64,000 bases of DNA. It comes from Flavobacteriales bacterium. Lineage in GTDB: Bacteria; Bacteroidota; Bacteroidia; UBA10329. The stretch spans positions 27,799 to 91,798 of the forward strand of contig JAIOYP010000012.1 of NCBI GenBank assembly GCA_021741155.1, written 5' to 3'. This document shows, in pieces, positions 1 to 64,000 of this stretch (position 1 is the first letter of the stretch; each line of letters begins with the position of its first letter). Made by a program: the position numbers and the translations under genes. Below the pieces are notes generated by a model, which saw only the letters and a program-made list of their open reading frames with translations, was not told where the DNA came from and ran no database searches.

Positions 1-821
1 GTGTCGTTGGCAGCGGTGAGGTGCCACATAGCATTTGGTTGCACAATAAATCCAGCTCCAAGGTTGAGCACATTTTTCGTCCCTAAATACGTTCCCGATA
101 AGTATGGATTCGCATTGCTTTCCTGGTCAAAAAACTGCCACATTAAATAACCTTGCGCTTGAATACTTGTAGGTAACGTGCTGAAATCTGAATTCACATT
201 CAGTGGTTTTACTGGACTCACAGCATTCTGAATTGCCAAAGGTTTTGTGATAGCTAAACGGTAATCCAACTTGTTAATCTTACCCTTAAAATGAACACTT
301 AGCTTACGGAGAAACTGGTCGTTTACTCCATTGGTCACTTGTTGGTAAAGTGGCGCATCTAAGGTCATAATGGATCCTGTACTTGGAGATGCATAACGGC
401 TCAAACCGTTCCAGCCACTTAAACCTGCTCCAATAGCCAAGCCTTTCTTGTGAATGGCATATTCTGCATAGGCATCGTGAATGAAAAATCCACCAAATTG
501 CTTTGAACTCGAATTGAAATTATTCATCCCAAACTGGGTAAAAACATAAACGCGGTCTGTTACTTGCGAAAGCAAGGTCATTCGCCATCTGCGAACGCCA
601 ATGTCGAATGTGTGGTCTTGCTTATCGCCAAAAATGGTAGAACCAGGATTGTTTTCCGTGTAGCGCACCCACACTTGTCCAACCAACGAGAGTTGGACAT
701 AGTGCGTGCCTTCTTCATTGAAATTCCACTTGAGTTTACGGTCCTTTAGGAAGTTTTGTGCTTGCGCACCTCCTGAAATCAGGGCGCAAGCCAAAGTCAA
801 GAGAATGATTGCTTTTCTCAT
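1..821 (-). CDS. outer-membrane porin, partial (C-terminus off the left edge)
   Basis: This frame is missing from the ORF track because its stop lies outside the window, but it is open from an ATG at 821 to base 1 (273 codons). It begins MRKAIILLTLACALISGGAQAQ, a clear signal peptide, followed by alternating short hydrophobic and polar stretches typical of a beta-barrel (for example HTFDIGVRRWRMTLLSQVTD and LSVHFKGKINKLDYR). The style resembles phosphate-selective or OprP/O-like porins of Bacteroidota, which form outer-membrane channels. It starts only 50 bases after the SulP gene on the same strand, so it is probably the last visible gene of the inorganic-carbon operon. I infer that it passes an anion such as bicarbonate. 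The substrate cannot be read from sequence. Confidence 0.75.
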   Translation of the reverse strand, partial: MRKAIILLTLACALISGGAQAQNFLKDRKLKWNFNEEGTHYVQLSLVGQVWVRYTENNPGSTIFGDKQDHTFDIGVRRWRMTLLSQVTDRVYVFTQFGMNNFNSSSKQFGGFFIHDAYAEYAIHKKGLAIGAGLSGWNGLSRYASPSTGSIMTLDAPLYQQVTNGVNDQFLRKLSVHFKGKINKLDYRLAITKPLAIQNAVSPVKPLNVNSDFSTLPTSIQAQGYLMWQFFDQESNANPYLSGTYLGTKNVLNLGAGFIVQPNAMWHLTAAND

Positions 822-871
822 TTTATTGAATTTTTAGATGGTATCTGCGAATACAGATAATCAAGCTTTTA

Positions 872-2485
872 TCAGGCCAAAATCTTTTTGGTTGACAACG
901 GATGGTCAGAAAACGACTTGTGATTATCCAATCCAGTCAATTGAAATTCGCCACCTCTTTCGTTGTATTCACGTTGGAAGTGCGTTACAAAAGCCATGAA
1001 TGAATGGTCTATCAGTTTTGTTTTGCTCAAATCAACAACCACTTTTGATTGTTCTGGAAGTTCGCCCAGGACTTTCTTAAAGTTAATGAGGTTTGCGAAA
1101 ATGGCAGACTCGCTCAATGTCAATCGAATGGTGCCATCAGCCTTTGTCTCTTTCACATAATGCGCTTTAAAGAAGCTTTTTAGCGAAGCTCCATTGATTA
1201 GGTGAAAAATGATTTTCACTAGAATACCAGCTGCAATTCCAAGTAGAAGATCTTCAAGAAGCGTTACCAGAATGGTGGTAATGAAAATGGCCAATTGTTC
1301 TTTTCCAATATGGTAAGTATGAATAAATTCTTTTGGCGCAGCCAATCGGTAGCCAGCAAAGATGAGCATGGCGGCCAAGGCAGCATTCGGAATCAACTCA
1401 ATTACCGGAATAATCAAAATCATGGCCAACAAAAGGAAAATACCGTGAAAGAAGTTGGACCATTTTGTTTTAGCACCAAAGTTCACGTTAGCTCCACTAC
1501 GAACAACTTCAGAAATCATTGGAAGACCTCCCAACAAACCTGAAAGCATGTTACCTGCTCCTTGTGCTTTCAAATCGCCATTGTAATCGGAAACACGTTT
1601 GTATGGATCAAGTCCATCAATGGCTTTTACTGTAAGCAACGACTCCAAACTGCTCACGAAGTAAAACATGAAAACATATTTCCAAAAGGTCATTTCAGTT
1701 ATGTGACTAAAATCTGCATTCAACCGAACGCTACCCCAAAAATCTCCGATATGAACAAGGGAATAACTCGCCTCGGTCGTTTCAAAATGCCAGTAGATTG
1801 AAAGCGGAATTGCCATCAAAAGCACAACCATCGGTGCTGGAATTTTCTTTACAAAGTTGATTTTGAGCATCGGTAAGATGAACATGATGGCTAATGCAAT
1901 CAAGCCCACAACTGCAATATGCCAATGTGCATTAATCACAAAACGTGGAATGTCCATCAGCAACTCAACTGGACCTTCGCCTTTGTAAATACTTGGGTCA
2001 TCTCCCAAAAGGACTGGAATCTGCTTCGCAATGATGATGATGCCGATGGCGGCAAGCATTCCGTGCACTGCTGAGTGAGGAAAAAAGTCACTCAACGAGC
2101 CTACTTTCAAGAATCCACTGATGATTTGAATAGCAGCCATCACTACAATAATTCCGCATACAACTGGCCAACCTGATTCGGTTCCTCCAAATTCGATAAT
2201 GGCGGCTGAACACACGGTAATAAGACCCGCTGCAGGTCCTTTGATGGTTAGTTTCCCTACGTTAAAAAAGCTGGTAAAAATTCCTCCAACCATTGCCGTA
2301 AGTACACCCATAGCAGGCGGAAATCCGCTTGCTTTAGCTATTCCTAAACTAAGCGGAAGCGCCAATAAGAATACCATAAATCCGGAAAGCATGTCGTTTG
2401 ACCAGTTTTCCTTTAGTCCTTGAAGACCGTTTGCTGGAACTGCTATTTGAGCAGCGCCTTTTGTTTTATTTTCTTGAGTTTTCAT
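872..2485 (-). CDS. SulP family anion transporter with STAS domain (copy 1)
   Basis: The 537-residue protein has about 11-12 hydrophobic segments and the SulP core near the N-terminus (GFMVFLLALPLSLGIAKASG, then GPAAGLITV). A cytoplasmic STAS domain follows after about residue 430 and contains the short VVVDLSKTKLIDHS segment. SulP proteins move sulfate, bicarbonate or other anions across the inner membrane, often with Na+ or H+. Its position directly downstream of dabB and dabA, with a carbonic anhydrase and a second SulP nearby, argues for bicarbonate rather than sulfate. No sulfate-assimilation gene is adjacent. The gap to dabB is 52 bases with no clear terminator, so co-transcription is likely. 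The family is certain; the substrate is inferred. Confidence 0.9.
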   Translation of the reverse strand: MKTQENKTKGAAQIAVPANGLQGLKENWSNDMLSGFMVFLLALPLSLGIAKASGFPPAMGVLTAMVGGIFTSFFNVGKLTIKGPAAGLITVCSAAIIEFGGTESGWPVVCGIIVVMAAIQIISGFLKVGSLSDFFPHSAVHGMLAAIGIIIIAKQIPVLLGDDPSIYKGEGPVELLMDIPRFVINAHWHIAVVGLIALAIMFILPMLKINFVKKIPAPMVVLLMAIPLSIYWHFETTEASYSLVHIGDFWGSVRLNADFSHITEMTFWKYVFMFYFVSSLESLLTVKAIDGLDPYKRVSDYNGDLKAQGAGNMLSGLLGGLPMISEVVRSGANVNFGAKTKWSNFFHGIFLLLAMILIIPVIELIPNAALAAMLIFAGYRLAAPKEFIHTYHIGKEQLAIFITTILVTLLEDLLLGIAAGILVKIIFHLINGASLKSFFKAHYVKETKADGTIRLTLSESAIFANLINFKKVLGELPEQSKVVVDLSKTKLIDHSFMAFVTHFQREYNERGGEFQLTGLDNHKSFSDHPLSTKKILA

Positions 2486-2537
2486 TGTGTCTATTTATTT
2501 GGGCAGTGCCCGATTATAAGATGGTTAATGTGTTTTT

Positions 2538-4406
2538 TTAAGATGAACGGTGAGCGGTTTCGTGATACGTTTTGCTATGTGGACCAAGGAATACACGCGC
2601 ATAAATTCGGATAACGGCCAATCCATCAACGATGAATGTGAGAGACACCAATCCAGCGAGAATTACCTGATTCTCATGTATATGCGTAAAAATGAGGTCT
2701 TCTCCGATGAATGTTGGAGAGATTGGGAATCCAGCCAATCCAAGACAAGCGAGTAAGAAAACCATCGCAATGCGCGGGTGCTCAAACACGTGTCCGTGAA
2801 AGCGAGTTAGGTCAACATGCTTCTCAAATTTCTTCAGCCGAAGAATACTGGCATAACCAATTATCCCAGCACCGATGATTCCACTCAAATAGAGCATCAC
2901 ATCGGTAAAATTGAATCGTTCGTTAAACGAAATGGCGAGTGCAATCCAACAATGGCTCATGATGATGAGAACCCAACTTACCCGAACACTTTTACGATCT
3001 GTGAAAGCCTTCAGCATCATGCTCAATGCGATGATGGCAAACATTGCTGGCAAATAGCTGAGAATTCCTGATGGAACGTAACTCTTGTTGAAGACGAGAA
3101 ACGCACCTATCAACAGAACTGGAAGCAGGAATGCAAGAACACGGTTCACGGTTAGAAAACTGAGGCTTCGTCCCATGGCTTTCATCGGATTCCACAACCT
3201 TCGGTACAACATCGATTCCAAGTTCCATTCCTTCAGACTCAACATATAAATGGTGTATTCAATTCGTTTTGGAATTGAATCTTCCACCGATTGTTTTCGA
3301 GGGGTGAAATGATAGAATTGCTCGCGAATGAGGTACGTAACAACCGATGGTGATACCAACAATTGGTACGTTCTTAAGAAAGCGTTTCCTGCAAAATGGA
3401 ACAAAGCCAACCATCGAAGACCCAAGGCTAATTCAATAAAAATGAGCCCAATCTGTGCGATAGATGCATAAGCAATCTGCGCTTTTATTGATGATTGAAC
3501 CCTTGCCGTTGGAGCTGCCATGGCACTGGTAATGAGACCAACCAAACCAATGATTATTCTCACGGAAATTTGGCTTTCCCAAAACTCAAACGTTCTGAGC
3601 ATGAGAAAAACACCCATATGCACCGAAAGCGAGCCATAGAAAATGGCACTGGATGGCGTTGGACCTTCCATGGCTCTTGGCAACCAAGGCGAAAACGGAA
3701 ACAATGCCGATTTGGCCATGGCCGAAACCAAAATCATCAACGAAATGAAAATGCCGATGAGTGTTTGCTGTTCAATCAGTGGATGTTCGAGCAATTCCTG
3801 ACTCAGCTTGCAGAACGTGACATTCTCGTGCCATAGATGATGGCTCATCCACATGGCTAGAATAAGTCCAACGTCTCCAATTCGGTAGATGGAGAACACT
3901 TTTACGGCATTCTTAACCGGCAGATAACGCTCGCGGTAGAACGCAATCAACAAAAAGCTCGAAATACCTAGAATCTCCCAGCCAATGAAAAGCGTTTCGA
4001 GATTTCCTGAAAAAATCGCGATGCAATAACCCAGAAAAAAGAAAAGAATTGTGTTGAAGAAGCGCTTGTACCCTTTCTCTCTATGCAGATAATATCGGCT
4101 GTAAATAGTGATGAGAAACGTAAGAAGTGTACCTACCAAAAGGTAAACTGCTGTAACTCCATCGAAATAAAAATCGATGAAGAATTCGTAGTGTGCGGTT
4201 CGAAAAATGACCATCTCCTTTACGTTGATGACATCTGCTCCTTGAAACAACCAAAACACAACGAATGCTATCGAAATGGCCAGCTGCGTACCAACCGCTC
4301 CAAAAGTGAGGAACGATAACGCGTCTTCCTTTTTTGCCGGAATCAAGAGGCTTAACAAGAAAGCCGCTGCCGGAATAATGATGAATATTGGAATGATAAA
4401 GTGCAT
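2538..4406 (-). CDS. dabB: DabB-like proton-conducting membrane subunit (NuoL/MrpA family)
   Basis: The 622-residue protein is almost wholly hydrophobic and has the NADH-quinone oxidoreductase subunit 5/L core (GWEILGISSFLLIAFYRER at about 140-160, and the proton-channel stretch around residues 225-330). It stands alone without other complex I subunits and lies 8 bases after dabA, so it fits DabB, the membrane partner of the DabA carbonic-anhydrase-like protein. In characterised DAB systems the pair couples ion flow to vectorial hydration of CO2 to bicarbonate. It is longer than many DabB proteins, with extra hydrophobic sequence at the C-terminus. MrpA or orphan NuoL is the alternative, but the dabA neighbour makes that unlikely. 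Confidence 0.9.
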   Translation of the reverse strand: MHFIIPIFIIIPAAAFLLSLLIPAKKEDALSFLTFGAVGTQLAISIAFVVFWLFQGADVINVKEMVIFRTAHYEFFIDFYFDGVTAVYLLVGTLLTFLITIYSRYYLHREKGYKRFFNTILFFFLGYCIAIFSGNLETLFIGWEILGISSFLLIAFYRERYLPVKNAVKVFSIYRIGDVGLILAMWMSHHLWHENVTFCKLSQELLEHPLIEQQTLIGIFISLMILVSAMAKSALFPFSPWLPRAMEGPTPSSAIFYGSLSVHMGVFLMLRTFEFWESQISVRIIIGLVGLITSAMAAPTARVQSSIKAQIAYASIAQIGLIFIELALGLRWLALFHFAGNAFLRTYQLLVSPSVVTYLIREQFYHFTPRKQSVEDSIPKRIEYTIYMLSLKEWNLESMLYRRLWNPMKAMGRSLSFLTVNRVLAFLLPVLLIGAFLVFNKSYVPSGILSYLPAMFAIIALSMMLKAFTDRKSVRVSWVLIIMSHCWIALAISFNERFNFTDVMLYLSGIIGAGIIGYASILRLKKFEKHVDLTRFHGHVFEHPRIAMVFLLACLGLAGFPISPTFIGEDLIFTHIHENQVILAGLVSLTFIVDGLAVIRIYARVFLGPHSKTYHETAHRSS

Positions 4407-4414
4407 GGCCTGAA

Positions 4415-6907
4415 TTAGTTAAGGATCATAACTGGAATGTTCTCCTGAGTCGATTCGAACAACGACATCATATCTGGCATGGCTGGTATGTGCTTGCGCA
4501 GAGGATTGTACTGAACCAAATTTCCATCAGCAAAAACCATTTGCTCTCTTGTATCAGGATTGATGACAGCCAGTTTTACCCACTCGTTCTCAAACCATTG
4601 GTATGTTGCAGGATTGGCTTTGATGGTTTTCAAAACCACGTCAGGAAACTGTTCTACAATCACCATCAATCGAATTGGATCATGCACCTCGATCATCTGG
4701 CTTGGTAAACCGGGCCTTAAATCGCCTTCGATTCCGTTCGCCACGCCAATCAATCCCATCACGTTGTGCGGCAGTTTAGTGCCAGCTCCCAACTTGTGAT
4801 TATCAACTCTTGAAAAGAAATATTCGAGGTTGATACCACCGCAAACGGGTGCCGCAGCATTGAGAATTCCTGTGAGAAACTTTCCATCTAAATCGATTTT
4901 AGGATCGTAGGAATTGAGAAACGCCCGCCTATCTAGAAAAACCTTATCCGTCAGAGCCCGCGTTCCCACAATGCAAAGTGTATTGGTTGCATGGTTCAAT
5001 TCTGGACGAGGTTCAAACAGCGAAACAGTTCTATTCTTCACTTTAGAATGAACCTTTTTTGACGAACTCTTGGTTTGCGTAAGTTCAAACCTCCTGCTTC
5101 GTTCCTTGGCATTGTCATCCAATGCACGTTCAAAAACGCGAAGATTTTTTTGATGAAGCGTTTGATTTTCTTCAGACAGCAAATTCATGTCGTAGAATTT
5201 CATCTCATCTCTAGAAGTATCGTGAAGTCCGCCAAGAAATTGAGTTGTAGAAGGAATACGAATACCTCTATCCCAAAGCAACTGACGAACTTTTGCGTGG
5301 TTTGCCATGGTTGCAAATGCGCGTGCATTGACTGAACCAGGACGTCCGGAACAAGCACCACAATCGTAACCTGCATAATGCGTGTTATTCACACTACTGC
5401 TTCCGTGGCCAATCAAGTAAACAACAGGCGCAAAAGCGTCTATCAGTCCAATGCTATTGAGTACACCTTGAACACGATCAGTCATTTCGATTAGAGTGAA
5501 ACCGACCTGCAATCCATCTTCCATCGTACCATCCGTATTTTCTACCGTGAGGCGTGAATCAGAGTGCATGTGTTTGAAAGACAACGCAGTGGCAGCACCT
5601 ACCGATGGTCGGAAAATGTTAATCATCAGTTTGATAGCAGACCAAAAACCGATAGTTTGAGAAAACAACCAACCACTCAAAAGTCCATTCGTGTTCTTGG
5701 CGAAATGAACTTCTCTGAGGTGTCCGTTACCAGAATCTACCTCTTTAATCATGTGCTTCGGGCTCAAAGGAGCTGGGCACACTTTTGTATAAAACTTGCC
5801 TTGATGAGGCTTGTAATACGTGTCAATTCCGAAATGCCCAGGCGTACCGTACGTAAGACAGTCTGGCGCAAATCTTTCAATATGTCTTCTAACTCCACAC
5901 TCACGATCATCAAGGCAAAACAGTGCCTGAAAGGAAGTGGCCTTATGAGGTTTTGTGTGATGTCTGGCCTGATCAATTCCTGCCAAAACTTCATCATAAT
6001 AAGTCCACTCGTAGGCTTCTTGCCAAAGTTGCTTCACTTCGTTCAGTTCGCTTACTGGAACCGGAGCGAACAAATCATCAAGTGGAGATTCTACTTTCCC
6101 TCCAACAGGCATCCAAATACTGCCGAATTGACTATCCAGCGCATCAATCTCCAATATCAATTCGAATACAATCAAATCGTGCAGGCTGATAAGGCGCTGA
6201 TCCAGCAACGTTTGCGGTTGATCTTCTACAACGCTGACGAGACCGCTCCAACCGGGATGAGCAAATTGCTGATCGAACAGATAATGCTCATAGAGTGATT
6301 CATCTCCAACAAGCAGATGAAGAAGGTCGTTCATCGTAGTTGATGGATCTAACAGCAACTTTCTGGCTCTGTCAGTTCTAAACATGCTCGTCATGGATTT
6401 CTGCTCCATTTCGCGCAGCGAATCAAGAAGCGTCATGTTCCAAATAGGAAAATGCCAAATGGATACTCCTTGATCGAGATAACTGTTGAGTATTCGGAAC
6501 AGATTGGGATGAACCAATGTGTCGAGGTCGATATGATACTCCGTTTTCCAAAGATGCCGCAGTACTCCAATTCTTTTATGAATGGAATAATCGTAGGTTT
6601 TGGAAATCATTTTCGATTTCCACTCATTCAATTGCTCCTTCCCTATTCGTTCAGTTATGACGCGACCGAGAATTTCAGCACTGATGGCACCTTTGTCAAA
6701 AAGGTCGCGGTATTCAGTTAGCGATAAAGACGTTTTGAAACCAAAAATGGCCGATGCTGTTCTTAGCGCATCATGGAAACGCATATCCTGAAAGGCATGA
6801 AGCGTATTGTGATGGATGAAATCCTTGAGCGCAGCTTGTGCAGGCAAGTAATGCTTCATTTTATGGAGCACTTCGTGTTCATCAAACACGTTTGAATTAT
6901 TTTTCAT
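4415..6907 (-). CDS. dabA: DabA, inorganic carbon transport subunit (DUF2309)
   Basis: DabA is a cytoplasmic, membrane-attached protein with a beta-carbonic-anhydrase-like zinc site. The expected ligands are visible: a CLDDREC block near residue 330, IGHGSSS near 500 and DCGACSGRPGS near 515, matching the Cys-Asp...His...Cys pattern of the family. The ORF track starts at 6991, but the first 28 codons look non-coding. The ATG at 6907 (MKNNSNVFDEHEVLHKMKHY) starts a typical DabA N-terminus and gives 830 residues, the usual family length. It is followed after 8 bases by dabB. Known DabAB complexes accumulate bicarbonate from CO2 in bacteria including heterotrophs. I expect the same here to supply carboxylases. 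Confidence 0.93.
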   Translation of the reverse strand: MKNNSNVFDEHEVLHKMKHYLPAQAALKDFIHHNTLHAFQDMRFHDALRTASAIFGFKTSLSLTEYRDLFDKGAISAEILGRVITERIGKEQLNEWKSKMISKTYDYSIHKRIGVLRHLWKTEYHIDLDTLVHPNLFRILNSYLDQGVSIWHFPIWNMTLLDSLREMEQKSMTSMFRTDRARKLLLDPSTTMNDLLHLLVGDESLYEHYLFDQQFAHPGWSGLVSVVEDQPQTLLDQRLISLHDLIVFELILEIDALDSQFGSIWMPVGGKVESPLDDLFAPVPVSELNEVKQLWQEAYEWTYYDEVLAGIDQARHHTKPHKATSFQALFCLDDRECGVRRHIERFAPDCLTYGTPGHFGIDTYYKPHQGKFYTKVCPAPLSPKHMIKEVDSGNGHLREVHFAKNTNGLLSGWLFSQTIGFWSAIKLMINIFRPSVGAATALSFKHMHSDSRLTVENTDGTMEDGLQVGFTLIEMTDRVQGVLNSIGLIDAFAPVVYLIGHGSSSVNNTHYAGYDCGACSGRPGSVNARAFATMANHAKVRQLLWDRGIRIPSTTQFLGGLHDTSRDEMKFYDMNLLSEENQTLHQKNLRVFERALDDNAKERSRRFELTQTKSSSKKVHSKVKNRTVSLFEPRPELNHATNTLCIVGTRALTDKVFLDRRAFLNSYDPKIDLDGKFLTGILNAAAPVCGGINLEYFFSRVDNHKLGAGTKLPHNVMGLIGVANGIEGDLRPGLPSQMIEVHDPIRLMVIVEQFPDVVLKTIKANPATYQWFENEWVKLAVINPDTREQMVFADGNLVQYNPLRKHIPAMPDMMSLFESTQENIPVMILN

Positions 6908-7032
6908 TATGTGATTTTTGATTCCGCAAGGCGGAAATCGGTTCAATAAAAAAGTTTGAACAGTGCGCGAGTGACCATGCCAAATAGGCACAGTGGCACT
7001 GGGATGAGATTCATCCCATAAAGACTATTAAA

Positions 7033-7359
7033 TCAAATATTAAAGACGCACTTGCCCAAATAGATGGGCACATGCAAGGCGTTCGGGAAAAACGCACGGG
7101 AACCTGCAGAGCAAAGTTCCGAATTGTCGGAACTAGCAAAAAGGTTCTTGAATAAATCTAAATGAATGGCTACGAAAAGGAAGCCTTGAGGGTCAAACAC
7201 GCGTAATCTAGAGCCGAGCTCTTGAAAATCTTTAACTTCGTTAACCTCACAATACGAACTGGATTCCTTCTTAGGAAGATGCACAGCGTCTTGCACCAAG
7301 TTGAAGATGAACACGCTCAGAAAGAGAAAAATGAACAGCTGAATGGTTTCGCGTCTCAC
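7033..7359 (-). CDS. small single-span membrane protein upstream of dabA
   Basis: The function is not recognised. The ORF track opens at a TTG (7395), but a GTG at 7359 gives a sensible start (MRRETIQLFIFLFLSVFIFN), one membrane helix followed by an about 80-residue polar domain. That domain contains three cysteines and ends in PIYLGKCVFNI. The gene lies 125 bases upstream of dabA on the same strand and downstream of the carbonic anhydrase terminator, so it may open the dab transcript. The long open frame, coherent hydrophobic profile and position support a real gene, but no homologous family can be named. It may be an assembly or sensing partner of DabAB; that is inference from context. Confidence 0.5.
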   Translation of the reverse strand: MRRETIQLFIFLFLSVFIFNLVQDAVHLPKKESSSYCEVNEVKDFQELGSRLRVFDPQGFLFVAIHLDLFKNLFASSDNSELCSAGSRAFFPNALHVPIYLGKCVFNI

Positions 7360-7476
7360 GGTGTAATCTGTAAATCGCGGCCAAAAGTATTGCAATCTTT
7401 AATGTTCCAAACATCTTTAACACAACCTTAACATAGGCTCAATGAAAATGGTTGGTAAATGCTTCATTCGTAAACA

Positions 7477-7505
7477 AAAAAGGGTGAACCGAAGTCCACC
7501 CTTTT
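7477..7505 (-). terminator. rho-independent terminator after carbonic anhydrase
   Basis: A stem of about 11-12 bp with one mismatch (AAAGGGTGGAC on the minus strand) closes a short loop and is followed on the minus strand by TTTTTTG. It lies 17 bases downstream of the carbonic anhydrase stop. It separates the SulP/carbonic anhydrase unit from the dab unit. Confidence 0.75.
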
Positions 7506-7521
7506 CTTTCTCTTTTCAATC

Positions 7522-8160
7522 TCAGAATTTGAGTTGATATACAGCCTCAAGGTCTTTGTCGCACTTAAAGTTCACATCCAAATCCTTTACAACTCCAGAT
7601 CCAACGCCATAAACCCAGCCATGAATATGTAGTTCTTGGCCTTTGTTCCATGCCCCTTGAACGATGGAGGTTTTGGCAAGATCCAAAACCTGCTCTTTCA
7701 CGTTTAATTCAACAAAACGCTCAAAACGCTCGTTTTCATCACTAATTGCATCCAATTCCTTGTGATGAAAACGATAAACATCTTTGATGTGTCTAACCCA
7801 GTTGTCTATCAAGCCAAACGAGCTATTGCTCATGGCGGCCTTTACACCACCACAACCGTAATGACCACAAACGATAACGTGCTTTACTTTAAGCACATTC
7901 ACAGCATAATCGAGCACGCTCAGCATGCTCATGTCTGTGTGAAGCACCATATTGGCAATGTTTCGGTGAACGAAAACCTCTCCTGGTTGAGCTCCAATTA
8001 TTTCATTAGCTGGTACCCGACTATCGGCACAACCAATCCATAGCAGAGGTGGTTGTTGTCCATTAGCCAGTTTTGAGAAATACTCGGAGTCTTCGCCTAG
8101 TTTGCGTTCAACCCAGGCCTTATTATTATCTATGAGTTTATTATAAAATGCGTGTTCCAT
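7522..8160 (-). CDS. can: beta-class carbonic anhydrase
   Basis: The enzyme interconverts CO2 and bicarbonate in the cytoplasm. All zinc-site residues of the beta class are visible: Cys44 and Asp46 in CADSR with Arg48, and His100 and Cys103 in HYGCGG. Length (212 residues) is normal for bacterial beta-carbonic anhydrases. It starts 51 bases after the second SulP gene on the same strand and is closed by a terminator, forming a SulP-carbonic anhydrase transcript. That pairing is a known arrangement for bicarbonate uptake, and the adjacent DabAB strengthens this reading. Confidence 0.96.
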   Translation of the reverse strand: MEHAFYNKLIDNNKAWVERKLGEDSEYFSKLANGQQPPLLWIGCADSRVPANEIIGAQPGEVFVHRNIANMVLHTDMSMLSVLDYAVNVLKVKHVIVCGHYGCGGVKAAMSNSSFGLIDNWVRHIKDVYRFHHKELDAISDENERFERFVELNVKEQVLDLAKTSIVQGAWNKGQELHIHGWVYGVGSGVVKDLDVNFKCDKDLEAVYQLKF

Positions 8161-8211
8161 GATTTTTCTGTTATTAAAAGTAAATGTTGTTGCTTGTATT
8201 AGTAATTTGAA

Positions 8212-9765
8212 CTAAACGAAAATTGGCTTTGGACTATTCCCATCTACCGCTGCAGGCCTGTATTCAATTGAATCTAGCTGATGCTTTTCACTTGCCATAA
8301 AATCCTTAATAATTTCTTCCACATCGGGATCAATGAAGGTGCAATTTGATGCATCAATGATAATTGCTCTGCCTTCTTCAATCTCATTCAGCAACTGAAG
8401 AATCGAAGCCTTATTCAGAAACGTAACATGCTCAGAAAGAGTAATGGTAAGTTTTCCATTATCTTCTTTTTGATGCAAGAAATACGAACTCTTGAAGTTT
8501 TCCATCAGGATAAAGAAAATCCCAACGGCCAAACCGAGTGAAATTCCAATAAGGAGATCCGTGAATACAATTCCAATCACCGTAACGATGAAGGGAATAA
8601 ATTGAATTTTTCCTGATTTGAACATTTCTATAAATAATGCTGGCTTTGCCAACTTATATCCAACCAACAATAAAATAGCTGCCAAACTGGCCAACGGAAT
8701 CATATTGAGAATATTTGGAACAAGCATAGCCGAGAACAAAATCAATAAGCCGTGGAAAATAGCAGACACCTTAGTGACTCCTCCGGATTGGATATTGGCA
8801 GAACTGCGTACGATTACTTGAGTAACAGGCAATCCTCCTATCAACCCTGAAACCGCATTTCCAATACCTTGACTAATCAACTCCCGATTGGTTGGTGTGA
8901 CACGTTTTTTCGGATCTAACTTATCGGTAGCCTCCACACAAAGCAATGTTTCTAAACTTGCAACTACTGCCATGGTAAACGCAACCGTCCAAACCTTCGT
9001 GTTTGTGATGGCTCCGAATTCTGGAAGTGTGAACTGTCCAAAAAATTCCATGATTCCGTTGGAAACAGGTAAATTGACCAAGTGCTCGCCAGCAATCATA
9101 AATTCCGAAGAATTGGCGAAGGCAAAGTTTAGTCCAATACCTGCAGCAACAGCCACAATTGGTCCTTGCACAATCTGAAATATTCGAATTTTCTTCATGA
9201 ACTTTTGTTCCCAAAGAATAAGAATGGCTAAGGATATGGCTGCAACCACCATAGCTCCAGAACTCACATAATTCAACATATGCGGCAATTCGGTAAACGT
9301 GTTGAACCCGTCTTTCTGAAAGAAGTCCATGTCTCCCTCATAATCCTTATCATACCCAAAAGCGTGCGGTATTTGTTTTAAGAAAATGATGATGCCAATG
9401 CCTGCCAACATTCCCTTTATTACCGATGAAGGAAAGTAATAACCGATGATTCCTGCCTTAAAAAGGCCTAAAACAATTTGAAAGATACCGGCCAGTACCA
9501 CGGCCATCAGGAAAACCTCAAAGGTGCCTAAATCCTGAATAGCTGTAAGCACGATTACGGCCAGACCAGCAGCTGGACCGCTAACACCTAATTGAGAACC
9601 GCTTATACTTCCAACAATTATTCCGCCTACTATGCCTGCAATGACGCCCGAAAACAACGGTGCGCCAGAGGCGAGGGCGATTCCTAAACATAAAGGAACT
9701 GCCACAAAGAAAACCACGATACCTGCGGGGATATCGGAGCTAAGATGCTTAATGTATTTATTCAC
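8212..9765 (-). CDS. SulP family anion transporter with STAS domain (copy 2)
   Basis: The 517-residue inner-membrane protein has the SulP core (IPAGIVVFFVAVPLCLGIAL near the start, then SGPAAGLAV) and a C-terminal STAS domain from about residue 430. It is clearly a paralogue of the SulP at 872-2485 but divergent, so it is not a recent duplication. The start is GTG at 9765. It is followed by the carbonic anhydrase after 51 bases. SulP plus carbonic anhydrase pairs typically import bicarbonate with a cation. The presence of two SulP proteins around a DabAB module suggests separate affinities or regulation. Sulfate transport remains possible. Confidence 0.92.
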   Translation of the reverse strand: MNKYIKHLSSDIPAGIVVFFVAVPLCLGIALASGAPLFSGVIAGIVGGIIVGSISGSQLGVSGPAAGLAVIVLTAIQDLGTFEVFLMAVVLAGIFQIVLGLFKAGIIGYYFPSSVIKGMLAGIGIIIFLKQIPHAFGYDKDYEGDMDFFQKDGFNTFTELPHMLNYVSSGAMVVAAISLAILILWEQKFMKKIRIFQIVQGPIVAVAAGIGLNFAFANSSEFMIAGEHLVNLPVSNGIMEFFGQFTLPEFGAITNTKVWTVAFTMAVVASLETLLCVEATDKLDPKKRVTPTNRELISQGIGNAVSGLIGGLPVTQVIVRSSANIQSGGVTKVSAIFHGLLILFSAMLVPNILNMIPLASLAAILLLVGYKLAKPALFIEMFKSGKIQFIPFIVTVIGIVFTDLLIGISLGLAVGIFFILMENFKSSYFLHQKEDNGKLTITLSEHVTFLNKASILQLLNEIEEGRAIIIDASNCTFIDPDVEEIIKDFMASEKHQLDSIEYRPAAVDGNSPKPIFV

Positions 9766-9862
9766 GTAAATCCAGTTTTATCCATGGTAGAACCATGGAG
9801 TTAGTTATAAAAATAATGTAAAACCGACCTAATAGGTCAAATGCTTCCGAATGTACTGGATA

Positions 9863-10177
9863 TTATGCTTCGGGAGGCGGTGAACTAACTTCGCCTAAAA
9901 TGGAAATGTACGGGTTAGCCGCACGATACGTATTCTGATATACCAGAACTTCAACCTGAATATCAAATTGATTAGACTCCGCCCACATCACTTCTTTTAC
10001 AACTTCTTCTGTTTCGGCATCTTCATTTTCTTCTTCTGCCATTACATTGGTAAGAAGATTGAACCAAGAGCTCTCATCGGCCTGATAACCCGCTACAGTT
10101 ACTTGCACCGTTGCAAGGAATATACTGGCGATAAATAGCCAGCTGAAAATCCTGATATGTGTTTGTAACGTGAGCAT
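9863..10177 (-). CDS. small exported protein of unknown function
   Basis: The function is not recognised. The 104-residue product starts at an ATG with a signal-like segment (IFSWLFIASIFLATVQVTVA), followed by an acidic stretch (EEENEDAETEEVVKE) and a short beta-rich tail ending VSSPPPEA. It is upstream of the SulP/carbonic anhydrase pair on the same strand, 97 bases away. The compact size, a clear start and the hydrophobic-then-acidic layout support a real gene. It probably sits in the periplasm or is anchored in the membrane. A role with the transporter is only suggested by position. Confidence 0.6.
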   Translation of the reverse strand: MLTLQTHIRIFSWLFIASIFLATVQVTVAGYQADESSWFNLLTNVMAEEENEDAETEEVVKEVMWAESNQFDIQVEVLVYQNTYRAANPYISILGEVSSPPPEA

Positions 10178-10243
10178 GCGGCAAAACTAAGGTTCGCAGC
10201 CCACTTAACACATTAAAATACGATAAAGTTCAGTTTACCTTTT

Positions 10244-10384
10244 TCACATGGGGCCCATCGGGGTCTTGATGGCTCTTCTACCATCGCACTTGCGCGCTTG
10301 ATGCGAGCTTGCACAGGATGCCAAAAGGAAACTGATTGTTACCATGATTATAATCAGAACAGATTTATTTTTAACCACACTCAT
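10244..10384 (-). CDS. 46-aa lipoprotein, below the ORF-track cutoff
   Basis: An ATG at 10384 opens a 46-codon frame ending in TGA at 10244-10246. The N-terminus has lysines, then a hydrophobic run and a textbook lipobox (IMVTISFLLASC, with Cys24). The mature peptide is only about 23 residues (CASSHQARKCDGRRAIKTP...). Small lipoproteins with a short basic tail of this kind are frequent in Bacteroidota and are usually missed by gene callers. It lies 66 bases upstream of the 104-aa exported protein on the same strand. It could be an accessory of the transporter island or independent. Function unknown. Confidence 0.6.
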   Translation of the reverse strand: MSVVKNKSVLIIIMVTISFLLASCASSHQARKCDGRRAIKTPMGPM

Positions 10385-10465
10385 GAACCAATAACGTGGA
10401 ATACAGCTGATTATTTCAGTGTGAATAGCCTAAAAGCGGCTGTGTGACAAGATAAAAACAAAAAT

Positions 10466-10495
10466 AAAGCCCTCCCGAAATAACGGGAAGGCTTT
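10466..10495 (-). terminator. rho-independent terminator after the T9SS cargo gene
   Basis: A 12-bp stem (AAAGCCTTCCCG pairing with CGGGAGGGCTTT on the minus strand, one mismatch) has a 6-base loop and is followed by ATTTTTGTTTTT. It is 20 bases downstream of the 10516-11943 gene and separates it from the carbon-uptake island. Confidence 0.85.
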
Positions 10496-10515
10496 AACTT
10501 GATATTACGGAATTT

Positions 10516-11943
10516 TTAATGTCCAACCATCAACCGATGCGTTTGGTTCTCTCCGTTAGAGGTTTGAATGGTAATAACATACAATCCAGCGTTAAGATTG
10601 CTAACAGAAAATGTGCTACTGTTAAGTTCACCTTCAAACACGGTCTTATTGTTTTCTAACGCTAGCACTCTTCTACCAGAGGTGTCATACACATCGATAT
10701 TTACCGTTGCATCGTTATCAAATCCGTAGTTAATTATTACGTTGTCTGATGCAGGATTTGGATAAATGGCTGTTTCGAGTACGTCTGCTTCATCCTCAAT
10801 AAACTCATCATCAGAGCCATCCCACTTGTTGGAACCGCAAGCTCCAAGTACATAACCGTTGTTTAGCTTGCCAGCAACTTGATTGGTTTTTATGCAGTAG
10901 GTAATGCCATTCTTACACATCTTCACTTTATTGTTTCCGCAGATGATGTTGCGAACAGTCACTGTCACGTTATCGCTAGCGGTACAACCACGTCCATCTG
11001 TAACGGTGAGTGAATAGTTTGTAGTTGTTGTAGGGCAAACCGATGGAGTCTTAGCCGTTGAACCATTGCTCCATGAATAGGAATAAGGCCCCATGCTGTT
11101 GTTGGCATAACCATCAAGCGACACGCAAGATGCTCCGTATCCGATGTTGATGTCTTTGTCTAACCCTGCGCTTACTACAGGTGGCTGATAAACATACACG
11201 GCCACAAAATTGCTGCTTGTGAGGCCATTACCATCCACCACGGTCAGTTTGTAAAGTTCATTCACGGTTGGGCAAACATTAATACTGGCTGTTGAACCTA
11301 CGGTTGCTGGAGCGTGAACCGATTCCCATGTGTAGCTATAAGGAGCCGCTCCACCGGTTACCGAAGCACTAAGATTGGCACAGCTTCCAAGACAATGATA
11401 AATGGTGCTTCCAGCATCAACGGTCATACTTTGCAAGTTGATAACCAAATCTGCATCGCCATTGCAACCGTAAGGAGCCACGCCAACACCATCAGCTTCT
11501 GCTCCCATGAGGGTCATTGAATTGGGATGCCCTTGTGTGGTGAACGTGAACGTTTTACAAACCTGGGTTAACGACCCGCAAGTAGTGCTGCTACAAGCCC
11601 ATGTACCAGCCCAGCCTCCTGTGGTATAGTTCTCGTAAAAAAGTAGGCTGGGACCATACGAAGAGTTGTCTGCTAAATAAACCGCTCCCGTTGCCGGACT
11701 TGTAAGTGAAGCAGGATAGCTGGCAAACGATGCCCCGTTATCCAACGATACTGCCCAACGCAGGGTGTTGCCGCTTGTGCCAGCACCATTTCCAACACAG
11801 AAGGTTACGGTATATTCGAAAAGGCCGCCTCCGAGGTCGGTTTCCGATACTAGATTGAAATCAGAATACTGACAGGCATTGACGCCTGAGTTTCCGATAA
11901 GTAGCAAGAAGGCTGCTATAAGTAAAGAGTACATTTTTCTCAT
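10516..11943 (-). CDS. T9SS type A cargo protein with PKD-like domains
   Basis: The 475-residue secreted protein has a signal peptide (MRKMYSLLIAAFLLLIGNSGVNA). A cysteine-rich N-terminal region follows, then two or three PKD/SprB-like segments (around 180-330, with YSYSWSNGSTAKTPSVCPTT). The last 80 residues form a type A T9SS sorting domain (NPASDNVIINYG ... NLNAGLYVITIQ ... RLMVGH). It should cross the inner membrane by Sec and the outer membrane by T9SS, and end up attached to the surface. Many closely spaced cysteines in the first half suggest disulfide bonding. The ligand is unknown. It is monocistronic, with its own terminator. Confidence 0.9.
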   Translation of the reverse strand: MRKMYSLLIAAFLLLIGNSGVNACQYSDFNLVSETDLGGGLFEYTVTFCVGNGAGTSGNTLRWAVSLDNGASFASYPASLTSPATGAVYLADNSSYGPSLLFYENYTTGGWAGTWACSSTTCGSLTQVCKTFTFTTQGHPNSMTLMGAEADGVGVAPYGCNGDADLVINLQSMTVDAGSTIYHCLGSCANLSASVTGGAAPYSYTWESVHAPATVGSTASINVCPTVNELYKLTVVDGNGLTSSNFVAVYVYQPPVVSAGLDKDINIGYGASCVSLDGYANNSMGPYSYSWSNGSTAKTPSVCPTTTTNYSLTVTDGRGCTASDNVTVTVRNIICGNNKVKMCKNGITYCIKTNQVAGKLNNGYVLGACGSNKWDGSDDEFIEDEADVLETAIYPNPASDNVIINYGFDNDATVNIDVYDTSGRRVLALENNKTVFEGELNSSTFSVSNLNAGLYVITIQTSNGENQTHRLMVGH

Positions 11944-12107
11944 GACATGAATTTTTAGTGATTACAGATTGATGTATCACAAAGGTTGTTTGGTCGGGCT
12001 CACCGATTGGAGATTAATGAACAGGCGTTCACATGTATGGGAAAAGTGTACGGTTCTGATGCATAACCGTTTCTTATGCCCTGTTTATGTTTCACTAAGC
12101 ACAAAAC

Positions 12108-12140
12108 AACAGAGGCGCGGGAAATTCCCGCGCCTCTGTT
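12108..12140 (-). terminator. perfect 16-bp hairpin, terminator downstream of the mutase fossil
   Basis: The arms AACAGAGGCGCGGGAA and TTCCCGCGCCTCTGTT are perfectly complementary with a single central base. On the minus strand the hairpin is followed by GTTTTGTG. It lies 25 bases beyond the stop of the decayed mutase tail, so it probably ended the original mutase transcript. It may now serve the TPR/SpoIIE gene. Confidence 0.75.
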
Positions 12141-12165
12141 TAAAGAGTTCTGTGAAGTAATAACG

Positions 12166-12261
12166 CTATTCGGACAACTGCTTAAGAATATCCTGAGCAG
12201 CCTTGACAATAACCGTTCCTGGCTCAAAAACAAACGAAACTCTGTTCTCAAACAGGAAATC
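12166..12261 (-). pseudogene. fossil 3' end of a methylmalonyl-CoA mutase large-subunit gene
   Basis: Read on the minus strand this segment encodes DFLFENRVSFVFEPGTVIVK and continues to ...QLSE before a TAG. It aligns without gaps to the last 31 residues of the intact mutase at 14589-16712 ([15 protein letters not shown]...QLSE), with about 25 of 31 identical. Two glycines are replaced by Arg and Glu. Nothing upstream continues the similarity: the TPR/SpoIIE gene ends 35 bases away. It is therefore a remnant of a second or displaced mutase allele, not a gene. The surviving hairpin terminator just downstream fits this. Confidence 0.85.
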
Positions 12262-12296
12262 TGATTCTCGTTGTATTGCTCTATTTGATTTTATCG

Positions 12297-14366
12297 CTAA
12301 GAAATTCTGACACCCATAACTACGATGTCGTCAACTTGTTCGAGGTTTCCCTTCCAGCTCATTAATTGACTTTCTAATAGAGCGTGTTGCTCATCAACCG
12401 TTTTGGCATGAATGCTTTGCAGGAATGTTCGTAACTGCTTTGCCATAAATTTCTTTCCGTTAGGACCTCCAAACTGGTCGGCATATCCATCAGAAAACAC
12501 GTAAACCATATCGCCTTTTTGAACTGGAATTTCATGATTAGTAAACTTGTGAATCTCTTCTTCAAGAAAATTACCACACGAAAACTTGTCTCCCTTTGTT
12601 TCCAATAGTTCTCCGTCTCTGTAAATGAGCAGCGGATTATATGCTCCTGCGTATTCGAGCGTATTGCTTTTTCTATCCCAACAGCATAAAGCAATATCCA
12701 CTCCATCCTTCACGGATGATTCCTCATACGTTTGATGGAGTGTGTTCGTTAAACCTCGGCTTAGATACCCCAGAATATCGGAAGGTTTTGTCAGTCCTTC
12801 TTGCCTCACAGCTTGCGTAAGCAGGTTATTTGCGACAATAGACACAAACGCCCCCGGAACCCCATGTCCGGTACAATCAACCGCACAAAAAATGGTTTTA
12901 TCTCCGAGTTTATCCGCGAAGTAAAAGTCTCCACTTACTAAGTCTTTTGGCTTGAAGAACACGAATGAGTTTGGCAAGATTTGATTTTCATTTCCCCAAT
13001 CAGGAAAAATGGCATTTTGAATACGCTTCGCATACTTAATACTATCCGTAATGCCCTTGGCATATCTCGCAACTTCATCTCTTGCTTTTCGCGTTTCTCG
13101 GTTTCTAGCAAACAGGACAATTACAACGAATAGAAGAATCAATCCAACACCTAGGAAAAATATTCCTGCTATTTCCCTTTCGTGAATCTCATCATCATGT
13201 TGAATTTTCACTCTTAATTTCTCTTCTTCTCTTACAAGGCTATCTGTAACCAGCTGAGACTGAAACTCCATTTGCCTCAGAATCTCAAAGGTTTGAACAG
13301 ATTGAAGACTGTCATCCAGTCCTTCCATCTGAATATGATACGCAAGCGCCTGACTCGAATTATTCAACGATTGATACGCCTCAAACAAACACTTACAAGC
13401 GTCTCTTCTTTCCCGAAGTCCGTCAAATTTCCTGGCTGTTGTAAGACTTCGATTACACCAACTAATAGCTGAAGAATATTCTCCCTTATCGATATAAACA
13501 TTACCTATGTTATGAAAGATTTGGGCAAGGCCATGATTGTCTGATAGCGCCTCTCGAATGCTCAGACTCTGGTTGTAACAATCGAGCGCCTTATCATGGT
13601 CGTCTTGATCTTGATAGAGACTTCCGAGGTTATTTAATGCCGCAGCCTCTCCCCAAGCATCATCTAACTTTCGATAGAGACTTAGGCTATTGTTGTAGTT
13701 CATTAGCGCTTCTGGGTACTTTTTCTGCTCATAGTGTATTGTGCCAATGTTTTGCAAGGCATTTGCTATTCCGCGTTCATTATTTAATTCGGAGAATAAC
13801 GCTAAACTTTTCTCGAAGTATTCAAGTGCCTTCTGATATTCACCCTGCACCTTGTAAACAATGCCAATGTTATTGTTGGCCGAGGCCATTCCATTCTTAT
13901 TTTCCAGCAAGCCATAAATAAGCATGCTTTCTTGGTAACTACTCAGCGTTCTTGGATAATCACTAATGCCCTCATAAATGCTTCCAATATTTTGCCAAGA
14001 TGCTGCTATTCCACTACTGTCTTTTACTTCTTCATACAGTTTTTTCGATTGGTAAAAGAGTGTTAGAGCTTCAACGTATCCTCCTTGCTCCTCTCTTGCA
14101 AGACCTTGAATATTGAGGCCATCCGCCATGTAAACCTTTAAGTTCTCCTTCTTCGCAAAGTCAATCATTTGCTGCGCGAAATAATAAGCCGAGTCAGGCT
14201 GACTATATAAATAGCCATCCCAAGCATAATCTAACATGGCTGCTAAACGCTTTTCAGATGGCTTTGAAGCATCTTGCCAAACACCAAATAACGAGTCTAA
14301 ATAGGCATCTGCACTTACTGGAAGCACAGCTATAAAAAGCAGAAAGATTAATATGATTTTTTTCAA
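12297..14366 (-). CDS. TPR-repeat sensor with SpoIIE-type PP2C phosphatase domain
   Basis: The 689-residue protein begins with a signal sequence (MKKIILIFLLFIAVLPVSA, TTG start). About six TPR repeats follow (residues about 90-345, e.g. YQKALEYFEKSLALF). A membrane helix near 400 (IFFLGVGLILLFVVIVLFA) leads to a cytoplasmic SpoIIE/PP2C domain to the end, with metal-binding acidic motifs SGDFYFA, CTGHGVPGAFVS, FSDGYADQFGG and a terminal DDIVV. The periplasmic TPRs would sense or bind a partner and the phosphatase would act on a phosphorylated anti-anti-sigma or regulatory protein. No kinase or STAS partner is adjacent. This architecture is common in Bacteroidota. The gene sits between intact mutase and the mutase fossil. 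Confidence 0.92.
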   Translation of the reverse strand: MKKIILIFLLFIAVLPVSADAYLDSLFGVWQDASKPSEKRLAAMLDYAWDGYLYSQPDSAYYFAQQMIDFAKKENLKVYMADGLNIQGLAREEQGGYVEALTLFYQSKKLYEEVKDSSGIAASWQNIGSIYEGISDYPRTLSSYQESMLIYGLLENKNGMASANNNIGIVYKVQGEYQKALEYFEKSLALFSELNNERGIANALQNIGTIHYEQKKYPEALMNYNNSLSLYRKLDDAWGEAAALNNLGSLYQDQDDHDKALDCYNQSLSIREALSDNHGLAQIFHNIGNVYIDKGEYSSAISWCNRSLTTARKFDGLRERRDACKCLFEAYQSLNNSSQALAYHIQMEGLDDSLQSVQTFEILRQMEFQSQLVTDSLVREEEKLRVKIQHDDEIHEREIAGIFFLGVGLILLFVVIVLFARNRETRKARDEVARYAKGITDSIKYAKRIQNAIFPDWGNENQILPNSFVFFKPKDLVSGDFYFADKLGDKTIFCAVDCTGHGVPGAFVSIVANNLLTQAVRQEGLTKPSDILGYLSRGLTNTLHQTYEESSVKDGVDIALCCWDRKSNTLEYAGAYNPLLIYRDGELLETKGDKFSCGNFLEEEIHKFTNHEIPVQKGDMVYVFSDGYADQFGGPNGKKFMAKQLRTFLQSIHAKTVDEQHALLESQLMSWKGNLEQVDDIVVMGVRIS

Positions 14367-14440
14367 CGCTTTTTTGGTCTAGGCTTTAGTGACAGGGCAA
14401 TCCTGTTTTATTCACTAATCATATTGAAAACATATTCTTT

Positions 14441-14520
14441 AGCCACAGATGCACGGATTTCCACAGATTGTACACGGATAATCATTTTTTTTCTCTGTGA
14501 AAATCCGTGCATCTGTGGCT
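14441..14520. repeat. palindromic dispersed repeat, 'agccacagat' family, copy 1
   Basis: Two 26-base arms (starting AGCCACAGATGCACGG and ending in its complement) match at 25 of 26 positions across a loop of about 28 bases. It lies between the TPR/SpoIIE gene and the mutase stop. Related, more decayed copies are at 28484-28562 and 61847-61910, all followed by a TTTCAT sequence. Confidence 0.85.
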
Positions 14521-14588
14521 ATTTCATGTTAATTTTTTAAGACCTGATTTCCATAGGCTTAGTGTAACCTGCGGCTTATACCGAAGTT

Positions 14589-16712
14589 TCATTCAGATAG
14601 TTGCCTCAATATTTCCTGGGCGGCTTTGGCAATTACAGTACCTGGTCCAAAGACAAACGACACACCATTATCAAATAAGAAATCGTAATCCTGATGTGGA
14701 ATGACACCACCAGCAACAACCATAATGTCTTCTCTTCCGTAGTTTTTCAATTCTTGGATAACGGCAGGAACGAGCGTTTTATGCCCACCAGCAAGAGAAC
14801 TAACTCCAACGATGTGAACGTCATTCTCCACCGCTTGCTTTGCCACTTCTTTTGGTGTTTGAAAGAGCGGTCCTAGGTCCACATCGAAACCAATATCGGC
14901 AAAGGATGTGGCAATAACCTTAGCCCCACGGTCGTGACCATCTTGTCCCATTTTGGCAACGAGAATACGCGGGCGTCTTCCCTCCTGCTCTGCAAACGCA
15001 TCGGCTGCTGCTTGAGCCGCTATAAAATTTTCGTTCTTTTTCACTGCTCCTGAATATACTCCTGAAATGGAACGCACTACTGCTTTGTATCTTCCGTACT
15101 CTGCTTCTAATGCATCCGATATTTCGCCAAGTGTGGCACGCTTTCGTGCGGCATCTACAGCCAATTCAAGCAAGTTTCCTTTTCCTGATTTGGCACTTGC
15201 AGTTAATGCCGTCAATGCCGCTTTCACGTCTTTGTCGTTCCGCTTTGCTTTCACCTCTGCCAAACGCTTCAGTTGTCCTTCACGAACCGCGTTATTGTCC
15301 ACCTCTCGGATATCCAATTGTGCTTGTTCGTCCAACTGATAGCGATTCACGCCCACAATTACTTCTTCTCCACTGTCAATTCGTGCTTGTTTTCGAGCAG
15401 AAACTTCTTCAATCCGCATTTTAGGTAAACCCGTTTCAATGGCCTTTGCCATTCCTCCGAGTTCTTCCACTTCCTGAATCAGCGTCCATGCTTTTTCACA
15501 CAGTTCATTGGTTAGTTTCTCTACGTAGTATGAACCGCCCCAGGCATCAATGCTTTTGCAGATGTCGGTTTCGTTCTGAATGAAGAGTTGGGTATTCCGA
15601 GCTATTCGAGCTGAGTAATCGGTTGGCAAGGCAATCGCCTCATCCAAGGAATTGGTGTGTAAAGATTGCGTACCGCCAAAGACAGCAGCCATTGCTTCAA
15701 TGTTCGTCCTCACCACGTTATTGTACGGGTCTTGCTCTGTGAGACTCCAACCAGAGGTTTGGCAATGCGTTCGTAACGCCATGCTTTTCTCCAACGTTGG
15801 ATTGAATTGCTTCACGAGTTTGGCCCATAGTAAGCGACCAGCACGCATTTTGGCAACTTCCATAAAGAAGTTCATGCCTATGCCCCAGAAGAAGCTGATT
15901 CGCGGAGCGAAATCATCAATCGCCAATCCTGCCGCAAGACCTGTTCGGATGTATTCCAAGCCATCGGCAAGCGTATACGCCAGTTCAATATCGGCAGTGG
16001 CTCCTGCTTCGTGCATATGGTAGCCCGAAACACTGATGCTGTTGAATTTCGGCATCTTCTCAGCCGAATACTTAAAGATATCTCCCACGATACGCATGCT
16101 TTGCGCTGGCGGATAGATGTAGGTATTCCGCACCATAAACTCTTTGAGAATGTCATTCTGAATGGTGCCTTCCAGAAGTTCTGGCGCCACGCCCTGCTCT
16201 TCTGCTGCTACAATGTAAAATGCCATAATTGGAAGCACCGCCCCATTCATGGTCATAGAAACGGACATCTTATCCAACGGAATCTCATCGAAGAGGATTT
16301 TCATGTCCTCCACCGTATCAATGGCAACACCTGCTTTGCCTACATCGCCCACTACTTTCTCGTGGTCGGAGTCGTAGCCACGGTGAGTAGCTAAATCGAA
16401 GGCTACGGAAAGTCCTTTCTGCCCTGCTTTAAGGTTAGCGCGATAGAAGGCATTGCTTTCTTCTGCGGTGGAGAAACCCGCATATTGGCGGATAGTCCAC
16501 GGGCGGCTAACGAACATAGAACCGTAGGGTCCGCGCATGAAGGGCGCCAAGCCAGACACGAAATCCAGCTGCTTTAAGTCTTCAATCTCTGAGGCATAGT
16601 TATCTGCGCTTACGCGGATGCCTTCGGGTGTATTGAAGAACTCGCCTGTTTCGGTCGAGTCTAAATCGGATGGTTTTAAATAGAACTCGGTGTTCTTAAA
16701 ATCTGGCTTCAT
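14589..16712 (-). CDS. scpA: methylmalonyl-CoA mutase large (catalytic) subunit
   Basis: This enzyme interconverts methylmalonyl-CoA and succinyl-CoA using adenosylcobalamin. The 707-residue protein has the N-terminal substrate-binding TIM barrel (for example [20 protein letters not shown] near 72, and the [14 protein letters not shown] block). The C-terminal B12 domain carries the lower-ligand motif [10 protein letters not shown] near residue 590 and GVSSLAGGH near 640. Length and motifs are those of a complete active subunit. The small subunit lies upstream on the same strand but is separated by 308 bases of tandem repeats. In heterotrophs this step links propionyl-CoA to the TCA cycle, and the propionyl-CoA carboxylase involved consumes bicarbonate. 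Confidence 0.97.
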
Positions 16713-16721
16713 TGTTTTTCT

Positions 16722-17020
16722 TTTTGCACAGAGAAAGATTGAGTTTTAATAGAGATACACAGAGAGGATTGATTCTCTGTGTGTCTCTCCTTCTCAATAT
16801 TCCCTCTGTGTAATCACTTCTTTTCTTTTGCACGGAGAAAGATGGAGTTTTCACAGAGGAACACAGAGAGTACTGATTCTCTGTGTATCTCTCCCTCTCA
16901 ATTTTCCCTCTGTGTAATCACTTCTTTTCTTTTGCACGGAGAAAGATGGAGTTTTCACGGAGGGACACAGAGATACTATTTCTCTGTGTATCTCTCCTTC
17001 TCAATTTTCCCTCTGTGTAA
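16722..17020. repeat. three tandem 104-bp hairpin repeats between mutase genes
   Basis: Units begin at 16722, 16826 and 16930, each opening TTTTGCAC(A/G)GAGAAAGAT, with an exact 104-base period for the first two steps. Each unit contains a central inverted repeat (CACAGAGA...TCTCTGTG) nested in a longer outer one (CACGGAG...CTCTGTG), so each can fold into a hairpin. The third unit is slightly shorter and ends at the small-subunit stop. A decayed half unit is found at 41845-41887. Confidence 0.9.
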
Positions 17021-18337
17021 TTAATTCTCCTCCTCCACTTTATCGTTCGACTCTTCAAATGGCGATGGAAACTTGTTTGTTCCCACCAACACGCGCGCTA
17101 GGCTTTCTACTTCATCGTAATACGCTTGGTCTGACTTGGCGAATTCATCCTCCAAGAAACCATTGGCAGCACAAACGGAATAACCGCCCTTTTCTTCAAT
17201 CTCTAGGAAGAAATCCCATGCCTTTTTGCCCAGTATATCGGTGAGGTGCTCTACGTAATAGCTTCCAGCGGCTGGGTCGATGACCTGATTGAGCCTTGCT
17301 TCCTCTTTCATCAAATGTTGCGTGTTGATGGCCATTCTATCTGCCAACTGAGGTTCGTCTTGTCTGAACGGATTGATGGTAAGGCTATCCACTCCACCCA
17401 ATACGGCACTCATTGCCATCGCGTTTTCGCGCAATAGATTAACGGGAGTATCTAAACTGCTCAAGTGGCGCTCGCCTGTTTGGGCATGCACCCACGTTGA
17501 CCAACGCTTAGAAGCCGCTCCGTGCTGCTGCATGACGCGTGCCCACAAAAAACGCATCAAGCGGAACTTAGCCACTTCTGGCAAGAATGAACTTCCAATG
17601 GCTAGGCTGAACCCGATGTTGCCTGAAATCTGCTCGAACGAAAGACCATTTTTACGAAGTCCGTTCACCAACTCATTTCCCCAGGCGAGGGTAGTACCCA
17701 ATTGCTGAGAAATGGTAGCGCCTTTCATGTAGAATTGTGTACAACTGAGCCCTACACCGCCAAAGCCGTTGCGGTCGTTATTGATGATGATGGACGTGGC
17801 CAAATCAACATTAATGTGCTCGAACCAGAGACCACCTCCACCACCATACGAAGGAATACTTTCTCCTTTAACCAAGCTTTTTAGCCTGAGCCAATTGAAG
17901 TAATCGGCCTGAAACCGAACGGTATTGTATGCATTGGCGAAGCTGATAGAAATTGCGCTCGTTACGATGCCATTAAACAGCACGGCAAACTCATCTCTGG
18001 CAATGTCGTGCCCGTTGAGGTCGATGGTAATGGCAGTTGCGCCTAACGAGAGTTTATGCTGTAGTTCGGTGTTTGCATCTTCCAGATTCTCTAATCGGAT
18101 ATCGGCACAAATCAACCATTCGTTGTTTTGCTGATTGAAGCGCAACGGACGGATGGTGGTTCCGAACATGGGCAGTTTCTCGGTCTCGGAACGGAAGTAG
18201 GCGGGCTTGGCCTGAAAGCCATCGCTCGGCAACCACTGATTGAGTTGGTCAATGTCTGCTCCTTTTAGCTCTTTCTCGGTGAGCTTTTTCCAATCTGCCA
18301 GCTTGGGCGCTTTGAATTCTTCGAATAGTTGTGACAT
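17021..18337 (-). CDS. mutA: methylmalonyl-CoA mutase small subunit
   Basis: This is the non-catalytic partner of the large subunit in heterodimeric mutases. The 438-residue protein shows the mutase barrel fold signature (YGGGGGLWFEHINVDLATS, GFSLAIGSSFLPEVAKFRLM, VDSLTINPFRQDEP, IDPAAGSYYVEHLTD). It ends shortly after the barrel and lacks a C-terminal B12-like domain, whereas the longer small subunits of other bacteria are near 620 residues. The gene precedes the large subunit on the same strand. A TACATTTG promoter box lies only 4 bases before the ATG. The identity is secure. The shortened form seems normal for this lineage, but I cannot verify that here. Confidence 0.93.
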   Translation of the reverse strand: MSQLFEEFKAPKLADWKKLTEKELKGADIDQLNQWLPSDGFQAKPAYFRSETEKLPMFGTTIRPLRFNQQNNEWLICADIRLENLEDANTELQHKLSLGATAITIDLNGHDIARDEFAVLFNGIVTSAISISFANAYNTVRFQADYFNWLRLKSLVKGESIPSYGGGGGLWFEHINVDLATSIIINNDRNGFGGVGLSCTQFYMKGATISQQLGTTLAWGNELVNGLRKNGLSFEQISGNIGFSLAIGSSFLPEVAKFRLMRFLWARVMQQHGAASKRWSTWVHAQTGERHLSSLDTPVNLLRENAMAMSAVLGGVDSLTINPFRQDEPQLADRMAINTQHLMKEEARLNQVIDPAAGSYYVEHLTDILGKKAWDFFLEIEEKGGYSVCAANGFLEDEFAKSDQAYYDEVESLARVLVGTNKFPSPFEESNDKVEEEN

Positions 18338-18341
18338 GATT

Positions 18342-18349
18342 CAAATGTA
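18342..18349 (-). promoter_or_regulatory. -7 box TACATTTG of the mutase small-subunit promoter
   Basis: The minus strand reads TACATTTG, a perfect match to the Bacteroidota TAnnTTTG -7 element, ending 4 bases before the ATG at 18337. The transcript would start at or next to the start codon, so it is expected to be leaderless or nearly so. Confidence 0.6.
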
Positions 18350-18359
18350 ATAGGAAAAA

Positions 18360-18416
18360 GGGATTAAGGATTAGGGATTAAGGATTAGGGGTTAGGGGTT
18401 AGGGGTTAGGGGTTAG
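18360..18416. repeat. TTAGGGG-type short tandem repeat
   Basis: The stretch contains four to five consecutive GGGGTTA heptamers preceded by related GGATTAA/GGATTAG units. The G-runs of three or four could form a G-quadruplex on the plus strand. It lies just upstream of the mutase small-subunit promoter. Confidence 0.85.
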
Positions 18417-18477
18417 TACGGATGCTTCGTGATGGAACGCGGATAACACGGAAGGCGCGGATAAAAGCGGATTTTGT

Positions 18478-18712
18478 CGCTACGCTCTCGGTCATCCTGA
18501 GTGATTTTGCTTTTTCGCAAAATTGTATCGAAGGATGTCGCTATACTTCCCTTCGACCCTTCGATGAAAACTCAGGGCAGGCTAACTCAGGGTAAACTGG
18601 CTCAGCACAGGCAGCTCATGAATGTTTCTCGCAAAGGCGCAAAGACGCAAAGTTTTTAAGGGAACACTACAACGCGCGTCATTGCGAAGGAGGCACACTA
18701 CGAAGCACGTCA
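18478..18712. repeat. mosaic of dispersed palindromic repeat fragments
   Basis: This gene-free stretch strings together pieces typical of Bacteroidota intergenic repeats: GTCATCCTGAG...TCGAAGGATG arms, CCCTTCGA...CTCAGGGCAGG, the tandem CGCAAAGGCGCAAAGACG, and CGTCATTGCGAAGGAG, which also starts the repeat at 44620. No coding frame or RNA gene is evident. Together with the flanking repeats it fills the 600 bases between the mutase small subunit and the Spy-like gene. Confidence 0.6.
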
Positions 18713-18740
18713 TTGCTTTTGTCAGGGAGACAAACAGAAA

Positions 18741-18908
18741 CACAGAATTCACAGACCTGCTGGCAGGCAGGGGTTTGCACAGAGGAGAAACAAAATTTTC
18801 TGTGTCCTTTCTGTGAATTCTGTGTTTCTGTGGCTAAAAATATGTTCTTCCCCATTTCTCAATCCCTAGCTTGCTGTCAAAACCGACCATTTGGTGAAAG
18901 TTGCGAAC
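18741..18908. repeat. dispersed repeat, copy A (pair with 52396-52539)
   Basis: An inverted repeat CACAGAATTCACAG...CTGTGAATTCTGTG is followed by about 70 bases of non-palindromic tail (CTAAAAATATGTTCTT ... GTTGCGAAC). The same order and tail occur at 52396-52539 at high identity. Copy A carries an extra small palindrome, CCTGCTGGCAGGCAGG, inside the left arm region. Confidence 0.85.
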
Positions 18909-18936
18909 GCGAGAAATAGTTTTATGAAAACACGTA

Positions 18937-19425
18937 TCAATGCCTCGAACGTGGCCGTTGCTTTCCTTTAGGCGGTTTGGCGCCATTGAAAAAAGTAGCC
19001 AATTCATCTATGAGTTCTTCAAACGCTGGAAGTTGTTCTTCTGTACAAAGGGCTTTCAGCTCTAAGAAATGCTGAAAATGTACGTTCTCTACTTCCTTTT
19101 GAAGTCTTCCAATTGTATTCAATTGCATCTCAATTTCCGTTTGGTCTTGCTTGGATAGTTGAACAAACAATGCATGGCGAGCTTCGAACATCAGTGAGTC
19201 GTTTTTATTAATTGCCGCCAGATGTTCTGCAATCAAAAGCTCATACTTTGCAACCTGTTCTTCATCGAACTTCAACTTTTCAATAACTACATTCTTTGGG
19301 CCTGCTTCTTTACTCCCATGCAGTCTAGGCCCACGGTGATTCGATTTTAAAAAAAAGACCAAAGTTGCTGCATTCAAGAGCACCATCACCACTACCAAGA
19401 TTGTGAGAATCCGTGTCTTAGTCAT
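18937..19425 (-). CDS. Spy/CpxP/ZraP-like periplasmic sensor protein
   Basis: The 162-residue protein has one N-terminal membrane helix (RILTILVVVMVLLNAATLVFF). A long helical periplasmic domain is rich in Leu, Glu and Gln (KLKFDEEQVAKYELLIAEH; LCTEEQLPAFEELIDEL), ending in a basic KPPKGKQRPRSRH tail. The pattern resembles the heavy-metal-resistance/Spy family, including CnrX and ZraP, which bind metals or unfolded proteins in the periplasm. It overlaps the preceding membrane gene by 8 bases, and an ECF sigma gene lies upstream. The three genes probably form one envelope-stress or metal-sensing operon. Confidence 0.75.
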   Translation of the reverse strand: MTKTRILTILVVVMVLLNAATLVFFLKSNHRGPRLHGSKEAGPKNVVIEKLKFDEEQVAKYELLIAEHLAAINKNDSLMFEARHALFVQLSKQDQTEIEMQLNTIGRLQKEVENVHFQHFLELKALCTEEQLPAFEELIDELATFFNGAKPPKGKQRPRSRH

Positions 19426-19699
19426 TATACAACTGATTAGAATCGTTCATTCCCATTGCTTGCGTAATCGTGTAAGCACCACTTTCGCTTGATGGAGAAT
19501 CGCTAGTTCCGCCAAGAAAAATCATGCTATTAACTACGATGAGCAGTGCTACGGTAGCGGCAAAACTCCACACCCATCCAGAAGAAATGGAGTCTTCTGC
19601 CATTTGTAGAATACGCGCATCAATGCGCGTTTTTAGAAACGGAGCAGCATCTACTCTACGTACTTCAGAAAGTAATTCTATTTGTTTCTCTAATTCCAT
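19418..19699 (-). CDS. short membrane-anchored anti-sigma-like protein
   Basis: The 93-residue protein has a cytoplasmic helical N-terminus (MELEKQIELLSEVRRVDAAPFLKTRIDARI), a single membrane span (WVWSFAATVALLIVVNSMIFL) and a short periplasmic tail. It sits between an ECF sigma gene and a Spy/CnrX-like gene, overlapping the latter by 8 bases. This is the position and topology of a small anti-sigma factor such as CnrY, although no sequence family can be named with certainty. It would hold the sigma factor at the membrane until the periplasmic sensor signals. The assignment rests on context and topology. Confidence 0.7.
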   Translation of the reverse strand: MELEKQIELLSEVRRVDAAPFLKTRIDARILQMAEDSISSGWVWSFAATVALLIVVNSMIFLGGTSDSPSSESGAYTITQAMGMNDSNQLYND

Positions 19700-19730
19700 G
19701 CTACTCGTTAGTTAGACGACCTCTGATTGT

Positions 19731-20258
19731 TCATCCTTCGTTGTTCTTCAAAATTTCTTTCAGATTTGCTCGCGCTCTCGATAGCAGCGATTCCACCGCT
19801 TTAAGCGATAACTCCATCACTTCTGCAATTTCGTTCTGGCTCAACTCTTCCATCAACTTTAACAACAAAGCCGTTTTCTGTCGTTCGGGCAATTGGTTTA
19901 TTGCTTTAAAAATATGCTCTGTGGCTTCTTTATTCTCCAAGTGTACTCCCTGATGGTCGAATGATGAAAAGGCATCCGAATCCTCGTTCACATCTGTGCG
20001 AATAAAGAGATGAAACCCAAAACGCTTCTTCCTCTTTTTTGCCTTTAAGAAATCTAACGACTGATTGACCGCAATGCGATAAACCCACGTTTTAAGCTCC
20101 GATTCTGCCTTAAAAGAATCCAACTTACCATGAATTTTAACGAAAACATCTTGAGTTACCTCTTCCGCATCGTGCGTGTTCTGCAAGTAGTTGAGACACA
20201 CGTTGAAGACCAACTTGGAATAGGTTTCATAGATAATATCGAAATCGAAGCACTTAAT
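19731..20258 (-). CDS. ECF-type RNA polymerase sigma factor, probable ATT start
   Basis: Region 2 (LVFNVCLNYLQNTHDAEEVT, VYRIAVNQSLDFLKAKKRKK) and region 4 (LPERQKTALLLKLMEELSQN, LKAVESLLSRARANL) identify a sigma-70 family ECF factor. The ORF track starts at a TTG (20213) inside region 2, which would cut conserved sequence. Upstream the frame continues IKCFDFDIIYETYSK as expected for region 2.1, back to a stop at 20298. There is no ATG, GTG or TTG there, so I propose ATT at 20258 as the start. It is co-directional with the anti-sigma-like gene, 31 bases away. MsrB is divergent. Confidence 0.8.
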   Translation of the reverse strand: MKCFDFDIIYETYSKLVFNVCLNYLQNTHDAEEVTQDVFVKIHGKLDSFKAESELKTWVYRIAVNQSLDFLKAKKRKKRFGFHLFIRTDVNEDSDAFSSFDHQGVHLENKEATEHIFKAINQLPERQKTALLLKLMEELSQNEIAEVMELSLKAVESLLSRARANLKEILKNNEG

Positions 20259-20396
20259 GGTTCTTGCGGTTGAATAGAGACGGAAATAACGGAATAGTTA
20301 AATGATTTCCCACAAAAAGCGAGCACTTGAATAACTCGAAGAGATTGACATCTCAATTTAACCGAACAAGTCAATCCATAGGTTGTTTACAGAATC

Positions 20397-20852
20397 ATGA
20401 AAAAGCTACTTCCATTCTTCACTCTTCTAGTTTTCTCTTCCACTTCGTGGAGTCAAACGCGCGTTCAAAAAGACGTAAAACCAGATAGTTATTACAAGCA
20501 AAAACTGACGGACGAGCAATATCGAGTAACGCGCCAGCATGATACCGAACGCGCTTTTGCTGGCAAGTATTGGGACAACAAATCCACAGGAGTTTACACG
20601 TGCATTTGCTGCGACTTAGATTTGTTTGAATCAAACACCAAGTTCAATAGCGGAACAGGCTGGCCCAGTTATTCCACGTACATCGGCAACCATGTGGAGA
20701 AATCTACCGACAGAAGTTTTGGTATGATGCGAGATGAAGTTCACTGCGCTCGATGCAATGCACACTTAGGTCACGTGTTTGATGACGGCCCGAATCCTAC
20801 TGGATTGCGGTATTGCATCAATTCGGCATCGTTGAATTTTAAGCTGAAATAG
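20397..20852 (+). CDS. msrB: exported peptide-methionine (R)-S-oxide reductase
   Basis: MsrB reduces methionine-R-sulfoxide in oxidised proteins. The 151-residue protein carries a signal peptide (MKKLLPFFTLLVFSSTSWSQ), so it acts in the periplasm. The two zinc CxxC pairs are visible (Cys69/Cys72 and Cys117/Cys120), as is the catalytic Cys140 in RYCINSASLNFK. It is transcribed divergently from the ECF sigma operon, 138 bases away, and could be one of its targets; that is inference. No partner MsrA or thioredoxin lies next to it. Its stop codon directly abuts the stop of an ABC-ATPase fossil on the other strand. Confidence 0.96.
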   Translation: MKKLLPFFTLLVFSSTSWSQTRVQKDVKPDSYYKQKLTDEQYRVTRQHDTERAFAGKYWDNKSTGVYTCICCDLDLFESNTKFNSGTGWPSYSTYIGNHVEKSTDRSFGMMRDEVHCARCNAHLGHVFDDGPNPTGLRYCINSASLNFKLK

Positions 20853-21055
20853 CTACTTGTAATCGTTCACATTTAGTTCAGCCGTACAAAAACTGAACTC
20901 ATGCTTCTGGTCGTTGGAGCAGACAATGATGATGCGGTCGTCTTGGTTCTGCTCAACTAGGTTTTGTACCACTCAATTGCAGCTGCATCCAAGTTAGAAG
21001 TTGGCTTATCAAGCAACACAAAAGCCGTATCTGATAGCAAGGCCAAAACACCCTC
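20853..21055 (-). pseudogene. fossil C-terminus of an ABC transporter ATPase
   Basis: On the minus strand the sequence reads LALLSDTAFVLLDKPTSNLD, the Walker B and D-loop region, with Lys replacing the catalytic Glu. It then reads AAAIEWYKT and hits a stop. Shifting frame by one base near 20960 continues it as LVEQNQDDRIIIVCSNDQKH to a TAG at 20853. The Walker A and signature motifs are absent. It is therefore a truncated, frameshifted remnant of an ATPase gene whose 5' part is gone. Together with the following repeat it fills most of the 412-base gap before the plug gene. Confidence 0.85.
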
Positions 21056-21160
21056 ATCGTTCTCCAAACTTCTTAAACCCTAGTCCAAACTTGTGAAACC
21101 CTTCTCCAAAGCCATGAAATTTATCTCCAAAGTTCTCCAAACATTCTCAGTCCAAACAAT
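21056..21160. repeat. imperfect about 20-bp tandem repeat built on TCCAAA
   Basis: Successive units such as TTCTCCAAACTTCTTAAACC, TAGTCCAAACTTGTGAAACC and TTCTCCAAAGCCATGAAATT recur with a period near 20 and then decay. It starts where the ABC-ATPase fossil loses similarity, replacing the rest of that gene. Confidence 0.55.
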
Positions 21161-21259
21161 AGTGCTCAACATGGAAAGGTTCTTGCACATGCTCCGAGTC
21201 TACTATCCACCAACCAGTCAACTATTTATCTAATCAACCTATCAACCAAACCCCAGTAT

Positions 21260-21267
21260 TATCTTTG
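21260..21267 (+). promoter_or_regulatory. -7 box TATCTTTG of the T9SS plug gene
   Basis: TATCTTTG matches the Bacteroidota TAnnTTTG consensus exactly and ends 9 bases before the ATG at 21277. The TTG that opens the ORF-track frame at 21265 lies inside this box and so cannot be the translation start. Confidence 0.65.
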
Positions 21268-21276
21268 CCACCCACC

Positions 21277-22572
21277 ATGCGCTTTCTCACACCATACCTT
21301 TTTCCCTTTTTCCTTTTCCCCTTTTTCTGCATTGCCCAGGAAGACGACTACTTCGATGACACCTTTGTGAGATACGAAGACCGCACCTACCAGAAAAGCA
21401 TCAAGACCGTTGAGTTCAACATCCAGAATGTGCAGTTAAGTCTCCCCGTAATCGTTCTCGGTGGTGGCGAAATACTCGAACTTCAGTTTGACGACCTCGA
21501 TGCCGAATATCAAGATTACACCTACACCGTTATTCACTGCGATCGCAATTGGGAGAAAAGCGATATTCCAAACTCCGAATACATTGATGGTTTCCTCGAA
21601 GAAAACGTCATGAAGTATGATTTCTCCTTCAATACCGTTCAGCCATTTATCCATTATTCGCTCAGTTTTCCAAGCCAGAACTTTCAGATAAAGCTGTCTG
21701 GTAATTACATCCTTCTTGTCTACAAAGATTTTAACCGCGAAAAACCCATCATTACCCGCAGGTTCAGAGTTTATGAAAACCTCGTCAAAATCAATGCACA
21801 GGTGCGCATGCCAATGATTATCGACAAGAGACGAACCCATCATCAGGTCGATGTGAACATTGACCATCCCGAATATGACATTCGTAATCCTTTTGGCGAC
21901 CTAGCTCTGCACATCCAACAGAACTACCGCTGGGATAATATAAAGACCAGTCTGCAGCCCATTTTCGTAAAAGAGGGAAAATTGATTTACGACAACATGG
22001 GCGAAGTTCTCTTCGAAGGCGGCAACGAATACCGCTGGATTGACACACGCAGTTTGCGCTATCAAGCCGAAAACGTAAGTTCCATTTGGTACGACCCCGA
22101 TTCAATGAAAAACCACATGTTCCTTCTTCCAGATAAGGAACTGAGCAAAACTCGCTACAGTCGCGAACCCGACATCAACGGGGCCTTTAGCATTGATGTG
22201 AGAGAAGGAAACGACCCTACCCGTGATGCCGATTACGTTCTCGTTCATTTCCAACTAAAATATCTTGACCCAATAATGGACGGTGGCCTCTATCTCTATG
22301 GCGGTCTCACCGAATGGCAGATTCAGCCAAAGTACCGTATGGATTTTAGCTATCGCGATGGCATCTATGAGTGTACCGCCTACCTCAAACAAGGATATTA
22401 CAACTATCAATACGTCTACGTTAAGGATGGCGAAACAGAAGGTGCAACCGAACTTACCGAAGGTTCTTTCTTTGATGCAAGGCAGATTTACACTTTCTAC
22501 GCCTATCACAAACAAATGGGCTCTCGCTACGATAGATTGATTGGGCATTCCATCATTTCTTCGCAAAATTGA
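21277..22572 (+). CDS. type IX secretion system plug-domain protein (DUF5103)
   Basis: The ORF track begins at a TTG within the promoter. The ATG at 21277 gives a signal peptide (MRFLTPYLFPFFLFPFFCIAQ) and a mature protein of about 410 residues. Its blocks (TVEFNIQNVQLSLPVIVLGG, YTVIHCDRNWEKSDIPNSEY, GNYILLVYKDFNREKPIITR) match the DUF5103 family. The T9SS plug protein is described as belonging to this family; it blocks the periplasmic side of the SprA translocon pore. The strand-rich layout fits an outer-membrane-associated periplasmic protein. It is consistent with the T9SS cargo proteins elsewhere in the window. ApaG follows after 56 bases. Confidence 0.88.
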   Translation: MRFLTPYLFPFFLFPFFCIAQEDDYFDDTFVRYEDRTYQKSIKTVEFNIQNVQLSLPVIVLGGGEILELQFDDLDAEYQDYTYTVIHCDRNWEKSDIPNSEYIDGFLEENVMKYDFSFNTVQPFIHYSLSFPSQNFQIKLSGNYILLVYKDFNREKPIITRRFRVYENLVKINAQVRMPMIIDKRRTHHQVDVNIDHPEYDIRNPFGDLALHIQQNYRWDNIKTSLQPIFVKEGKLIYDNMGEVLFEGGNEYRWIDTRSLRYQAENVSSIWYDPDSMKNHMFLLPDKELSKTRYSREPDINGAFSIDVREGNDPTRDADYVLVHFQLKYLDPIMDGGLYLYGGLTEWQIQPKYRMDFSYRDGIYECTAYLKQGYYNYQYVYVKDGETEGATELTEGSFFDARQIYTFYAYHKQMGSRYDRLIGHSIISSQN

Positions 22573-22628
22573 CCCATCTCGGCAACGGGTTAAAAAAATG
22601 ATCGTTTATTTGTCATTGCGCAGGCATC

Positions 22629-23012
22629 ATGACAAAGGTTACCAATGGCATACGAGTTACAGCAAAGGTCAAGTTCAAAGAGGAATACTCTGAACCTGAG
22701 AACAACTACTTTGTGTTCTTTTATCGCATAACCATTGAAAACTTCAACGACTTCGAAGTGCAACTGCTCCGCAGACATTGGGACATTTTCGATAGCAATG
22801 GCATCAAGACCGTTGTAGATGGCGAAGGTGTCGTTGGCGAAAAACCCATCCTTGTTTCAGGCGAACTCTATTCGTATGAAAGTGCCTGCAACCTCGAATC
22901 GGGTATGGGCAGCATGAGTGGTTTCTATGAATTCATGCGTACTTCAGATGGCGTTTTATTCCAAGCTGAGATTCCTGAATTTATAATGGAGGTTCCGTAC
23001 ATGCTTAACTAA
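22629..23012 (+). CDS. apaG: ApaG family protein
   Basis: This is a 127-residue cytoplasmic protein with the fibronectin-III-like ApaG fold. Motifs include VTAKVKFKEEYSEPENNYFVFFYRI, LLRRHWDIFDSNG and GEGVVGEKPIL, followed by GSMSGFYEF. ApaG was linked genetically to Co2+/Mg2+ efflux in enterobacteria. Its biochemical role is not settled, and a related domain occurs in an F-box protein and in POLDIP2. Length is normal. The gene ends 4 bases inside the end of the convergent acyl-CoA synthetase gene, so the two transcripts overlap tail to tail. Confidence 0.95.
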   Translation: MTKVTNGIRVTAKVKFKEEYSEPENNYFVFFYRITIENFNDFEVQLLRRHWDIFDSNGIKTVVDGEGVVGEKPILVSGELYSYESACNLESGMGSMSGFYEFMRTSDGVLFQAEIPEFIMEVPYMLN

Positions 23013-24793
23013 GAAGCATATACTTCTTCTATCTCTTTCGCATACATCTCATTCACCACTTTTCGCTTCATTTTCATAGTTGGGGTAAGTTCTCCTGTTT
23101 CAACCGCGAAATCTCTTACAAGCACTTTGAACCGACCGATTCTCTCAAACTTGGCCACTTTGGCATTTACTGCTTCAATTTGTGCGGAAACATACTTCTG
23201 AAACACCTCCGAAAAAGCTAGCTCAGCTACATTCTTTGCTCGTGTTCCCAATTTCAAATTCATTGATTCAACTGCCAACGAATCTGCTGTAACAAGTGCT
23301 ATCAAGTAAGGTTTTTTATCACCGATAAGCACCGCTTGCGAGATGCCATCAATACGTTTCAGCATGGCTTCGATGGGTTGAGGTGCAACATTCTTAGCTC
23401 CTGCGGTAATGATGAGATCTTTCTTTCGATCGATGATCTTCAAATTTCCATCAGCATCAAACTCGCCTACATCGCCCGTGTGCAACCAACCTCCTTCCCA
23501 CAATTCTGCCGTTGCTTCTGGCATGTGCATGTAGCCTTTGGTCAAAGCTGGTCCGCGAGCAAGAATCTCTCCATCGGCAGCAATCTTCAGTTCCACTCCT
23601 TCCAATGGTTTTCCCACGGTTCCAAACTTTCTATTTGATGGGGAAGTGGTTGCAATTATCCCCGTTGTCTCGGTCATACCATAAACCTCATTTATCTGTA
23701 TTCCGAGCGAAGTAAAAAACCGAAGATTGTCCAGATTGGAAGGAGCAGCACCGATAAATGCCAACAGAATCTGATCCATTCCCAGCTTGGATTTAATCTT
23801 ACTCACCACTAATCTGTTCGCGAGTTTTCTGGATAATGAAGTCACAGGCTTTCCTGTCAGTTGCTCCTCATCAAAAGCGGCCAACTCAGTCTTTAATCCC
23901 CATTTCAAAAGCATCTTTTTAAACCCCGTGCTTCCTTCAATAATTCCCTTCAAAGCAGATTCTACCTTTTCCCAAACCCTCGGAACACCAAGCAACACAT
24001 TCGGTCTCACAAGCGGCAGGTAGTCTTTCATTAGCAGCGCATCCGAACACAAATACACTTCGCCACCCGTTTCTAATTGAAGATTATTGGTTGCAATCTG
24101 CTCCGCAATATGACTCAGCGGCAAATACGAAATGGCTCTTGACGGCACCTTCATTTCAAACCGCCTCATCAGTGTTTCGCCCACATACGAAAGATGATAA
24201 TGGGTAGACATCACCGCTTTTGGAACTCCCGTGGTTCCTGAAGTATAGATGACAAAAGCCGTATCGTCTGGAGCAATGGATTTCAACCTTTCTTGAAACC
24301 TAGCTTCATCTCCATCTTTGCCCAACTTCAGAAAGTCTGAAAATAAGATGGTCCAATCAGGGTCGGCATCATTCACCTCATCAAAAAGAATCACCTTTTC
24401 TAAAGTAGGAAGCTCGCTTCTGCTTGCTACAAGCTTCTCATATTGCGATTGATTCTCAGCAAAAACGAACCGTGCTTTCGAGTGGTTAATCAAATACGCC
24501 AATTGCTCAGCTGTATTGGTCTGATAGGATGGAGTTGCAATGCCACCTGCTGCCATGATTCCGAATTGAGCATAAAGCCACTCCGCCCGATTGTTTCCAA
24601 TAATAACCACACATTCTCCTTTCCTTATTCCGAAGGTTAGCAGCGCCTTGGCTACGGATTCCACGTTCCGTAAGTATTCGCTCCACTTCACCGATTCCCA
24701 ACCAGCCCCGTTTCTTGTGTGTAGCGCAAAGTTGTTAGGAGTTTTCTCCGCCCAATTGCGGAGTTTATCCAATGGCATTGTTACTTCTATCAT
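23009..24793 (-). CDS. fadD: long-chain acyl-CoA synthetase (AMP-forming)
   Basis: The enzyme activates fatty acids to acyl-CoA with ATP in the cytoplasm or at the inner membrane. The 594-residue protein has the adenylate-forming hallmark motif (VIYTSGTTGVPKAVMS near residue 183), the GMTETTG motif, the GWLHTGDVGEFD block and the C-terminal DRKKDLIITAGAKNVAP hinge. Length matches the bacterial long-chain group that also carries the FERIGRFKVL tail. It is monocistronic on the minus strand and overlaps apaG by 4 bases at the 3' end. Substrate chain length is inferred from the family only. Confidence 0.94.
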   Translation of the reverse strand: MIEVTMPLDKLRNWAEKTPNNFALHTRNGAGWESVKWSEYLRNVESVAKALLTFGIRKGECVVIIGNNRAEWLYAQFGIMAAGGIATPSYQTNTAEQLAYLINHSKARFVFAENQSQYEKLVASRSELPTLEKVILFDEVNDADPDWTILFSDFLKLGKDGDEARFQERLKSIAPDDTAFVIYTSGTTGVPKAVMSTHYHLSYVGETLMRRFEMKVPSRAISYLPLSHIAEQIATNNLQLETGGEVYLCSDALLMKDYLPLVRPNVLLGVPRVWEKVESALKGIIEGSTGFKKMLLKWGLKTELAAFDEEQLTGKPVTSLSRKLANRLVVSKIKSKLGMDQILLAFIGAAPSNLDNLRFFTSLGIQINEVYGMTETTGIIATTSPSNRKFGTVGKPLEGVELKIAADGEILARGPALTKGYMHMPEATAELWEGGWLHTGDVGEFDADGNLKIIDRKKDLIITAGAKNVAPQPIEAMLKRIDGISQAVLIGDKKPYLIALVTADSLAVESMNLKLGTRAKNVAELAFSEVFQKYVSAQIEAVNAKVAKFERIGRFKVLVRDFAVETGELTPTMKMKRKVVNEMYAKEIEEVYAS

Positions 24794-24904
24794 ATCAGAA
24801 ATTAGGTGACGATGCTAAATATACAAACATGCAAGAGCCTCTCTTCGGTTCTTAAAATAAGCGTAGGCTGACTACTTTCGCAGCTCATTAAAGATTTACA
24901 AGCC

Positions 24905-26536
24905 ATGTCAAACGCATTCTATAACGTACCAAAAGCCACCAACGAACCCATTCTCAATTATGCTCCCGGAAGCAAAGAGAAAGCGGACGTAAAGAAAGCT
25001 TTAGCAGTAATGCGCGGTACCGAAATAGATGCACCGATGTTTATCGGAGGTAAAGAAGTTAGAACGGGAGATAAGGTTCGGATGGCTCCGCCTCACGATC
25101 ATCAGCATACTTTGGGTTATTTCCATCGTGGAACTGAAGAACACGTGCAACAAGCCATTGATGCTGCATTAGCGGCCAAAGAAAACTGGGCAAACTTGAG
25201 CTGGGAACACCGCGCTTCCATCTTCCTCAAAGCAGCAGACCTTTTGGCTGGGCCTTACCGCGCCAAGATGAATGCAGCAACCATGCTGGCACAAAGCAAG
25301 AATGTTTTTCAAGCGGAGATTGATGCCGTTTGTGAGTATGCAGACTTCCTTCGTTTCAACGTAGAATTCATGACCGAAATCTACAAACAACAACCTCCCT
25401 ACTCTCCTGCTCCAACGTGGAACAGAGTAGAGCAACGTCCGTTAGAAGGATTCGTGTTTGCGCTAACTCCCTTCAACTTCACTTCCATTGCAGGAAACCT
25501 GCCGGGCGCACCCGCTTTGATGGGAAATACCGTTGTCTGGAAACCTGCCGACACACAGATTTACTCAGCGCAGATTATCATGCAAATCTTCAAAGAAGCT
25601 GGATTGCCTGATGGCGTTATCAACTTGGTTTACGTCCGAGGACCAGTTGCTGGAGATGTCATCTTCAAGCATCCCGACTTTGCAGGAATTCACTTCACAG
25701 GTTCCACTGGCGTGTTCCAAGGCATTTGGAAAACAATCGGGGACAACATCCACAAATACAAAAGCTATCCTAGAATTGTGGGCGAAACAGGAGGAAAGGA
25801 TTTCATCATTGCGCATCCATCATCGCTGCCAAGGCAAGTAGCAACAGCTATCGTTCGTGGTGCATTTGAGTATCAAGGTCAGAAATGCTCGGCTGCATCA
25901 AGGGTTTACATTCCAAGCAATCTTTGGAAAGAAGTAAAAGGCTACGTAATTGAAGACCTGAAGACGTTCAAAATGGGGCCTTCTGAAGATTTCACAAACT
26001 TCATCAATGCAGTCATTGACGAGAAATCGTTTGATAAAATTGCCAACTACATTGACCAAGCCAAGAAAGACGGCCAAGAGATTATTGCTGGCGGTAATTA
26101 CGATAAATCGAAGGGCTACTTCATTGAGCCTACCGTAATCGTAGCCAACGACCCCAAATACACTACCATGTGCGAAGAGATTTTCGGACCTGTTGTTACG
26201 ATTTACGTTTTTGATGAAAACAAATGGGACGAAACGCTTGACATTCTAGAAAAAACTTCGCCTTACGCTTTAACTGGAGCTTTATTCAGCCAAGACCGCT
26301 ACGTGATTGAAAGCGCCATGAAAAAGCTCGAAAACTGCGCGGGCAATTTCTACATTAACGATAAGCCAACAGGTGCAGTCGTAGGACAACAGCCATTTGG
26401 TGGAGCAAGAGGTTCTGGTACGAATGACAAAGCTGGTTCCATGATAAATCTGCTACGTTGGGTTTCTCCGCGAACAATCAAAGAGAATTTTGTTCCGCCA
26501 ACGGATTATCGTTATCCGTTTTTGGCTGAAAGTTGA
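24905..26536 (+). CDS. pruA: L-glutamate gamma-semialdehyde dehydrogenase
   Basis: PruA oxidises glutamate-gamma-semialdehyde, in equilibrium with pyrroline-5-carboxylate, to glutamate with NAD+; it is the last step of proline catabolism. The 543-residue single-domain form shows the ALDH motifs: ALTPFNFTSIAGNLPGAPAL, the glycine-rich FTGSTGVFQGIW, catalytic Glu in VGETGGKDF and catalytic Cys in EYQGQKCSAAS. The C-terminus has the PFGGARGSGTNDKAG stretch characteristic of this subgroup. No proline dehydrogenase gene is adjacent. A hairpin terminator follows the stop. Confidence 0.96.
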   Translation: MSNAFYNVPKATNEPILNYAPGSKEKADVKKALAVMRGTEIDAPMFIGGKEVRTGDKVRMAPPHDHQHTLGYFHRGTEEHVQQAIDAALAAKENWANLSWEHRASIFLKAADLLAGPYRAKMNAATMLAQSKNVFQAEIDAVCEYADFLRFNVEFMTEIYKQQPPYSPAPTWNRVEQRPLEGFVFALTPFNFTSIAGNLPGAPALMGNTVVWKPADTQIYSAQIIMQIFKEAGLPDGVINLVYVRGPVAGDVIFKHPDFAGIHFTGSTGVFQGIWKTIGDNIHKYKSYPRIVGETGGKDFIIAHPSSLPRQVATAIVRGAFEYQGQKCSAASRVYIPSNLWKEVKGYVIEDLKTFKMGPSEDFTNFINAVIDEKSFDKIANYIDQAKKDGQEIIAGGNYDKSKGYFIEPTVIVANDPKYTTMCEEIFGPVVTIYVFDENKWDETLDILEKTSPYALTGALFSQDRYVIESAMKKLENCAGNFYINDKPTGAVVGQQPFGGARGSGTNDKAGSMINLLRWVSPRTIKENFVPPTDYRYPFLAES

Positions 26537-26557
26537 GACTGAACAATCGATTGTTTA

Positions 26558-26600
26558 AAAAGCCGTTCTCCTAGACATGAAATCTAGAAGAACGGCTTTA
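26558..26600 (+). terminator. hairpin terminator after pruA
   Basis: A stem of about 17 bp (AAAGCCGTTCTCCTAGA with TCTAGAAGAACGGCTTT, one mismatch) encloses a 7-base loop and is followed by AATTTTA. It sits 22 bases after the pruA stop. The next gene starts only 12 bases later, so it may need its own promoter or some read-through. Confidence 0.8.
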
Positions 26601-26611
26601 ATTTTACGGTT

Positions 26612-26923
26612 GTGAAGAAGCTCAAGAAATTAGGCAAAAAGCTAAATCCTTATATCCGCAGCAAGTACGCGGTAACGCTACTTGCTTTCTTGGTTTGGAT
26701 GACTTTTTTTGATGAAAACAGCTTCATTTCTACCATCAAGAACCAACTAAAATTGGCAGAGATGGAGAATGAAAGAGACCACTACTTAAAGGAAATTTCC
26801 GAAAGCACTGCCGACCTCAAACTCCTTCAGAACAACAAAGAACTTCTCGAAAAGTTTGCTCGAGAAAAGTACCTCATGAAGAAAGACAATGAAGATATCT
26901 TTGTCTTTTCTGTAGAGGATTAA
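26612..26923 (+). CDS. septum formation initiator protein (DivIC/FtsB-like)
   Basis: The 103-residue protein starts with GTG. Its layout is a short basic cytoplasmic N-terminus, one membrane helix (YAVTLLAFLVWMTFFDENSF) and a coiled coil (QLKLAEMENERDHYLKEISE). The C-terminus FAREKYLMKKDNEDIFVFS matches the conserved end of the DivIC/FtsB family. Such proteins bridge FtsL and FtsQ in the divisome. Length and topology are exactly those expected. It follows the pruA terminator closely. No other division gene is near. Confidence 0.88.
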   Translation: MKKLKKLGKKLNPYIRSKYAVTLLAFLVWMTFFDENSFISTIKNQLKLAEMENERDHYLKEISESTADLKLLQNNKELLEKFAREKYLMKKDNEDIFVFSVED

Positions 26924-27032
26924 CCAAAAAATTTACGAATTACGATTGTCGATTTTTGATTTGCGATTTTACGCGAAAGTCTTGCATCTCACTTTGGGTT
27001 TTAATTCCTAATTTTTCATTCCTAATTCTTAA

Positions 27033-27959
27033 TTGATTAAAGTGGATTTACTGAAAGAACTATGCGCCATCCGAGCAGTGAGCGGTGAAGAACGTGCGCT
27101 AACCGATTTCGTTCTTAAATACATTGACGAAACCGAGAAAAACTGGAAGGTTAAACCAAAAGTTATTTCTGGAGATGAATTTCACGAGAACATCATTCTT
27201 GTTTTCGGGAAGAAGCCACAAACCGCCATTTTTGCTCACTTAGACAGCATCGGGTTTACGGTTCGTTATGGCAATCAATTGGTAAAAGTTGGCGGCCCTG
27301 TTATTGAGAACAAAATCAAATTGGTTGGATCTGACTCTCAAGGAGAGATTGAATGCAAACTCAAAGTGAGTAAGAAGAATCAATCTTACCACTGTAAGTT
27401 CGAACGAGAAATTGAACGAGGAACAAATCTTACCTTCAAACCCGATTTCCGTGAAACAAAAAGCCACGTACAGTGCTGCTACATGGACAATCGCCTTGGC
27501 GTTTGGAATGCACTAAAAGTGGCCGAAACGTTGGAAGAAGGCATCATCGTTTTCAGCACGCGTGAAGAACATGGTGGCGGAGCCGTTTCATATCTCGGCA
27601 AATACATTCAAGAGAAATATGGCGTGCGGCAGGCACTCATTTCCGACATCACGTGGGTTACCGAAGGTGTTCAACCTGGTAAGGGCGTTGCCATTTCTAT
27701 GCGCGACCGTGGATTGCCTCGTAGAACATACTTAGACCGCGTCATCAAAATTGCCAAGGAAACAGATATTCCATTTCAATTGGAAGTAGAAGGAGCTGGC
27801 GGAAGCGATGGTTTAGAATTGCAATCTTCGCCTTATCCATGGGAATGGGTTTTCGTTGGAGCGCCAGAAGATAATGTCCATTCACCGGACGAAATCGTGC
27901 ACAAAGACGACATCACAGCAATGACTGCATTGTATAAGGTATTGATGGAGAAACTTTGA
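27033..27959 (+). CDS. M42-type zinc aminopeptidase
   Basis: The 308-residue cytoplasmic metallopeptidase shows the co-catalytic zinc motifs: AHLDSIGF near 70, CCYMDNRLGVWNAL near 150, the catalytic glutamates in STREEHGGGAV, and the terminal VGAPEDNVHSPDEIVHKDD block. The small insert domain between the two halves places it with M42/M20 aminopeptidases. These trim N-terminal residues from peptides and form large assemblies in some family members. The start is TTG at 27033, or GTG three codons later. It stands alone. Substrate preference cannot be read. Confidence 0.85.
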   Translation: MIKVDLLKELCAIRAVSGEERALTDFVLKYIDETEKNWKVKPKVISGDEFHENIILVFGKKPQTAIFAHLDSIGFTVRYGNQLVKVGGPVIENKIKLVGSDSQGEIECKLKVSKKNQSYHCKFEREIERGTNLTFKPDFRETKSHVQCCYMDNRLGVWNALKVAETLEEGIIVFSTREEHGGGAVSYLGKYIQEKYGVRQALISDITWVTEGVQPGKGVAISMRDRGLPRRTYLDRVIKIAKETDIPFQLEVEGAGGSDGLELQSSPYPWEWVFVGAPEDNVHSPDEIVHKDDITAMTALYKVLMEKL

Positions 27960-28035
27960 GGGGTTACTAATTACGAATAGATACGAATTTGCGAATCGTG
28001 CTGATTCCATAACTCCATCAACTTTGTAAACTTCA

Positions 28036-28443
28036 TCAACCCAAATACTTTTTCGCGGCATCCATAATTACATCAGGAGCACATTGTGGTTTCATGGTTT
28101 TGCTATCAACAAAAACCAACTGCGTTAAAGCTGTGTTCAGCAATTCGCCTTTGACATTCCATGTTTCGTATTCAAACGTAATGCGCGAACGTGGCTCTTC
28201 TTTTATGCGTGTTACAATCGTCAACTCCTCATCATAAAATGCTGGTTTTTTGTAGGTAATCTCGTACCGAATAACTGGCATCATAATTCCAGATTCTTCC
28301 AACTCCACGTAATTGATGCCTAGAGCGCGCATCGCTTCTACCCTTCCAACCTCAAAATAAGTGGCGTAATTACCGTAATAGACATATCCCATTCTATCCA
28401 CTTCCGAATAGCGGGTTCTAATCTTTGTGCTGTGTTCAAACAT
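28036..28443 (-). CDS. hotdog-fold acyl-CoA thioesterase (YbgC/4HBT type)
   Basis: The 135-residue protein has the 4-hydroxybenzoyl-CoA thioesterase signature: RYSEVDRMGYVYYGNYATYF near the N-terminus with the catalytic aspartate at about residue 16, then EVGRVEAMRALG. The remaining strands (VIRYEITYKKPAFYDEEL, ITFEYETWNVKGELLNTA) complete a single hotdog domain. Such enzymes hydrolyse short- or medium-chain acyl-CoA or acyl-ACP thioesters in the cytoplasm. The gene stands alone on the minus strand. A dispersed palindrome lies just upstream of it. Confidence 0.92.
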   Translation of the reverse strand: MFEHSTKIRTRYSEVDRMGYVYYGNYATYFEVGRVEAMRALGINYVELEESGIMMPVIRYEITYKKPAFYDEELTIVTRIKEEPRSRITFEYETWNVKGELLNTALTQLVFVDSKTMKPQCAPDVIMDAAKKYLG

Positions 28444-28483
28444 TCTTCGAAGTTACTTCCCTAAGTCAAAAAAACATTTTTCA

Positions 28484-28562
28484 AGCCACAGATTCACTGA
28501 TTTTCACAGATGAAAAGGATTATTTCAGTAAAAAATCTGTGCTAATCTGAGCATCTGTGGCT
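28484..28562. repeat. palindromic dispersed repeat, 'agccacagat' family, copy 2
   Basis: The outer arms AGCCACAGATTCACTGA and the complementary ...CATCTGTGGCT flank a decayed centre. The same outer arms and following TATTTCAT occur at 14441-14520. Confidence 0.75.
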
Positions 28563-28686
28563 ATTTCATTTTCTATTCTAAAAATCTCAAATTGAACATT
28601 TGGTCAAACCAGTTCTTTCACCATTGTTTCGCATTTCTTCATTTAGGATTTCGGGTTATTCTTCATTCGTTCCGTAAACTTGCATC

Positions 28687-29403
28687 ATGCGTTGGTTGTG
28701 GTTTGCAATTTTTCTTTCTGCCTGTTCAGGTTCGATCACCGAATACAAAGCCGTTGAAATGAATGATTCGATTTCGGATGATGGTCTGTCTGAATCGATG
28801 ATTGCACCCTATCGCGACAGCTTGGAATTAACCATGAACTCAGTTTTGGTTCAGAATCAAGTTACGCTGACGCGAGGAATTCCTGAAAGCACACTTGGAA
28901 ACCTGATTGCTGACCTACTTCTAGAACGCGCTCAAACGGAATTACCCGATTCGATACTACCCGATTTATGCCTTATTAATATAGGAGGCCTTCGCGTAGA
29001 TCTTCCAGAAGGAGACATCACCATTGGAAAAGTATTTGAGCTTATGCCATTCGAAAACGAATTGGACGTGCTCGAACTTTCTCCAGAGCGAATGAAGGAA
29101 ATGCTCACGTACTTGAAAGAAGTAGGCGGTCAACCATTTTCAGGAATGAACTTGACCATAAAGCCAAACGGATATGATTGCGAAATAAACGGTGAGCCAC
29201 TGGACGAAAATCGTACCTATTATATAGTGACAAGCGATTATCTGGCCGATGGTGGAGACAAGATGTATTTTTTCAAAGAGCCATTGACGAGAATTAAAAC
29301 GGGAATCAAGCTGCGAGATGCCATTATTAACCATTTCAGGATTGTTGGACTTGCTGGAAAGCCGCTCACAAGTTCGATTGACGGACGATTGACAATCGAA
29401 TGA
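28687..29403 (+). CDS. 5'-nucleotidase C-terminal domain lipoprotein
   Basis: The 238-residue product has a short signal with lipobox (WLWFAIFLSAC, Cys13), so it is a lipoprotein. The rest corresponds to the 5'-nucleotidase C-terminal, substrate-binding domain: the GNLIADLLLERAQ helix, DLCLINIGGLRVDLPEGDIT and the late YYIVTSDYLADGGDKMYFF block. In typical 5'-nucleotidases this domain follows the metallophosphatase on one chain. Here it is a separate gene placed before the metallophosphatase gene, with a 4-base ATGA overlap. The two products probably combine outside the inner membrane to dephosphorylate nucleotides. Confidence 0.88.
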   Translation: MRWLWFAIFLSACSGSITEYKAVEMNDSISDDGLSESMIAPYRDSLELTMNSVLVQNQVTLTRGIPESTLGNLIADLLLERAQTELPDSILPDLCLINIGGLRVDLPEGDITIGKVFELMPFENELDVLELSPERMKEMLTYLKEVGGQPFSGMNLTIKPNGYDCEINGEPLDENRTYYIVTSDYLADGGDKMYFFKEPLTRIKTGIKLRDAIINHFRIVGLAGKPLTSSIDGRLTIE

Positions 29404-30338
29404 AACGCAGAAACTTCATAAAGCAATCGGCATTGGCTAGCGCATCACTTGCGGCACTTGGTGGCTTGAGCTCATGCCGTTTAAATGAGTTGGGAGTTGT
29501 AAAACTCACCATTCTCCACACCAATGATGTTCACAGTCGTATTGACCCATTTCCAATAACCGATAGTAAATATCCAGGATTGGGCGGCTTTGCTCGCAGA
29601 GCCGAAATGGTTAAGCAGATTCGATCAGAACAAGAAAACGTGCTTCTTTTTGATAGTGGCGATATTTTTCAAGGAACTCCGTACTTCAATTATTATGGTG
29701 GCGAATTAGAATTCAAACTCATGAGCGAAATGGGTTATGATGCCGCCACTTACGGCAACCACGATTTTGATAACGGTATTGAGGGACTTACAAAGCAATT
29801 GCCGCACGCCAAGTTTCCGTTCATCAATTCGAATTATGAACTGAGCGACACACCACTTTCAGAAACAACAATCAAAAACAAGGTTTTTGAAAAAGGTGGA
29901 ATCAGAATTGGCGTTTTCGGACTGGGAATAGAGTTGGAAGGTCTCGTCAATCCAAAACTCTACGGAAACATTCGTTACACCGACCCCATCGCAGAAGCAA
30001 ACAAACAAGCCGCTTTTTTGAAGAATGAAGAAAAGTGCGACCTCGTCATTTGCCTTTCTCATCTAGGCTACGACTACAATTTGGAGAAATATAATTTCGA
30101 CTCCAATCGAATCTGCGATAAACACGTAGCCGAAAACAGTCAAAATGTTGATATCATCCTTGGTGGACACACCCATACTTTTTTAGACCAACCTCAATAT
30201 TTCACAAATAAAAAAGGGCGCAACGTGATGGTTTGTCAGGTGGGCTGGGCAGGGATTAAACTCGGAAGGATTGACTTACAGTTAGATAGGGTTTCTGGCC
30301 TTTTTGGTAGCGCGTATATTGCACCAAAAGTTTCATAA
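29400..30338 (+). CDS. Tat-exported metallophosphatase (5'-nucleotidase N-terminal domain)
   Basis: The 312-residue protein starts with a Tat-like signal (KRRNFIKQSALASASLAALG) ending near Cys26, possibly also lipidated (GLSSC). Dimetal-site motifs are in order: TILHTNDVHSRI, LFDSGDIFQGTPYF, TYGNHDFDNGIEG, CLSHLGYD and ILGGHTHTFLDQ. It lacks the C-terminal nucleotide-binding domain, which is encoded by the overlapping upstream gene. Translational coupling through ATGA suggests equal production. Tat export would allow metal loading in the cytoplasm before secretion, while the partner uses Sec. Confidence 0.9.
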   Translation: MKRRNFIKQSALASASLAALGGLSSCRLNELGVVKLTILHTNDVHSRIDPFPITDSKYPGLGGFARRAEMVKQIRSEQENVLLFDSGDIFQGTPYFNYYGGELEFKLMSEMGYDAATYGNHDFDNGIEGLTKQLPHAKFPFINSNYELSDTPLSETTIKNKVFEKGGIRIGVFGLGIELEGLVNPKLYGNIRYTDPIAEANKQAAFLKNEEKCDLVICLSHLGYDYNLEKYNFDSNRICDKHVAENSQNVDIILGGHTHTFLDQPQYFTNKKGRNVMVCQVGWAGIKLGRIDLQLDRVSGLFGSAYIAPKVS

Positions 30339-30481
30339 AGTCAATAGCAATTTGATTTTTTTTTCACCTTTCTTTTCTCAACTTTTGCTTCGCATTTAGG
30401 GATTCGGAAACACGAGTTTCAGTACGTTTTCGAAGGGAGAGTTTCTAAAGCACTAATGTTAAGTAAGTTGACTTAAAGCGC

Positions 30482-31912
30482 ATGAAGAAAGACTGTAAGG
30501 TTGTATGGGATAATTGTTTGGATGTGATTCGTGATAACGTCCCTTATCAGAGTTACCGAACATGGTTTGAACCCATAGTTCCTGTTAAATTGGATGAAAA
30601 TGTCTTGACCATTCAAGTGCCAAGCCAATTCTTTTACGAATGGTTGGAAGAGCACTACATCTCTTTATTGAAAAAGACAGTGAAGAAAGAATTGGGAGCC
30701 GAAGGTCGTTTGGAGTACCAAATCATTATGGAGAACGCTTACAACAATAGTAAGCCATACTCGGTTCGTGTACCAGCAAACTCTGCTACCACTAAGAACC
30801 AACCTGTTACCATGCCAATGGATCTTGGACGTTCGGATGCAATTCGCAATCCGTTCATCATTCCAGGATTGAAAAAGGTAAAAGTTGAGTCTCAACTTAA
30901 CGCCAATTACAACTTTGATAATTTCATTGAAGGCGATTGCAACCGATTAGCTCGCTCTGCAGGTTATGCTGTTGCTAACAAACCTGGCGGCACCGCTTTC
31001 AATCCACTCCTATTATATGGTGGTGTTGGATTGGGGAAAACGCACTTGGCACACGCCATTGGTATTGAGATAAAAGAAAAGCATCCGAACAAGACTGTTC
31101 TATATGTTTCTTCAGAGAAATTCACACATCAATTTATTGATGCAGTGAAGAACAACAGCCACAACGATTTTGTGCATTTCTATCAGATGATTGATGTTCT
31201 GATTATGGATGATGTTCAATTCTTGGCTGGAAAAGACAAGACACAGGATGTTTTCTTCCACATTTTCAACCACTTACACCAAAACGGAAAGCAGTTGGTT
31301 TTGACCAGCGATAAAGCTCCAGTTGAAATGCAAGGAGTGGAGCAGCGTCTTCTTTCTCGTTTCAAATGGGGATTGGCAGCCGATCTTTCTGCACCAGAAT
31401 TGGAAACTAGAATTGCTATTCTTCGCAAGAAGGTTTATCAAGATGGAATTGAGCTTCCTGAAGATGTGCTCGAATATTTGGCCTACAGCATCACAAGTAA
31501 TATCCGCGAACTGGAAGGCGCATTGATCTCTCTTCTGGCTCAAGCTTCGCTGAACAAGAAATCCATCAACTTGGATCTTGCGAAGCAGATGATTGACAAG
31601 TTCGTAAAGAATACTGCTCGTGAAATCAGCATCGATTACATTCAAAAAGTGGTGTCAGATTACTTCGATATGCCAATTGAGCTGATGAAATCAAAAACGC
31701 GTAAACGTGAGGTTGTTCAAGCGCGGCAGATCGCGATGTTCTACGCTAAAAACATGACCAAAGCATCTTTGGCAACAATTGGTGCTCAATGCGGTGGCAA
31801 AGACCACGCAACCGTGCTTCATGCTTACCGAACGGTGAACAACCTGATTGAGACCGATAAGCAATTCAGAAGCTACATCACAGACCTCGATAAGAAGATT
31901 AAACTATCCTAG
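30482..31912 (+). CDS. dnaA: chromosomal replication initiator DnaA
   Basis: DnaA binds oriC and opens the duplex for replication. The 476-residue protein has all four domains: the N-terminal DnaB-interacting domain (WDNCLDVIRDNVPYQSYRTW), a variable linker and the AAA+ core with Walker A (LLYGGVGLGKTHLAHAIG near 180) and Walker B (VLIMDDVQFLAGKD). The C-terminal DNA-binding helix-turn-helix ends in GGKDHATVLHAYR. No cluster of TTATCCACA-type DnaA boxes was seen in the 143 bases upstream, so oriC is not evident here. A low-molecular-weight phosphatase gene follows after 3 bases. Confidence 0.98.
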   Translation: MKKDCKVVWDNCLDVIRDNVPYQSYRTWFEPIVPVKLDENVLTIQVPSQFFYEWLEEHYISLLKKTVKKELGAEGRLEYQIIMENAYNNSKPYSVRVPANSATTKNQPVTMPMDLGRSDAIRNPFIIPGLKKVKVESQLNANYNFDNFIEGDCNRLARSAGYAVANKPGGTAFNPLLLYGGVGLGKTHLAHAIGIEIKEKHPNKTVLYVSSEKFTHQFIDAVKNNSHNDFVHFYQMIDVLIMDDVQFLAGKDKTQDVFFHIFNHLHQNGKQLVLTSDKAPVEMQGVEQRLLSRFKWGLAADLSAPELETRIAILRKKVYQDGIELPEDVLEYLAYSITSNIRELEGALISLLAQASLNKKSINLDLAKQMIDKFVKNTAREISIDYIQKVVSDYFDMPIELMKSKTRKREVVQARQIAMFYAKNMTKASLATIGAQCGGKDHATVLHAYRTVNNLIETDKQFRSYITDLDKKIKLS

Positions 31913-31915
31913 GCC

Positions 31916-32374
31916 ATGTCAGCACCTCGCGTGTTAATGGTTTGTCTTGGAAACATCTGCCGAAGCCCAATGGCTGAAGGCATTCTCAAACGCAAGGCCC
32001 GGTTTTCGGGCCTTGTCCTTTATGTAGACAGCGCGGGAACTTCCAACTGGCATCAAGACGAACGTCCTGATGAACGAGCAATTGCTGAGATGGAAGCAAA
32101 CGGAATCGATATTGCTGGTCAGCGTTCGCGACCATTCAAAATTGGCGACTTCGACAAGTTCGATCACATTCTAGTGATGGATACTTCCAATCAAGAAAAT
32201 GTGTTGGCCATGGCTCGAAATGATAAAGACAGAGCCAAAGTCAGCTTAATACTCGATTTTGGAAATGAAGTAAAAGGCATGTCCGTTCCAGACCCCTATT
32301 ATGATGATGGATTTGGACGTGTTTACGAATTGCTTGATTATGCCTGCGATGCTTTCATTAAAACGCTGAAATAA
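31916..32374 (+). CDS. low-molecular-weight protein tyrosine phosphatase
   Basis: The 152-residue cytoplasmic enzyme has the family P-loop VCLGNICRSPMAEG with nucleophile Cys10 and Arg16, and the general-acid aspartates in VPDPYYDDG near residue 125. Length and motif placement are those of a complete LMW-PTP. It starts 3 bases after dnaA and runs directly into the methyltransferase gene, suggesting one transcript. The substrate (phosphotyrosine protein, or arginine phosphate in some relatives) is unknown. The linkage to dnaA may be only transcriptional. Confidence 0.95.
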   Translation: MSAPRVLMVCLGNICRSPMAEGILKRKARFSGLVLYVDSAGTSNWHQDERPDERAIAEMEANGIDIAGQRSRPFKIGDFDKFDHILVMDTSNQENVLAMARNDKDRAKVSLILDFGNEVKGMSVPDPYYDDGFGRVYELLDYACDAFIKTLK

Positions 32375-33082
32375 GTGAGTACAGGAACGCTTTTCCTGAT
32401 TCCTGTTTCGCTAGGAGAAACAGACAACGACAGACTATTTCCTGCTCTCAACCTTCGTCTTTTAGAAGAGTTGAAATACTTGGTGGTCGAGAACGAAAAG
32501 ACGGCTAGACGTTTCATTCGCTCAACGGGAAATAAGCGCGATTTTGATGAACTGGAATTGATTCTGCTGGACAAGCGCACCAAACGCGATGAAATTTCCC
32601 GACCAATTGAATTGTTGCTTCAAGGAGAAGATGTCGGCATTATGTCCGAAGCGGGTTGTCCAGGAGTTGCCGACCCAGGTCAGATTTTGATGTCGGAAGC
32701 GCATTTATACAACATTAAAGTTCAGCCGTTAATTGGGCCGTCCTCCATCCTACTCGGCCTAATGGCAAGTGGCTTAAACGGACAAGGATTCACATTTCAT
32801 GGCTACATTCCAATTGACAAAAAGGAAAGAATTAACAAACTGAGAGATTTGGATTCTGCTGTTAACAGAACTGGTTTCACTCAGATTTTCATGGAAACGC
32901 CTTACCGCAACCAATATCTGTTTGACGACATTCTAAAGACTTGCAACGGCAACCACAAACTCTGCGTGGGGGTTGACATCACGCTCGGAACGGAACTGAT
33001 TAAGACGCTGGCCATTGCCGAATGGAAAACGCAGACAATTGACCTCCACAAACGGCCGTGTATGTTTTTGTTGGGTAGTTGA
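32375..33082 (+). CDS. RsmI-like SAM-dependent methyltransferase
   Basis: The 235-residue protein, starting with GTG immediately after the phosphatase stop, belongs to the tetrapyrrole methylase fold shared by RsmI. Visible blocks are LFLIPVSLGE at the N-terminus, ELLLQGEDVGIMSEAGCPGVADPG, the GPSSILLGLMASGLNGQGFTF segment and the terminal RPCMFLLG. RsmI methylates the 2'-O of C1402 in 16S rRNA. Some Bacteroidota carry a canonical RsmI plus a shorter relative like this one, so I leave the gene symbol empty. A methyltransferase role is well supported; the exact target is not. Confidence 0.85.
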   Translation: MSTGTLFLIPVSLGETDNDRLFPALNLRLLEELKYLVVENEKTARRFIRSTGNKRDFDELELILLDKRTKRDEISRPIELLLQGEDVGIMSEAGCPGVADPGQILMSEAHLYNIKVQPLIGPSSILLGLMASGLNGQGFTFHGYIPIDKKERINKLRDLDSAVNRTGFTQIFMETPYRNQYLFDDILKTCNGNHKLCVGVDITLGTELIKTLAIAEWKTQTIDLHKRPCMFLLGS

Positions 33083-33095
33083 ATCTCCAGTTTTG

Positions 33096-33103
33096 TAACT
33101 TTG
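33096..33103 (+). promoter_or_regulatory. -7 box TAACTTTG ahead of the first toxin-antitoxin pair
   Basis: TAACTTTG fits TAnnTTTG exactly, with a TTG 22 bases upstream (33071) as a possible -33 element. Transcription would begin about 15 bases before the antitoxin ATG at 33126. Confidence 0.55.
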
Positions 33104-33125
33104 TCAGAGTGCAATTCTAATCACT

Positions 33126-33335
33126 ATGAAACAGATAACCCTTCATATAAAAGAAACTAAGTTCAAGTTCTTCATGGAACTCATCCAGAATTTGGATTTC
33201 GTGAATGTGGAAGATGATGCTGATTCGAAGGAATCCATCAAACAGAATATCATTGATGGATTGGGAGAGGTAAAACTTGCAAAACAAGGAAAACTGAGAA
33301 CCACTTCTGCCAAAGAGTTCTTGAATGAGCTATAG
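33126..33335 (+). CDS. type II antitoxin (pair 1)
   Basis: The 69-residue acidic/basic small protein starts MKQITLHIKETKFKFFMELI and ends ...GKLRTTSAKEFLNEL. It overlaps the following RelE-like toxin gene by 11 bases, the usual antitoxin-first layout. The final TSAKEFLNEL helix resembles the toxin-wrapping tail of small antitoxins. No strong DNA-binding family is recognisable, although the N-terminal strand could dimerise in a ribbon-helix-helix way. The antitoxin role rests on size, order and overlap. Confidence 0.75.
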   Translation: MKQITLHIKETKFKFFMELIQNLDFVNVEDDADSKESIKQNIIDGLGEVKLAKQGKLRTTSAKEFLNEL

Positions 33336-33651
33336 TGTTGAACTTACGGACAACTTTAAAAAGGAGGCTAAAAGGCTCGTAAAAAAGTATCGTTCGCTAA
33401 AATCTGAGATTGCCACACTTTTTGCTGAACTAGAAGAAGACCCAACCAAGGGAACTCCACTTGGAAACGACATTTACAAAATTCGTTTGGCCGTCAAATC
33501 CAAAGGTAAAGGCAAGTCTGGAGGAGTTCGTATTCTCACCTATGTGAAAGTTGAAGGTACAACTGTACTACTCTTCTCCATTTACAATAAAGGAGAACGA
33601 GATTCACTCTCAGATTCTGAAATCAAACAGTTGATTCAAGAATTCAGATAG
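33325..33651 (+). CDS. RelE/ParE-superfamily toxin (pair 1)
   Basis: The 108-residue basic protein has the RelE/ParE-type layout: YSVELTDNFKKEAKRLVKKY helices, then DIYKIRLAVKSKGKGKSGGV and RILTYVKVEGTTVLLFSIYN strands. Members cut mRNA on the ribosome or poison gyrase. The positively charged KSKGKGKSGG loop fits the ribosome-dependent RNase group. It overlaps the antitoxin by 11 bases. A second toxin-antitoxin pair converges on it from the right, with 52 bases between the stops. Confidence 0.82.
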   Translation: MSYSVELTDNFKKEAKRLVKKYRSLKSEIATLFAELEEDPTKGTPLGNDIYKIRLAVKSKGKGKSGGVRILTYVKVEGTTVLLFSIYNKGERDSLSDSEIKQLIQEFR

Positions 33652-33703
33652 AAGACAGTCCTTCAATCTAACATTTATGGCTTGGTAAGTTGAACTCTCC
33701 CTC

Positions 33704-33958
33704 TCAATAATTGTATCGACATTGAAGCACCCGAATCTGGTTGCCCTGCACTCTGTAAACAAGACAGTGTTCGAGTGTTATTCTTCTTGACCAATAACCC
33801 GAAAGATCGTGCTTGAGTGCTTCTGGTGAGCCAATTCCTTTGAACGGGTCACGATCAATGTCATTTATCAGTTCATTTATCTTCTTCAGAACCTTTTTGT
33901 GCTGAGTTTGCCAGTACAGATAATCTTCCCAAGCCTGCTCTAGAAAGACAAGTTCCAT
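33704..33958 (-). CDS. Txe/YoeB-type toxin (pair 2)
   Basis: The 84-residue protein matches the YoeB/Txe family: LVFLEQAWEDYLYWQTQHKK, INELINDIDRDPFKGIGSPE, then LKHDLSGYWSRRITLEHCLVYRV ending RVLQCRYNY. The terminal catalytic His/Tyr region is present with Cys replacing the more usual Ser/His just before RYNY. YoeB toxins are ribosome-dependent mRNA endonucleases. The ATG directly follows the TAG of the antitoxin gene with no spacer. Confidence 0.93.
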   Translation of the reverse strand: MELVFLEQAWEDYLYWQTQHKKVLKKINELINDIDRDPFKGIGSPEALKHDLSGYWSRRITLEHCLVYRVQGNQIRVLQCRYNY

Positions 33959-34210
33959 CTAATCAAGAAGTTCTCGAACGGTTCCTTCTGAATTCCTGTC
34001 AGCCTCAACGGCTTTCAACAATCGCTCTGCATTCTTCGGACTGCGAAGCAAATGGAAGGTCTCCTGCATACTTTCATATTCGCTTTTGCTGATTAGCACC
34101 ATGTCCTTTCCTTTTGGTCGAGATATGAAAAGCGGCTTTCCAGCAGCAAATACCTTCTCAAAATAGGCACGCATGTTCTGCCTGAAATCTGTGAGTGTTG
34201 TAACTTCCAT
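33959..34210 (-). CDS. YefM/Phd-type antitoxin (pair 2)
   Basis: The antitoxin of the YoeB-like toxin starts at the ATG at 34210 (the track's GTG lies one codon earlier). MEVTTLTDFRQNMRAYFEKV and PLFISRPKGKDMVLISKSEY form the Phd/YefM DNA-binding and dimer fold. The C-terminal SPKNAERLLKAVEADRNSEG arm wraps the toxin. It autoregulates with its toxin in known systems. Two direct CCGTACA repeats sit just upstream of its -7 box as likely operator sites. The pair is convergent with pair 1. Confidence 0.93.
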   Translation of the reverse strand: MEVTTLTDFRQNMRAYFEKVFAAGKPLFISRPKGKDMVLISKSEYESMQETFHLLRSPKNAERLLKAVEADRNSEGTVRELLD

Positions 34211-34227
34211 CACGAAATGATTTTAGA

Positions 34228-34259
34228 CAAAGATAAAAAATGTACGGGATGATGTACGG
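34228..34259 (-). promoter_or_regulatory. promoter and candidate operator of the YefM/YoeB pair
   Basis: On the minus strand a TATCTTTG -7 box occupies 34228-34235. Immediately upstream are two direct CCGTACA copies with a 12-base period (34241-34247 and 34253-34259), placed where bound antitoxin would block RNA polymerase. YefM-type antitoxins usually bind short repeated or palindromic sites in this position. Confidence 0.6.
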
Positions 34260-34327
34260 AATCCATATTCCGTCTCAACAACCAAAGAGCTGCCCTAGAA
34301 AGCAGTTTATGCTCTGATAAGAAAGAG

Positions 34328-34624
34328 TCAATTCCTATAGTAGAGTAGAAAATGGAGGACGTTAAACCCCAAAATCAGAAGCAAACTGAAAAAAGACGAC
34401 TTATCCTCCCAAACAAACCGACCGAACAACAATAGCAAAGCGATATTAACCCAATTCAAACTGAATACGGGGGACATCATTGCGACATGAAATTCCTTGG
34501 AAACGATAAAAATTTGAAGTGGCCAACAAAACCAATATAGAAGCGTTACCAAAGCATAGAAAGCAACATACAAACGAAACGAGATTTTAATAATCTTTTT
34601 TAGTTGGTCAAACCTTAGTTTCAC
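34328..34624 (-). CDS. small multi-span membrane protein
   Basis: The function is not recognised. The 98-residue product (GTG start) has about three hydrophobic segments: LYVAFYALVTLLYWFCWPLQIF, FSLNWVNIALLLLFGRFVW and FFSLLLILGFNVLHFLLYY. It begins 10 bases after the fatty acid hydroxylase gene on the same strand, so it is probably co-transcribed with it. No catalytic residues are evident. It may be a helper of the hydroxylase or an unrelated membrane protein. Confidence 0.65.
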   Translation of the reverse strand: MKLRFDQLKKIIKISFRLYVAFYALVTLLYWFCWPLQIFIVSKEFHVAMMSPVFSLNWVNIALLLLFGRFVWEDKSSFFSLLLILGFNVLHFLLYYRN

Positions 34625-34634
34625 TTTTCCTTAG

Positions 34635-35879
34635 CTAAACCAACCTCGGCCTCAACCTCCTCACATACAGATCCGCCAAAATCCAAATCGTGAATACGGT
34701 TGACATGATAATAGAGAAGGGCAAGGTGATGTTGTACCAATCTGAGAAATAGTTGTGGTAACAGAGATTGTAAAGCGGTACAAACATCAGGAAGCGTGCA
34801 ATCTCCACGATATAGAACCAACGCTTGTTCTCCATAATTCCTCCTATTGATAGTGTGCTCAAACAGATGAGAAAGAAGAACGCCACTTGATAGAACGTAG
34901 TCAGGTTCTCCAACTGACCCATGTAAGCCGAAAGGAAATAAGTGAGCATTAGGAATTGCAAACTCACGTAGATTTTCAGATGAAGTGGCGTTTCGGAAGA
35001 ATACTTCTTCAAGTTTAATTGAGCTTTTTCGCCCGTATCATTAATCTGTCCAATCAGTTTCCCGAGATATTCTGGTCCACGGAAAATGAGTGCAAGTTTT
35101 TCTCCAACCGTTTTCAATTGCTTGCTTCCATGCCACATCTCCACATAAAAATGGAAGTTAGCCCAAACCGTATTCAAGCTTTCAAGCGGAGTTGTAATCC
35201 CATAAACAGGTTCTTCCTCCTCATCAATGAATGTTCCGTGCAATCTGTCCCAAAGGATGAACGTGGCAGCATAATTATGATCGAGATATTGCTCGTTGGT
35301 TGCGTGGTGGACCCGATGATGTGCTGGCGAATTGAAAATGTATTCGAACCACTTTGGCATACGATTAATTGCTTTTGTGTGAATCCAATATTGATAAAGC
35401 GTGACCAATCCTGCGGCCACTCCAAAAGCCATCATATCAAATCCGAGAAGCGGAATTGGCAGAAAAAGCGGAAACGCCAACAAATTGTGAAACCAGCTTT
35501 GTCTAAGCGCTACAGTAAGATTGTATTCTTCGCTTTGATGATGAACGATGTGCGCTCCCCAGAAAATGTTCCATTCGTGTCCCCAACGATGCGCCCAATA
35601 GTAGATGTAATCGAATAGAACAATGCAGATTAACGTGATGTACCATGTAAATTCGAGCGTAAACAGACGGAAATTGTCATGTATCCAAATGAACAACATG
35701 AGCAAGACTGACTTGGTCAAAGCTCCAACCGCTTGACTTCCAATTCCCATATTCAAATTGGTAATGCTATCCTCAAAATTGAAATCCTTTCCTCGCTTTT
35801 TGATGTAATTATGAAGAAACTCTCCAACAATTGACAAAAGAAAAAATGGGATGGCCCAGAGGATGAAATTTGGATTCAT
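34635..35879 (-). CDS. sterol desaturase/fatty acid hydroxylase family protein (long form)
   Basis: The 414-residue membrane protein has the di-iron histidine boxes of the family: HRWGHEWN, HIVHHQSEEYN and HRVHHATNEQYLDHNY, spaced as in alkylglycerol monooxygenase-like and carotene/fatty acid hydroxylases. Four or more membrane spans surround the boxes. About 100 extra residues at the C-terminus add further spans (LTYFLSAYMGQLENLTTFY onward), a feature of the longer TMEM195-like subgroup. It would oxidise a lipid at the inner membrane. Substrate unknown. A shorter relative is encoded at 59344-60231. Confidence 0.9.
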   Translation of the reverse strand: MNPNFILWAIPFFLLSIVGEFLHNYIKKRGKDFNFEDSITNLNMGIGSQAVGALTKSVLLMLFIWIHDNFRLFTLEFTWYITLICIVLFDYIYYWAHRWGHEWNIFWGAHIVHHQSEEYNLTVALRQSWFHNLLAFPLFLPIPLLGFDMMAFGVAAGLVTLYQYWIHTKAINRMPKWFEYIFNSPAHHRVHHATNEQYLDHNYAATFILWDRLHGTFIDEEEEPVYGITTPLESLNTVWANFHFYVEMWHGSKQLKTVGEKLALIFRGPEYLGKLIGQINDTGEKAQLNLKKYSSETPLHLKIYVSLQFLMLTYFLSAYMGQLENLTTFYQVAFFFLICLSTLSIGGIMENKRWFYIVEIARFLMFVPLYNLCYHNYFSDWYNITLPFSIIMSTVFTIWILADLYVRRLRPRLV

Positions 35880-35892
35880 TGGGAAACAAAAA

Positions 35893-35915
35893 AGGGGTTC
35901 AACTTGTGAACCCCT
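35893..35915 (-). terminator. terminator of the nrnA-gldI-FKBP operon
   Basis: A perfect 9-bp stem (AGGGGTTCA/TGAACCCCT) with a 5-base loop is followed on the minus strand by TTTTTTGTTTCCC. It lies 40 bases after the FKBP stop and its T-tract reaches the start of the hydroxylase gene. Confidence 0.85.
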
Positions 35916-35954
35916 AATTTATATCCATAATTGCTTGAAATCAAGCGTTTGTGA

Positions 35955-36776
35955 TTATTTCACACTCACCAACTCAACATCAAATATCAAATCTGTATTT
36001 GGCTGAATCATTCCTCCAGCTCCACGCTCTCCGTAAGCCAATTGATATGGAATCAAAAGACGGGCCTTCTCTCCTACTTTCAGTAGCGAAATACCTTCGT
36101 CCCAACCTTTAATAACACGACCAACTCCGATAGGAAAACTGATTGGTTCTCCACGAGAAATCGAGCTATCAAATACGGTTCCATCTTGCAAATAACCAGT
36201 GTAATGAACAGCAACCGTGCTTCCAGCAGTTACTGGTGTGCCACTCGTCTTGTTTAAGCGGATGTACTTTAATCCCGTTCCGGTTGAAATGGTATCCATC
36301 CCTTTCGTTTCATAAGGTACTGGCTTTGCAACCTTCTTTACGTCCATCAATTGCACGTCAAAAATCAACGTTGAATTACTAGGAATTGTTGGCCTGTCAA
36401 TTGCTCCGTAGCCTAATTCAGCTGGGATAATTAACGTAGCAGAATCGCCCACATTCAAGTAAGCAATACCTTCGTCCCAACCTTTAATTACGCGACCTCC
36501 ACCCAACGGAAACGTGAACGGTTGGCCTCTTTTGTAAGAATCATCAAACGGAGAACCGTCCAACAAACGACCTGCGTAATGCACAGAAACGTTATCGCCA
36601 ACATCGGCCATGGCGCCATCACCTTTTTTCCAGATAATGTATTTAAGTCCAGAGGCAGTTGTAATCGTATCATTTGTAGCTGCAGCATCTCCAGCAGCAC
36701 CAGCAGCTTTATCGTTGCACTTAGTGGCAACCATCAACATCCATCCGAAAACGGCAAGTAAAGTCAGTTTTTTCAT
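35955..36776 (-). CDS. tandem-domain FKBP-type peptidyl-prolyl isomerase
   Basis: The protein starts at the ATG at 36776; the TTG at 36788 in the track is less likely. It has an export signal (KKLTLLAVFGWMLMVATKC, possibly lipidated) and two complete FKBP domains. Each carries the VSVHYAGRL or VAVHYTGYL motif, the GWDEGI core and a closing LIFDV strand. Proline isomerases of this type assist folding of exported proteins. It starts 8 bases after the GldI-like gene, and both follow the NrnA-like gene. Together they make a three-gene operon closed by a terminator. Confidence 0.92.
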   Translation of the reverse strand: MKKLTLLAVFGWMLMVATKCNDKAAGAAGDAAATNDTITTASGLKYIIWKKGDGAMADVGDNVSVHYAGRLLDGSPFDDSYKRGQPFTFPLGGGRVIKGWDEGIAYLNVGDSATLIIPAELGYGAIDRPTIPSNSTLIFDVQLMDVKKVAKPVPYETKGMDTISTGTGLKYIRLNKTSGTPVTAGSTVAVHYTGYLQDGTVFDSSISRGEPISFPIGVGRVIKGWDEGISLLKVGEKARLLIPYQLAYGERGAGGMIQPNTDLIFDVELVSVK

Positions 36777-36784
36777 TCTAAAAT

Positions 36785-37348
36785 TCAATTTCTATTTATA
36801 GGATTTAACACATTTCTCACTTCCAAATCATACACGACCACCGCCTTTTTGGGAATACAATCATCGTCTCCAACAAGGCCAAAAGCAAGGTGCGAAGGTA
36901 AAATTATTTTAACCCTGTCGCCTTCGCGAAGCAACAGAATCACCTCCTCCAATCCGCTCTCTACTCCACCACGACCAACAAGGAATTCCTTCGGGCCTAG
37001 ATTATCAGAATTGTAGCACTTTTTCCCTGTCAAAAGTCCTGACTCGTAGGCGCATTGCACTACTAGACCTTCCTCAACCTTGCGGCCGTTTCCGTTCTCG
37101 TAAATCAGATATCGTAGCCCAGAGCCTGTTTCCACCATAAGCCAACCTTGGCGCGCTACATAGTTATCAATGTCCTGCTGTTCAATTTCAACCAACGTCT
37201 TATTGGCATCCATCAAAGGCTGCTTGAATTTCTCTGGATTAATTTCTCCTTTATGAGTTGGTCGTGTATCGCAAGAAGAGAAAAAGGAAAAAAGAAAAAG
37301 GGAAAAAAGTATCCTTGGAATCAATGAAAGGATTAATTTGAAATTCAT
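36785..37348 (-). CDS. gldI: GldI-like FKBP lipoprotein
   Basis: The start is ATG at 37348, sharing one base with the upstream stop. The N-terminus is a lipoprotein signal (ILFSLFLFSFFSSC). A single FKBP domain follows (GSGLRYLIYENGNGRKVEEG, then SGLEEVILLLREGDRVKIIL and HLAFGL), ending VVYDLEVRNV. In gliding Bacteroidota the lipoprotein GldI has this architecture and is required for stability of motility/T9SS components. Position next to an NrnA-like gene and another FKBP gene supports this. A general FKBP lipoprotein is the alternative, hence moderate certainty for the symbol. Confidence 0.8.
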   Translation of the reverse strand: MNFKLILSLIPRILFSLFLFSFFSSCDTRPTHKGEINPEKFKQPLMDANKTLVEIEQQDIDNYVARQGWLMVETGSGLRYLIYENGNGRKVEEGLVVQCAYESGLLTGKKCYNSDNLGPKEFLVGRGGVESGLEEVILLLREGDRVKIILPSHLAFGLVGDDDCIPKKAVVVYDLEVRNVLNPINRN

Positions 37349-38358
37349 CAAGTATTCAATTTATCAGCATACTTTGGAAGTAGTCCAACAAACTTTTCGA
37401 TTGTTTCTTGCAACGAAAGGTCTGATTTTCCACCAGCGGCATTTCGGTGTCCTCCACCTTCAAAGTTGTCGCGCGAGAACTGATTCACATCAAAATCGCC
37501 AATTGAACGGAACGAAATCTTCACAATATCTTCTGCTTCAATAAAAATGGCAGAGAAGTTTACGCCTTCAATGGAAAGCGGGTAATTCACCGTTCCTTCT
37601 GTATCTCCTGACTGAAAATGGAATCGCTTTTTCTCTTCCATCGAAAGCGAAATGAAAGCCGTTCCGTAGTTAGGAAGAACCTCCAATTTATCGTCAATGC
37701 AATAACCCAGCAACCGCAACCGATGCTCCGAACTGGCGCTATTCACCAAGTTGTAAACCTCATCATGCTTCACTCCTAAATCCAACAAATCGGCAACAAT
37801 TCTGTGCGTTTCGGATGTAACCGATGGAAAGCGAAAACCGCCACTATCAGTCATTATACCGCAATACAAACATTCGCCTGATTCCTTATTCGGAATCTTA
37901 TCGCCCATCATAGCCGCAAACCGATGTATCAATTGAGCTGTTGAGCACGAAGATGTATCGGAAAGCATGAAATCCACGAAACCATCTGGCTGCGGATGAT
38001 GATCAATCATGACCTTTACATTATCTGAATTTCGAAGCACATCTTCCAACCCAAATGCACGACTCGGTGTATTGAAATCTAAACAGAATAACACCTCAGC
38101 CTCATTAATCAGCGCCTCTGCATTCTTCTCATTTCCTTCATGAAGCACAATCTTGTCATTGCCCGGCATCCACTTCAAAAACGTTGGGTAATCATTAGGC
38201 ATGATTACTTCTACGTTGTGACCTTTCCAAATCAGGTAATGATATAGGCCAAGCGAGGAACCGATGGCATCTCCATCTGGGCTTTTATGTGCTACAATGG
38301 CAATTTTCTTAGGCGTTGAAAGCAGCGCTTTCAGTTCAGTAAAATCCGTCTTGCTCAA
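37348..38358 (-). CDS. DHH-family phosphoesterase (NrnA-like oligoribonuclease/pAp phosphatase)
   Basis: The 336-residue cytoplasmic protein has DHH motifs in order: AHKSPDGDAIGSSLG near residue 22, EVLFCLDFNTPS, KVMIDHHPQP, the CLYCGIMTDSGGFRFP block, and a C-terminal DHHA1 domain with FEGGGHRNAAGG. NrnA degrades very short RNA and dephosphorylates pAp. Length and motifs are complete. It is the first gene of a run with gldI and the FKBP gene. Ndk is divergent upstream. Confidence 0.93.
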   Translation of the reverse strand: MSKTDFTELKALLSTPKKIAIVAHKSPDGDAIGSSLGLYHYLIWKGHNVEVIMPNDYPTFLKWMPGNDKIVLHEGNEKNAEALINEAEVLFCLDFNTPSRAFGLEDVLRNSDNVKVMIDHHPQPDGFVDFMLSDTSSCSTAQLIHRFAAMMGDKIPNKESGECLYCGIMTDSGGFRFPSVTSETHRIVADLLDLGVKHDEVYNLVNSASSEHRLRLLGYCIDDKLEVLPNYGTAFISLSMEEKKRFHFQSGDTEGTVNYPLSIEGVNFSAIFIEAEDIVKISFRSIGDFDVNQFSRDNFEGGGHRNAAGGKSDLSLQETIEKFVGLLPKYADKLNT

Positions 38359-38430
38359 TCTTTCTGTGCTTAATTAGGTTTGCGAAGTTAACTACTGATG
38401 TTACGCAAGGAAATTATTGAACTCAGAAAA

Positions 38431-38489
38431 TGGGACGAAGGACAAGGGACAGGGGACGTTTCGCCTCTCGTCACATGTCCCACGTCCCT
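38431..38489. repeat. palindromic 'ggacaagggac' intergenic repeat
   Basis: Arms built of GGGAC/GGACA units (GGGACGAAGGACAAGGGACA) face the complementary TGTCCCACGTCCCTC across a short spacer. It lies between the divergent nrnA-like and ndk genes. This type of repeat is common between Bacteroidota genes. Confidence 0.6.
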
Positions 38490-38557
38490 CAAACACAGGT
38501 TTTTTAGAAGGTCTGACCATATATCCCCAATTCATGTACGGATCGTTAGTTCCCTAA

Positions 38558-38586
38558 TTGCTGCGTGTGGCTTTTTTCTAATTTCG
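38558..38586 (+). promoter_or_regulatory. candidate ndk promoter
   Basis: A TTG at 38558 and TAATTTCG at 38579-38586, one base away from TAnnTTTG, are 18 bases apart, a normal spacing for Bacteroidota promoters. The predicted start leaves about 25 bases before the ndk ATG. Confidence 0.5.
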
Positions 38587-38617
38587 CGGCAAGTTTAAAA
38601 ACACACAAAAACATTAC

Positions 38618-39037
38618 ATGGCAACTAACAGAACATTTACAATGGTGAAGCCTGATGCAGTTGAAAAAAACTATATCGGAGGAATTTTGGCTAAAATCAA
38701 TGAGGCCGGTTACCGCATCGTTGCAATGAAATACACAAGTCTTACAGCTGCACAGGCTGGAAAATTCTACGAAGTACACAGCGAGCGTCCTTTCTATGGC
38801 GAGTTGGTTGAATACATGAGTTCAGGACCAATTGTAGCTGCCATTTTGGAGAAAGACAATGCAGTTGCTGATTTCAGAACGTTGATTGGAGCTACTGATC
38901 CTGCTGAAGCTGCTGCTGGAACAATCCGTGCTGCATTTGCAGAAAGCAAAGCGAAAAACGCTGTTCATGGTTCAGACAGCGATGAGAACGCTGACATCGA
39001 AGGAAAATTCTTCTTCTCTCAGTTTGAGCGTCCTTAG
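38618..39037 (+). CDS. ndk: nucleoside diphosphate kinase
   Basis: Ndk transfers the gamma phosphate between nucleoside triphosphates and diphosphates. The 139-residue protein has the [19 protein letters not shown] start, the [16 protein letters not shown] middle and the catalytic His117 in [15 protein letters not shown]. Length is normal. It has its own promoter and a strong terminator, and is divergent from the nrnA-like operon. Confidence 0.98.
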
Positions 39038-39064
39038 TTTAGAAAAAGGATAAGACGAAAAAGG

Positions 39065-39095
39065 AAAAAGGTCGGGAGCAATTCCGACCTTTTTT
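39065..39095 (+). terminator. rho-independent terminator after ndk
   Basis: An 11-bp stem (AAAAAGGTCGG/CCGACCTTTTT) with an 8-base loop leads into TTTTTT. It is 28 bases after the ndk stop. Confidence 0.9.
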
Positions 39096-39188
39096 GGTCT
39101 TGGAAAAACCCTTTAACAGCAAACAATAGTCAACTCTTGTAGTTCCACTTGTTGAAATGGTTCTATCTATATTGGACGTCTGATTAAC

Positions 39189-40718
39189 TTGGCATTGAAC
39201 AAACCACAAAACCATCTCTACCGAATTTTCGAACAGTCATTTCTGTCGGAATGGTTGTTTGCCTTCGTGCTTGTAATTCTCTCACGGTTGCCGTATTTGC
39301 TTAGCGACCATGTTTATTTTGATGGCGATGAGGCGATGGTCGGAATCATGGGTCGCGACCTCATCACAGGACAAAACCTTCCCTTCTATTTCTACGGTCA
39401 GCAATACGGTTTTTCTTTCTTTGAAGCCTTATCCGCTGGTTTTTTCATCCTGTTTCTTGGAAGCGGTTTGGCCAGCCTGAAATTGGGCGGAATGTTCATT
39501 TTTTCCCTCGGAATTCAACGCTATTTGAAAATATTCAGGGCCAAAGGACTTCCGCTTTTGCCATTTCTGATAATGGCAGCCATCCTGTGCTTATTCCCAA
39601 CCTGGCAGGTTTGGGGAACGAAGCTGCGAGGCGGCTACCTCACGGCCTTTGTTGGCGTTGCTTTCATAGCAGAACAACTACTTCTTTACGATAAATGGGA
39701 ATTGAAAAACTGGCTCAAAGTTGCTGGTATCTCTGCTTTGATTATCGTAGCTCAGCCAATCTTTCTATTCCTCGTGCTACCTCTTATCGTTTTCAGATTG
39801 GCCAAAATAGAGAGTAAACACATCCTTCCAACTTTTGGACTTGGTGCGGTTGCACTTGTCTTGTTGCGGATTCCAGTTTACCTCAATGATTTCGTTTGGA
39901 CTCCAGTCGGATTGGGAAAATTCAACCTTGACGGAATCACGCATTATTTCATCAAAGGCTTTTGGTCAGTCTTTACGGGATTCTTTGCTTTTAGCGATAT
40001 CTATGACGTTCCAGAAATAGTCAAAATTGGTAGCGTGGTTTTTCTTCTTCTGGTGAGTTTGGTTCTCATCGTTGCAATTATTCGAGGCACAACCAAGCTA
40101 AGAATTCAAGTATTGCTCTTGCTATTAGGGATGATTCTCTCGCTTTTTCCATCAGTAGCTTTTGGCATTGGAGGTGGTCGCTACCTACTGCCTTTTTTCA
40201 CAGGTCTGATGCTACTACTTGTTTGGTTTGCTTCCGAACAATTGAACGAAATCAAACCAGCGGTTTACCTCATTTTTTTACTCGCACTTTTCGCTTCGCT
40301 AATACCAACCACCATGGGCTACAAGCAGTTCGTAGGCTTTTGGCTTGAATCGCATCTTAACGATATGAAAGTTCTTACTGAACTAAAATCAGAACTTGAA
40401 AAACGAGAAATCAAGCACGGTTTTGCTTCAGAATGGCAGGTTTTTTGGCAACTGAATTATCTCGGAAATGAGGAAATTAACCTCCGATACGTTTCCATGG
40501 AAGACCGTGCCCAGCGATTCATTGACCGTGCAAACGAATGCTACCTTGACACAAATTGTCCGACTGCTTTGGTAGGAAGTCTGTGGCCGTTAAACGATAT
40601 GCAAACCGTGCCTGAATGGGAATCGCGGATGGAACGTATCAACGACCGATTCTATCTGATGGAAAATCCTGAGGACGTTTTTCTTAAAACGGGAGGATTT
40701 GAACTTCCTACAAAGTAA
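39189..40718 (+). CDS. polytopic membrane protein, glycosyltransferase-39-like
   Basis: The 509-residue protein (TTG start) has about ten hydrophobic segments. After the first span it carries YFDGDEAMVGIMGRDLITGQ and PFYFYGQQYGFSFFEALSAG. This layout, an acidic DEA motif followed by GQ-Y-G-E, is typical of lipid-sugar-dependent GT-C transferases (PMT/ArnT-like, GT39). The C-terminal 100 residues are soluble. It may add a sugar to lipid or protein on the periplasmic side. No partner glycan genes are adjacent, so the substrate is open. Confidence 0.75.
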   Translation: MALNKPQNHLYRIFEQSFLSEWLFAFVLVILSRLPYLLSDHVYFDGDEAMVGIMGRDLITGQNLPFYFYGQQYGFSFFEALSAGFFILFLGSGLASLKLGGMFIFSLGIQRYLKIFRAKGLPLLPFLIMAAILCLFPTWQVWGTKLRGGYLTAFVGVAFIAEQLLLYDKWELKNWLKVAGISALIIVAQPIFLFLVLPLIVFRLAKIESKHILPTFGLGAVALVLLRIPVYLNDFVWTPVGLGKFNLDGITHYFIKGFWSVFTGFFAFSDIYDVPEIVKIGSVVFLLLVSLVLIVAIIRGTTKLRIQVLLLLLGMILSLFPSVAFGIGGGRYLLPFFTGLMLLLVWFASEQLNEIKPAVYLIFLLALFASLIPTTMGYKQFVGFWLESHLNDMKVLTELKSELEKREIKHGFASEWQVFWQLNYLGNEEINLRYVSMEDRAQRFIDRANECYLDTNCPTALVGSLWPLNDMQTVPEWESRMERINDRFYLMENPEDVFLKTGGFELPTK

Positions 40719-40798
40719 AGTGAGCATTCAGCATCCTTCTTCCATCAGACTTCCAGTGTCCATCACATCCCCTATCTTCGCGGCCTAAATTTGTAACC

Positions 40799-41758
40799 AT
40801 GGCGGTACCCTTTCTTGATTTTGAAAGTGATATTCAAGAGTTAGAAGAACAACTCGAAAAATCGCGTGCCATTCAGGAGAAAGGCAAAGTAGATATGAGC
40901 AAGCATATCGAAGAACTTGAAGTTAGCATCAAACTGCGGCTACAAGAGATTTACAGCAGCCTTACTCCTTGGCAGCGCGTGCAAGTGGCACGACATACAA
41001 GCCGACCTTACACGCTGGCGCACATTCGCTCATTGACAGACAACACATTCGTGGAGTTATTTGGCGACCGAACGGTGAAGGACGACAAAGCAATGGTGGG
41101 CGGTTTCGGAAGTATTGATGGGAAAACCGTCATGCTTATTGGACAGCAAAAAGGCATCAACACCAAAATGCGTCAGTACCGAAATTTCGGAATGGCGAAT
41201 CCTGAAGGCTACCGTAAGGCGTTGAGGCTTATGAAATTGGCCGAGAAATTCAACAAACCGATTATCACGTTTATTGATACCCCAGGAGCTTTTCCTGGAA
41301 TTGAAGCTGAAGAGCGCGGTCAAGGTGAAGCCATTGCAAGGAACATCATCGAAATGATGCAACTGAAAGTGCCTATTATCTGTGTAATTATCGGTGAAGG
41401 CGCTTCTGGCGGTGCACTCGGAATTGGTATTGGGGACAAGGTTTTCATGTTGGAAAACACATGGTATTCGGTGATTTCTCCTGAGAGTTGTTCTACCATT
41501 CTTTGGAGAACACGTGACCAGAAAGAAGTGGCTGCAGAATCGTTGAAGTTGACGCCAGAAGATTTGCTTGAGCAGAAACTCATCTCGGGTATCATCCCTG
41601 AACCGCTAGGTGGAGCACACCGAGATCCTGAAACCACTTTCACCAACGTGAAAAAGGAGATTAAGAAGCATCTGACGCGACTGCACAACATGGATCCGCA
41701 GGAGCGTATTGATAAAAGAATTGAGAAATACAGCCAAATGGGTGTTTTTAATGAATGA
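40799..41758 (+). CDS. accA: acetyl-CoA carboxylase carboxyltransferase subunit alpha
   Basis: AccA with AccD moves the carboxyl group from biotin to acetyl-CoA, giving malonyl-CoA for fatty acid synthesis. The 319-residue protein shows the N-terminal helical region ([20 protein letters not shown]) and the crotonase-like core: [38 protein letters not shown] and [18 protein letters not shown]. Length matches the family. The biotin carboxylation step of this complex consumes bicarbonate. TAAATTTG (40786-40793) lies 5 bases and TATCTTCG (40773-40780) 18 bases before the ATG, so the 5' leader is short. Confidence 0.97.
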
Positions 41759-41802
41759 TTTGCGATTTACGATTTACGATTTGCAATTTGCGATTGATTT
41801 GA
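41757..41802 (+). repeat. short tandem repeat of GATTTACGATTTGC units
   Basis: Units of 7-8 bases (GATTTGC, GATTTAC) recur six times directly after the accA stop, which itself is the first TGA. Similar strings occur at 26937-26975 and 27960-27990. The type is common between Bacteroidota genes. Confidence 0.65.
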
Positions 41803-41844
41803 CCCGCAAAGGCTCAGTGCTGTCCGATGGAAATAGCAGCGTTC

Positions 41845-41887
41845 TTCTCTGTGTAGCTCCTTATCTCAAATTTTCTCCGTGCAATAA
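41845..41887. repeat. decayed half copy of the 104-bp mutase repeat
   Basis: TTCTCTGTGTAGCTCC and the following bases to CCGTGCAATAA match the right half of the 16722-17020 unit (TTCTCTGTGTATCTCT ... CTGTGTAAT) with several differences. The left half is missing. It lies between accA and gatB. Confidence 0.6.
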
Positions 41888-41910
41888 ATACCGAGTAGCC
41901 ATTCAAATTA

Positions 41911-43371
41911 ATGAGTGATATAAGAGATAAATATCAGCCCGTAATTGGGCTTGAAGTGCACATGCAGCTTTTGACTAAATCGAAGGCGTACAGCAGCGAC
42001 AGCACCGAATTTGGTGGAATGCCAAACAGCAATGTGAGTGTGATTACACTGGGGCATCCTGGAACGCTACCAAAAGTGAACCGTGCGGTGATTGATAGCG
42101 CCATCAAGTTAGGATTGGCTTTGGGCTGCAACATCCGCGAGCGAAACGAATATGCGCGCAAGAATTACTTCTACGCGGATCTTCCAAAAGGCTACCAGAT
42201 TACACAGGATACGACACCCATTTGCACTGGCGGATTCATCACCATTAAATTGGAGAATGGTGAAGAGAAGAAGATCACGCTTACGCGGATTCACATGGAA
42301 GAGGATGCTGGAAAAAGCATGCACGACACTGATCCGTTTGACACCTTGGTTGATTTAAACCGTGCGGGCGTTGCGCTGCTTGAAATCGTTTCTGAGCCTG
42401 AAATCAGAAGTGGCGAAGAAGCATACGCATACATATCAGAAGTACGGAAATTGGTTCGTTACCTAGAGATTTGTGATGGCAACATGGAGGAAGGAAGTCT
42501 CCGTTGCGATGCCAACATTTCGGTGATGCTGAAAGGCGCCAGCAAATTCGGAAGACGCGTTGAGGTTAAGAACATGAACTCGATTCGAAACGTGCAACGC
42601 GCCATTGAATTTGAGATTGAAAGACAGATTGCCGAGCTAGAAGCAGGATGCGAAATAAGTCAGGATACGCGAAGTTTTGATGCTGGAAAAGGGACAACCT
42701 TTGTGATGCGAAGCAAAGAGATGGCAAACGATTACCGCTATTTTCCAGAGCCAGACCTTCCACCGGTTATTGTGGATGCGAAATGGATTGCTGAGGTTAA
42801 AGCAACCATGCCAGCGTTGCCAAACGAATTACATAAGAAATTCACACAAGATTTCGGTTTGAATGAATACGATGCAGGCGTGCTTACAGAAAGTAAACCA
42901 GTGGCGTTGTATTTCAACGAGCTGACTACGCATACCAAGAATTACAAAGCCGCATCTAACTGGGTTACTGGCGATATCAAATCGTATTTGAATGAGTTTG
43001 CCGTTCACATGGAAGATTTTCCAGTGAAGCCAAAGGCGATGGCAGATCTTATCGCATTGATAGATGATGGAAAAGTTAGTCACTCAGCAGTTTCGCAAAA
43101 GCTCTTTCCTGAGTTGTGCAAAACGCCTGAAAAAGCGCCATTAGCCATTGCGCAAAGCTTGGATTTGATTCAAGAAAGTGACAGCGGACAGATGGAAGAA
43201 TGGGTGGACGCGGCATTAGCGGCATATCCTGATAAAGTGGAAGAATACCGTGGTGGAAAGAAAGGCGTGCTCGGCCTTTTTATGGGCGAGGTAATGAAAT
43301 TGAGTAAGGGAAAGGCCGACCCAAAACTGGCCAATCAATTAGTAAGACAGAAATTAGACAACCCATCCTGA
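41911..43371 (+). CDS. gatB: aspartyl/glutamyl-tRNA amidotransferase subunit B
   Basis: GatB, with GatA and GatC, converts Glu-tRNA(Gln) or Asp-tRNA(Asn) to the amide form. The 486-residue protein has the N-terminal catalytic signature VIGLEVHMQLLTKSKAYS, the AGVALLEIVSEPEIRS block and EVKNMNSIRNVQRAIEFE. The C-terminal tRNA-binding tail ends LGLFMGEVMKLSKGKADPKL. Length is normal. GatA and GatC are not in the window. A small hairpin (CCTTCCCAAAGGGAAGG) follows the stop. Confidence 0.98.
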   Translation: MSDIRDKYQPVIGLEVHMQLLTKSKAYSSDSTEFGGMPNSNVSVITLGHPGTLPKVNRAVIDSAIKLGLALGCNIRERNEYARKNYFYADLPKGYQITQDTTPICTGGFITIKLENGEEKKITLTRIHMEEDAGKSMHDTDPFDTLVDLNRAGVALLEIVSEPEIRSGEEAYAYISEVRKLVRYLEICDGNMEEGSLRCDANISVMLKGASKFGRRVEVKNMNSIRNVQRAIEFEIERQIAELEAGCEISQDTRSFDAGKGTTFVMRSKEMANDYRYFPEPDLPPVIVDAKWIAEVKATMPALPNELHKKFTQDFGLNEYDAGVLTESKPVALYFNELTTHTKNYKAASNWVTGDIKSYLNEFAVHMEDFPVKPKAMADLIALIDDGKVSHSAVSQKLFPELCKTPEKAPLAIAQSLDLIQESDSGQMEEWVDAALAAYPDKVEEYRGGKKGVLGLFMGEVMKLSKGKADPKLANQLVRQKLDNPS

Positions 43372-43414
43372 CCTTCCCAAAGGGAAGGGAATTCGTGGAC
43401 ACAACTTAAAAAAC

Positions 43415-44551
43415 ATGATGAAGCAAATAGTTTTAATTCCGATGGCGATGCTCGTATTCCTAGTAATTGGATGCGCACAAAAAGGAGCAACCATTAAAGG
43501 AAACCTGTTGAATGCAGAAGGTGAAACGGTTCTATTGGAGCACCTTTCATCCAAGGCAGTCACTCCCATTGATTCTGCAGAAGTTGGTTCTAATGGCGAA
43601 TTCAAACTGAATGCTGGTGAGATTACTGAACCAGGTTTTTATCGCTTGAAAATCAACGAAAACAACTTCGTGATTCTTCTCTTGAGCGAAGGTGAACATG
43701 CAGAAATAAGTGGAAACGCATTGGATTTTTATCAGAGTTATGAGATTGAAGGATCGGAAGGTTCTACTAAACTTCGTTACCTCGATCAGAAATTAAGAGG
43801 CGATTACATTAAGACCGATAGTTTGAGACAAGTGTTTCAGGCGTATCAACAACAAGGACATCCACGATTGGATTCTATCGCGCAAGCAATTGATGTTGTG
43901 TTCCAAGAAATGCAAGAAGAAAAGCGCCAATTTGTGCTTGCTTTCATCAAAGAAAACCCAAATTCTTTGGCTACTCTTTCTGCCGTTCAGTCGCTAAATC
44001 CTGCGCAGGATATGGAAGCGTTTGAAGACGTTGCTGACAAACTTTCTGTGACAATGCCAGAGTCTGATTACGTAAAGCAATTCAAAACGCAATTGGTGGA
44101 TCTCCGTTCGAAGCAACAATCAGCGGGCCGCACAGAAATTGGAGCTGTAGCTCCTGAAATGGTTCTAAAAACACCTGAAGGAGAAACCATCAAACTGTCT
44201 GATTTCAAAGGAAAGGTGACAATGATTGATTTTTGGGCATCGTGGTGTAAACCATGCCGCATGGAAAATCCGAATGTGGTGAAGATTTATGCCAAATACA
44301 AAAGCAAAGGCTTCGAAATATTTGGTGTTTCGTTGGATCAGAGTGGTGACAAATGGGTAGAAGCCATTGCACAAGATGGACTGACTTGGAAGCATGGTTC
44401 TGAACTCAAATTTTGGGAATCGAGCTTTGTGCCTGCTTACAATCTAGACGGCATTCCAATGACTTACTTATTGGACGAAAACGGAGTGATTATCGCCAAA
44501 GGTTTGCGCGGTGAACAACTGGAGCAAAAGCTGAAAGAAATATTTGGGTAA
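43415..44551 (+). CDS. TlpA-like thiol-disulfide oxidoreductase lipoprotein (DUF4369 + thioredoxin fold)
   Basis: The 378-residue lipoprotein (MMKQIVLIPMAMLVFLVIGC) has an N-terminal DUF4369-type domain (residues about 25-130, GATIKGNLLNAEGETVLLEH). A helical linker is followed by a C-terminal thioredoxin/AhpC-TSA domain. The active site is WASWCKPCRMENP. This two-domain form is widespread in Bacteroidota and probably keeps periplasmic or surface thiols reduced, for example during cytochrome maturation. No ccm genes are adjacent. A palindromic repeat region separates it from the M1 peptidase. Confidence 0.92.
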   Translation: MMKQIVLIPMAMLVFLVIGCAQKGATIKGNLLNAEGETVLLEHLSSKAVTPIDSAEVGSNGEFKLNAGEITEPGFYRLKINENNFVILLLSEGEHAEISGNALDFYQSYEIEGSEGSTKLRYLDQKLRGDYIKTDSLRQVFQAYQQQGHPRLDSIAQAIDVVFQEMQEEKRQFVLAFIKENPNSLATLSAVQSLNPAQDMEAFEDVADKLSVTMPESDYVKQFKTQLVDLRSKQQSAGRTEIGAVAPEMVLKTPEGETIKLSDFKGKVTMIDFWASWCKPCRMENPNVVKIYAKYKSKGFEIFGVSLDQSGDKWVEAIAQDGLTWKHGSELKFWESSFVPAYNLDGIPMTYLLDENGVIIAKGLRGEQLEQKLKEIFG

Positions 44552-44619
44552 CAGCCCCTCCAACCTTCCGCCTAAGGCGGAGAGGCTTTGCTGATAAACG
44601 AACCACAATAAAACAGCAC

Positions 44620-44719
44620 GTCATTGCGAGGAACGAAGCAATCTTTCACTAGTCGAGTAAGAGATTGCTTCAGTTCCTTCGATAAACTCAGGACAGGCAG
44701 TTCCTCCTTCGCAATGACG
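44620..44719. repeat. palindromic 'cgtcattgcgagg' repeat carrying the next gene's start codon
   Basis: CGTCATTGCGAGGA opens and TCCTTCGCAATGACG closes a 100-base palindrome with inner arms around AGTTCCTTCGATAAACTCAGG. The right end supplies the ATG of the M1 peptidase (CGCAATGACGG). Related fragments occur near 18665. Confidence 0.85.
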
Positions 44720-47698
44720 GTGGTCCTTTTCCTCCTTTTCCCCTTTTCTCTTTATTCCCAAGAGTATTTCCAGCAAGAAGTTAACTACGAAATTCATGTT
44801 TCGTTGGATGATGAGAACCATGTGTTGCATGCTTCCGAAAGCATTGAATACGTAAACAACTCTACCTCCACCCTCACCTTCATCTGGTTTCATATTTGGC
44901 CCAATGCATACAAGGATGGAAAATCGGCCTTGGCCAAACAAATGCGAGAAGATGATGACCTCACCCTTTTCTTCTCTCAGTATCGGGATAGAGGTTGGAT
45001 TGACAGCCTCGATTTTCAAGTGAACGGTCAGAAGGCACGGATGGAAATTGATTCCAAGAACAAAGACATCTGTCGTGTTTTCCTGAACGAACCATTGGAG
45101 CCAGGCCAACGAATCACCATCACCACGCCATTCAGGGTTCAAATTCCAAAAGGGATTTTCTCACGATTGGGACATTTGGATCAAGCGTATCAAATCACGC
45201 AGTGGTATCCGAAACCAGCAGTTTTTGATAAGAATGGTTGGCATCAGATGCCATACCTCGGACAAGGGGAGTTCTATTCTGAGTTTGGAACATTTGATGT
45301 GCACATCACCCTTCCAGAAAACTACGTGGTTGGTGCTACGGGCGACCTCATCAATGGAGAAAAGGAACTCGCTTGGTTGGATGCTAAGGTGAAAGAAACC
45401 GAAGCCATCACCGAATTCAATTACCGCGATTTATCCTTCCCTCCATCATCATCCATCAGAAAAACGCTGCACTATCATCAAGAAAACGTGCACGATTTCG
45501 GGTGGTTTGCGGATAAGCGATACCATGTGCTGAAAGGAGAAGTGGCATTGCCACACTCTGGAAGAAAGGTGACCACTTGGGCTATGTTCACGAACAACGA
45601 AGCCGACCTGTGGAAGAATTCCATCGAATACCTGAATGATGCCACCTACTACTATTCGCTTTGGGTGGGCGATTATGCTTACAACCATGTAACAGCTGTG
45701 GATGGTGTGCTTAGTGAAGGTGGCGGCATGGAATATCCGAACGTAACGCTGATTGGCGAAAGTGGCAGTGCGGTTTCGCTAGAAGAGGTGATTATGCACG
45801 AAGTAGGGCACAATTGGTTTTATGGCATGCTGGCAAGTAACGAGCGCGACCACCCGTGGATGGATGAAGGTTTGAACTCCTTTATCGAAGCGCGCTACAT
45901 GAAGCGGAAGTTCCCCAACCTTATGCTGCGCGATGTATATGGCGGTAGCAAGTTGATGAATCTGGGAATGAAATTGGCGGGTGTGTACAACATGAAACAC
46001 AGTAGCTTGGGGCAGCAGATCTACAACGTAGCGGCACGGGCAAATACCGACCAACCCATCGAATTGCCTTCAAACGAATACACGAGCACCAATTATGGGA
46101 GCATTGTCTATATAAAAACTGCCTATGCCTTCAACTACTTAATGGCGTATTTGGGAGAAGATAAAATGGACGAAATCATGTCCGCGTATTTCCAGAAGTG
46201 GAAGTTCAAGCATCCGCAGCCCGAAGATTTTGAAGCCGTTGCCATTGAAGTGACAGGAGATTCGTTGAAATGGTTTTTTGATGGCGTTATCCGAAGTGCG
46301 GATAAAATGGACTACTCCGTAGCTCGGTTGGAACGCGAAACCGATAAAGTGAGGGTTAAAATTCATAACCACGGCAAGGTGGATGGCCCCTTCCCTATTA
46401 GCGCCATTCGTGGTAACGACACCATTTCTACCCAATGGTTTGACGGAACACGCACATCAGAATGGATTGAAATTGACTGTACCGATTGCGACCGTATTGT
46501 AGTGGATGCCCACGAAGTGATTCCAGACATCAACCGAAAAAACAATACGATGCGTGTGAGAGGCGCCTTCAGAAAAGTGGAACCGCTACAACCTCGGTTT
46601 GCATTTTATTTTGAAGACCCGTACCGTTCGCAATTTGCAATGGCACCCACCATTGGATGGAATACTTACGATGGTTTTATGCTTGGAGGCGCCATTTACA
46701 ACGACATCCTTCCTCAGAATAAGTTCTCGTACATGATTATGCCCATGTACGCCTTCAAATCGAAGACGGTCACCGGCTCGGGGCGGATTGCCTACACCTT
46801 TCATCAAGACCAGAAATTTCCGAACGTAACGGTTGGTTTTGAAGGGCAACGATTTAACGTGGGGCGTGTGTGGCCATACTACAATCCTTCCGACAAATTC
46901 AGTCCGCAGGTTCCGCGCAACCTCTTGCGGGAGTTTGTACGGTTCGATTTTCATCCGCGCAAGCGCAGAAACCAAACGGAGCATAGTTTCCGCTTGCGAA
47001 ACACCACCTATTTTACCGAACAGGGAGAAATGGTGCGTAATATTCCGCAAATGACCTATCACTGGAAATCTCATTTCTCGCCCCATATTGGAGAGTTGAA
47101 CACCGATTTGCATTGGCTAAACAACGAAGCAAAACTCAGTTTAGAAGCCATTTACCGTTTCAAATTCAAGAAGGGATACGGATTTAGAGCCCGCCTTTTT
47201 GCTGGCAAATTCTTCATGCGTTCTTCCAGTCGCGGGTTTAATTTTAGGATGAATTCGTTCTTAGAATATCAAGACTACCTCTACGATGGAACGTTTATTG
47301 GCAGAAATCCAGGCAATGGTTTTCTGGAACAACAGATTATGGAAGCCGATGGTGGATTTAAGAGTCGGATGATTATTGGAAGTTCCAATGATTGGATTGT
47401 GGCGCTCAACCTCTCTTCTACCCTTTACCGTTGGTTGCCGCTTGAGTTTTTTGCCAGCATAGGAACGTACGCAGGTGCTAAAACTGCTTTCCCGGGGTCG
47501 CAGTTGTTTTTGGCGGAGTTTGGCGTAAGTGTGATTGTGGTACGAGACGTATTGGAAGTACATTTCCCTTTCCTTTATTCGAAAGATGTGCGGGAAGACG
47601 TGAAATTGAACACGTACAATTATGGCCAGCAAATTCGTTTTACCTTCAACCTCAACGAACTGAAACCGCAGCAACGCTTGAAACAATTATTGGATTGA
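44714..47698 (+). CDS. large exported M1-family zinc metallopeptidase
   Basis: The track starts at 44624, but those 30 codons are translated palindromic repeat (including SFDKLRTGSSS). The ATG at 44714 gives a short signal MTVVLFLLFPFSLYSQ and a 994-residue protein. The peptidase domain has the substrate motif GGGMEYPN near 340 and the zinc site HEVGHNW near 361-365 with the distal Glu in WMDEGLNSFIEAR. After the catalytic and helical domains, about 350 residues rich in aromatic beta strands (ending IRFTFNLNELKP) suggest an outer-membrane beta-barrel. It may therefore be a surface-anchored aminopeptidase. Confidence 0.9.
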   Translation: MTVVLFLLFPFSLYSQEYFQQEVNYEIHVSLDDENHVLHASESIEYVNNSTSTLTFIWFHIWPNAYKDGKSALAKQMREDDDLTLFFSQYRDRGWIDSLDFQVNGQKARMEIDSKNKDICRVFLNEPLEPGQRITITTPFRVQIPKGIFSRLGHLDQAYQITQWYPKPAVFDKNGWHQMPYLGQGEFYSEFGTFDVHITLPENYVVGATGDLINGEKELAWLDAKVKETEAITEFNYRDLSFPPSSSIRKTLHYHQENVHDFGWFADKRYHVLKGEVALPHSGRKVTTWAMFTNNEADLWKNSIEYLNDATYYYSLWVGDYAYNHVTAVDGVLSEGGGMEYPNVTLIGESGSAVSLEEVIMHEVGHNWFYGMLASNERDHPWMDEGLNSFIEARYMKRKFPNLMLRDVYGGSKLMNLGMKLAGVYNMKHSSLGQQIYNVAARANTDQPIELPSNEYTSTNYGSIVYIKTAYAFNYLMAYLGEDKMDEIMSAYFQKWKFKHPQPEDFEAVAIEVTGDSLKWFFDGVIRSADKMDYSVARLERETDKVRVKIHNHGKVDGPFPISAIRGNDTISTQWFDGTRTSEWIEIDCTDCDRIVVDAHEVIPDINRKNNTMRVRGAFRKVEPLQPRFAFYFEDPYRSQFAMAPTIGWNTYDGFMLGGAIYNDILPQNKFSYMIMPMYAFKSKTVTGSGRIAYTFHQDQKFPNVTVGFEGQRFNVGRVWPYYNPSDKFSPQVPRNLLREFVRFDFHPRKRRNQTEHSFRLRNTTYFTEQGEMVRNIPQMTYHWKSHFSPHIGELNTDLHWLNNEAKLSLEAIYRFKFKKGYGFRARLFAGKFFMRSSSRGFNFRMNSFLEYQDYLYDGTFIGRNPGNGFLEQQIMEADGGFKSRMIIGSSNDWIVALNLSSTLYRWLPLEFFASIGTYAGAKTAFPGSQLFLAEFGVSVIVVRDVLEVHFPFLYSKDVREDVKLNTYNYGQQIRFTFNLNELKPQQRLKQLLD

Positions 47699-47731
47699 AA
47701 TCTTTACCTTAACTCTTGCAATTCAAACCAC

Positions 47732-47959
47732 ATGGCTTCTATAAAACAAAAAGTACTGGACAGGATCAATCAGATTGAGGATGAAGAATTATTGAATCAC
47801 GTCTACAAACTGATATATGACATGCAGGAAACCAAAAAAATCCTGCACCTGAATGAGGAGCAATTGAACATGGTTCAAGAAGGAATTGCTGACTACAAGC
47901 GAGGAGCCTACTATTCCACCGAAGAACTGTTCAGCGAGCTTTTGGATGACGAGGACTAG
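47732..47959 (+). CDS. type II antitoxin (pair 3)
   Basis: The 75-residue helical, acidic protein (MASIKQKVLDRINQIEDEEL ... YYSTEELFSELLDDED) ends 14 bases inside a RelE/ParE-like toxin gene. Similar small acidic proteins are antitoxins for RelE/ParE toxins in Bacteroidota; the EEQLNMVQEGIADYKRGAYY stretch is typical. The DNA-binding part is not obvious. The role is supported by order, overlap and size. Confidence 0.78.
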   Translation: MASIKQKVLDRINQIEDEELLNHVYKLIYDMQETKKILHLNEEQLNMVQEGIADYKRGAYYSTEELFSELLDDED

Positions 47960-48263
47960 CTCCATAATCTGGTCTGAAAGGGCCAGAAAAGACCTACTGT
48001 CAATCAAGAAATTCTTTGATGAACGGAACGGAAATTCATCATATAGCAATAAACTGTTACGAGTATTAAGAGATCGGACTCTCATTCTGTCAGATTATCC
48101 ATTTGCATCAATTAAAACGCACGCTGAGGGCATCCGAGGATTAATTGTATTCGACTACATCATTTTTTTCATCCAAGAGTCTAATAACATCATTGTGGTT
48201 GGAGTTTGGGACACGAGAAGAAACCCCAAGCATTTGTCAAAATTTCTTAAACGTAAATCCTGA
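47946..48263 (+). CDS. RelE/ParE-family toxin (pair 3)
   Basis: The ATG at 47946 (MTRTSSIIWSERARKDLLSIKKF), not the track's TTG at 47886, gives a normal 105-residue toxin. The family layout is clear: WSERARKDLLSIKKFFDER, RDRTLILSDYPFASIKTHAE, RGLIVFDYIIFFIQES and the final VVGVWDTRRNPKHL, as in ParE/RelE proteins. ParE members poison gyrase and RelE members cut mRNA, which I cannot separate here. It overlaps its antitoxin by 14 bases. Confidence 0.85.
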   Translation: MTRTSSIIWSERARKDLLSIKKFFDERNGNSSYSNKLLRVLRDRTLILSDYPFASIKTHAEGIRGLIVFDYIIFFIQESNNIIVVGVWDTRRNPKHLSKFLKRKS

Positions 48264-48277
48264 CCTTCGCCCAACGT

Positions 48278-49021
48278 ATGAAAGGAAAAATCTACTTCGC
48301 ATCCGATTTTCATTTGGGCGTTCCGAATAAGGAAACCAGCCGTGAGCGCGAACGGTTACTGGTTAAATGGTTGGATGATATTTCTAAAGATGCAGCCGAA
48401 GTCTATCTCGTGGGCGACCTCTTCGATTTTTGGTACGAATACAAAACCGTTGTTCCCAAAGGGTTTGTGCGGTTTCAGGCCAAGATAGCCGAGTTGTGCG
48501 ACAAGGGCATTCAAGTACACGTATTTACAGGCAACCACGACATGTGGATGTTCAACTACTTTGAGGAAGAACTGGGCGTGAAAATGCACCGCGAACCAAT
48601 TACCAACCAATGGAACGGCAAGAAGTTCTTTATTGGCCATGGCGATGGTTTGGGCCCTGGCGACCACAGCTACAAGTTTATTAAGAAGGTGTTCTCTAAC
48701 CCCGTTTGTATTTGGCTATTTAAATGGTTGCACCCCGATATTGGCGTAGGACTTGCCAATTTTTGGAGTGGCCGCAGCCGCCATGCCAACCTTGCAGCAG
48801 ACGAAATTTACAATGGAGACGACAAGGAGTGGCTCTTACAGTTCTGCAAAACCACCCTCCAAACCGAACACTTCGACTACTTCATTTTTGGCCACCGACA
48901 TTTGGTGCTAGACAGGGTTGTGGGCAACAACTCCCGCTACATTAACCTCGGGCATTGGTTTAAAGAACCGCACTTTGCCGTTTGGGATGGGGAAGTGTTG
49001 AAGGTGGAGATGGTGGGGTAA
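48278..49021 (+). CDS. lpxH: UDP-2,3-diacylglucosamine diphosphatase (LpxH-like)
   Basis: LpxH cleaves UDP-2,3-diacylglucosamine to lipid X in lipid A synthesis, at the cytoplasmic face of the inner membrane. The 247-residue metallophosphoesterase has all metal motifs: ASDFHLG at 8-14, LVGDLFDFWYEY, FTGNHDMWM, FIGHGDGLG and IFGHRHLV. The hydrophobic helix FSNPVCIWLFKWLHPDIGVG fits the lipid-binding cap. In Bacteroidota this family is the usual lipid A pyrophosphatase. It starts 14 bases after the toxin gene by chance or read-through. Confidence 0.9.
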   Translation: MKGKIYFASDFHLGVPNKETSRERERLLVKWLDDISKDAAEVYLVGDLFDFWYEYKTVVPKGFVRFQAKIAELCDKGIQVHVFTGNHDMWMFNYFEEELGVKMHREPITNQWNGKKFFIGHGDGLGPGDHSYKFIKKVFSNPVCIWLFKWLHPDIGVGLANFWSGRSRHANLAADEIYNGDDKEWLLQFCKTTLQTEHFDYFIFGHRHLVLDRVVGNNSRYINLGHWFKEPHFAVWDGEVLKVEMVG

Positions 49022-49101
49022 AAAAGAAAAACGGGAAAAGGAAAAAAGGTATTGCTCAATTAAGTTGGTGCTGAGAAAATTGCACGCAAATCGAAAAGGA
49101 A

Positions 49102-49521
49102 TCAATTTAGCCCCAGCGGGCCATCGATGCTCGGCCCCATGGCCTTTTTGAAACCAGGCAACAGTCTTTCGTAGGCTTTGCGGGCATCTTCATTTCCTTC
49201 TTCGGCCAGTTTCTTATAGTGGAAGAACTGGGCGTTAGCCGCCACAAGCAGACTATTACCAAGTAGCAGTTGCGCATCGTCCATGGTTTGCTTCAGAAGT
49301 TCTAATGCGGGCTGAATGCTATTGAGCAACTCCAACTCTTCGGCAGTAAGAGGTTCATACTTCGACTTTTCGTGCAATTGGTTTACCGCAGGAAGTATCT
49401 TCTCTAAAGACTCCATTAAGGTCTTCTGCACTTTTTTATCTCCAAACAGTTCGCGTGCGGCTTCTGTCTTTTGGGCTATGCTCTCGGCCAATTTCTTTTC
49501 TTCTTCGCTATTATATCCCAT
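49102..49521 (-). CDS. small helical protein of unknown function
   Basis: The function is not recognised. The 139-residue protein is cytoplasmic (no signal) and almost entirely helical with high Glu/Leu/Lys content (EEKKLAESIAQKTEAARELF, LMESLEKILPAVNQLHEKSK, EEGNEDARKAYERLLPGFKK). It ends in a glycine/proline tail SIDGPLGLN. ATG start, clean frame. It lies between LpxH-like and the restriction-modification pair without co-transcribed partners. A structural or chaperone-like role is possible but unsupported. Confidence 0.7.
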   Translation of the reverse strand: MGYNSEEEKKLAESIAQKTEAARELFGDKKVQKTLMESLEKILPAVNQLHEKSKYEPLTAEELELLNSIQPALELLKQTMDDAQLLLGNSLLVAANAQFFHYKKLAEEGNEDARKAYERLLPGFKKAMGPSIDGPLGLN

Positions 49522-49640
49522 AATTTGTGGTGCTAATGGTTTACATAAAATTCAGAAAAATTCTTTTTCGAAACTACAGGTTCTGAAAAAATACGGGAAA
49601 ATCCGCTTGTCTCTAGCTGATGGAGTTTGGCTAATGGCCA

Positions 49641-49672
49641 AGACCTTCAAGGTTTTAAAAACCTTTAGGTCT
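49641..49672. repeat. palindromic 'agacct...aggtct' repeat
   Basis: AGACCTTCAAGGTTTT faces AAAACCTTTAGGTCT, an imperfect 15-16-bp hairpin of a kind common between Bacteroidota genes. It lies in the gap between the unknown helical protein and the restriction enzyme. The rest of this 263-base gap shows nothing I recognise. Confidence 0.65.
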
Positions 49673-49784
49673 GACGGGGTACGGATAGATAAGTGCCGTA
49701 AATATTTGCCCAATGCCTCCGAGTATGATGATTGAGTTGGGGATGGGGAGGGGCATGGGGTTGCAAAAATTCGCAATTGGGCGA

Positions 49785-50873
49785 CTACGATTTCACTTGA
49801 AAATTTAGCTTAATGAATGACTGCCCGTCTTGCCTGTAAACATGGCCATAACCCATTTTTGAGCCAGAAGGATTGTCGAGGCGTGCAGAACGCATGAGAT
49901 AAGATTTAAACTTATTGAAGTCAATTACATGATAGCACAATATTTCAGAATCCTGTTTAACCACAATCAGACCGCCCACCACTTGATGTATTCCAGACCA
50001 AGGAAAGGCTGATGTCATACCGAGAGCAGACTCTATTAAAAAGTTAATTATTCGGTATTCATAGAAATCATGACTTTTCAAATTATAACCCATAGGATTC
50101 TCCGCATTTAAGCACTCAATAACCTCAGTAATCCAGGTTATTCTAGCTGTATATTTCTTCTTCACGATGAAGGCCATTATTTCTGGTAAATCGCTATCAA
50201 TCATTTGCAGATTGAGCTTGAACGTTTCACCTTGATACCCATGATATTTAACGGTATATCCAAGTTCTTCCAACATACAAACGCGCCTAATGTATTTATG
50301 TCCTGTCGTTATATCATTTACCATATTCAAATGCTCCTCAGAAATTGGATGCCCATTGGAGTCGGTAATTGAATAAATAATATTAGTGGTTGGATTTGCA
50401 TTAAATAAAGTAGGGTCACTACCTAAGAAAGATTTGATACTATACTCTTGTCTGGATTGAACTCCATGGGTTGGGTCATAAACAAGTAGATTAATATCTC
50501 CTTTGTTAGCTGCGTCTTGACTTACCTTATGGACTTTCCATTGGGAAAGTTCATTTTCCAACTCAACTTCGCCCGAGCTAGTTCCTTTTCCGTCTTGAAT
50601 CCTAACAAGAAGTTTAGATGCAATTCGAGTAGCCTCAGATATGGGAATGGAGTAATCAGCGTTTTCTCCACTAACATCAATAATGTTGATATTTCCCTCT
50701 GACCGTACATCATAACGGTACGTTCCAATATTTTCTTTTCTGAAGGCAGAACGTATCTCCACAAACTCTTCAGTGCGAGCTAAATTTTGATCTGCAGAGA
50801 ATAACTTGCCATCGGCAAGGAGCTTAAAGAATACGTAGAGTTCGCTCCATTCTCCTTTGTTGCCTTTCAACAT
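49785..50873 (-). CDS. HpaII-family type II restriction endonuclease
   Basis: The 362-residue protein opens MLKGNKGEWSELYVFFKLLADGKLF, the N-terminus I associate with HpaII-family restriction enzymes. A central NKGDINLLVYDPTHGVQSRQEYSIKSF segment carries acidic and lysine residues plausible for a PD-(D/E)XK-type site. It overlaps the cytosine methyltransferase gene by 7 bases. If HpaII-like, the target would be CCGG; that is inference. Base usage looks more A+T-rich than the flanking housekeeping genes, which would fit acquisition. Confidence 0.8.
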   Translation of the reverse strand: MLKGNKGEWSELYVFFKLLADGKLFSADQNLARTEEFVEIRSAFRKENIGTYRYDVRSEGNINIIDVSGENADYSIPISEATRIASKLLVRIQDGKGTSSGEVELENELSQWKVHKVSQDAANKGDINLLVYDPTHGVQSRQEYSIKSFLGSDPTLFNANPTTNIIYSITDSNGHPISEEHLNMVNDITTGHKYIRRVCMLEELGYTVKYHGYQGETFKLNLQMIDSDLPEIMAFIVKKKYTARITWITEVIECLNAENPMGYNLKSHDFYEYRIINFLIESALGMTSAFPWSGIHQVVGGLIVVKQDSEILCYHVIDFNKFKSYLMRSARLDNPSGSKMGYGHVYRQDGQSFIKLNFQVKS

Positions 50874-52084
50874 ATCTTATTAATTATCTCTTTAGCCGTT
50901 GCCCTAATCGCAGGCACCGCCACCGAATTTCCAAACTGTTTGTAAGCCGAAGCATCGGCAACAGGGATTACATACTTATCAGGATACCCCTGTAAACGCG
51001 CCCATTCTCTAGGTGTCATTTTCCGAATACCCTCACGATTGACAGTTCCTTTAATATGTGTGATTGGCTCAAAAGTGGTTAGTCTGTCATCAACAACCAG
51101 ATTTCTTTCTCTTCCCATACCTCCAACAACAATTGCACTCGCAATGCCGTCATCTGGAATTATGGCATAACCAAAACCATTTCCCTTACTCTCGTGCCGC
51201 GCCTTGTGATTACGTAGCGTTTTCAAGTATTGGGTAGATAGATAGTACTTGACCGAAACCTCTTTCTCTTCCTTCACATATTCAAAAGCAACTGACTTGT
51301 CTATCGGCTCTGGATATCCAAACGTTTCAGCTGATTTCTTGTCCAAGAAACCTACAATAAAGATGCGCTCTCTGTTTTGAGGTACGCCAAAGTCCTTTGC
51401 ATTCAGAACCCTTGGCTCTGGCACAAAATAACCGAGGTCTTCCCGTAATGTGTGAAGAATTGTTGCTAAGGTTTTACCCTTGTCATGGTTGGTCAATCCT
51501 TTCACATTCTCCAAGAAGAACGCCTGAGGTCGATGTTTCTTTAGAATCTGAGCCACATCGAAGAAAAGCGTTCCTCTTGTGTCTTCAAACCCTCCACGCT
51601 TACCAGCAATCGAAAACGCTTGACATGGAAATCCAGCGCACAACACATCGAACGATTCGGGAATGAAATCCTTGTTGCTTTGCTTCGTTATATCTCCAAA
51701 CGGCACTTCACCGAAATTGGCCTCATACGTCTTCTTCGCTTGATGGTCCCATTCGCTCGAATACATACACTTGCCTCCTAGGCTTTGCATAGCCAAGCGA
51801 AACCCTCCAATTCCAGCGAATAAATCAATAAATGTAAACTTCGGATTAGCAGGCGGAGGAAAAGGAATATCCCATTCAATTGGCATTTTCAATTGAAAAG
51901 CATCGGACGCTAGTTTGCTGACGTGCCCATTCATTGAATGAACATAAATAGCAGCATCTTCAGCAAATACATTAACCTTTTCCTCTCGGCTAGATTGTAA
52001 ATGATGTGTAAGAATCGCCAACTCCTCCGACTCCGTCTTCACGACATTGATACCGAGTTCTTCACGAATCTTTGAATACTTCAT
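50867..52084 (-). CDS. DNA (cytosine-5) methyltransferase of the type II system
   Basis: The enzyme methylates cytosine at C5 to protect the host from the adjacent endonuclease. From the ATG at 52084 (track start is a TTG 4 codons earlier) it has 405 residues. The motifs in order are I FIDLFAGIGGFRLAMQSLGG, IV catalytic Cys in CAGFPCQAFSIAGKRGGF, VI ENVKGLTNHD, VIII QNRERIFIVGF and X KQFGNSVAVPAIRATA. The N-terminal 85 residues before motif I are longer than in many relatives. Its 3' end overlaps the endonuclease gene, ensuring methyltransferase is made first. Confidence 0.95.
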   Translation of the reverse strand: MKYSKIREELGINVVKTESEELAILTHHLQSSREEKVNVFAEDAAIYVHSMNGHVSKLASDAFQLKMPIEWDIPFPPPANPKFTFIDLFAGIGGFRLAMQSLGGKCMYSSEWDHQAKKTYEANFGEVPFGDITKQSNKDFIPESFDVLCAGFPCQAFSIAGKRGGFEDTRGTLFFDVAQILKKHRPQAFFLENVKGLTNHDKGKTLATILHTLREDLGYFVPEPRVLNAKDFGVPQNRERIFIVGFLDKKSAETFGYPEPIDKSVAFEYVKEEKEVSVKYYLSTQYLKTLRNHKARHESKGNGFGYAIIPDDGIASAIVVGGMGRERNLVVDDRLTTFEPITHIKGTVNREGIRKMTPREWARLQGYPDKYVIPVADASAYKQFGNSVAVPAIRATAKEIINKIC

Positions 52085-52395
52085 CTTGTCTTTCAATTGT
52101 ACACAAAGAAAAAGATTGAAACCGTAATCTATCTACGCCAGAAAAAACTTATCCCAATATATTTCCCCTACCTCCTCAAAATGACTATAAACAGCTATTG
52201 CAGCTTGTGAAAAGACTCAATAAATTCGTGTTAATGTCCAACCCGACCCCGTGCGAAAGCAACCGCCACCGAATGAGCAGGGTAAACCTGTGGCTTCGCA
52301 AGAGGGTGCGCGAACTATTGACCCCAAGCTTCATAAAAAACTTTCCCCAAACGTCCAGACTAATACCAGAACGGACATAAAAAGGCCACAGAAAA

Positions 52396-52539
52396 CACAG
52401 AATTCACAGAGGTTTTCACAGAGGAGAAACAAAATTTTCTGTGTCGTTTCTGTGAATTCTGTGGCTAAAAATATGTTCTTACCCATTTTTTAAACCCTAG
52501 CTTTCTGTCAAAACTGACCATTTTGGGAAAGTTGCGAAC
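52396..52539. repeat. dispersed repeat, copy B (pair with 18741-18908)
   Basis: CACAGAATTCACAG ... CTGTGAATTCTGTG and the following tail CTAAAAATATGTTCTT...GTTGCGAAC match copy A in order and sequence, lacking only its extra inner palindrome. It occupies the 568-base gap upstream of the methyltransferase. The other part (52085-52395) shows no gene I can support. Confidence 0.85.
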
Positions 52540-52652
52540 ATGCATTAAAGGGAAAATAGAAAAAGGAGAAATGATAGTCGATTGTCCGTTTGTTTTCCCA
52601 AAAGGTCAATAATGGAAACAAATAGGTTTAGAATACTCCGCTAATCAACTAA

Positions 52653-53258
52653 TCAATGCTCCCAGCCCAGCACCTTCATCGAACCTTCCTTCTCGCCTAC
52701 CCAATGGCGTTTCGGGTCTTTCGGTTTCTTTTCGGCAAACTTGTTCTTCTCCTCTGCCAAAATGGCCTGTTGCAAAAGAGGCATGGGTTCATTCTCCACC
52801 ATTCGTTTGGTTCGAACCACAACCAAGTTACCAGATGCATCTCTATCTCCAACCAAACCACCAGTAATAGCAGCAATAAAAAGCGTGGATTTGCCAGAAG
52901 CCAACGGCTTGATGGAAAGTGCCAAACTATCCTTCACAAAACCATCGGCAGTTGCCGTATATCCAGCATTCGCCAACTGCGTCTTAAACGAAGGAATAGC
53001 AGCCGAATCAACCGCCCAATAGAAATTAACGCAGGTGTCATTCTCATAAAGCACAGTTTGATGAATGCCTTCTTCTATAAAACGCACAACCCTTTCCTTC
53101 TTGTAATCAATTATGCGAAAAGGACGAAGGAGTACTTGTACCACTGTACGTTTTTGTCCTAAAACACCATCTACCAACTGGGCATTGACACTGCTAAAGA
53201 GCAGCATCATCCCAAAAAAAAGGAACGTTGGTCGAAAAGCAAACAACTTGTTGTTCAA
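52653..53258 (-). CDS. secreted protein of unknown function
   Basis: The function is not recognised. The 201-residue product (TTG start at 53258, first ATG at 53210) has a signal ending SSVNAQ. A mixed alpha/beta domain follows, with CVNFYWAVDSAAIPSFKTQL and ALSIKPLASGKSTLFIAAIT, then a lysine-rich C-terminus (EKKPKDPKRHWVGEKEG). Bacteroidota export many such one-domain periplasmic proteins. It is divergent from the large PKD protein gene, with 79 bases between the proposed starts. Confidence 0.75.
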   Translation of the reverse strand: MNNKLFAFRPTFLFFGMMLLFSSVNAQLVDGVLGQKRTVVQVLLRPFRIIDYKKERVVRFIEEGIHQTVLYENDTCVNFYWAVDSAAIPSFKTQLANAGYTATADGFVKDSLALSIKPLASGKSTLFIAAITGGLVGDRDASGNLVVVRTKRMVENEPMPLLQQAILAEEKNKFAEKKPKDPKRHWVGEKEGSMKVLGWEH

Positions 53259-53337
53259 ACGATTGTCTTAAGTGAGGCAAAGTTAGGCGTAATAATACTG
53301 AACTTTGGTGCTTATATTTCGTAGCCTCGCGCTGTAT

Positions 53338-56300
53338 ATGATAAGAATGAAGGAAAACAGAAAACGCTTGGGACAGATTATCCTGTTCTCGGTTCTACTG
53401 CTTATATCACAGATTGCCAACGCTCAGGTAACAGCAGATTTTTCTGCGCCCACAACTTCGGGTTGCAGTCCGTTGATTGTCAATTTTCAGAACCTTTCCA
53501 CTGGAGCTGGCCTCACCTACCAATGGAGTTTGGGTAACGGAAACAACTCTGTTGCCCAAAACCCATCTGCCAGCTACATCAATCCGGGAACATACACAGT
53601 TACCTTAACCGTAACAGGCCCGGGAGGAACAGACACCGAAACCAAGACAGGTTTCATCACCGTTTTCACACCACCCACGCCCAATCTTGCTCCTTCTCAA
53701 AACATCGGTTGCTATCCGTTTACGGTTGATTTTACAGATTTGTCTGTTCTAGGCGATTCGCCCATTGCCACCTGGTCGTGGGATTTTGGAGATGGCGGTA
53801 CTTCTACCGTACAGAACCCAAGCCACCTCTACACCACTCCGGGCGTGTTCGACATTACGTTGATATTGACAGATGCCAATGGCTGTAGTTCCAATCAGTC
53901 GTTTAACGATATGATTGAGTCGAACAGCAACAGACCAACGGCTGCTTTCTCAGGAAATCCGACCGTTAGTTGTCTTCCTCCTTCCGATGTTTCGTTTGCA
54001 AACACATCCTCTGGCGGAACAGGAATTCTGACCTATTTCTGGGATTTTGGCGATGGAAACTCCTCCACCTTTCCTGCACCAGACAACACCTATCTCACAT
54101 CTGGCAACTTTGACGTAAGCCTAACCGTGACGGATGAATACGGATGTTCGGATACGCAATTAGAAGTTGCTTACATCGAGATTGTGGATAATGTCACAAT
54201 TGATTTTACGGCCAACAGCACCACGGTATGTCTCGGCAGCAATGCTTCGTTTGTAGATCAATCCAACCCTACACCAACAAGTTGGCTTTGGGATTTTGGC
54301 GATGGCAATACATCAACTGTTCAATCTCCTTCTCATCTTTATACCACTCTGGGCGATTACGAGGTCTCGTTAACCGCCACCTACAGCGCCTCGTGTTCTG
54401 GAACAGAAACAAAAACTGGTTTCATCACCGTGGGTGAGATTCCACAAGCTGGTTTGAGTGCAGACACCACAGCTGGTTGCGAGAATCCGTTTCCTGTAAA
54501 CTTTACAAACAGCAGTACGGGTACAGGTTCTCTTACCTATCAATGGACGTTTGGCGATGGCAACACCTCCACCGCTCAAGACCCAACCAATACGTATCTC
54601 AATCACGGTTCGTATACCGTAAGCCTTACAGCCACCAACTCGGATGGTTGTAGCAATACAGTTTCTCTTCCCAACTACATCAACGTGGCAGAAACACAGG
54701 CTAATTTCTTACCAGATGTGTTCGGTTTCTGTCAGCCGTTGGAAGTCAATTTCTCTGATTCGAGCATCTCTGGCACCGCCATTTCTACCTACGAATGGGA
54801 CTTTGGCGATGGAGGAACTTCCAACCTTCAAAATCCTACCTACACCTATGCCGACACGGGAATCTTTGATGTGAGTCTCATCATTACCAACCAACTCGGC
54901 TGTACGGACACATTGGTGCGTAGCAATTACATTTTCGTTTACACGCCACCTCTTGCCAATTTCGACCAAACTCCTGTTATTATCTGTCCAGGCGAACATG
55001 ATTTTATCGACTTATCTGATAATGCCACTGATTGGTATTGGGATTTTGGTGATTTGGAAAACTCTACCGAGCAAAACCCAACCCACGAATACGCAGATAC
55101 GGGCTACTTCAGCGTTACACTAATTACACTGAATAACGGTTGTTCTGATACGTTAATTGTTGAGGACATGATTTATGTGAGTCCGCCCATCGCTGACCTC
55201 AATCATAGCTTCGATTGTGCTCAACCAAACACATTTACATACACGAACGAATCGTATGGTTTTACATCATGGAACTGGATTTTGCCTGATGGAAGCACTA
55301 GCACCGATGACCCATTGGTATTGAATATTCCTGACCCAGGGATGTACATCGTGAGAGTAACCACTTTAAATTCTACATCTGGCTGTACTGACCTTGCGGG
55401 CGATACCATCTACGTTACCGATATTCAGGCTGGCTTCAGTACTGCAAATACAGCAGGTTGTGGCCCGTTGAATGTTCAGTTTACGGACCAAAGCGTGGAT
55501 GCCGTTTCGTGGCAATGGTCCTTTGGTTCTGCTCCAAACTCAACCGCGCAAAATCCAAGCCACACCTACTCTGCCATTGGTACCTATTCGGTTACTCAAA
55601 TTGTAACCGACATCAATGGCTGTAAGGATACTCTTGTCTCGCCTAACCTTGTGACAGTAACGGGGTCAGTTGTCAATTTTGGCATCGATACAACCTTTGG
55701 TTGCGAAACCCTTTCGGTGCAGTTTGAAGACCTTACCAATCCTCCCGGAACGGTGGCTACATGGCTTTGGGACTTTGGAGATGGCAACACATCATCTGCT
55801 CAAAACCCATTGCATGTATATACCACAGCAGGCGTTTATGATGTCTCTTTAACCATTACCGATATTGGAGGCTGTACCAATACAATTCAACGTCCAGATT
55901 TAGTCAACTACATCCCATACCCAAATCCAGTTTTCAACGTAAATGCTACCGTTGGATGTATGGGAGACCTGTTTACGTTTACCAATACCTCTACCGGAAA
56001 CGCAACCAGCTACTTATGGAACTTTGGTGATGGTGGTACATCAACCGCTGCCAATCCAATACATACTTACAGCATTGAAGGAACATTCAGTGTAACGCTA
56101 ACCGCCTTCAACAGCAATGGTTGCGATAGCTCCATTACGCAAATCAATCTTATCAATATTCAGCATCCAGATGCAGATTTTTCTGCCTTCCCAACTTTTG
56201 CGTTTTGCCCTCCGCTGTTGGTTTCATTTACTAATCTAAGCTCGGCAGATGCCATATCTTGGCTATGGAATTTTGGAGATGGCAGTTCGTCCAACCTTCA

Positions 56301-58677
56301 AAATCCTTCGCACATCTACACACAATCGGGCACCTTCTCTGTCTATTTGGTGGTAACCAATGCCAACGGATGCCGTGATACCATCTTTTCGCCAGACCTA
56401 ATTCAGCTTTCAGGGCCTGTGGGAGAATTCAGCTTCTTTCCCGATTCTGTTGGTTGCCCTCCTTACGACATCAACTTCGTATCTGTTGCCGAAAATGTAA
56501 CCACCTACACATGGGATTTCGGGGATGGCTCGTTGGGTTCGGGAGAAACTACCATGCACACCTACTCAGAAATAGGCAGCTTTATTCCTACGCTTATCTT
56601 AGAAGATGACAACGGTTGTACTTTTATTTATCAATCTGCTGATACGTTATCTATCATCCCATTGGCTGTAGATGCTGGCTCTTCGGGCACCATTTGTCAA
56701 TACGATTCGTTGCAATTGAACGCCACTGGCGGAGATGCCTACAGTTGGTCGCCATCTACAGGATTGGACAACCCAACTGCGGCATCGCCACAGGCAAGCC
56801 CCAACCAAACCACGCAATATGTGGTAACCGTAAACTTGGGTCTTTGTCAGAATACAGATACCGTGATTGTATTTGTGAATCCTGCTCCAACAGTAAGTTT
56901 TACCGCAACGGAAGTATGCTTCGGTTCGGTTACTGACTTCACTGATTTCTCTTCCATTGCGGCACCTGATAGCATCACTGCTTGGAACTGGAATTTGGGA
57001 GATGGACTAAGCACGGATACCAATCCTTCCATCATTTACTCGGCACCTGGCACGTACATCGTATCGCTTACGGTAGAAAGCTCTGTTGCATGCAACACCA
57101 CTGGAACAGGAACCGTTGTGGTAAACCCTACACCAAATGCAGCTTTTGCAGCCAACGACACGTGCTTATTCAACACCACTTCCCTACTCGACCAATCAAC
57201 CGTCACTCCGGGAAGCATCACCAACTGGAGTTGGAATTTGGGTAATGGCGCCACCACCACACAGCAGAATCCTTCGCTTACGTATGGACAGGATTCTATT
57301 TATCAAGTTACATTGGCTGTAACCGCTACAGGCGGATGTAGCGATACGGTAACGCAACCTGTTGCTGTATTCCCATTGCCGAATGCCGTTGTTACTGCTG
57401 CCAACGTTTGTTTTGGCGAAACCGTACAGTTTGGAGATTCTTCTACCGTTAATTCAGGCTCCATAACACAATGGGATTGGACCTTTGGCGATGGAAATGA
57501 TGCCAATACGCAGCATCCTTCGCACGTTTACCCGAACGTTCAGACCTATGTGTATTCGGTTCTTGTGACAACAGATCATGGTTGCACTGATGGAACTTCA
57601 GGCGCGGTTACCATTTACCCGCTTCCCGTAAGCGATTTCCAAATGACTTCTACCTCTTCCTGTGTTGCCCCTGTCTCTGTTAATCTCTTCAACCAATCAA
57701 CAGGAGCCAACCAGTTTGAATGGGCACACGATAACGGCACGGTAGTAACCAGTTTTAATAGCACCGCTATCTATGATACCGTTGGACAATACAACATTCA
57801 GTTGTTAGTTACCACGCAATTCGGTTGTCAGGATAGCAGCACGCAGTTGTTTGAGGTGTTCCCAACCGTAACTGCCGATTTTGAATTCACCACGCCAATG
57901 GGCTGCGAACCTTGGTCTGTAGACTTCACCAATCTTTCAGAAAACGGAACTGGTTATCACTGGGATTTCAGCGATGCAGATGGTTCGGTATTGGTTAATC
58001 CGAGTCATATATTCACTGATCCAGGTTCGTACACGGTTCAGCTCATTGTAGAAGGCTTGGGAGGTTGTGGAGATACAGTTGCCATCAATAATCTAGTTAC
58101 CGTTTGGGACAATCCAACGGCTTCGTTTGAATATGCAAACGTGCCAGACCCAATTACAAACGGAACAATCGGTTTCTTCAATACCTCTACTACACACGTT
58201 AGCAGTTGGTGGGAATTCGGTAATGGAGAAACTTCGTACAGCGAGAACACGACTTACAACTATCCGTTCTATGGCAACAAATTGGTGACGTTAGCCATTG
58301 TAGATATCAATGGATGTGTAGATACCGTTGAGATGTATGTGGCGGTGGATTTTTTTGGTGGATTGTTTGTGCCGAATGCCATTATTCCGCAAGACCCAAG
58401 TCAGGACGTGCGCATCTTTCAACCAAAAGGAACGGGATTGGGTTATTACGAATGCATGGTCTACGACAAATGGGGCAACCTACTCTGGTATTCCGACAAA
58501 CTAGTTGATGGCTCTCCTTCTGAGTATTGGGATGGCACGCATGAAGGAGAACTTGTTCCGCAAGGTTCTTACGTTTGGAAAATCAACGCCATCTTTGCTA
58601 ATGGTGATATTTGGGAAGGCATGATAGACCGCAATGAAGATTACCATGCTGTTGGAACGGTGACAGTGATTAGGTAG
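53338..58677 (+). CDS. giant PKD-repeat surface protein with T9SS type B sorting domain
   Basis: From the ATG at 53338 (or 53347) the protein has about 1779 residues. A signal peptide (GQIILFSVLLLISQIANAQ) is followed by about 19 tandem PKD-like domains of about 85-90 residues, most with a WDFGDG or WNLGDG core and a cysteine in the following repeat. One different Ig-like unit lies near residue 1130 (QLNATGGDAYSWSPSTGLDN). The last 90 residues form the gliding-motility/CHU_C type B sorting domain (FVPNAIIPQDPSQDVRIFQP, MVYDKWGNLLWYS, GSYVWKINAIF). It should be exported by T9SS and act as a surface adhesin or matrix protein; target unknown. Confidence 0.93.
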   Translation: MIRMKENRKRLGQIILFSVLLLISQIANAQVTADFSAPTTSGCSPLIVNFQNLSTGAGLTYQWSLGNGNNSVAQNPSASYINPGTYTVTLTVTGPGGTDTETKTGFITVFTPPTPNLAPSQNIGCYPFTVDFTDLSVLGDSPIATWSWDFGDGGTSTVQNPSHLYTTPGVFDITLILTDANGCSSNQSFNDMIESNSNRPTAAFSGNPTVSCLPPSDVSFANTSSGGTGILTYFWDFGDGNSSTFPAPDNTYLTSGNFDVSLTVTDEYGCSDTQLEVAYIEIVDNVTIDFTANSTTVCLGSNASFVDQSNPTPTSWLWDFGDGNTSTVQSPSHLYTTLGDYEVSLTATYSASCSGTETKTGFITVGEIPQAGLSADTTAGCENPFPVNFTNSSTGTGSLTYQWTFGDGNTSTAQDPTNTYLNHGSYTVSLTATNSDGCSNTVSLPNYINVAETQANFLPDVFGFCQPLEVNFSDSSISGTAISTYEWDFGDGGTSNLQNPTYTYADTGIFDVSLIITNQLGCTDTLVRSNYIFVYTPPLANFDQTPVIICPGEHDFIDLSDNATDWYWDFGDLENSTEQNPTHEYADTGYFSVTLITLNNGCSDTLIVEDMIYVSPPIADLNHSFDCAQPNTFTYTNESYGFTSWNWILPDGSTSTDDPLVLNIPDPGMYIVRVTTLNSTSGCTDLAGDTIYVTDIQAGFSTANTAGCGPLNVQFTDQSVDAVSWQWSFGSAPNSTAQNPSHTYSAIGTYSVTQIVTDINGCKDTLVSPNLVTVTGSVVNFGIDTTFGCETLSVQFEDLTNPPGTVATWLWDFGDGNTSSAQNPLHVYTTAGVYDVSLTITDIGGCTNTIQRPDLVNYIPYPNPVFNVNATVGCMGDLFTFTNTSTGNATSYLWNFGDGGTSTAANPIHTYSIEGTFSVTLTAFNSNGCDSSITQINLINIQHPDADFSAFPTFAFCPPLLVSFTNLSSADAISWLWNFGDGSSSNLQNPSHIYTQSGTFSVYLVVTNANGCRDTIFSPDLIQLSGPVGEFSFFPDSVGCPPYDINFVSVAENVTTYTWDFGDGSLGSGETTMHTYSEIGSFIPTLILEDDNGCTFIYQSADTLSIIPLAVDAGSSGTICQYDSLQLNATGGDAYSWSPSTGLDNPTAASPQASPNQTTQYVVTVNLGLCQNTDTVIVFVNPAPTVSFTATEVCFGSVTDFTDFSSIAAPDSITAWNWNLGDGLSTDTNPSIIYSAPGTYIVSLTVESSVACNTTGTGTVVVNPTPNAAFAANDTCLFNTTSLLDQSTVTPGSITNWSWNLGNGATTTQQNPSLTYGQDSIYQVTLAVTATGGCSDTVTQPVAVFPLPNAVVTAANVCFGETVQFGDSSTVNSGSITQWDWTFGDGNDANTQHPSHVYPNVQTYVYSVLVTTDHGCTDGTSGAVTIYPLPVSDFQMTSTSSCVAPVSVNLFNQSTGANQFEWAHDNGTVVTSFNSTAIYDTVGQYNIQLLVTTQFGCQDSSTQLFEVFPTVTADFEFTTPMGCEPWSVDFTNLSENGTGYHWDFSDADGSVLVNPSHIFTDPGSYTVQLIVEGLGGCGDTVAINNLVTVWDNPTASFEYANVPDPITNGTIGFFNTSTTHVSSWWEFGNGETSYSENTTYNYPFYGNKLVTLAIVDINGCVDTVEMYVAVDFFGGLFVPNAIIPQDPSQDVRIFQPKGTGLGYYECMVYDKWGNLLWYSDKLVDGSPSEYWDGTHEGELVPQGSYVWKINAIFANGDIWEGMIDRNEDYHAVGTVTVIR

Positions 58678-58776
58678 TCAGGTGGTCAGCGAATGAGCAA
58701 ATTTGCGTATCAGCAAATTAGCGAATGAGGACGGATACGACTGAGCTTGGCCAAGGAAGCCTATCTCAGAAACATA

Positions 58777-59190
58777 CTAAAGCTTTGCTACAAACTGCTT
58801 TTCGGCATGCTTAGAGTAATCCATATCTACTTTTAGGATATGGTCTGTCCACCAGTGTGTAAGGAAGTTGAGCACCTCTCTCGGATTATCTTTTGCTTCG
58901 TCTAAGTGAGCCAGCGTAAACTGAAGTACTTGAATGGCATAATTGCTATGCAATTCTTTGTGTTTTTCTAGCTGTGGATAGTGAATGCGTTCCATGTACC
59001 GTTCTTCCGACTTGAAATGCTCCTTCGCATAGTCAGACATTTCGGTGAGAAGTTGCACCATATCATCTGTCTGTTTGCCTCGATTTACCATTAATTCCAT
59101 CCTAAAAAGGATGTGCATCAGTCGTTTGTGCTGCTCATCTATAATGGCATTGTTGACTGAATACTTCTGACTCCAATTCCCTAGCGACAT
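58777..59190 (-). CDS. bacteriohemerythrin
   Basis: The track start at 59301 adds 37 residues that do not look like protein. ATG at 59190 (MSLGNWSQKYSVNNAIIDEQH) gives a standard 137-residue hemerythrin. All di-iron ligands are visible: His21, His58, Glu62, His77, His81, His117 and Asp122, spaced as in characterised bacterial hemerythrins. It reversibly binds O2, with proposed roles in O2 storage, delivery or sensing. No partner domain is fused. The gene is monocistronic, between the giant PKD protein and a lipid hydroxylase. Confidence 0.95.
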   Translation of the reverse strand: MSLGNWSQKYSVNNAIIDEQHKRLMHILFRMELMVNRGKQTDDMVQLLTEMSDYAKEHFKSEERYMERIHYPQLEKHKELHSNYAIQVLQFTLAHLDEAKDNPREVLNFLTHWWTDHILKVDMDYSKHAEKQFVAKL

Positions 59191-59343
59191 GAGTATTTTG
59201 ATTTTAAGTTCCTGCGCTAAGTTATCATTTTGTCTTTGTATCAAACAAAGGGTAGTGCGTAGCAAACTTGCGAAAGGAAGGTTTCGACACCCCAGCTTCA
59301 ATGAGTTCTTGCAGCCTAACTCAGGCTACTTTCCACTCTTTAA

Positions 59344-60231
59344 CTACGACTTTCGGCCAAACCCCGACAAAAGCTGCTTCCAGAAGGAATGCACGGGGTA
59401 TTTCTCAATACCCGGAAAGCCGAGTTCGAAGGTTCCGTCTTCAGATTGAGGAATGTAATCTGTTTTGAAAATGTAATCCCAAAGGCTGAGACTGATGCCA
59501 TAGTTCATGCCGTAAGGATGACTTTTGGGAAGCACCATGGCGTGGTGATAAAGGTGCATTACTGAGTTGTTGAAAATGTATTTCAAAGGTCCCCACGTGA
59601 TGCGCACATTGGCATGATTAAGATGCCCGATGGTGATGGAGATAAAATGAATGAAGAAAGCATGCTCAGGTTCAAACCCACCAATGAGCATAACGGCCAA
59701 GGTTTTGAGCGGCTTGTAAAAAACGTTCTCCATCCAATGGTAGCGCAAGTGTGCAGCAAAACCCATTTCTTGAACCGAATGATGCACTTGGTGAAACCGC
59801 CACAATGCTTCGTAACGATGCAACAAAACGTGAGTAAACCACTGCACAAAATCATTGATAATGAAAAAGATGAGCAACTGCGTCCAAAGCGGAAATGCAG
59901 TAAAATTGAACAGGCTCAGAGATTCCATGGTGATGCCAATTGAGCCAAAACCGAATTCGATGAGCGCGAAAAAGCCACTTACCATCAATCCGAAAATGAA
60001 GAAGTTGAAGAACATGTAGAATCCATCCAACCAAAAATCCTTTCGGATAATTGCTTGCTGCTTACGCCACGGGAAGGCAATTTCTAATCCCCAAACGGCT
60101 AGACTGAGGATGATAAGACCATAGAAATAATTCTGATACCACGGTTTGTAATCGTAGTTGAAAGTGATTTCACTTACTACCCAATTGCCATAGTTGGCAA
60201 TCGCATTCAGAAAAACCTCCACCATTTCCAT
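59344..60231 (-). CDS. sterol desaturase/fatty acid hydroxylase family protein (short form)
   Basis: The 295-residue membrane protein has the family's histidine boxes: HVLLHRYEALWRFHQVHHSV and HLYHHAMVLP, after four hydrophobic segments (YFYGLIILSLAVWGLEIAFP; FYMFFNFFIFGLMVSGFFAL). It would hydroxylate or desaturate a lipid at the inner membrane using a di-iron centre. The start codon shares one base with the thioredoxin stop, so the two are translationally coupled. Thioredoxin may supply reducing power, but this is only inference. Confidence 0.88.
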   Translation of the reverse strand: MEMVEVFLNAIANYGNWVVSEITFNYDYKPWYQNYFYGLIILSLAVWGLEIAFPWRKQQAIIRKDFWLDGFYMFFNFFIFGLMVSGFFALIEFGFGSIGITMESLSLFNFTAFPLWTQLLIFFIINDFVQWFTHVLLHRYEALWRFHQVHHSVQEMGFAAHLRYHWMENVFYKPLKTLAVMLIGGFEPEHAFFIHFISITIGHLNHANVRITWGPLKYIFNNSVMHLYHHAMVLPKSHPYGMNYGISLSLWDYIFKTDYIPQSEDGTFELGFPGIEKYPVHSFWKQLLSGFGRKS

Positions 60232-60527
60232 TAGTAATTCTTTTCTAGTATGCTAACCAATTGATGAGCTGGGACAACGCCACTTTGTCTCCAAACCATT
60301 TTGCCCTTTTTGAAAACCATTAAGGTTGGAACACTCTGAATCTGGTATTTGGCCGCAACCTTTGCGTTCTTGTCTACATCAATTTTAAGCACAGTCGCCT
60401 TCGTTCCTACTTTCCGATGAACGTCTTGTAAGATTGGGGTCATTGCTTTGCACGGACCACACCACGTGGCGTGAAAGTCTATCAGAACTGGTTTGTCTGA
60501 GTTTATTATTTCGTTGAAATTTGCCAT
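60231..60527 (-). CDS. trxA: thioredoxin
   Basis: The 98-residue cytoplasmic thioredoxin has active site WCGPCK (Cys23, Cys26), the conserved Asp17 and the cis-proline in SVPTLMVFKKG. Length is slightly shorter than the 105-110 residues of the housekeeping protein, with a short N-terminus. It reduces disulfides of target proteins. The stop overlaps the start of the lipid hydroxylase by one base. It may be one of several thioredoxins; the nearby sulfur-handling genes could be its clients. Confidence 0.95.
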   Translation of the reverse strand: MANFNEIINSDKPVLIDFHATWCGPCKAMTPILQDVHRKVGTKATVLKIDVDKNAKVAAKYQIQSVPTLMVFKKGKMVWRQSGVVPAHQLVSILEKNY

Positions 60528-60543
60528 GATTTTAGTTACTGAT

Positions 60544-60616
60544 TTCGACTTACTTCGGCTTCGCTCAGCGCGGGTAGCTCAACCAAAAGGGCTGCTTCCC
60601 TGAGCGGAGTCGAAGG
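60544..60616. repeat. palindromic 'ttcgact...agtcgaa' repeat
   Basis: The arms TTCGACTT...CTTCGCTCAG and CTGAGCGGAGTCGAAGG face each other around a GC-rich centre between the thioredoxin and DUF3365 genes. The arm type is shared by many Bacteroidota intergenic repeats; a fragment occurs near 18550. Confidence 0.7.
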
Positions 60617-60626
60617 GTTAATTGAT

Positions 60627-61238
60627 TTAACTATTCTTGAATTTTACACTCCAGATACCTCGTAGTTCATCTAATGCGTATCCCTTCGCCTTGTCTGTAG
60701 GATATAAACTGTCGATTACCGAAACAAGCTCTGGCTGCATGTTTTTCGGATTTCCGTGACACGTAAGGCACGGCCCTCCAGTGAAGATTGGCGCGTAGTA
60801 ATGCTTCTTTCCATCTGCATCAATTGCCACTTTTGCTGATAGTGGTTCGCCTGCTTTCAGCATCTTTTTGAAATCATCCAGAACAGCCAATTCCTTTTCG
60901 GTTGGTGCATTATTTGGATTCCGATTCTTGTCTGAAACGCGCTTTACGTCCGTACCATATTTCTGAGAATACATGGCTGTGAGTTCCATTGCTTGCGCAT
61001 TGCAAAACCGAAGCGCATTCTGCGGGCCACCATTTTCCATTGCTTTCATCAGGTTTGCTTTTAGCGTTGCCTGAACCGTGTCGGTGATTTCGTTACCAAT
61101 TTTCAGGTAGGTCACTTCGTCCTTTCCTGATACATATTGAACATTTTTCTCCACCTTCTCAGGTGTTTTTTCGGTACAGCTTTGTAGCCAAATTGCGCCA
61201 GCAATGGCGGTAATTATTATCAGATATTTTCTATTCAT
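60627..61238 (-). CDS. DUF3365 (Tll0287-like) c-type heme lipoprotein
   Basis: The 203-residue lipoprotein (IITAIAGAIWLQSC, lipid on Cys21) carries one c-type heme site CLTCHG near residue 160 and the DUF3365 block YSQKYGTDVKRVSDKNRNPN. The domain occurs alone or in sensor kinases as a periplasmic heme-binding sensor, as in Tll0287. The heme is attached covalently outside the inner membrane. It lies next to rhodanese and MBL sulfur-transfer genes on the same strand, with 124 bases to the next gene, and could take electrons from sulfur oxidation. That role is inference. Confidence 0.9.
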   Translation of the reverse strand: MNRKYLIIITAIAGAIWLQSCTEKTPEKVEKNVQYVSGKDEVTYLKIGNEITDTVQATLKANLMKAMENGGPQNALRFCNAQAMELTAMYSQKYGTDVKRVSDKNRNPNNAPTEKELAVLDDFKKMLKAGEPLSAKVAIDADGKKHYYAPIFTGGPCLTCHGNPKNMQPELVSVIDSLYPTDKAKGYALDELRGIWSVKFKNS

Positions 61239-61362
61239 TTCTAGTAAATCGTATTCAATTTATCCGTACCAAAAGACCCTTCGTTCCTCAGGGTAACAAG
61301 CGACCTCGGGCGAAGACTTTCCTCTTCGTTTTTCCTTTTTCCTTTTCTCGTTCTGTCTTAAT

Positions 61363-61806
61363 CTACGGCTTCACCGTTGGCTTATCTGCTCCTTGCCAGG
61401 CTCCCATGCCGCCTTTTAGATTATATACTTCTTTGAAACCTAGCTCTTGCATTTTAGCCATTGCCTGTCCGCTTCTTCCACCCGACTTGCAGTAAACCGT
61501 TACAGGCTTTTCTTTATCGAGCTTGGCCAAATTGGCTTCAAAATCAGCATCATAAATGTTTGCCATGGTGGCGCCTTCAATAATTCCAGCGCTCCACTCA
61601 TCAGGAGTTCGAACATCTAGCAATTGAGCACCGTCCATGTGCTTCGCAAATTCCTCTACATTCACATTTTCGGCTATGCTTACACTTGCAGACGTACTCT
61701 CACTTTTGGATTTATTATCACCTTCAGATTTACTCTGTCCGTTTGAACATGAGACCATCATTACAGTCACAAACAATGCGGTCATTCCACTAATTACTTT
61801 TTTCAT
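61363..61806 (-). CDS. periplasmic rhodanese lipoprotein
   Basis: The 147-residue lipoprotein (GMTALFVTVMMVSC, Cys20) has a serine-rich linker and one rhodanese domain. The LLDVRTPDEWSAGIIEGATM motif is followed by the active loop VYCKSGGRSGQAM with its catalytic cysteine. It transfers sulfane sulfur in the periplasm. The next gene downstream on the strand is an MBL-fold protein with two more rhodanese domains; a decayed palindrome lies upstream between them. Confidence 0.93.
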   Translation of the reverse strand: MKKVISGMTALFVTVMMVSCSNGQSKSEGDNKSKSESTSASVSIAENVNVEEFAKHMDGAQLLDVRTPDEWSAGIIEGATMANIYDADFEANLAKLDKEKPVTVYCKSGGRSGQAMAKMQELGFKEVYNLKGGMGAWQGADKPTVKP

Positions 61807-61846
61807 TTTTTCGTTTTTTGGTTAATCTTCTATTTAGACACTTTTT

Positions 61847-61910
61847 AGCCACAGATTCACGGATTATCACTGATTATCTCAGATAAATAAATCAATGTAA
61901 TCTGAGGCTG
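61847..61910. repeat. palindromic dispersed repeat, 'agccacagat' family, copy 3
   Basis: AGCCACAGATTCACGGAT at the left and ATCTGAGGCTGTTTCATG at the right match the family ends at 14441-14520, but the arms have lost complementarity in the middle. It lies between the two rhodanese-containing genes. Confidence 0.65.
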
Positions 61911-61935
61911 TTTCATGTTTTTTCATTTAAACTAT

Positions 61936-63330
61936 TTACAAAGTTGAAGGACAGACATAGGCCGTTACAGGTGCGTTGGTTTGGAGAATAGCGCCCATGC
62001 CACCTGCAACCTCCACAATTTTATTGAATCCGTTCGCTTTCAAGATTGAACTGGCAATCATGGAGCGATACCCTCCTGCACAGTGAATAAAATACTCCTT
62101 GTTCTTATCCAAGGTGTTAAGTTTTCCATTGATGAAATCGAGCGGAAATGTTTGTGCTTTCTCTACATGTTCGGCTTCAAACTCACTTGGTTTGCGAACA
62201 TCTAAAATGGCGCGTTCTCCTATTCTACTAGCAAATTCTTCTGCTGAAATAGAGATAATTGAATCCACTTTCTCACCAGCAGATTTCCAGGTTTGGAATC
62301 CGCCATCAAGAAATCCAACGATGTTGTCATAGCCAACGCGAGACGATCGGAGCACAACTTCTTCTTCTGTTCCTTCATCTGCAATTAGCACAATTGGCTG
62401 ATTCAGGTTTTCAACCACGGTTCCGAGCCAAACGGCAAAACTTCCTTTGATTCCAATGTTGAGTGAATTGGGAATAAAACCTTTTGCAAATTCCTGAGCT
62501 TCGCGCGTGTCCAAGACCAATGCCCCACTTTTTATTTGCATTCTGAATTCAGATAGGCCCAATGCTGTGTTTCCTTTTGCCATCACTTCATCCACAGACT
62601 CAGAACCCGATTTATTAATCATGGCGTTCTTTGGAAAATACTGTGGTGGAGGCAGAATGCCTGCGGTTACTTCGCTGATAAACTCTTCTTTGGTCATGTT
62701 CTGAAGTGCGTAGTTCACTTCTTTTTGATGTCCGAGTGTATCAAAGGTCTCATTACTCATGTTTTTACCGCAAGCCGAACCAGCACCATGCGCTGGATAT
62801 ACGATTACCTCATTGGGTAGCGGCATAATCTTGTTTCGAAGCGAATCAAACAACATTCCTGCAAGGTCTTTCTCTGTCAAGTCGCTTTTTACGGCTAAAT
62901 CTGGTCGCCCTACATCACCAATAAAAAGGGTGTCGCCAGAGAAGATGGCGTGCTCCTTTCCGTTTTTATCGAGCAACAAATAGGTTGAAGATTCGAGCGT
63001 GTGACCTGGCGTATGCAATACTTTGATGGTGAGCTTGCCAATCTTAAATTCCTCATTATCGGTAGCGATATGCGAATCGAAACCCGTTTGGGCTGTTGGG
63101 CCAAAAACGATGGTTGCACCCGTTTTCTTGGCCAAATCAACATGGCCTGAAACGAAATCTGCATGGAAATGCGTTTCAAAAATGTACTTGATTTTGGCAT
63201 TGTTCTCTGCTGCCATTTTTAGATATGGCTCCGTTTCGCGTAGTGGGTCGATGATGGCCACTTCGCCTTCAGATTCTATATAATACGCACCTTGTGCGAG
63301 GCATTTCGTGTATAACTGTTCTATTTTCAT
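61936..63330 (-). CDS. MBL-fold hydrolase with two rhodanese domains (persulfide dioxygenase-like)
   Basis: The 464-residue protein has an N-terminal metallo-beta-lactamase domain (THFHADFVSGH near 53, LHTPGHTLESS, FSGDTLFIGDVGRPDL, VYPAHGAGSACG). Two rhodanese domains follow (around 255-350 and 365-460). The second has the active loop FIHCAGGYRSM with a cysteine, while the first has VLIADEGTEEE without one. ETHE1/PDO-like enzymes of this type oxidise glutathione or other persulfides to sulfite. No signal peptide, so cytoplasmic. It is 13 bases upstream of the TauE-like permease gene's end. Confidence 0.92.
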   Translation of the reverse strand: MKIEQLYTKCLAQGAYYIESEGEVAIIDPLRETEPYLKMAAENNAKIKYIFETHFHADFVSGHVDLAKKTGATIVFGPTAQTGFDSHIATDNEEFKIGKLTIKVLHTPGHTLESSTYLLLDKNGKEHAIFSGDTLFIGDVGRPDLAVKSDLTEKDLAGMLFDSLRNKIMPLPNEVIVYPAHGAGSACGKNMSNETFDTLGHQKEVNYALQNMTKEEFISEVTAGILPPPQYFPKNAMINKSGSESVDEVMAKGNTALGLSEFRMQIKSGALVLDTREAQEFAKGFIPNSLNIGIKGSFAVWLGTVVENLNQPIVLIADEGTEEEVVLRSSRVGYDNIVGFLDGGFQTWKSAGEKVDSIISISAEEFASRIGERAILDVRKPSEFEAEHVEKAQTFPLDFINGKLNTLDKNKEYFIHCAGGYRSMIASSILKANGFNKIVEVAGGMGAILQTNAPVTAYVCPSTL

Positions 63331-63343
63331 TGTGTTACGTTTT

Positions 63344-64000
63344 TCAAAATAAAATTTCCTTTCCGAGTATGTAGATACCCATTACCAATACAAACCAACC
63401 AAAGGCTGGTTTCAACTTCTTACTAGGAACGTAGGTGGCCAATTTGGTTCCTCCAAAGATTCCAACCACCGCTAGCCCCGTAAAAAGCAACAGAAATTCC
63501 CAGTCCATTGTTCGGGTTTGCAAATCGCCTAAAAAGCCGATAACTGAATTTATGGCGATGATGGATAACGAGGTTCCAATAGCTGTCTTTATCGGAAGTT
63601 TTGTAAACATGACCAGCGTTGGGATGATGAGGAATCCGCCTCCTGCGCCTACCAATCCAACCAAAATTCCGATGATGGCTCCTTGCAGCAACAATCCTAG
63701 ATAGTTGTATTTGATTGCTTCTTGTGATTCTTTGGATGACGTTTCTCCTGTTATCATGGAATAAGACGCGCCCAACATCAACAGTGCAAAAAGCACCATA
63801 ATGCTCATGTTGCGGGTTAGCATGAAATCGCCAATCTGAAAGATTTCGTCAGGAATGGCGGGAACAATAACTCTCGGTGCCAAATTGACCGCTGCAATGG
63901 AGGCCGAACCGAAAACTGCTACTACTTTAAAATCTACACGCTTTTTTGTCCAGTAGCTGAATGCTCCAAAAAATGATGAAACGCCAACGATGAAAAGTGA
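63344..64000 (-). CDS. sulfite exporter TauE/SafE family permease, partial (N-terminus off the right edge)
   Basis: The frame continues past the track start at 63883 without a stop to the window end (GAFSYWTKKRVDFKVVAVFG), so the 5' end is missing. The visible 218 residues hold about six membrane spans, including the family repeat GILVGLVGAGGGFLIIPTLV. TauE/SafE permeases export sulfite, sulfoacetate or related small anions. Next to a persulfide dioxygenase-like enzyme, which makes sulfite, an export role for sulfite is a reasonable inference. Its stop lies 13 bases before the MBL-rhodanese start, so the two form an operon with the permease first. Confidence 0.9.
   Translation of the reverse strand, partial: SLFIVGVSSFFGAFSYWTKKRVDFKVVAVFGSASIAAVNLAPRVIVPAIPDEIFQIGDFMLTRNMSIMVLFALLMLGASYSMITGETSSKESQEAIKYNYLGLLLQGAIIGILVGLVGAGGGFLIIPTLVMFTKLPIKTAIGTSLSIIAINSVIGFLGDLQTRTMDWEFLLLFTGLAVVGIFGGTKLATYVPSKKLKPAFGWFVLVMGIYILGKEILF

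Follow-up and report, generated by a model that had tools for sequence, protein, structure and literature searches.

A tandemly triplicated palindrome between mutA and mutB of a Flavobacteriales bacterium is probably an ORF-less, MITE-like derivative of GxxExxY gene cassettes

Why should the two genes for the subunits of one enzyme be separated by three near-identical hairpin repeats? Both genes lie on the minus strand, mutA first and then mutB, in the 64,000-nucleotide stretch of a Flavobacteriales draft assembly that we analyzed (the window; the genome that holds it is called G000 here). The large subunit of methylmalonyl-CoA mutase is encoded by mutB (14589 to 16712; 707 amino acids), which matches NCBIfam PRK09426/TIGR00641, and the small subunit by mutA (17021 to 18337; 438 amino acids), a short and diverged form that matches TIGR00642 with a score under the curated cut-off; the identity of the pair as a mutase, given in the original prediction from the sequence of the window, is thereby borne out. 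We infer that mutA and mutB share one transcript.

TRF called a single array at this site, at 16716 to 17028 (period 104, 3.0 copies, 90% matches, 0% indels); it occupies all of the 308-bp gap between the genes (16713 to 17020), as expected from the earlier description of three tandem hairpin repeats that split the operon and fill the space between the two subunit genes. Each unit contains a palindrome of about 90 bp within the period of about 104 bp, with nested arms (outer CACAGAG, middle TTGAG, and inner AGAGATACACAGAGA), again as described. Unit 1 (16717 to 16820) adjoins mutB and has the best conserved arms of the three, with 29 Watson-Crick and 3 wobble pairs in the plus-strand fold; unit 2 lies at 16821 to 16924, as placed by TRF, arm, and folding analysis; and unit 3 (16925 to 17028) abuts the TAA stop codon of mutA, its final 8 bases overlapping the mutA 3' end. 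The period of 104 was said to be exact and is not quite so: left halves are spaced 104/104 and right halves 104/103, because unit 3 is one loop base short. Units 2 and 3 are the most similar (96/103 identical positions), followed by units 1 and 2 (91/104) and units 1 and 3 (86/103). No reading frame crosses the array. Ahead of mutB, on the minus strand, is an A-rich leader (16713 to 16727) that reads GCAAAAAGAAAAACA and then ATG, with an unpaired probability mostly between 0.8 and 0.97.

The original prediction proposed that these repeats form three consecutive hairpins in the transcript and thereby set the MutA:MutB ratio or stabilize one mRNA segment. Every unit does fold better than its shuffled versions on both strands, with z scores for units 1, 2, and 3 of −5.8, −2.6, and −2.8 in sense and −7.7, −5.0, and −5.5 in antisense. 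Three consecutive hairpins result in the sense transcript when pairing is restricted to local spans (−93.4 kcal/mol), whereas in the unconstrained minimum (−100.6 kcal/mol) unit 1 pairs with unit 3 instead. Strong local folding of the sense strand is what selected intercistronic control would predict, and paired columns vary less between units than unpaired ones (7/64 versus 13/46), a pattern also compatible with hairpin selection. The position of unit 3 directly against the mutA stop recalls E. coli, in which REPs that lie ≤15 nt from a stop codon reportedly reduce translation (PMC12306157). Set against this, differences between units are almost never compensatory (one cell only), and antisense folds better than sense. 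Candidate intrinsic terminators (a GC-rich stem plus a T run on the operon strand) were not above background, with 3 sites versus 2.4 expected in shuffles; at the sole terminator-like site within the array, ATCTCTATTA follows the stem and there is no T tract, unlike a terminator or attenuator. A search of the array against Rfam yielded no family at the gathering score, only sub-threshold matches to miRNA hairpins.

The same junction in other members of the genus argues further against control of the subunit ratio. We read it in each member in which both mutA and mutB were found; all genomes compared are draft assemblies, from which the copy numbers of the array are taken. In two genomes (G001 and G002), the genes share a 4-nt ATGA overlap with no insert, as they do in a named record whose mutB is identical to that of G002. 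G008 carries one unit of the CACAGAG type seen in G000, approximately 72% identical to each of the three G000 units. A palindrome of another type, CGCAAAG, is found in G006 (one copy) and in G004 (within a 258-bp insert), and the 69 bp found there in G005 are unrelated in sequence. The number of units thus runs from 0 (G001 and G002) through 1 (G008) to 3 (G000). Across the wider class, most intact mutA-mutB pairs are −8 to +11 nt apart, and a tight junction therefore appears likely to be ancestral. Since relatives have no unit, one unit, or another palindrome, the array looks to be a lineage-variable insertion rather than a conserved device for setting the subunit ratio. The variable junction (which may be a bare 4-nt overlap), the lack of a terminator signal, the single compensatory cell, and the presence of similar elements at many unrelated junctions leave ratio control without support as the reason for the array, and we regard a selected intercistronic function as unlikely. 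Simple descent fails to explain why G008 and G000 both have the CACAGAG type, because G008 falls outside the clade of G000, G004, and G006 (support 100/99 in the rpoB tree and 94/98 in the mutB tree, with the branching inside left open); judged from these trees, separate insertions or loss followed by replacement or conversion could each account for it.

Related elements are scattered through the genome. The pattern ACACAGAG-N20-50-CTCTGTG, searched genome-wide on both strands with overlapping matches counted, occurs 17 times in G000 and 13 times in G008 but at most twice in any other genome of the genus, and its reversed control has no match. The same kind of search with a strict pattern found no solo palindromes of the CGCAAAG type in G000. 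Within the window, solo palindromes lie downstream of mutB (14440 to 14521; related iteron type CACAGAT/CACGGAT), upstream of mutA (18734 to 18831; CACAGAA/CACAGAG type), at 28484 to 28562 (CACAGAT type), and at 52385 to 52465 (CACAGAA/CACAGAG type). The two CACAGAA-type palindromes remain alike for about 80 bp past the palindrome (18734 to 18920 and 52385 to 52580), suggesting a longer repeat unit. A gene for a C-5 cytosine DNA methylase is found at 50867 to 52096. The median distance of solo palindromes to a stop codon is about 20 nt. Tandem growth of such elements appears to be recurrent, because one end of a cassette described below (the upstream end of L086) is a 3-copy array of 86 bp, and because G004 has a 128-bp array of 3.9 copies (L165, 6817 to 7309) with pieces of the CTCTGTG element just upstream of its mutA.

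The proposed longer relatives of the array units are cassettes that carry a gene of the GxxExxY family (TIGR04256, PF13366). Five such genes are present in each of G000, G008, and G004, and the family occurs in 150 of 297 Bacteroidota genomes sampled, with up to 12 copies per genome. We compared the 200 bp upstream of each locus with the reverse complement of the 200 bp downstream by local alignment: 44 of 48 GxxExxY loci scored above the threshold of 12, compared to none of 33 control loci (mutB, 0/27; rpoB, 0/6) and 3 of 93 ordinary genes from the genus; in these counts, loci within a genus have sites in common, and not every one is independent. At least two of the three positive ordinary genes adjoin these elements. 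Cassette ends typically consist of 3 to 4 copies of a 7-mer (CACAGAG, CGCAAAG, CGCGGAT, or CTATGAT) with a spacing of about 8 to 11 nt. Halves of the array units align with the terminal inverted repeats (TIRs) of three cassettes, one in G000 itself (L087) and two in the same genus (L085 and L086), with scores of up to 23 to 27; the maxima of 200 shuffles were 11 to 18 and were exceeded in most comparisons. Against other TIR types (L092 and L102), the scores were near background and did not go beyond the shuffles. The match of unit to cassette TIR is partial, and half-by-half similarity does not tell the orientation of the units relative to the cassettes. G004 has a matching cassette (L086) yet few solo copies.

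GxxExxY cassettes sit at operon stop/start junctions, abutting the upstream stop codon: the median distance from stop to TIR is 1 and 11 nt, and the distance to the downstream start is 11 or 36 nt. Among the 41 cassettes with both neighbors readable and strands oriented, 37 have both neighbors co-directional with the cassette ORF (17/17 in the genus and 20/24 in the phylum). The share of solo palindromes between co-directional genes (18/23) is close to the share of co-directional pairs among gene pairs in general (37/47), so strict sense orientation is established only for cassettes that bear an ORF. The ruvB-queG junction provides a second comparison of occupied and empty sites: it holds a GxxExxY cassette in G008, G004, and G005 and is empty in G000 (9 nt), G001 (6 nt), and G003 (9 nt). 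Comparison of occupied with empty sites revealed no readable target-site duplication at either mutA-mutB or ruvB-queG. In four genomes, one particular aldehyde-dehydrogenase-like gene pair contains a GxxExxY cassette (L089, L092, L093, L095, and L098); in G000 this pair has the cassette twice, with different iteron types. Wobble pairs in oriented cassette TIRs show no strand bias (p = 0.90, 0.58, and 0.18); hence we gave no weight to the stronger antisense folding of the units and dropped strand-specific folding as a signal.

Ends of this kind also appear farther afield. Within Bacteroidota they are present in Bacteroides finegoldii and Bernardetia, and outside the phylum a Sphingomonas cassette with clear TIRs separates fabD from fabG. 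Palindromes of this sort occur near a GxxExxY gene of Gemmatirosa, the ends are weak in Treponema, and inverted ends were absent from the one Fusobacteria record and the one Prevotella record examined.

The S23 four-helix-bundle protein is known from intervening sequences (IVSs) of 23S rRNA. Genes for S23 (PF05635) have iteron TIRs as well (26/28), and they too occupy operon junctions, with both neighbors in sense (23/23), at a median of 4 nt from the stop codon. In the PF05635 loci of the genus (L134 to L163), the iteron TIRs have a 7-nt period, for example TTAGGTA or GCAATTA. Because iteron TIRs flank S23 genes too, GxxExxY need not be the mobilizing agent.

These S23 loci bear on another reading, in which the elements act like IVSs at the level of RNA: they would be cut from polycistronic mRNA, for instance by RNase III, making insertion into an operon harmless, and the GxxExxY and S23 ORFs would be passengers or helpers. 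It overlaps with the explanation we prefer and differs in the level of action. The Coxiella IVS, termed selfish, offers a parallel, since its 28-bp TIR stem is cut by RNase III (PMC4990558), and the likeness extends to a small ORF within an inverted-repeat stem, sense orientation to the host transcript, and sporadic distribution. The elements here differ in that they lie in operon junctions and not in rRNA (the array itself is between mutA and mutB), and the matching cassettes carry GxxExxY rather than S23. Moreover, the TIR pairs lack a wobble bias toward the sense strand, and solo palindromes have co-directional neighbors only at the background rate. We consider action as an IVS-like RNA element improbable.

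If the GxxExxY protein acts on the ends of its own cassette, protein and ends would be expected to co-vary, and they do. Among 40 cassettes, protein identity correlates with TIR similarity (rho = 0.51; rho = 0.48 for pairs <70% identical), a value reached in 0 of 2,000 permutations. The ending of the iteron also follows the protein subfamily: 6/6 LGYGF proteins go with GAT and 29/31 LGPG proteins with GAG (Fisher, 1.2e-5). Shared descent of cassette and gene would give the same pattern. The protein has about 125 residues, and D72 and E82-x-K84 are invariant in 25 proteins; Pfam places PF13366 in the PD-(D/E)XK nuclease superfamily. In a structure model with a pLDDT of 93.9, the nearest solved folds are SSO0001, AdnAB, and lambda exonuclease, none of the matches reaching an E value of 0.001. 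We found no sequence match in the PDB and none to the PADLOC defense models. The papers found in an open-access library describe no mobile element with GxxExxY (only a protein family of unknown role), and the motif strings retrieved unrelated papers only, so that novelty is provisional.

Taken with the cassettes, the array is probably an ORF-less, MITE-like derivative of a GxxExxY cassette that inserted at the mutA stop/mutB start and was tandemly triplicated. This reading draws on ends, placement, presence/absence, and co-variation, from which we infer movement itself. A MITE-like palindrome would have inserted at the tight junction and then triplicated through slippage or unequal crossing-over; its halves would correspond to the TIRs of cassettes that carry GxxExxY between inverted arrays of a CACAGAG-like iteron. 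The cognate GxxExxY protein, carried by cassettes in G000, may recognize these TIRs, cut DNA or RNA, and mobilize both forms, ORF-less copies arising via ORF loss and moving in trans. Insertion would be tolerated because the mRNA gains up to three hairpins and an A-rich open leader in place of the ATGA overlap, and any change in the MutA:MutB ratio would be a side effect. The insertion could affect mutA/mutB expression in this way, since it removes the ATGA overlap and adds structure.

Like MITEs, which are 70 to 300 bp long, have TIRs but no coding capacity, lie beside genes, and form hairpins if transcribed, each unit is a noncoding palindrome of about 90 bp, and its ends are common to longer, protein-coding relatives (L085, L086, and L087). 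Unlike MITEs, these relatives encode a PD-(D/E)XK-family protein and not a known transposase, their ends are arrays of 7-mer iterons, and full cassettes sit in sense in operon junctions. No target duplication was readable at the array. REP/BIME elements moved by a RAYT transposase are also short extragenic palindromes near stop codons, in tandem clusters that take in flanking DNA; a REP is defined as a 20- to 40-bp palindrome with a GTAG or CGTC tag (PMC3733652). The array units are larger, at about 90 bp, with nested iterons and no such tag, and their full-length relatives carry GxxExxY. Because the single Y1_Tnp gene of G000 has no such palindrome beside it, we discarded a RAYT/REP origin, which we judge highly improbable. 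Elsewhere in the window, at 44619 to 44719, the inverted repeat CGTCATTGCGAGGAACGAAG does resemble a REP pair with CGTC tags as described in PMC3733652.

More generally, and tentatively, small mobile cassettes may form a hitherto undescribed class that extends beyond Bacteroidota, with the GxxExxY genes as its autonomous members. Its cassettes would insert in sense at operon stop/start junctions, have iteron-array inverted ends matched to their PD-(D/E)XK protein, and give rise to ORF-less hairpins like the triplet; a parallel class would carry S23. If so, the widespread GxxExxY family would likely supply the mobility or maintenance gene of these cassettes, many common palindromes of the CACAGAG and CGCAAAG types would be their gene-less offspring, and intercistronic hairpins in these bacteria would be viewed primarily as insertions and only secondarily as regulators. 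With 0, 1, and 3 units, the mutA-mutB site provides a natural series for gauging the effects of insertion on a two-subunit enzyme. Two heptamer arrays in the window resemble the TIRs of S23 cassettes: AGGGATT, repeated 8 times just upstream of mutA (18351 to 18416), and GATTTGC, repeated 5.6 times at 41757 to 41795.
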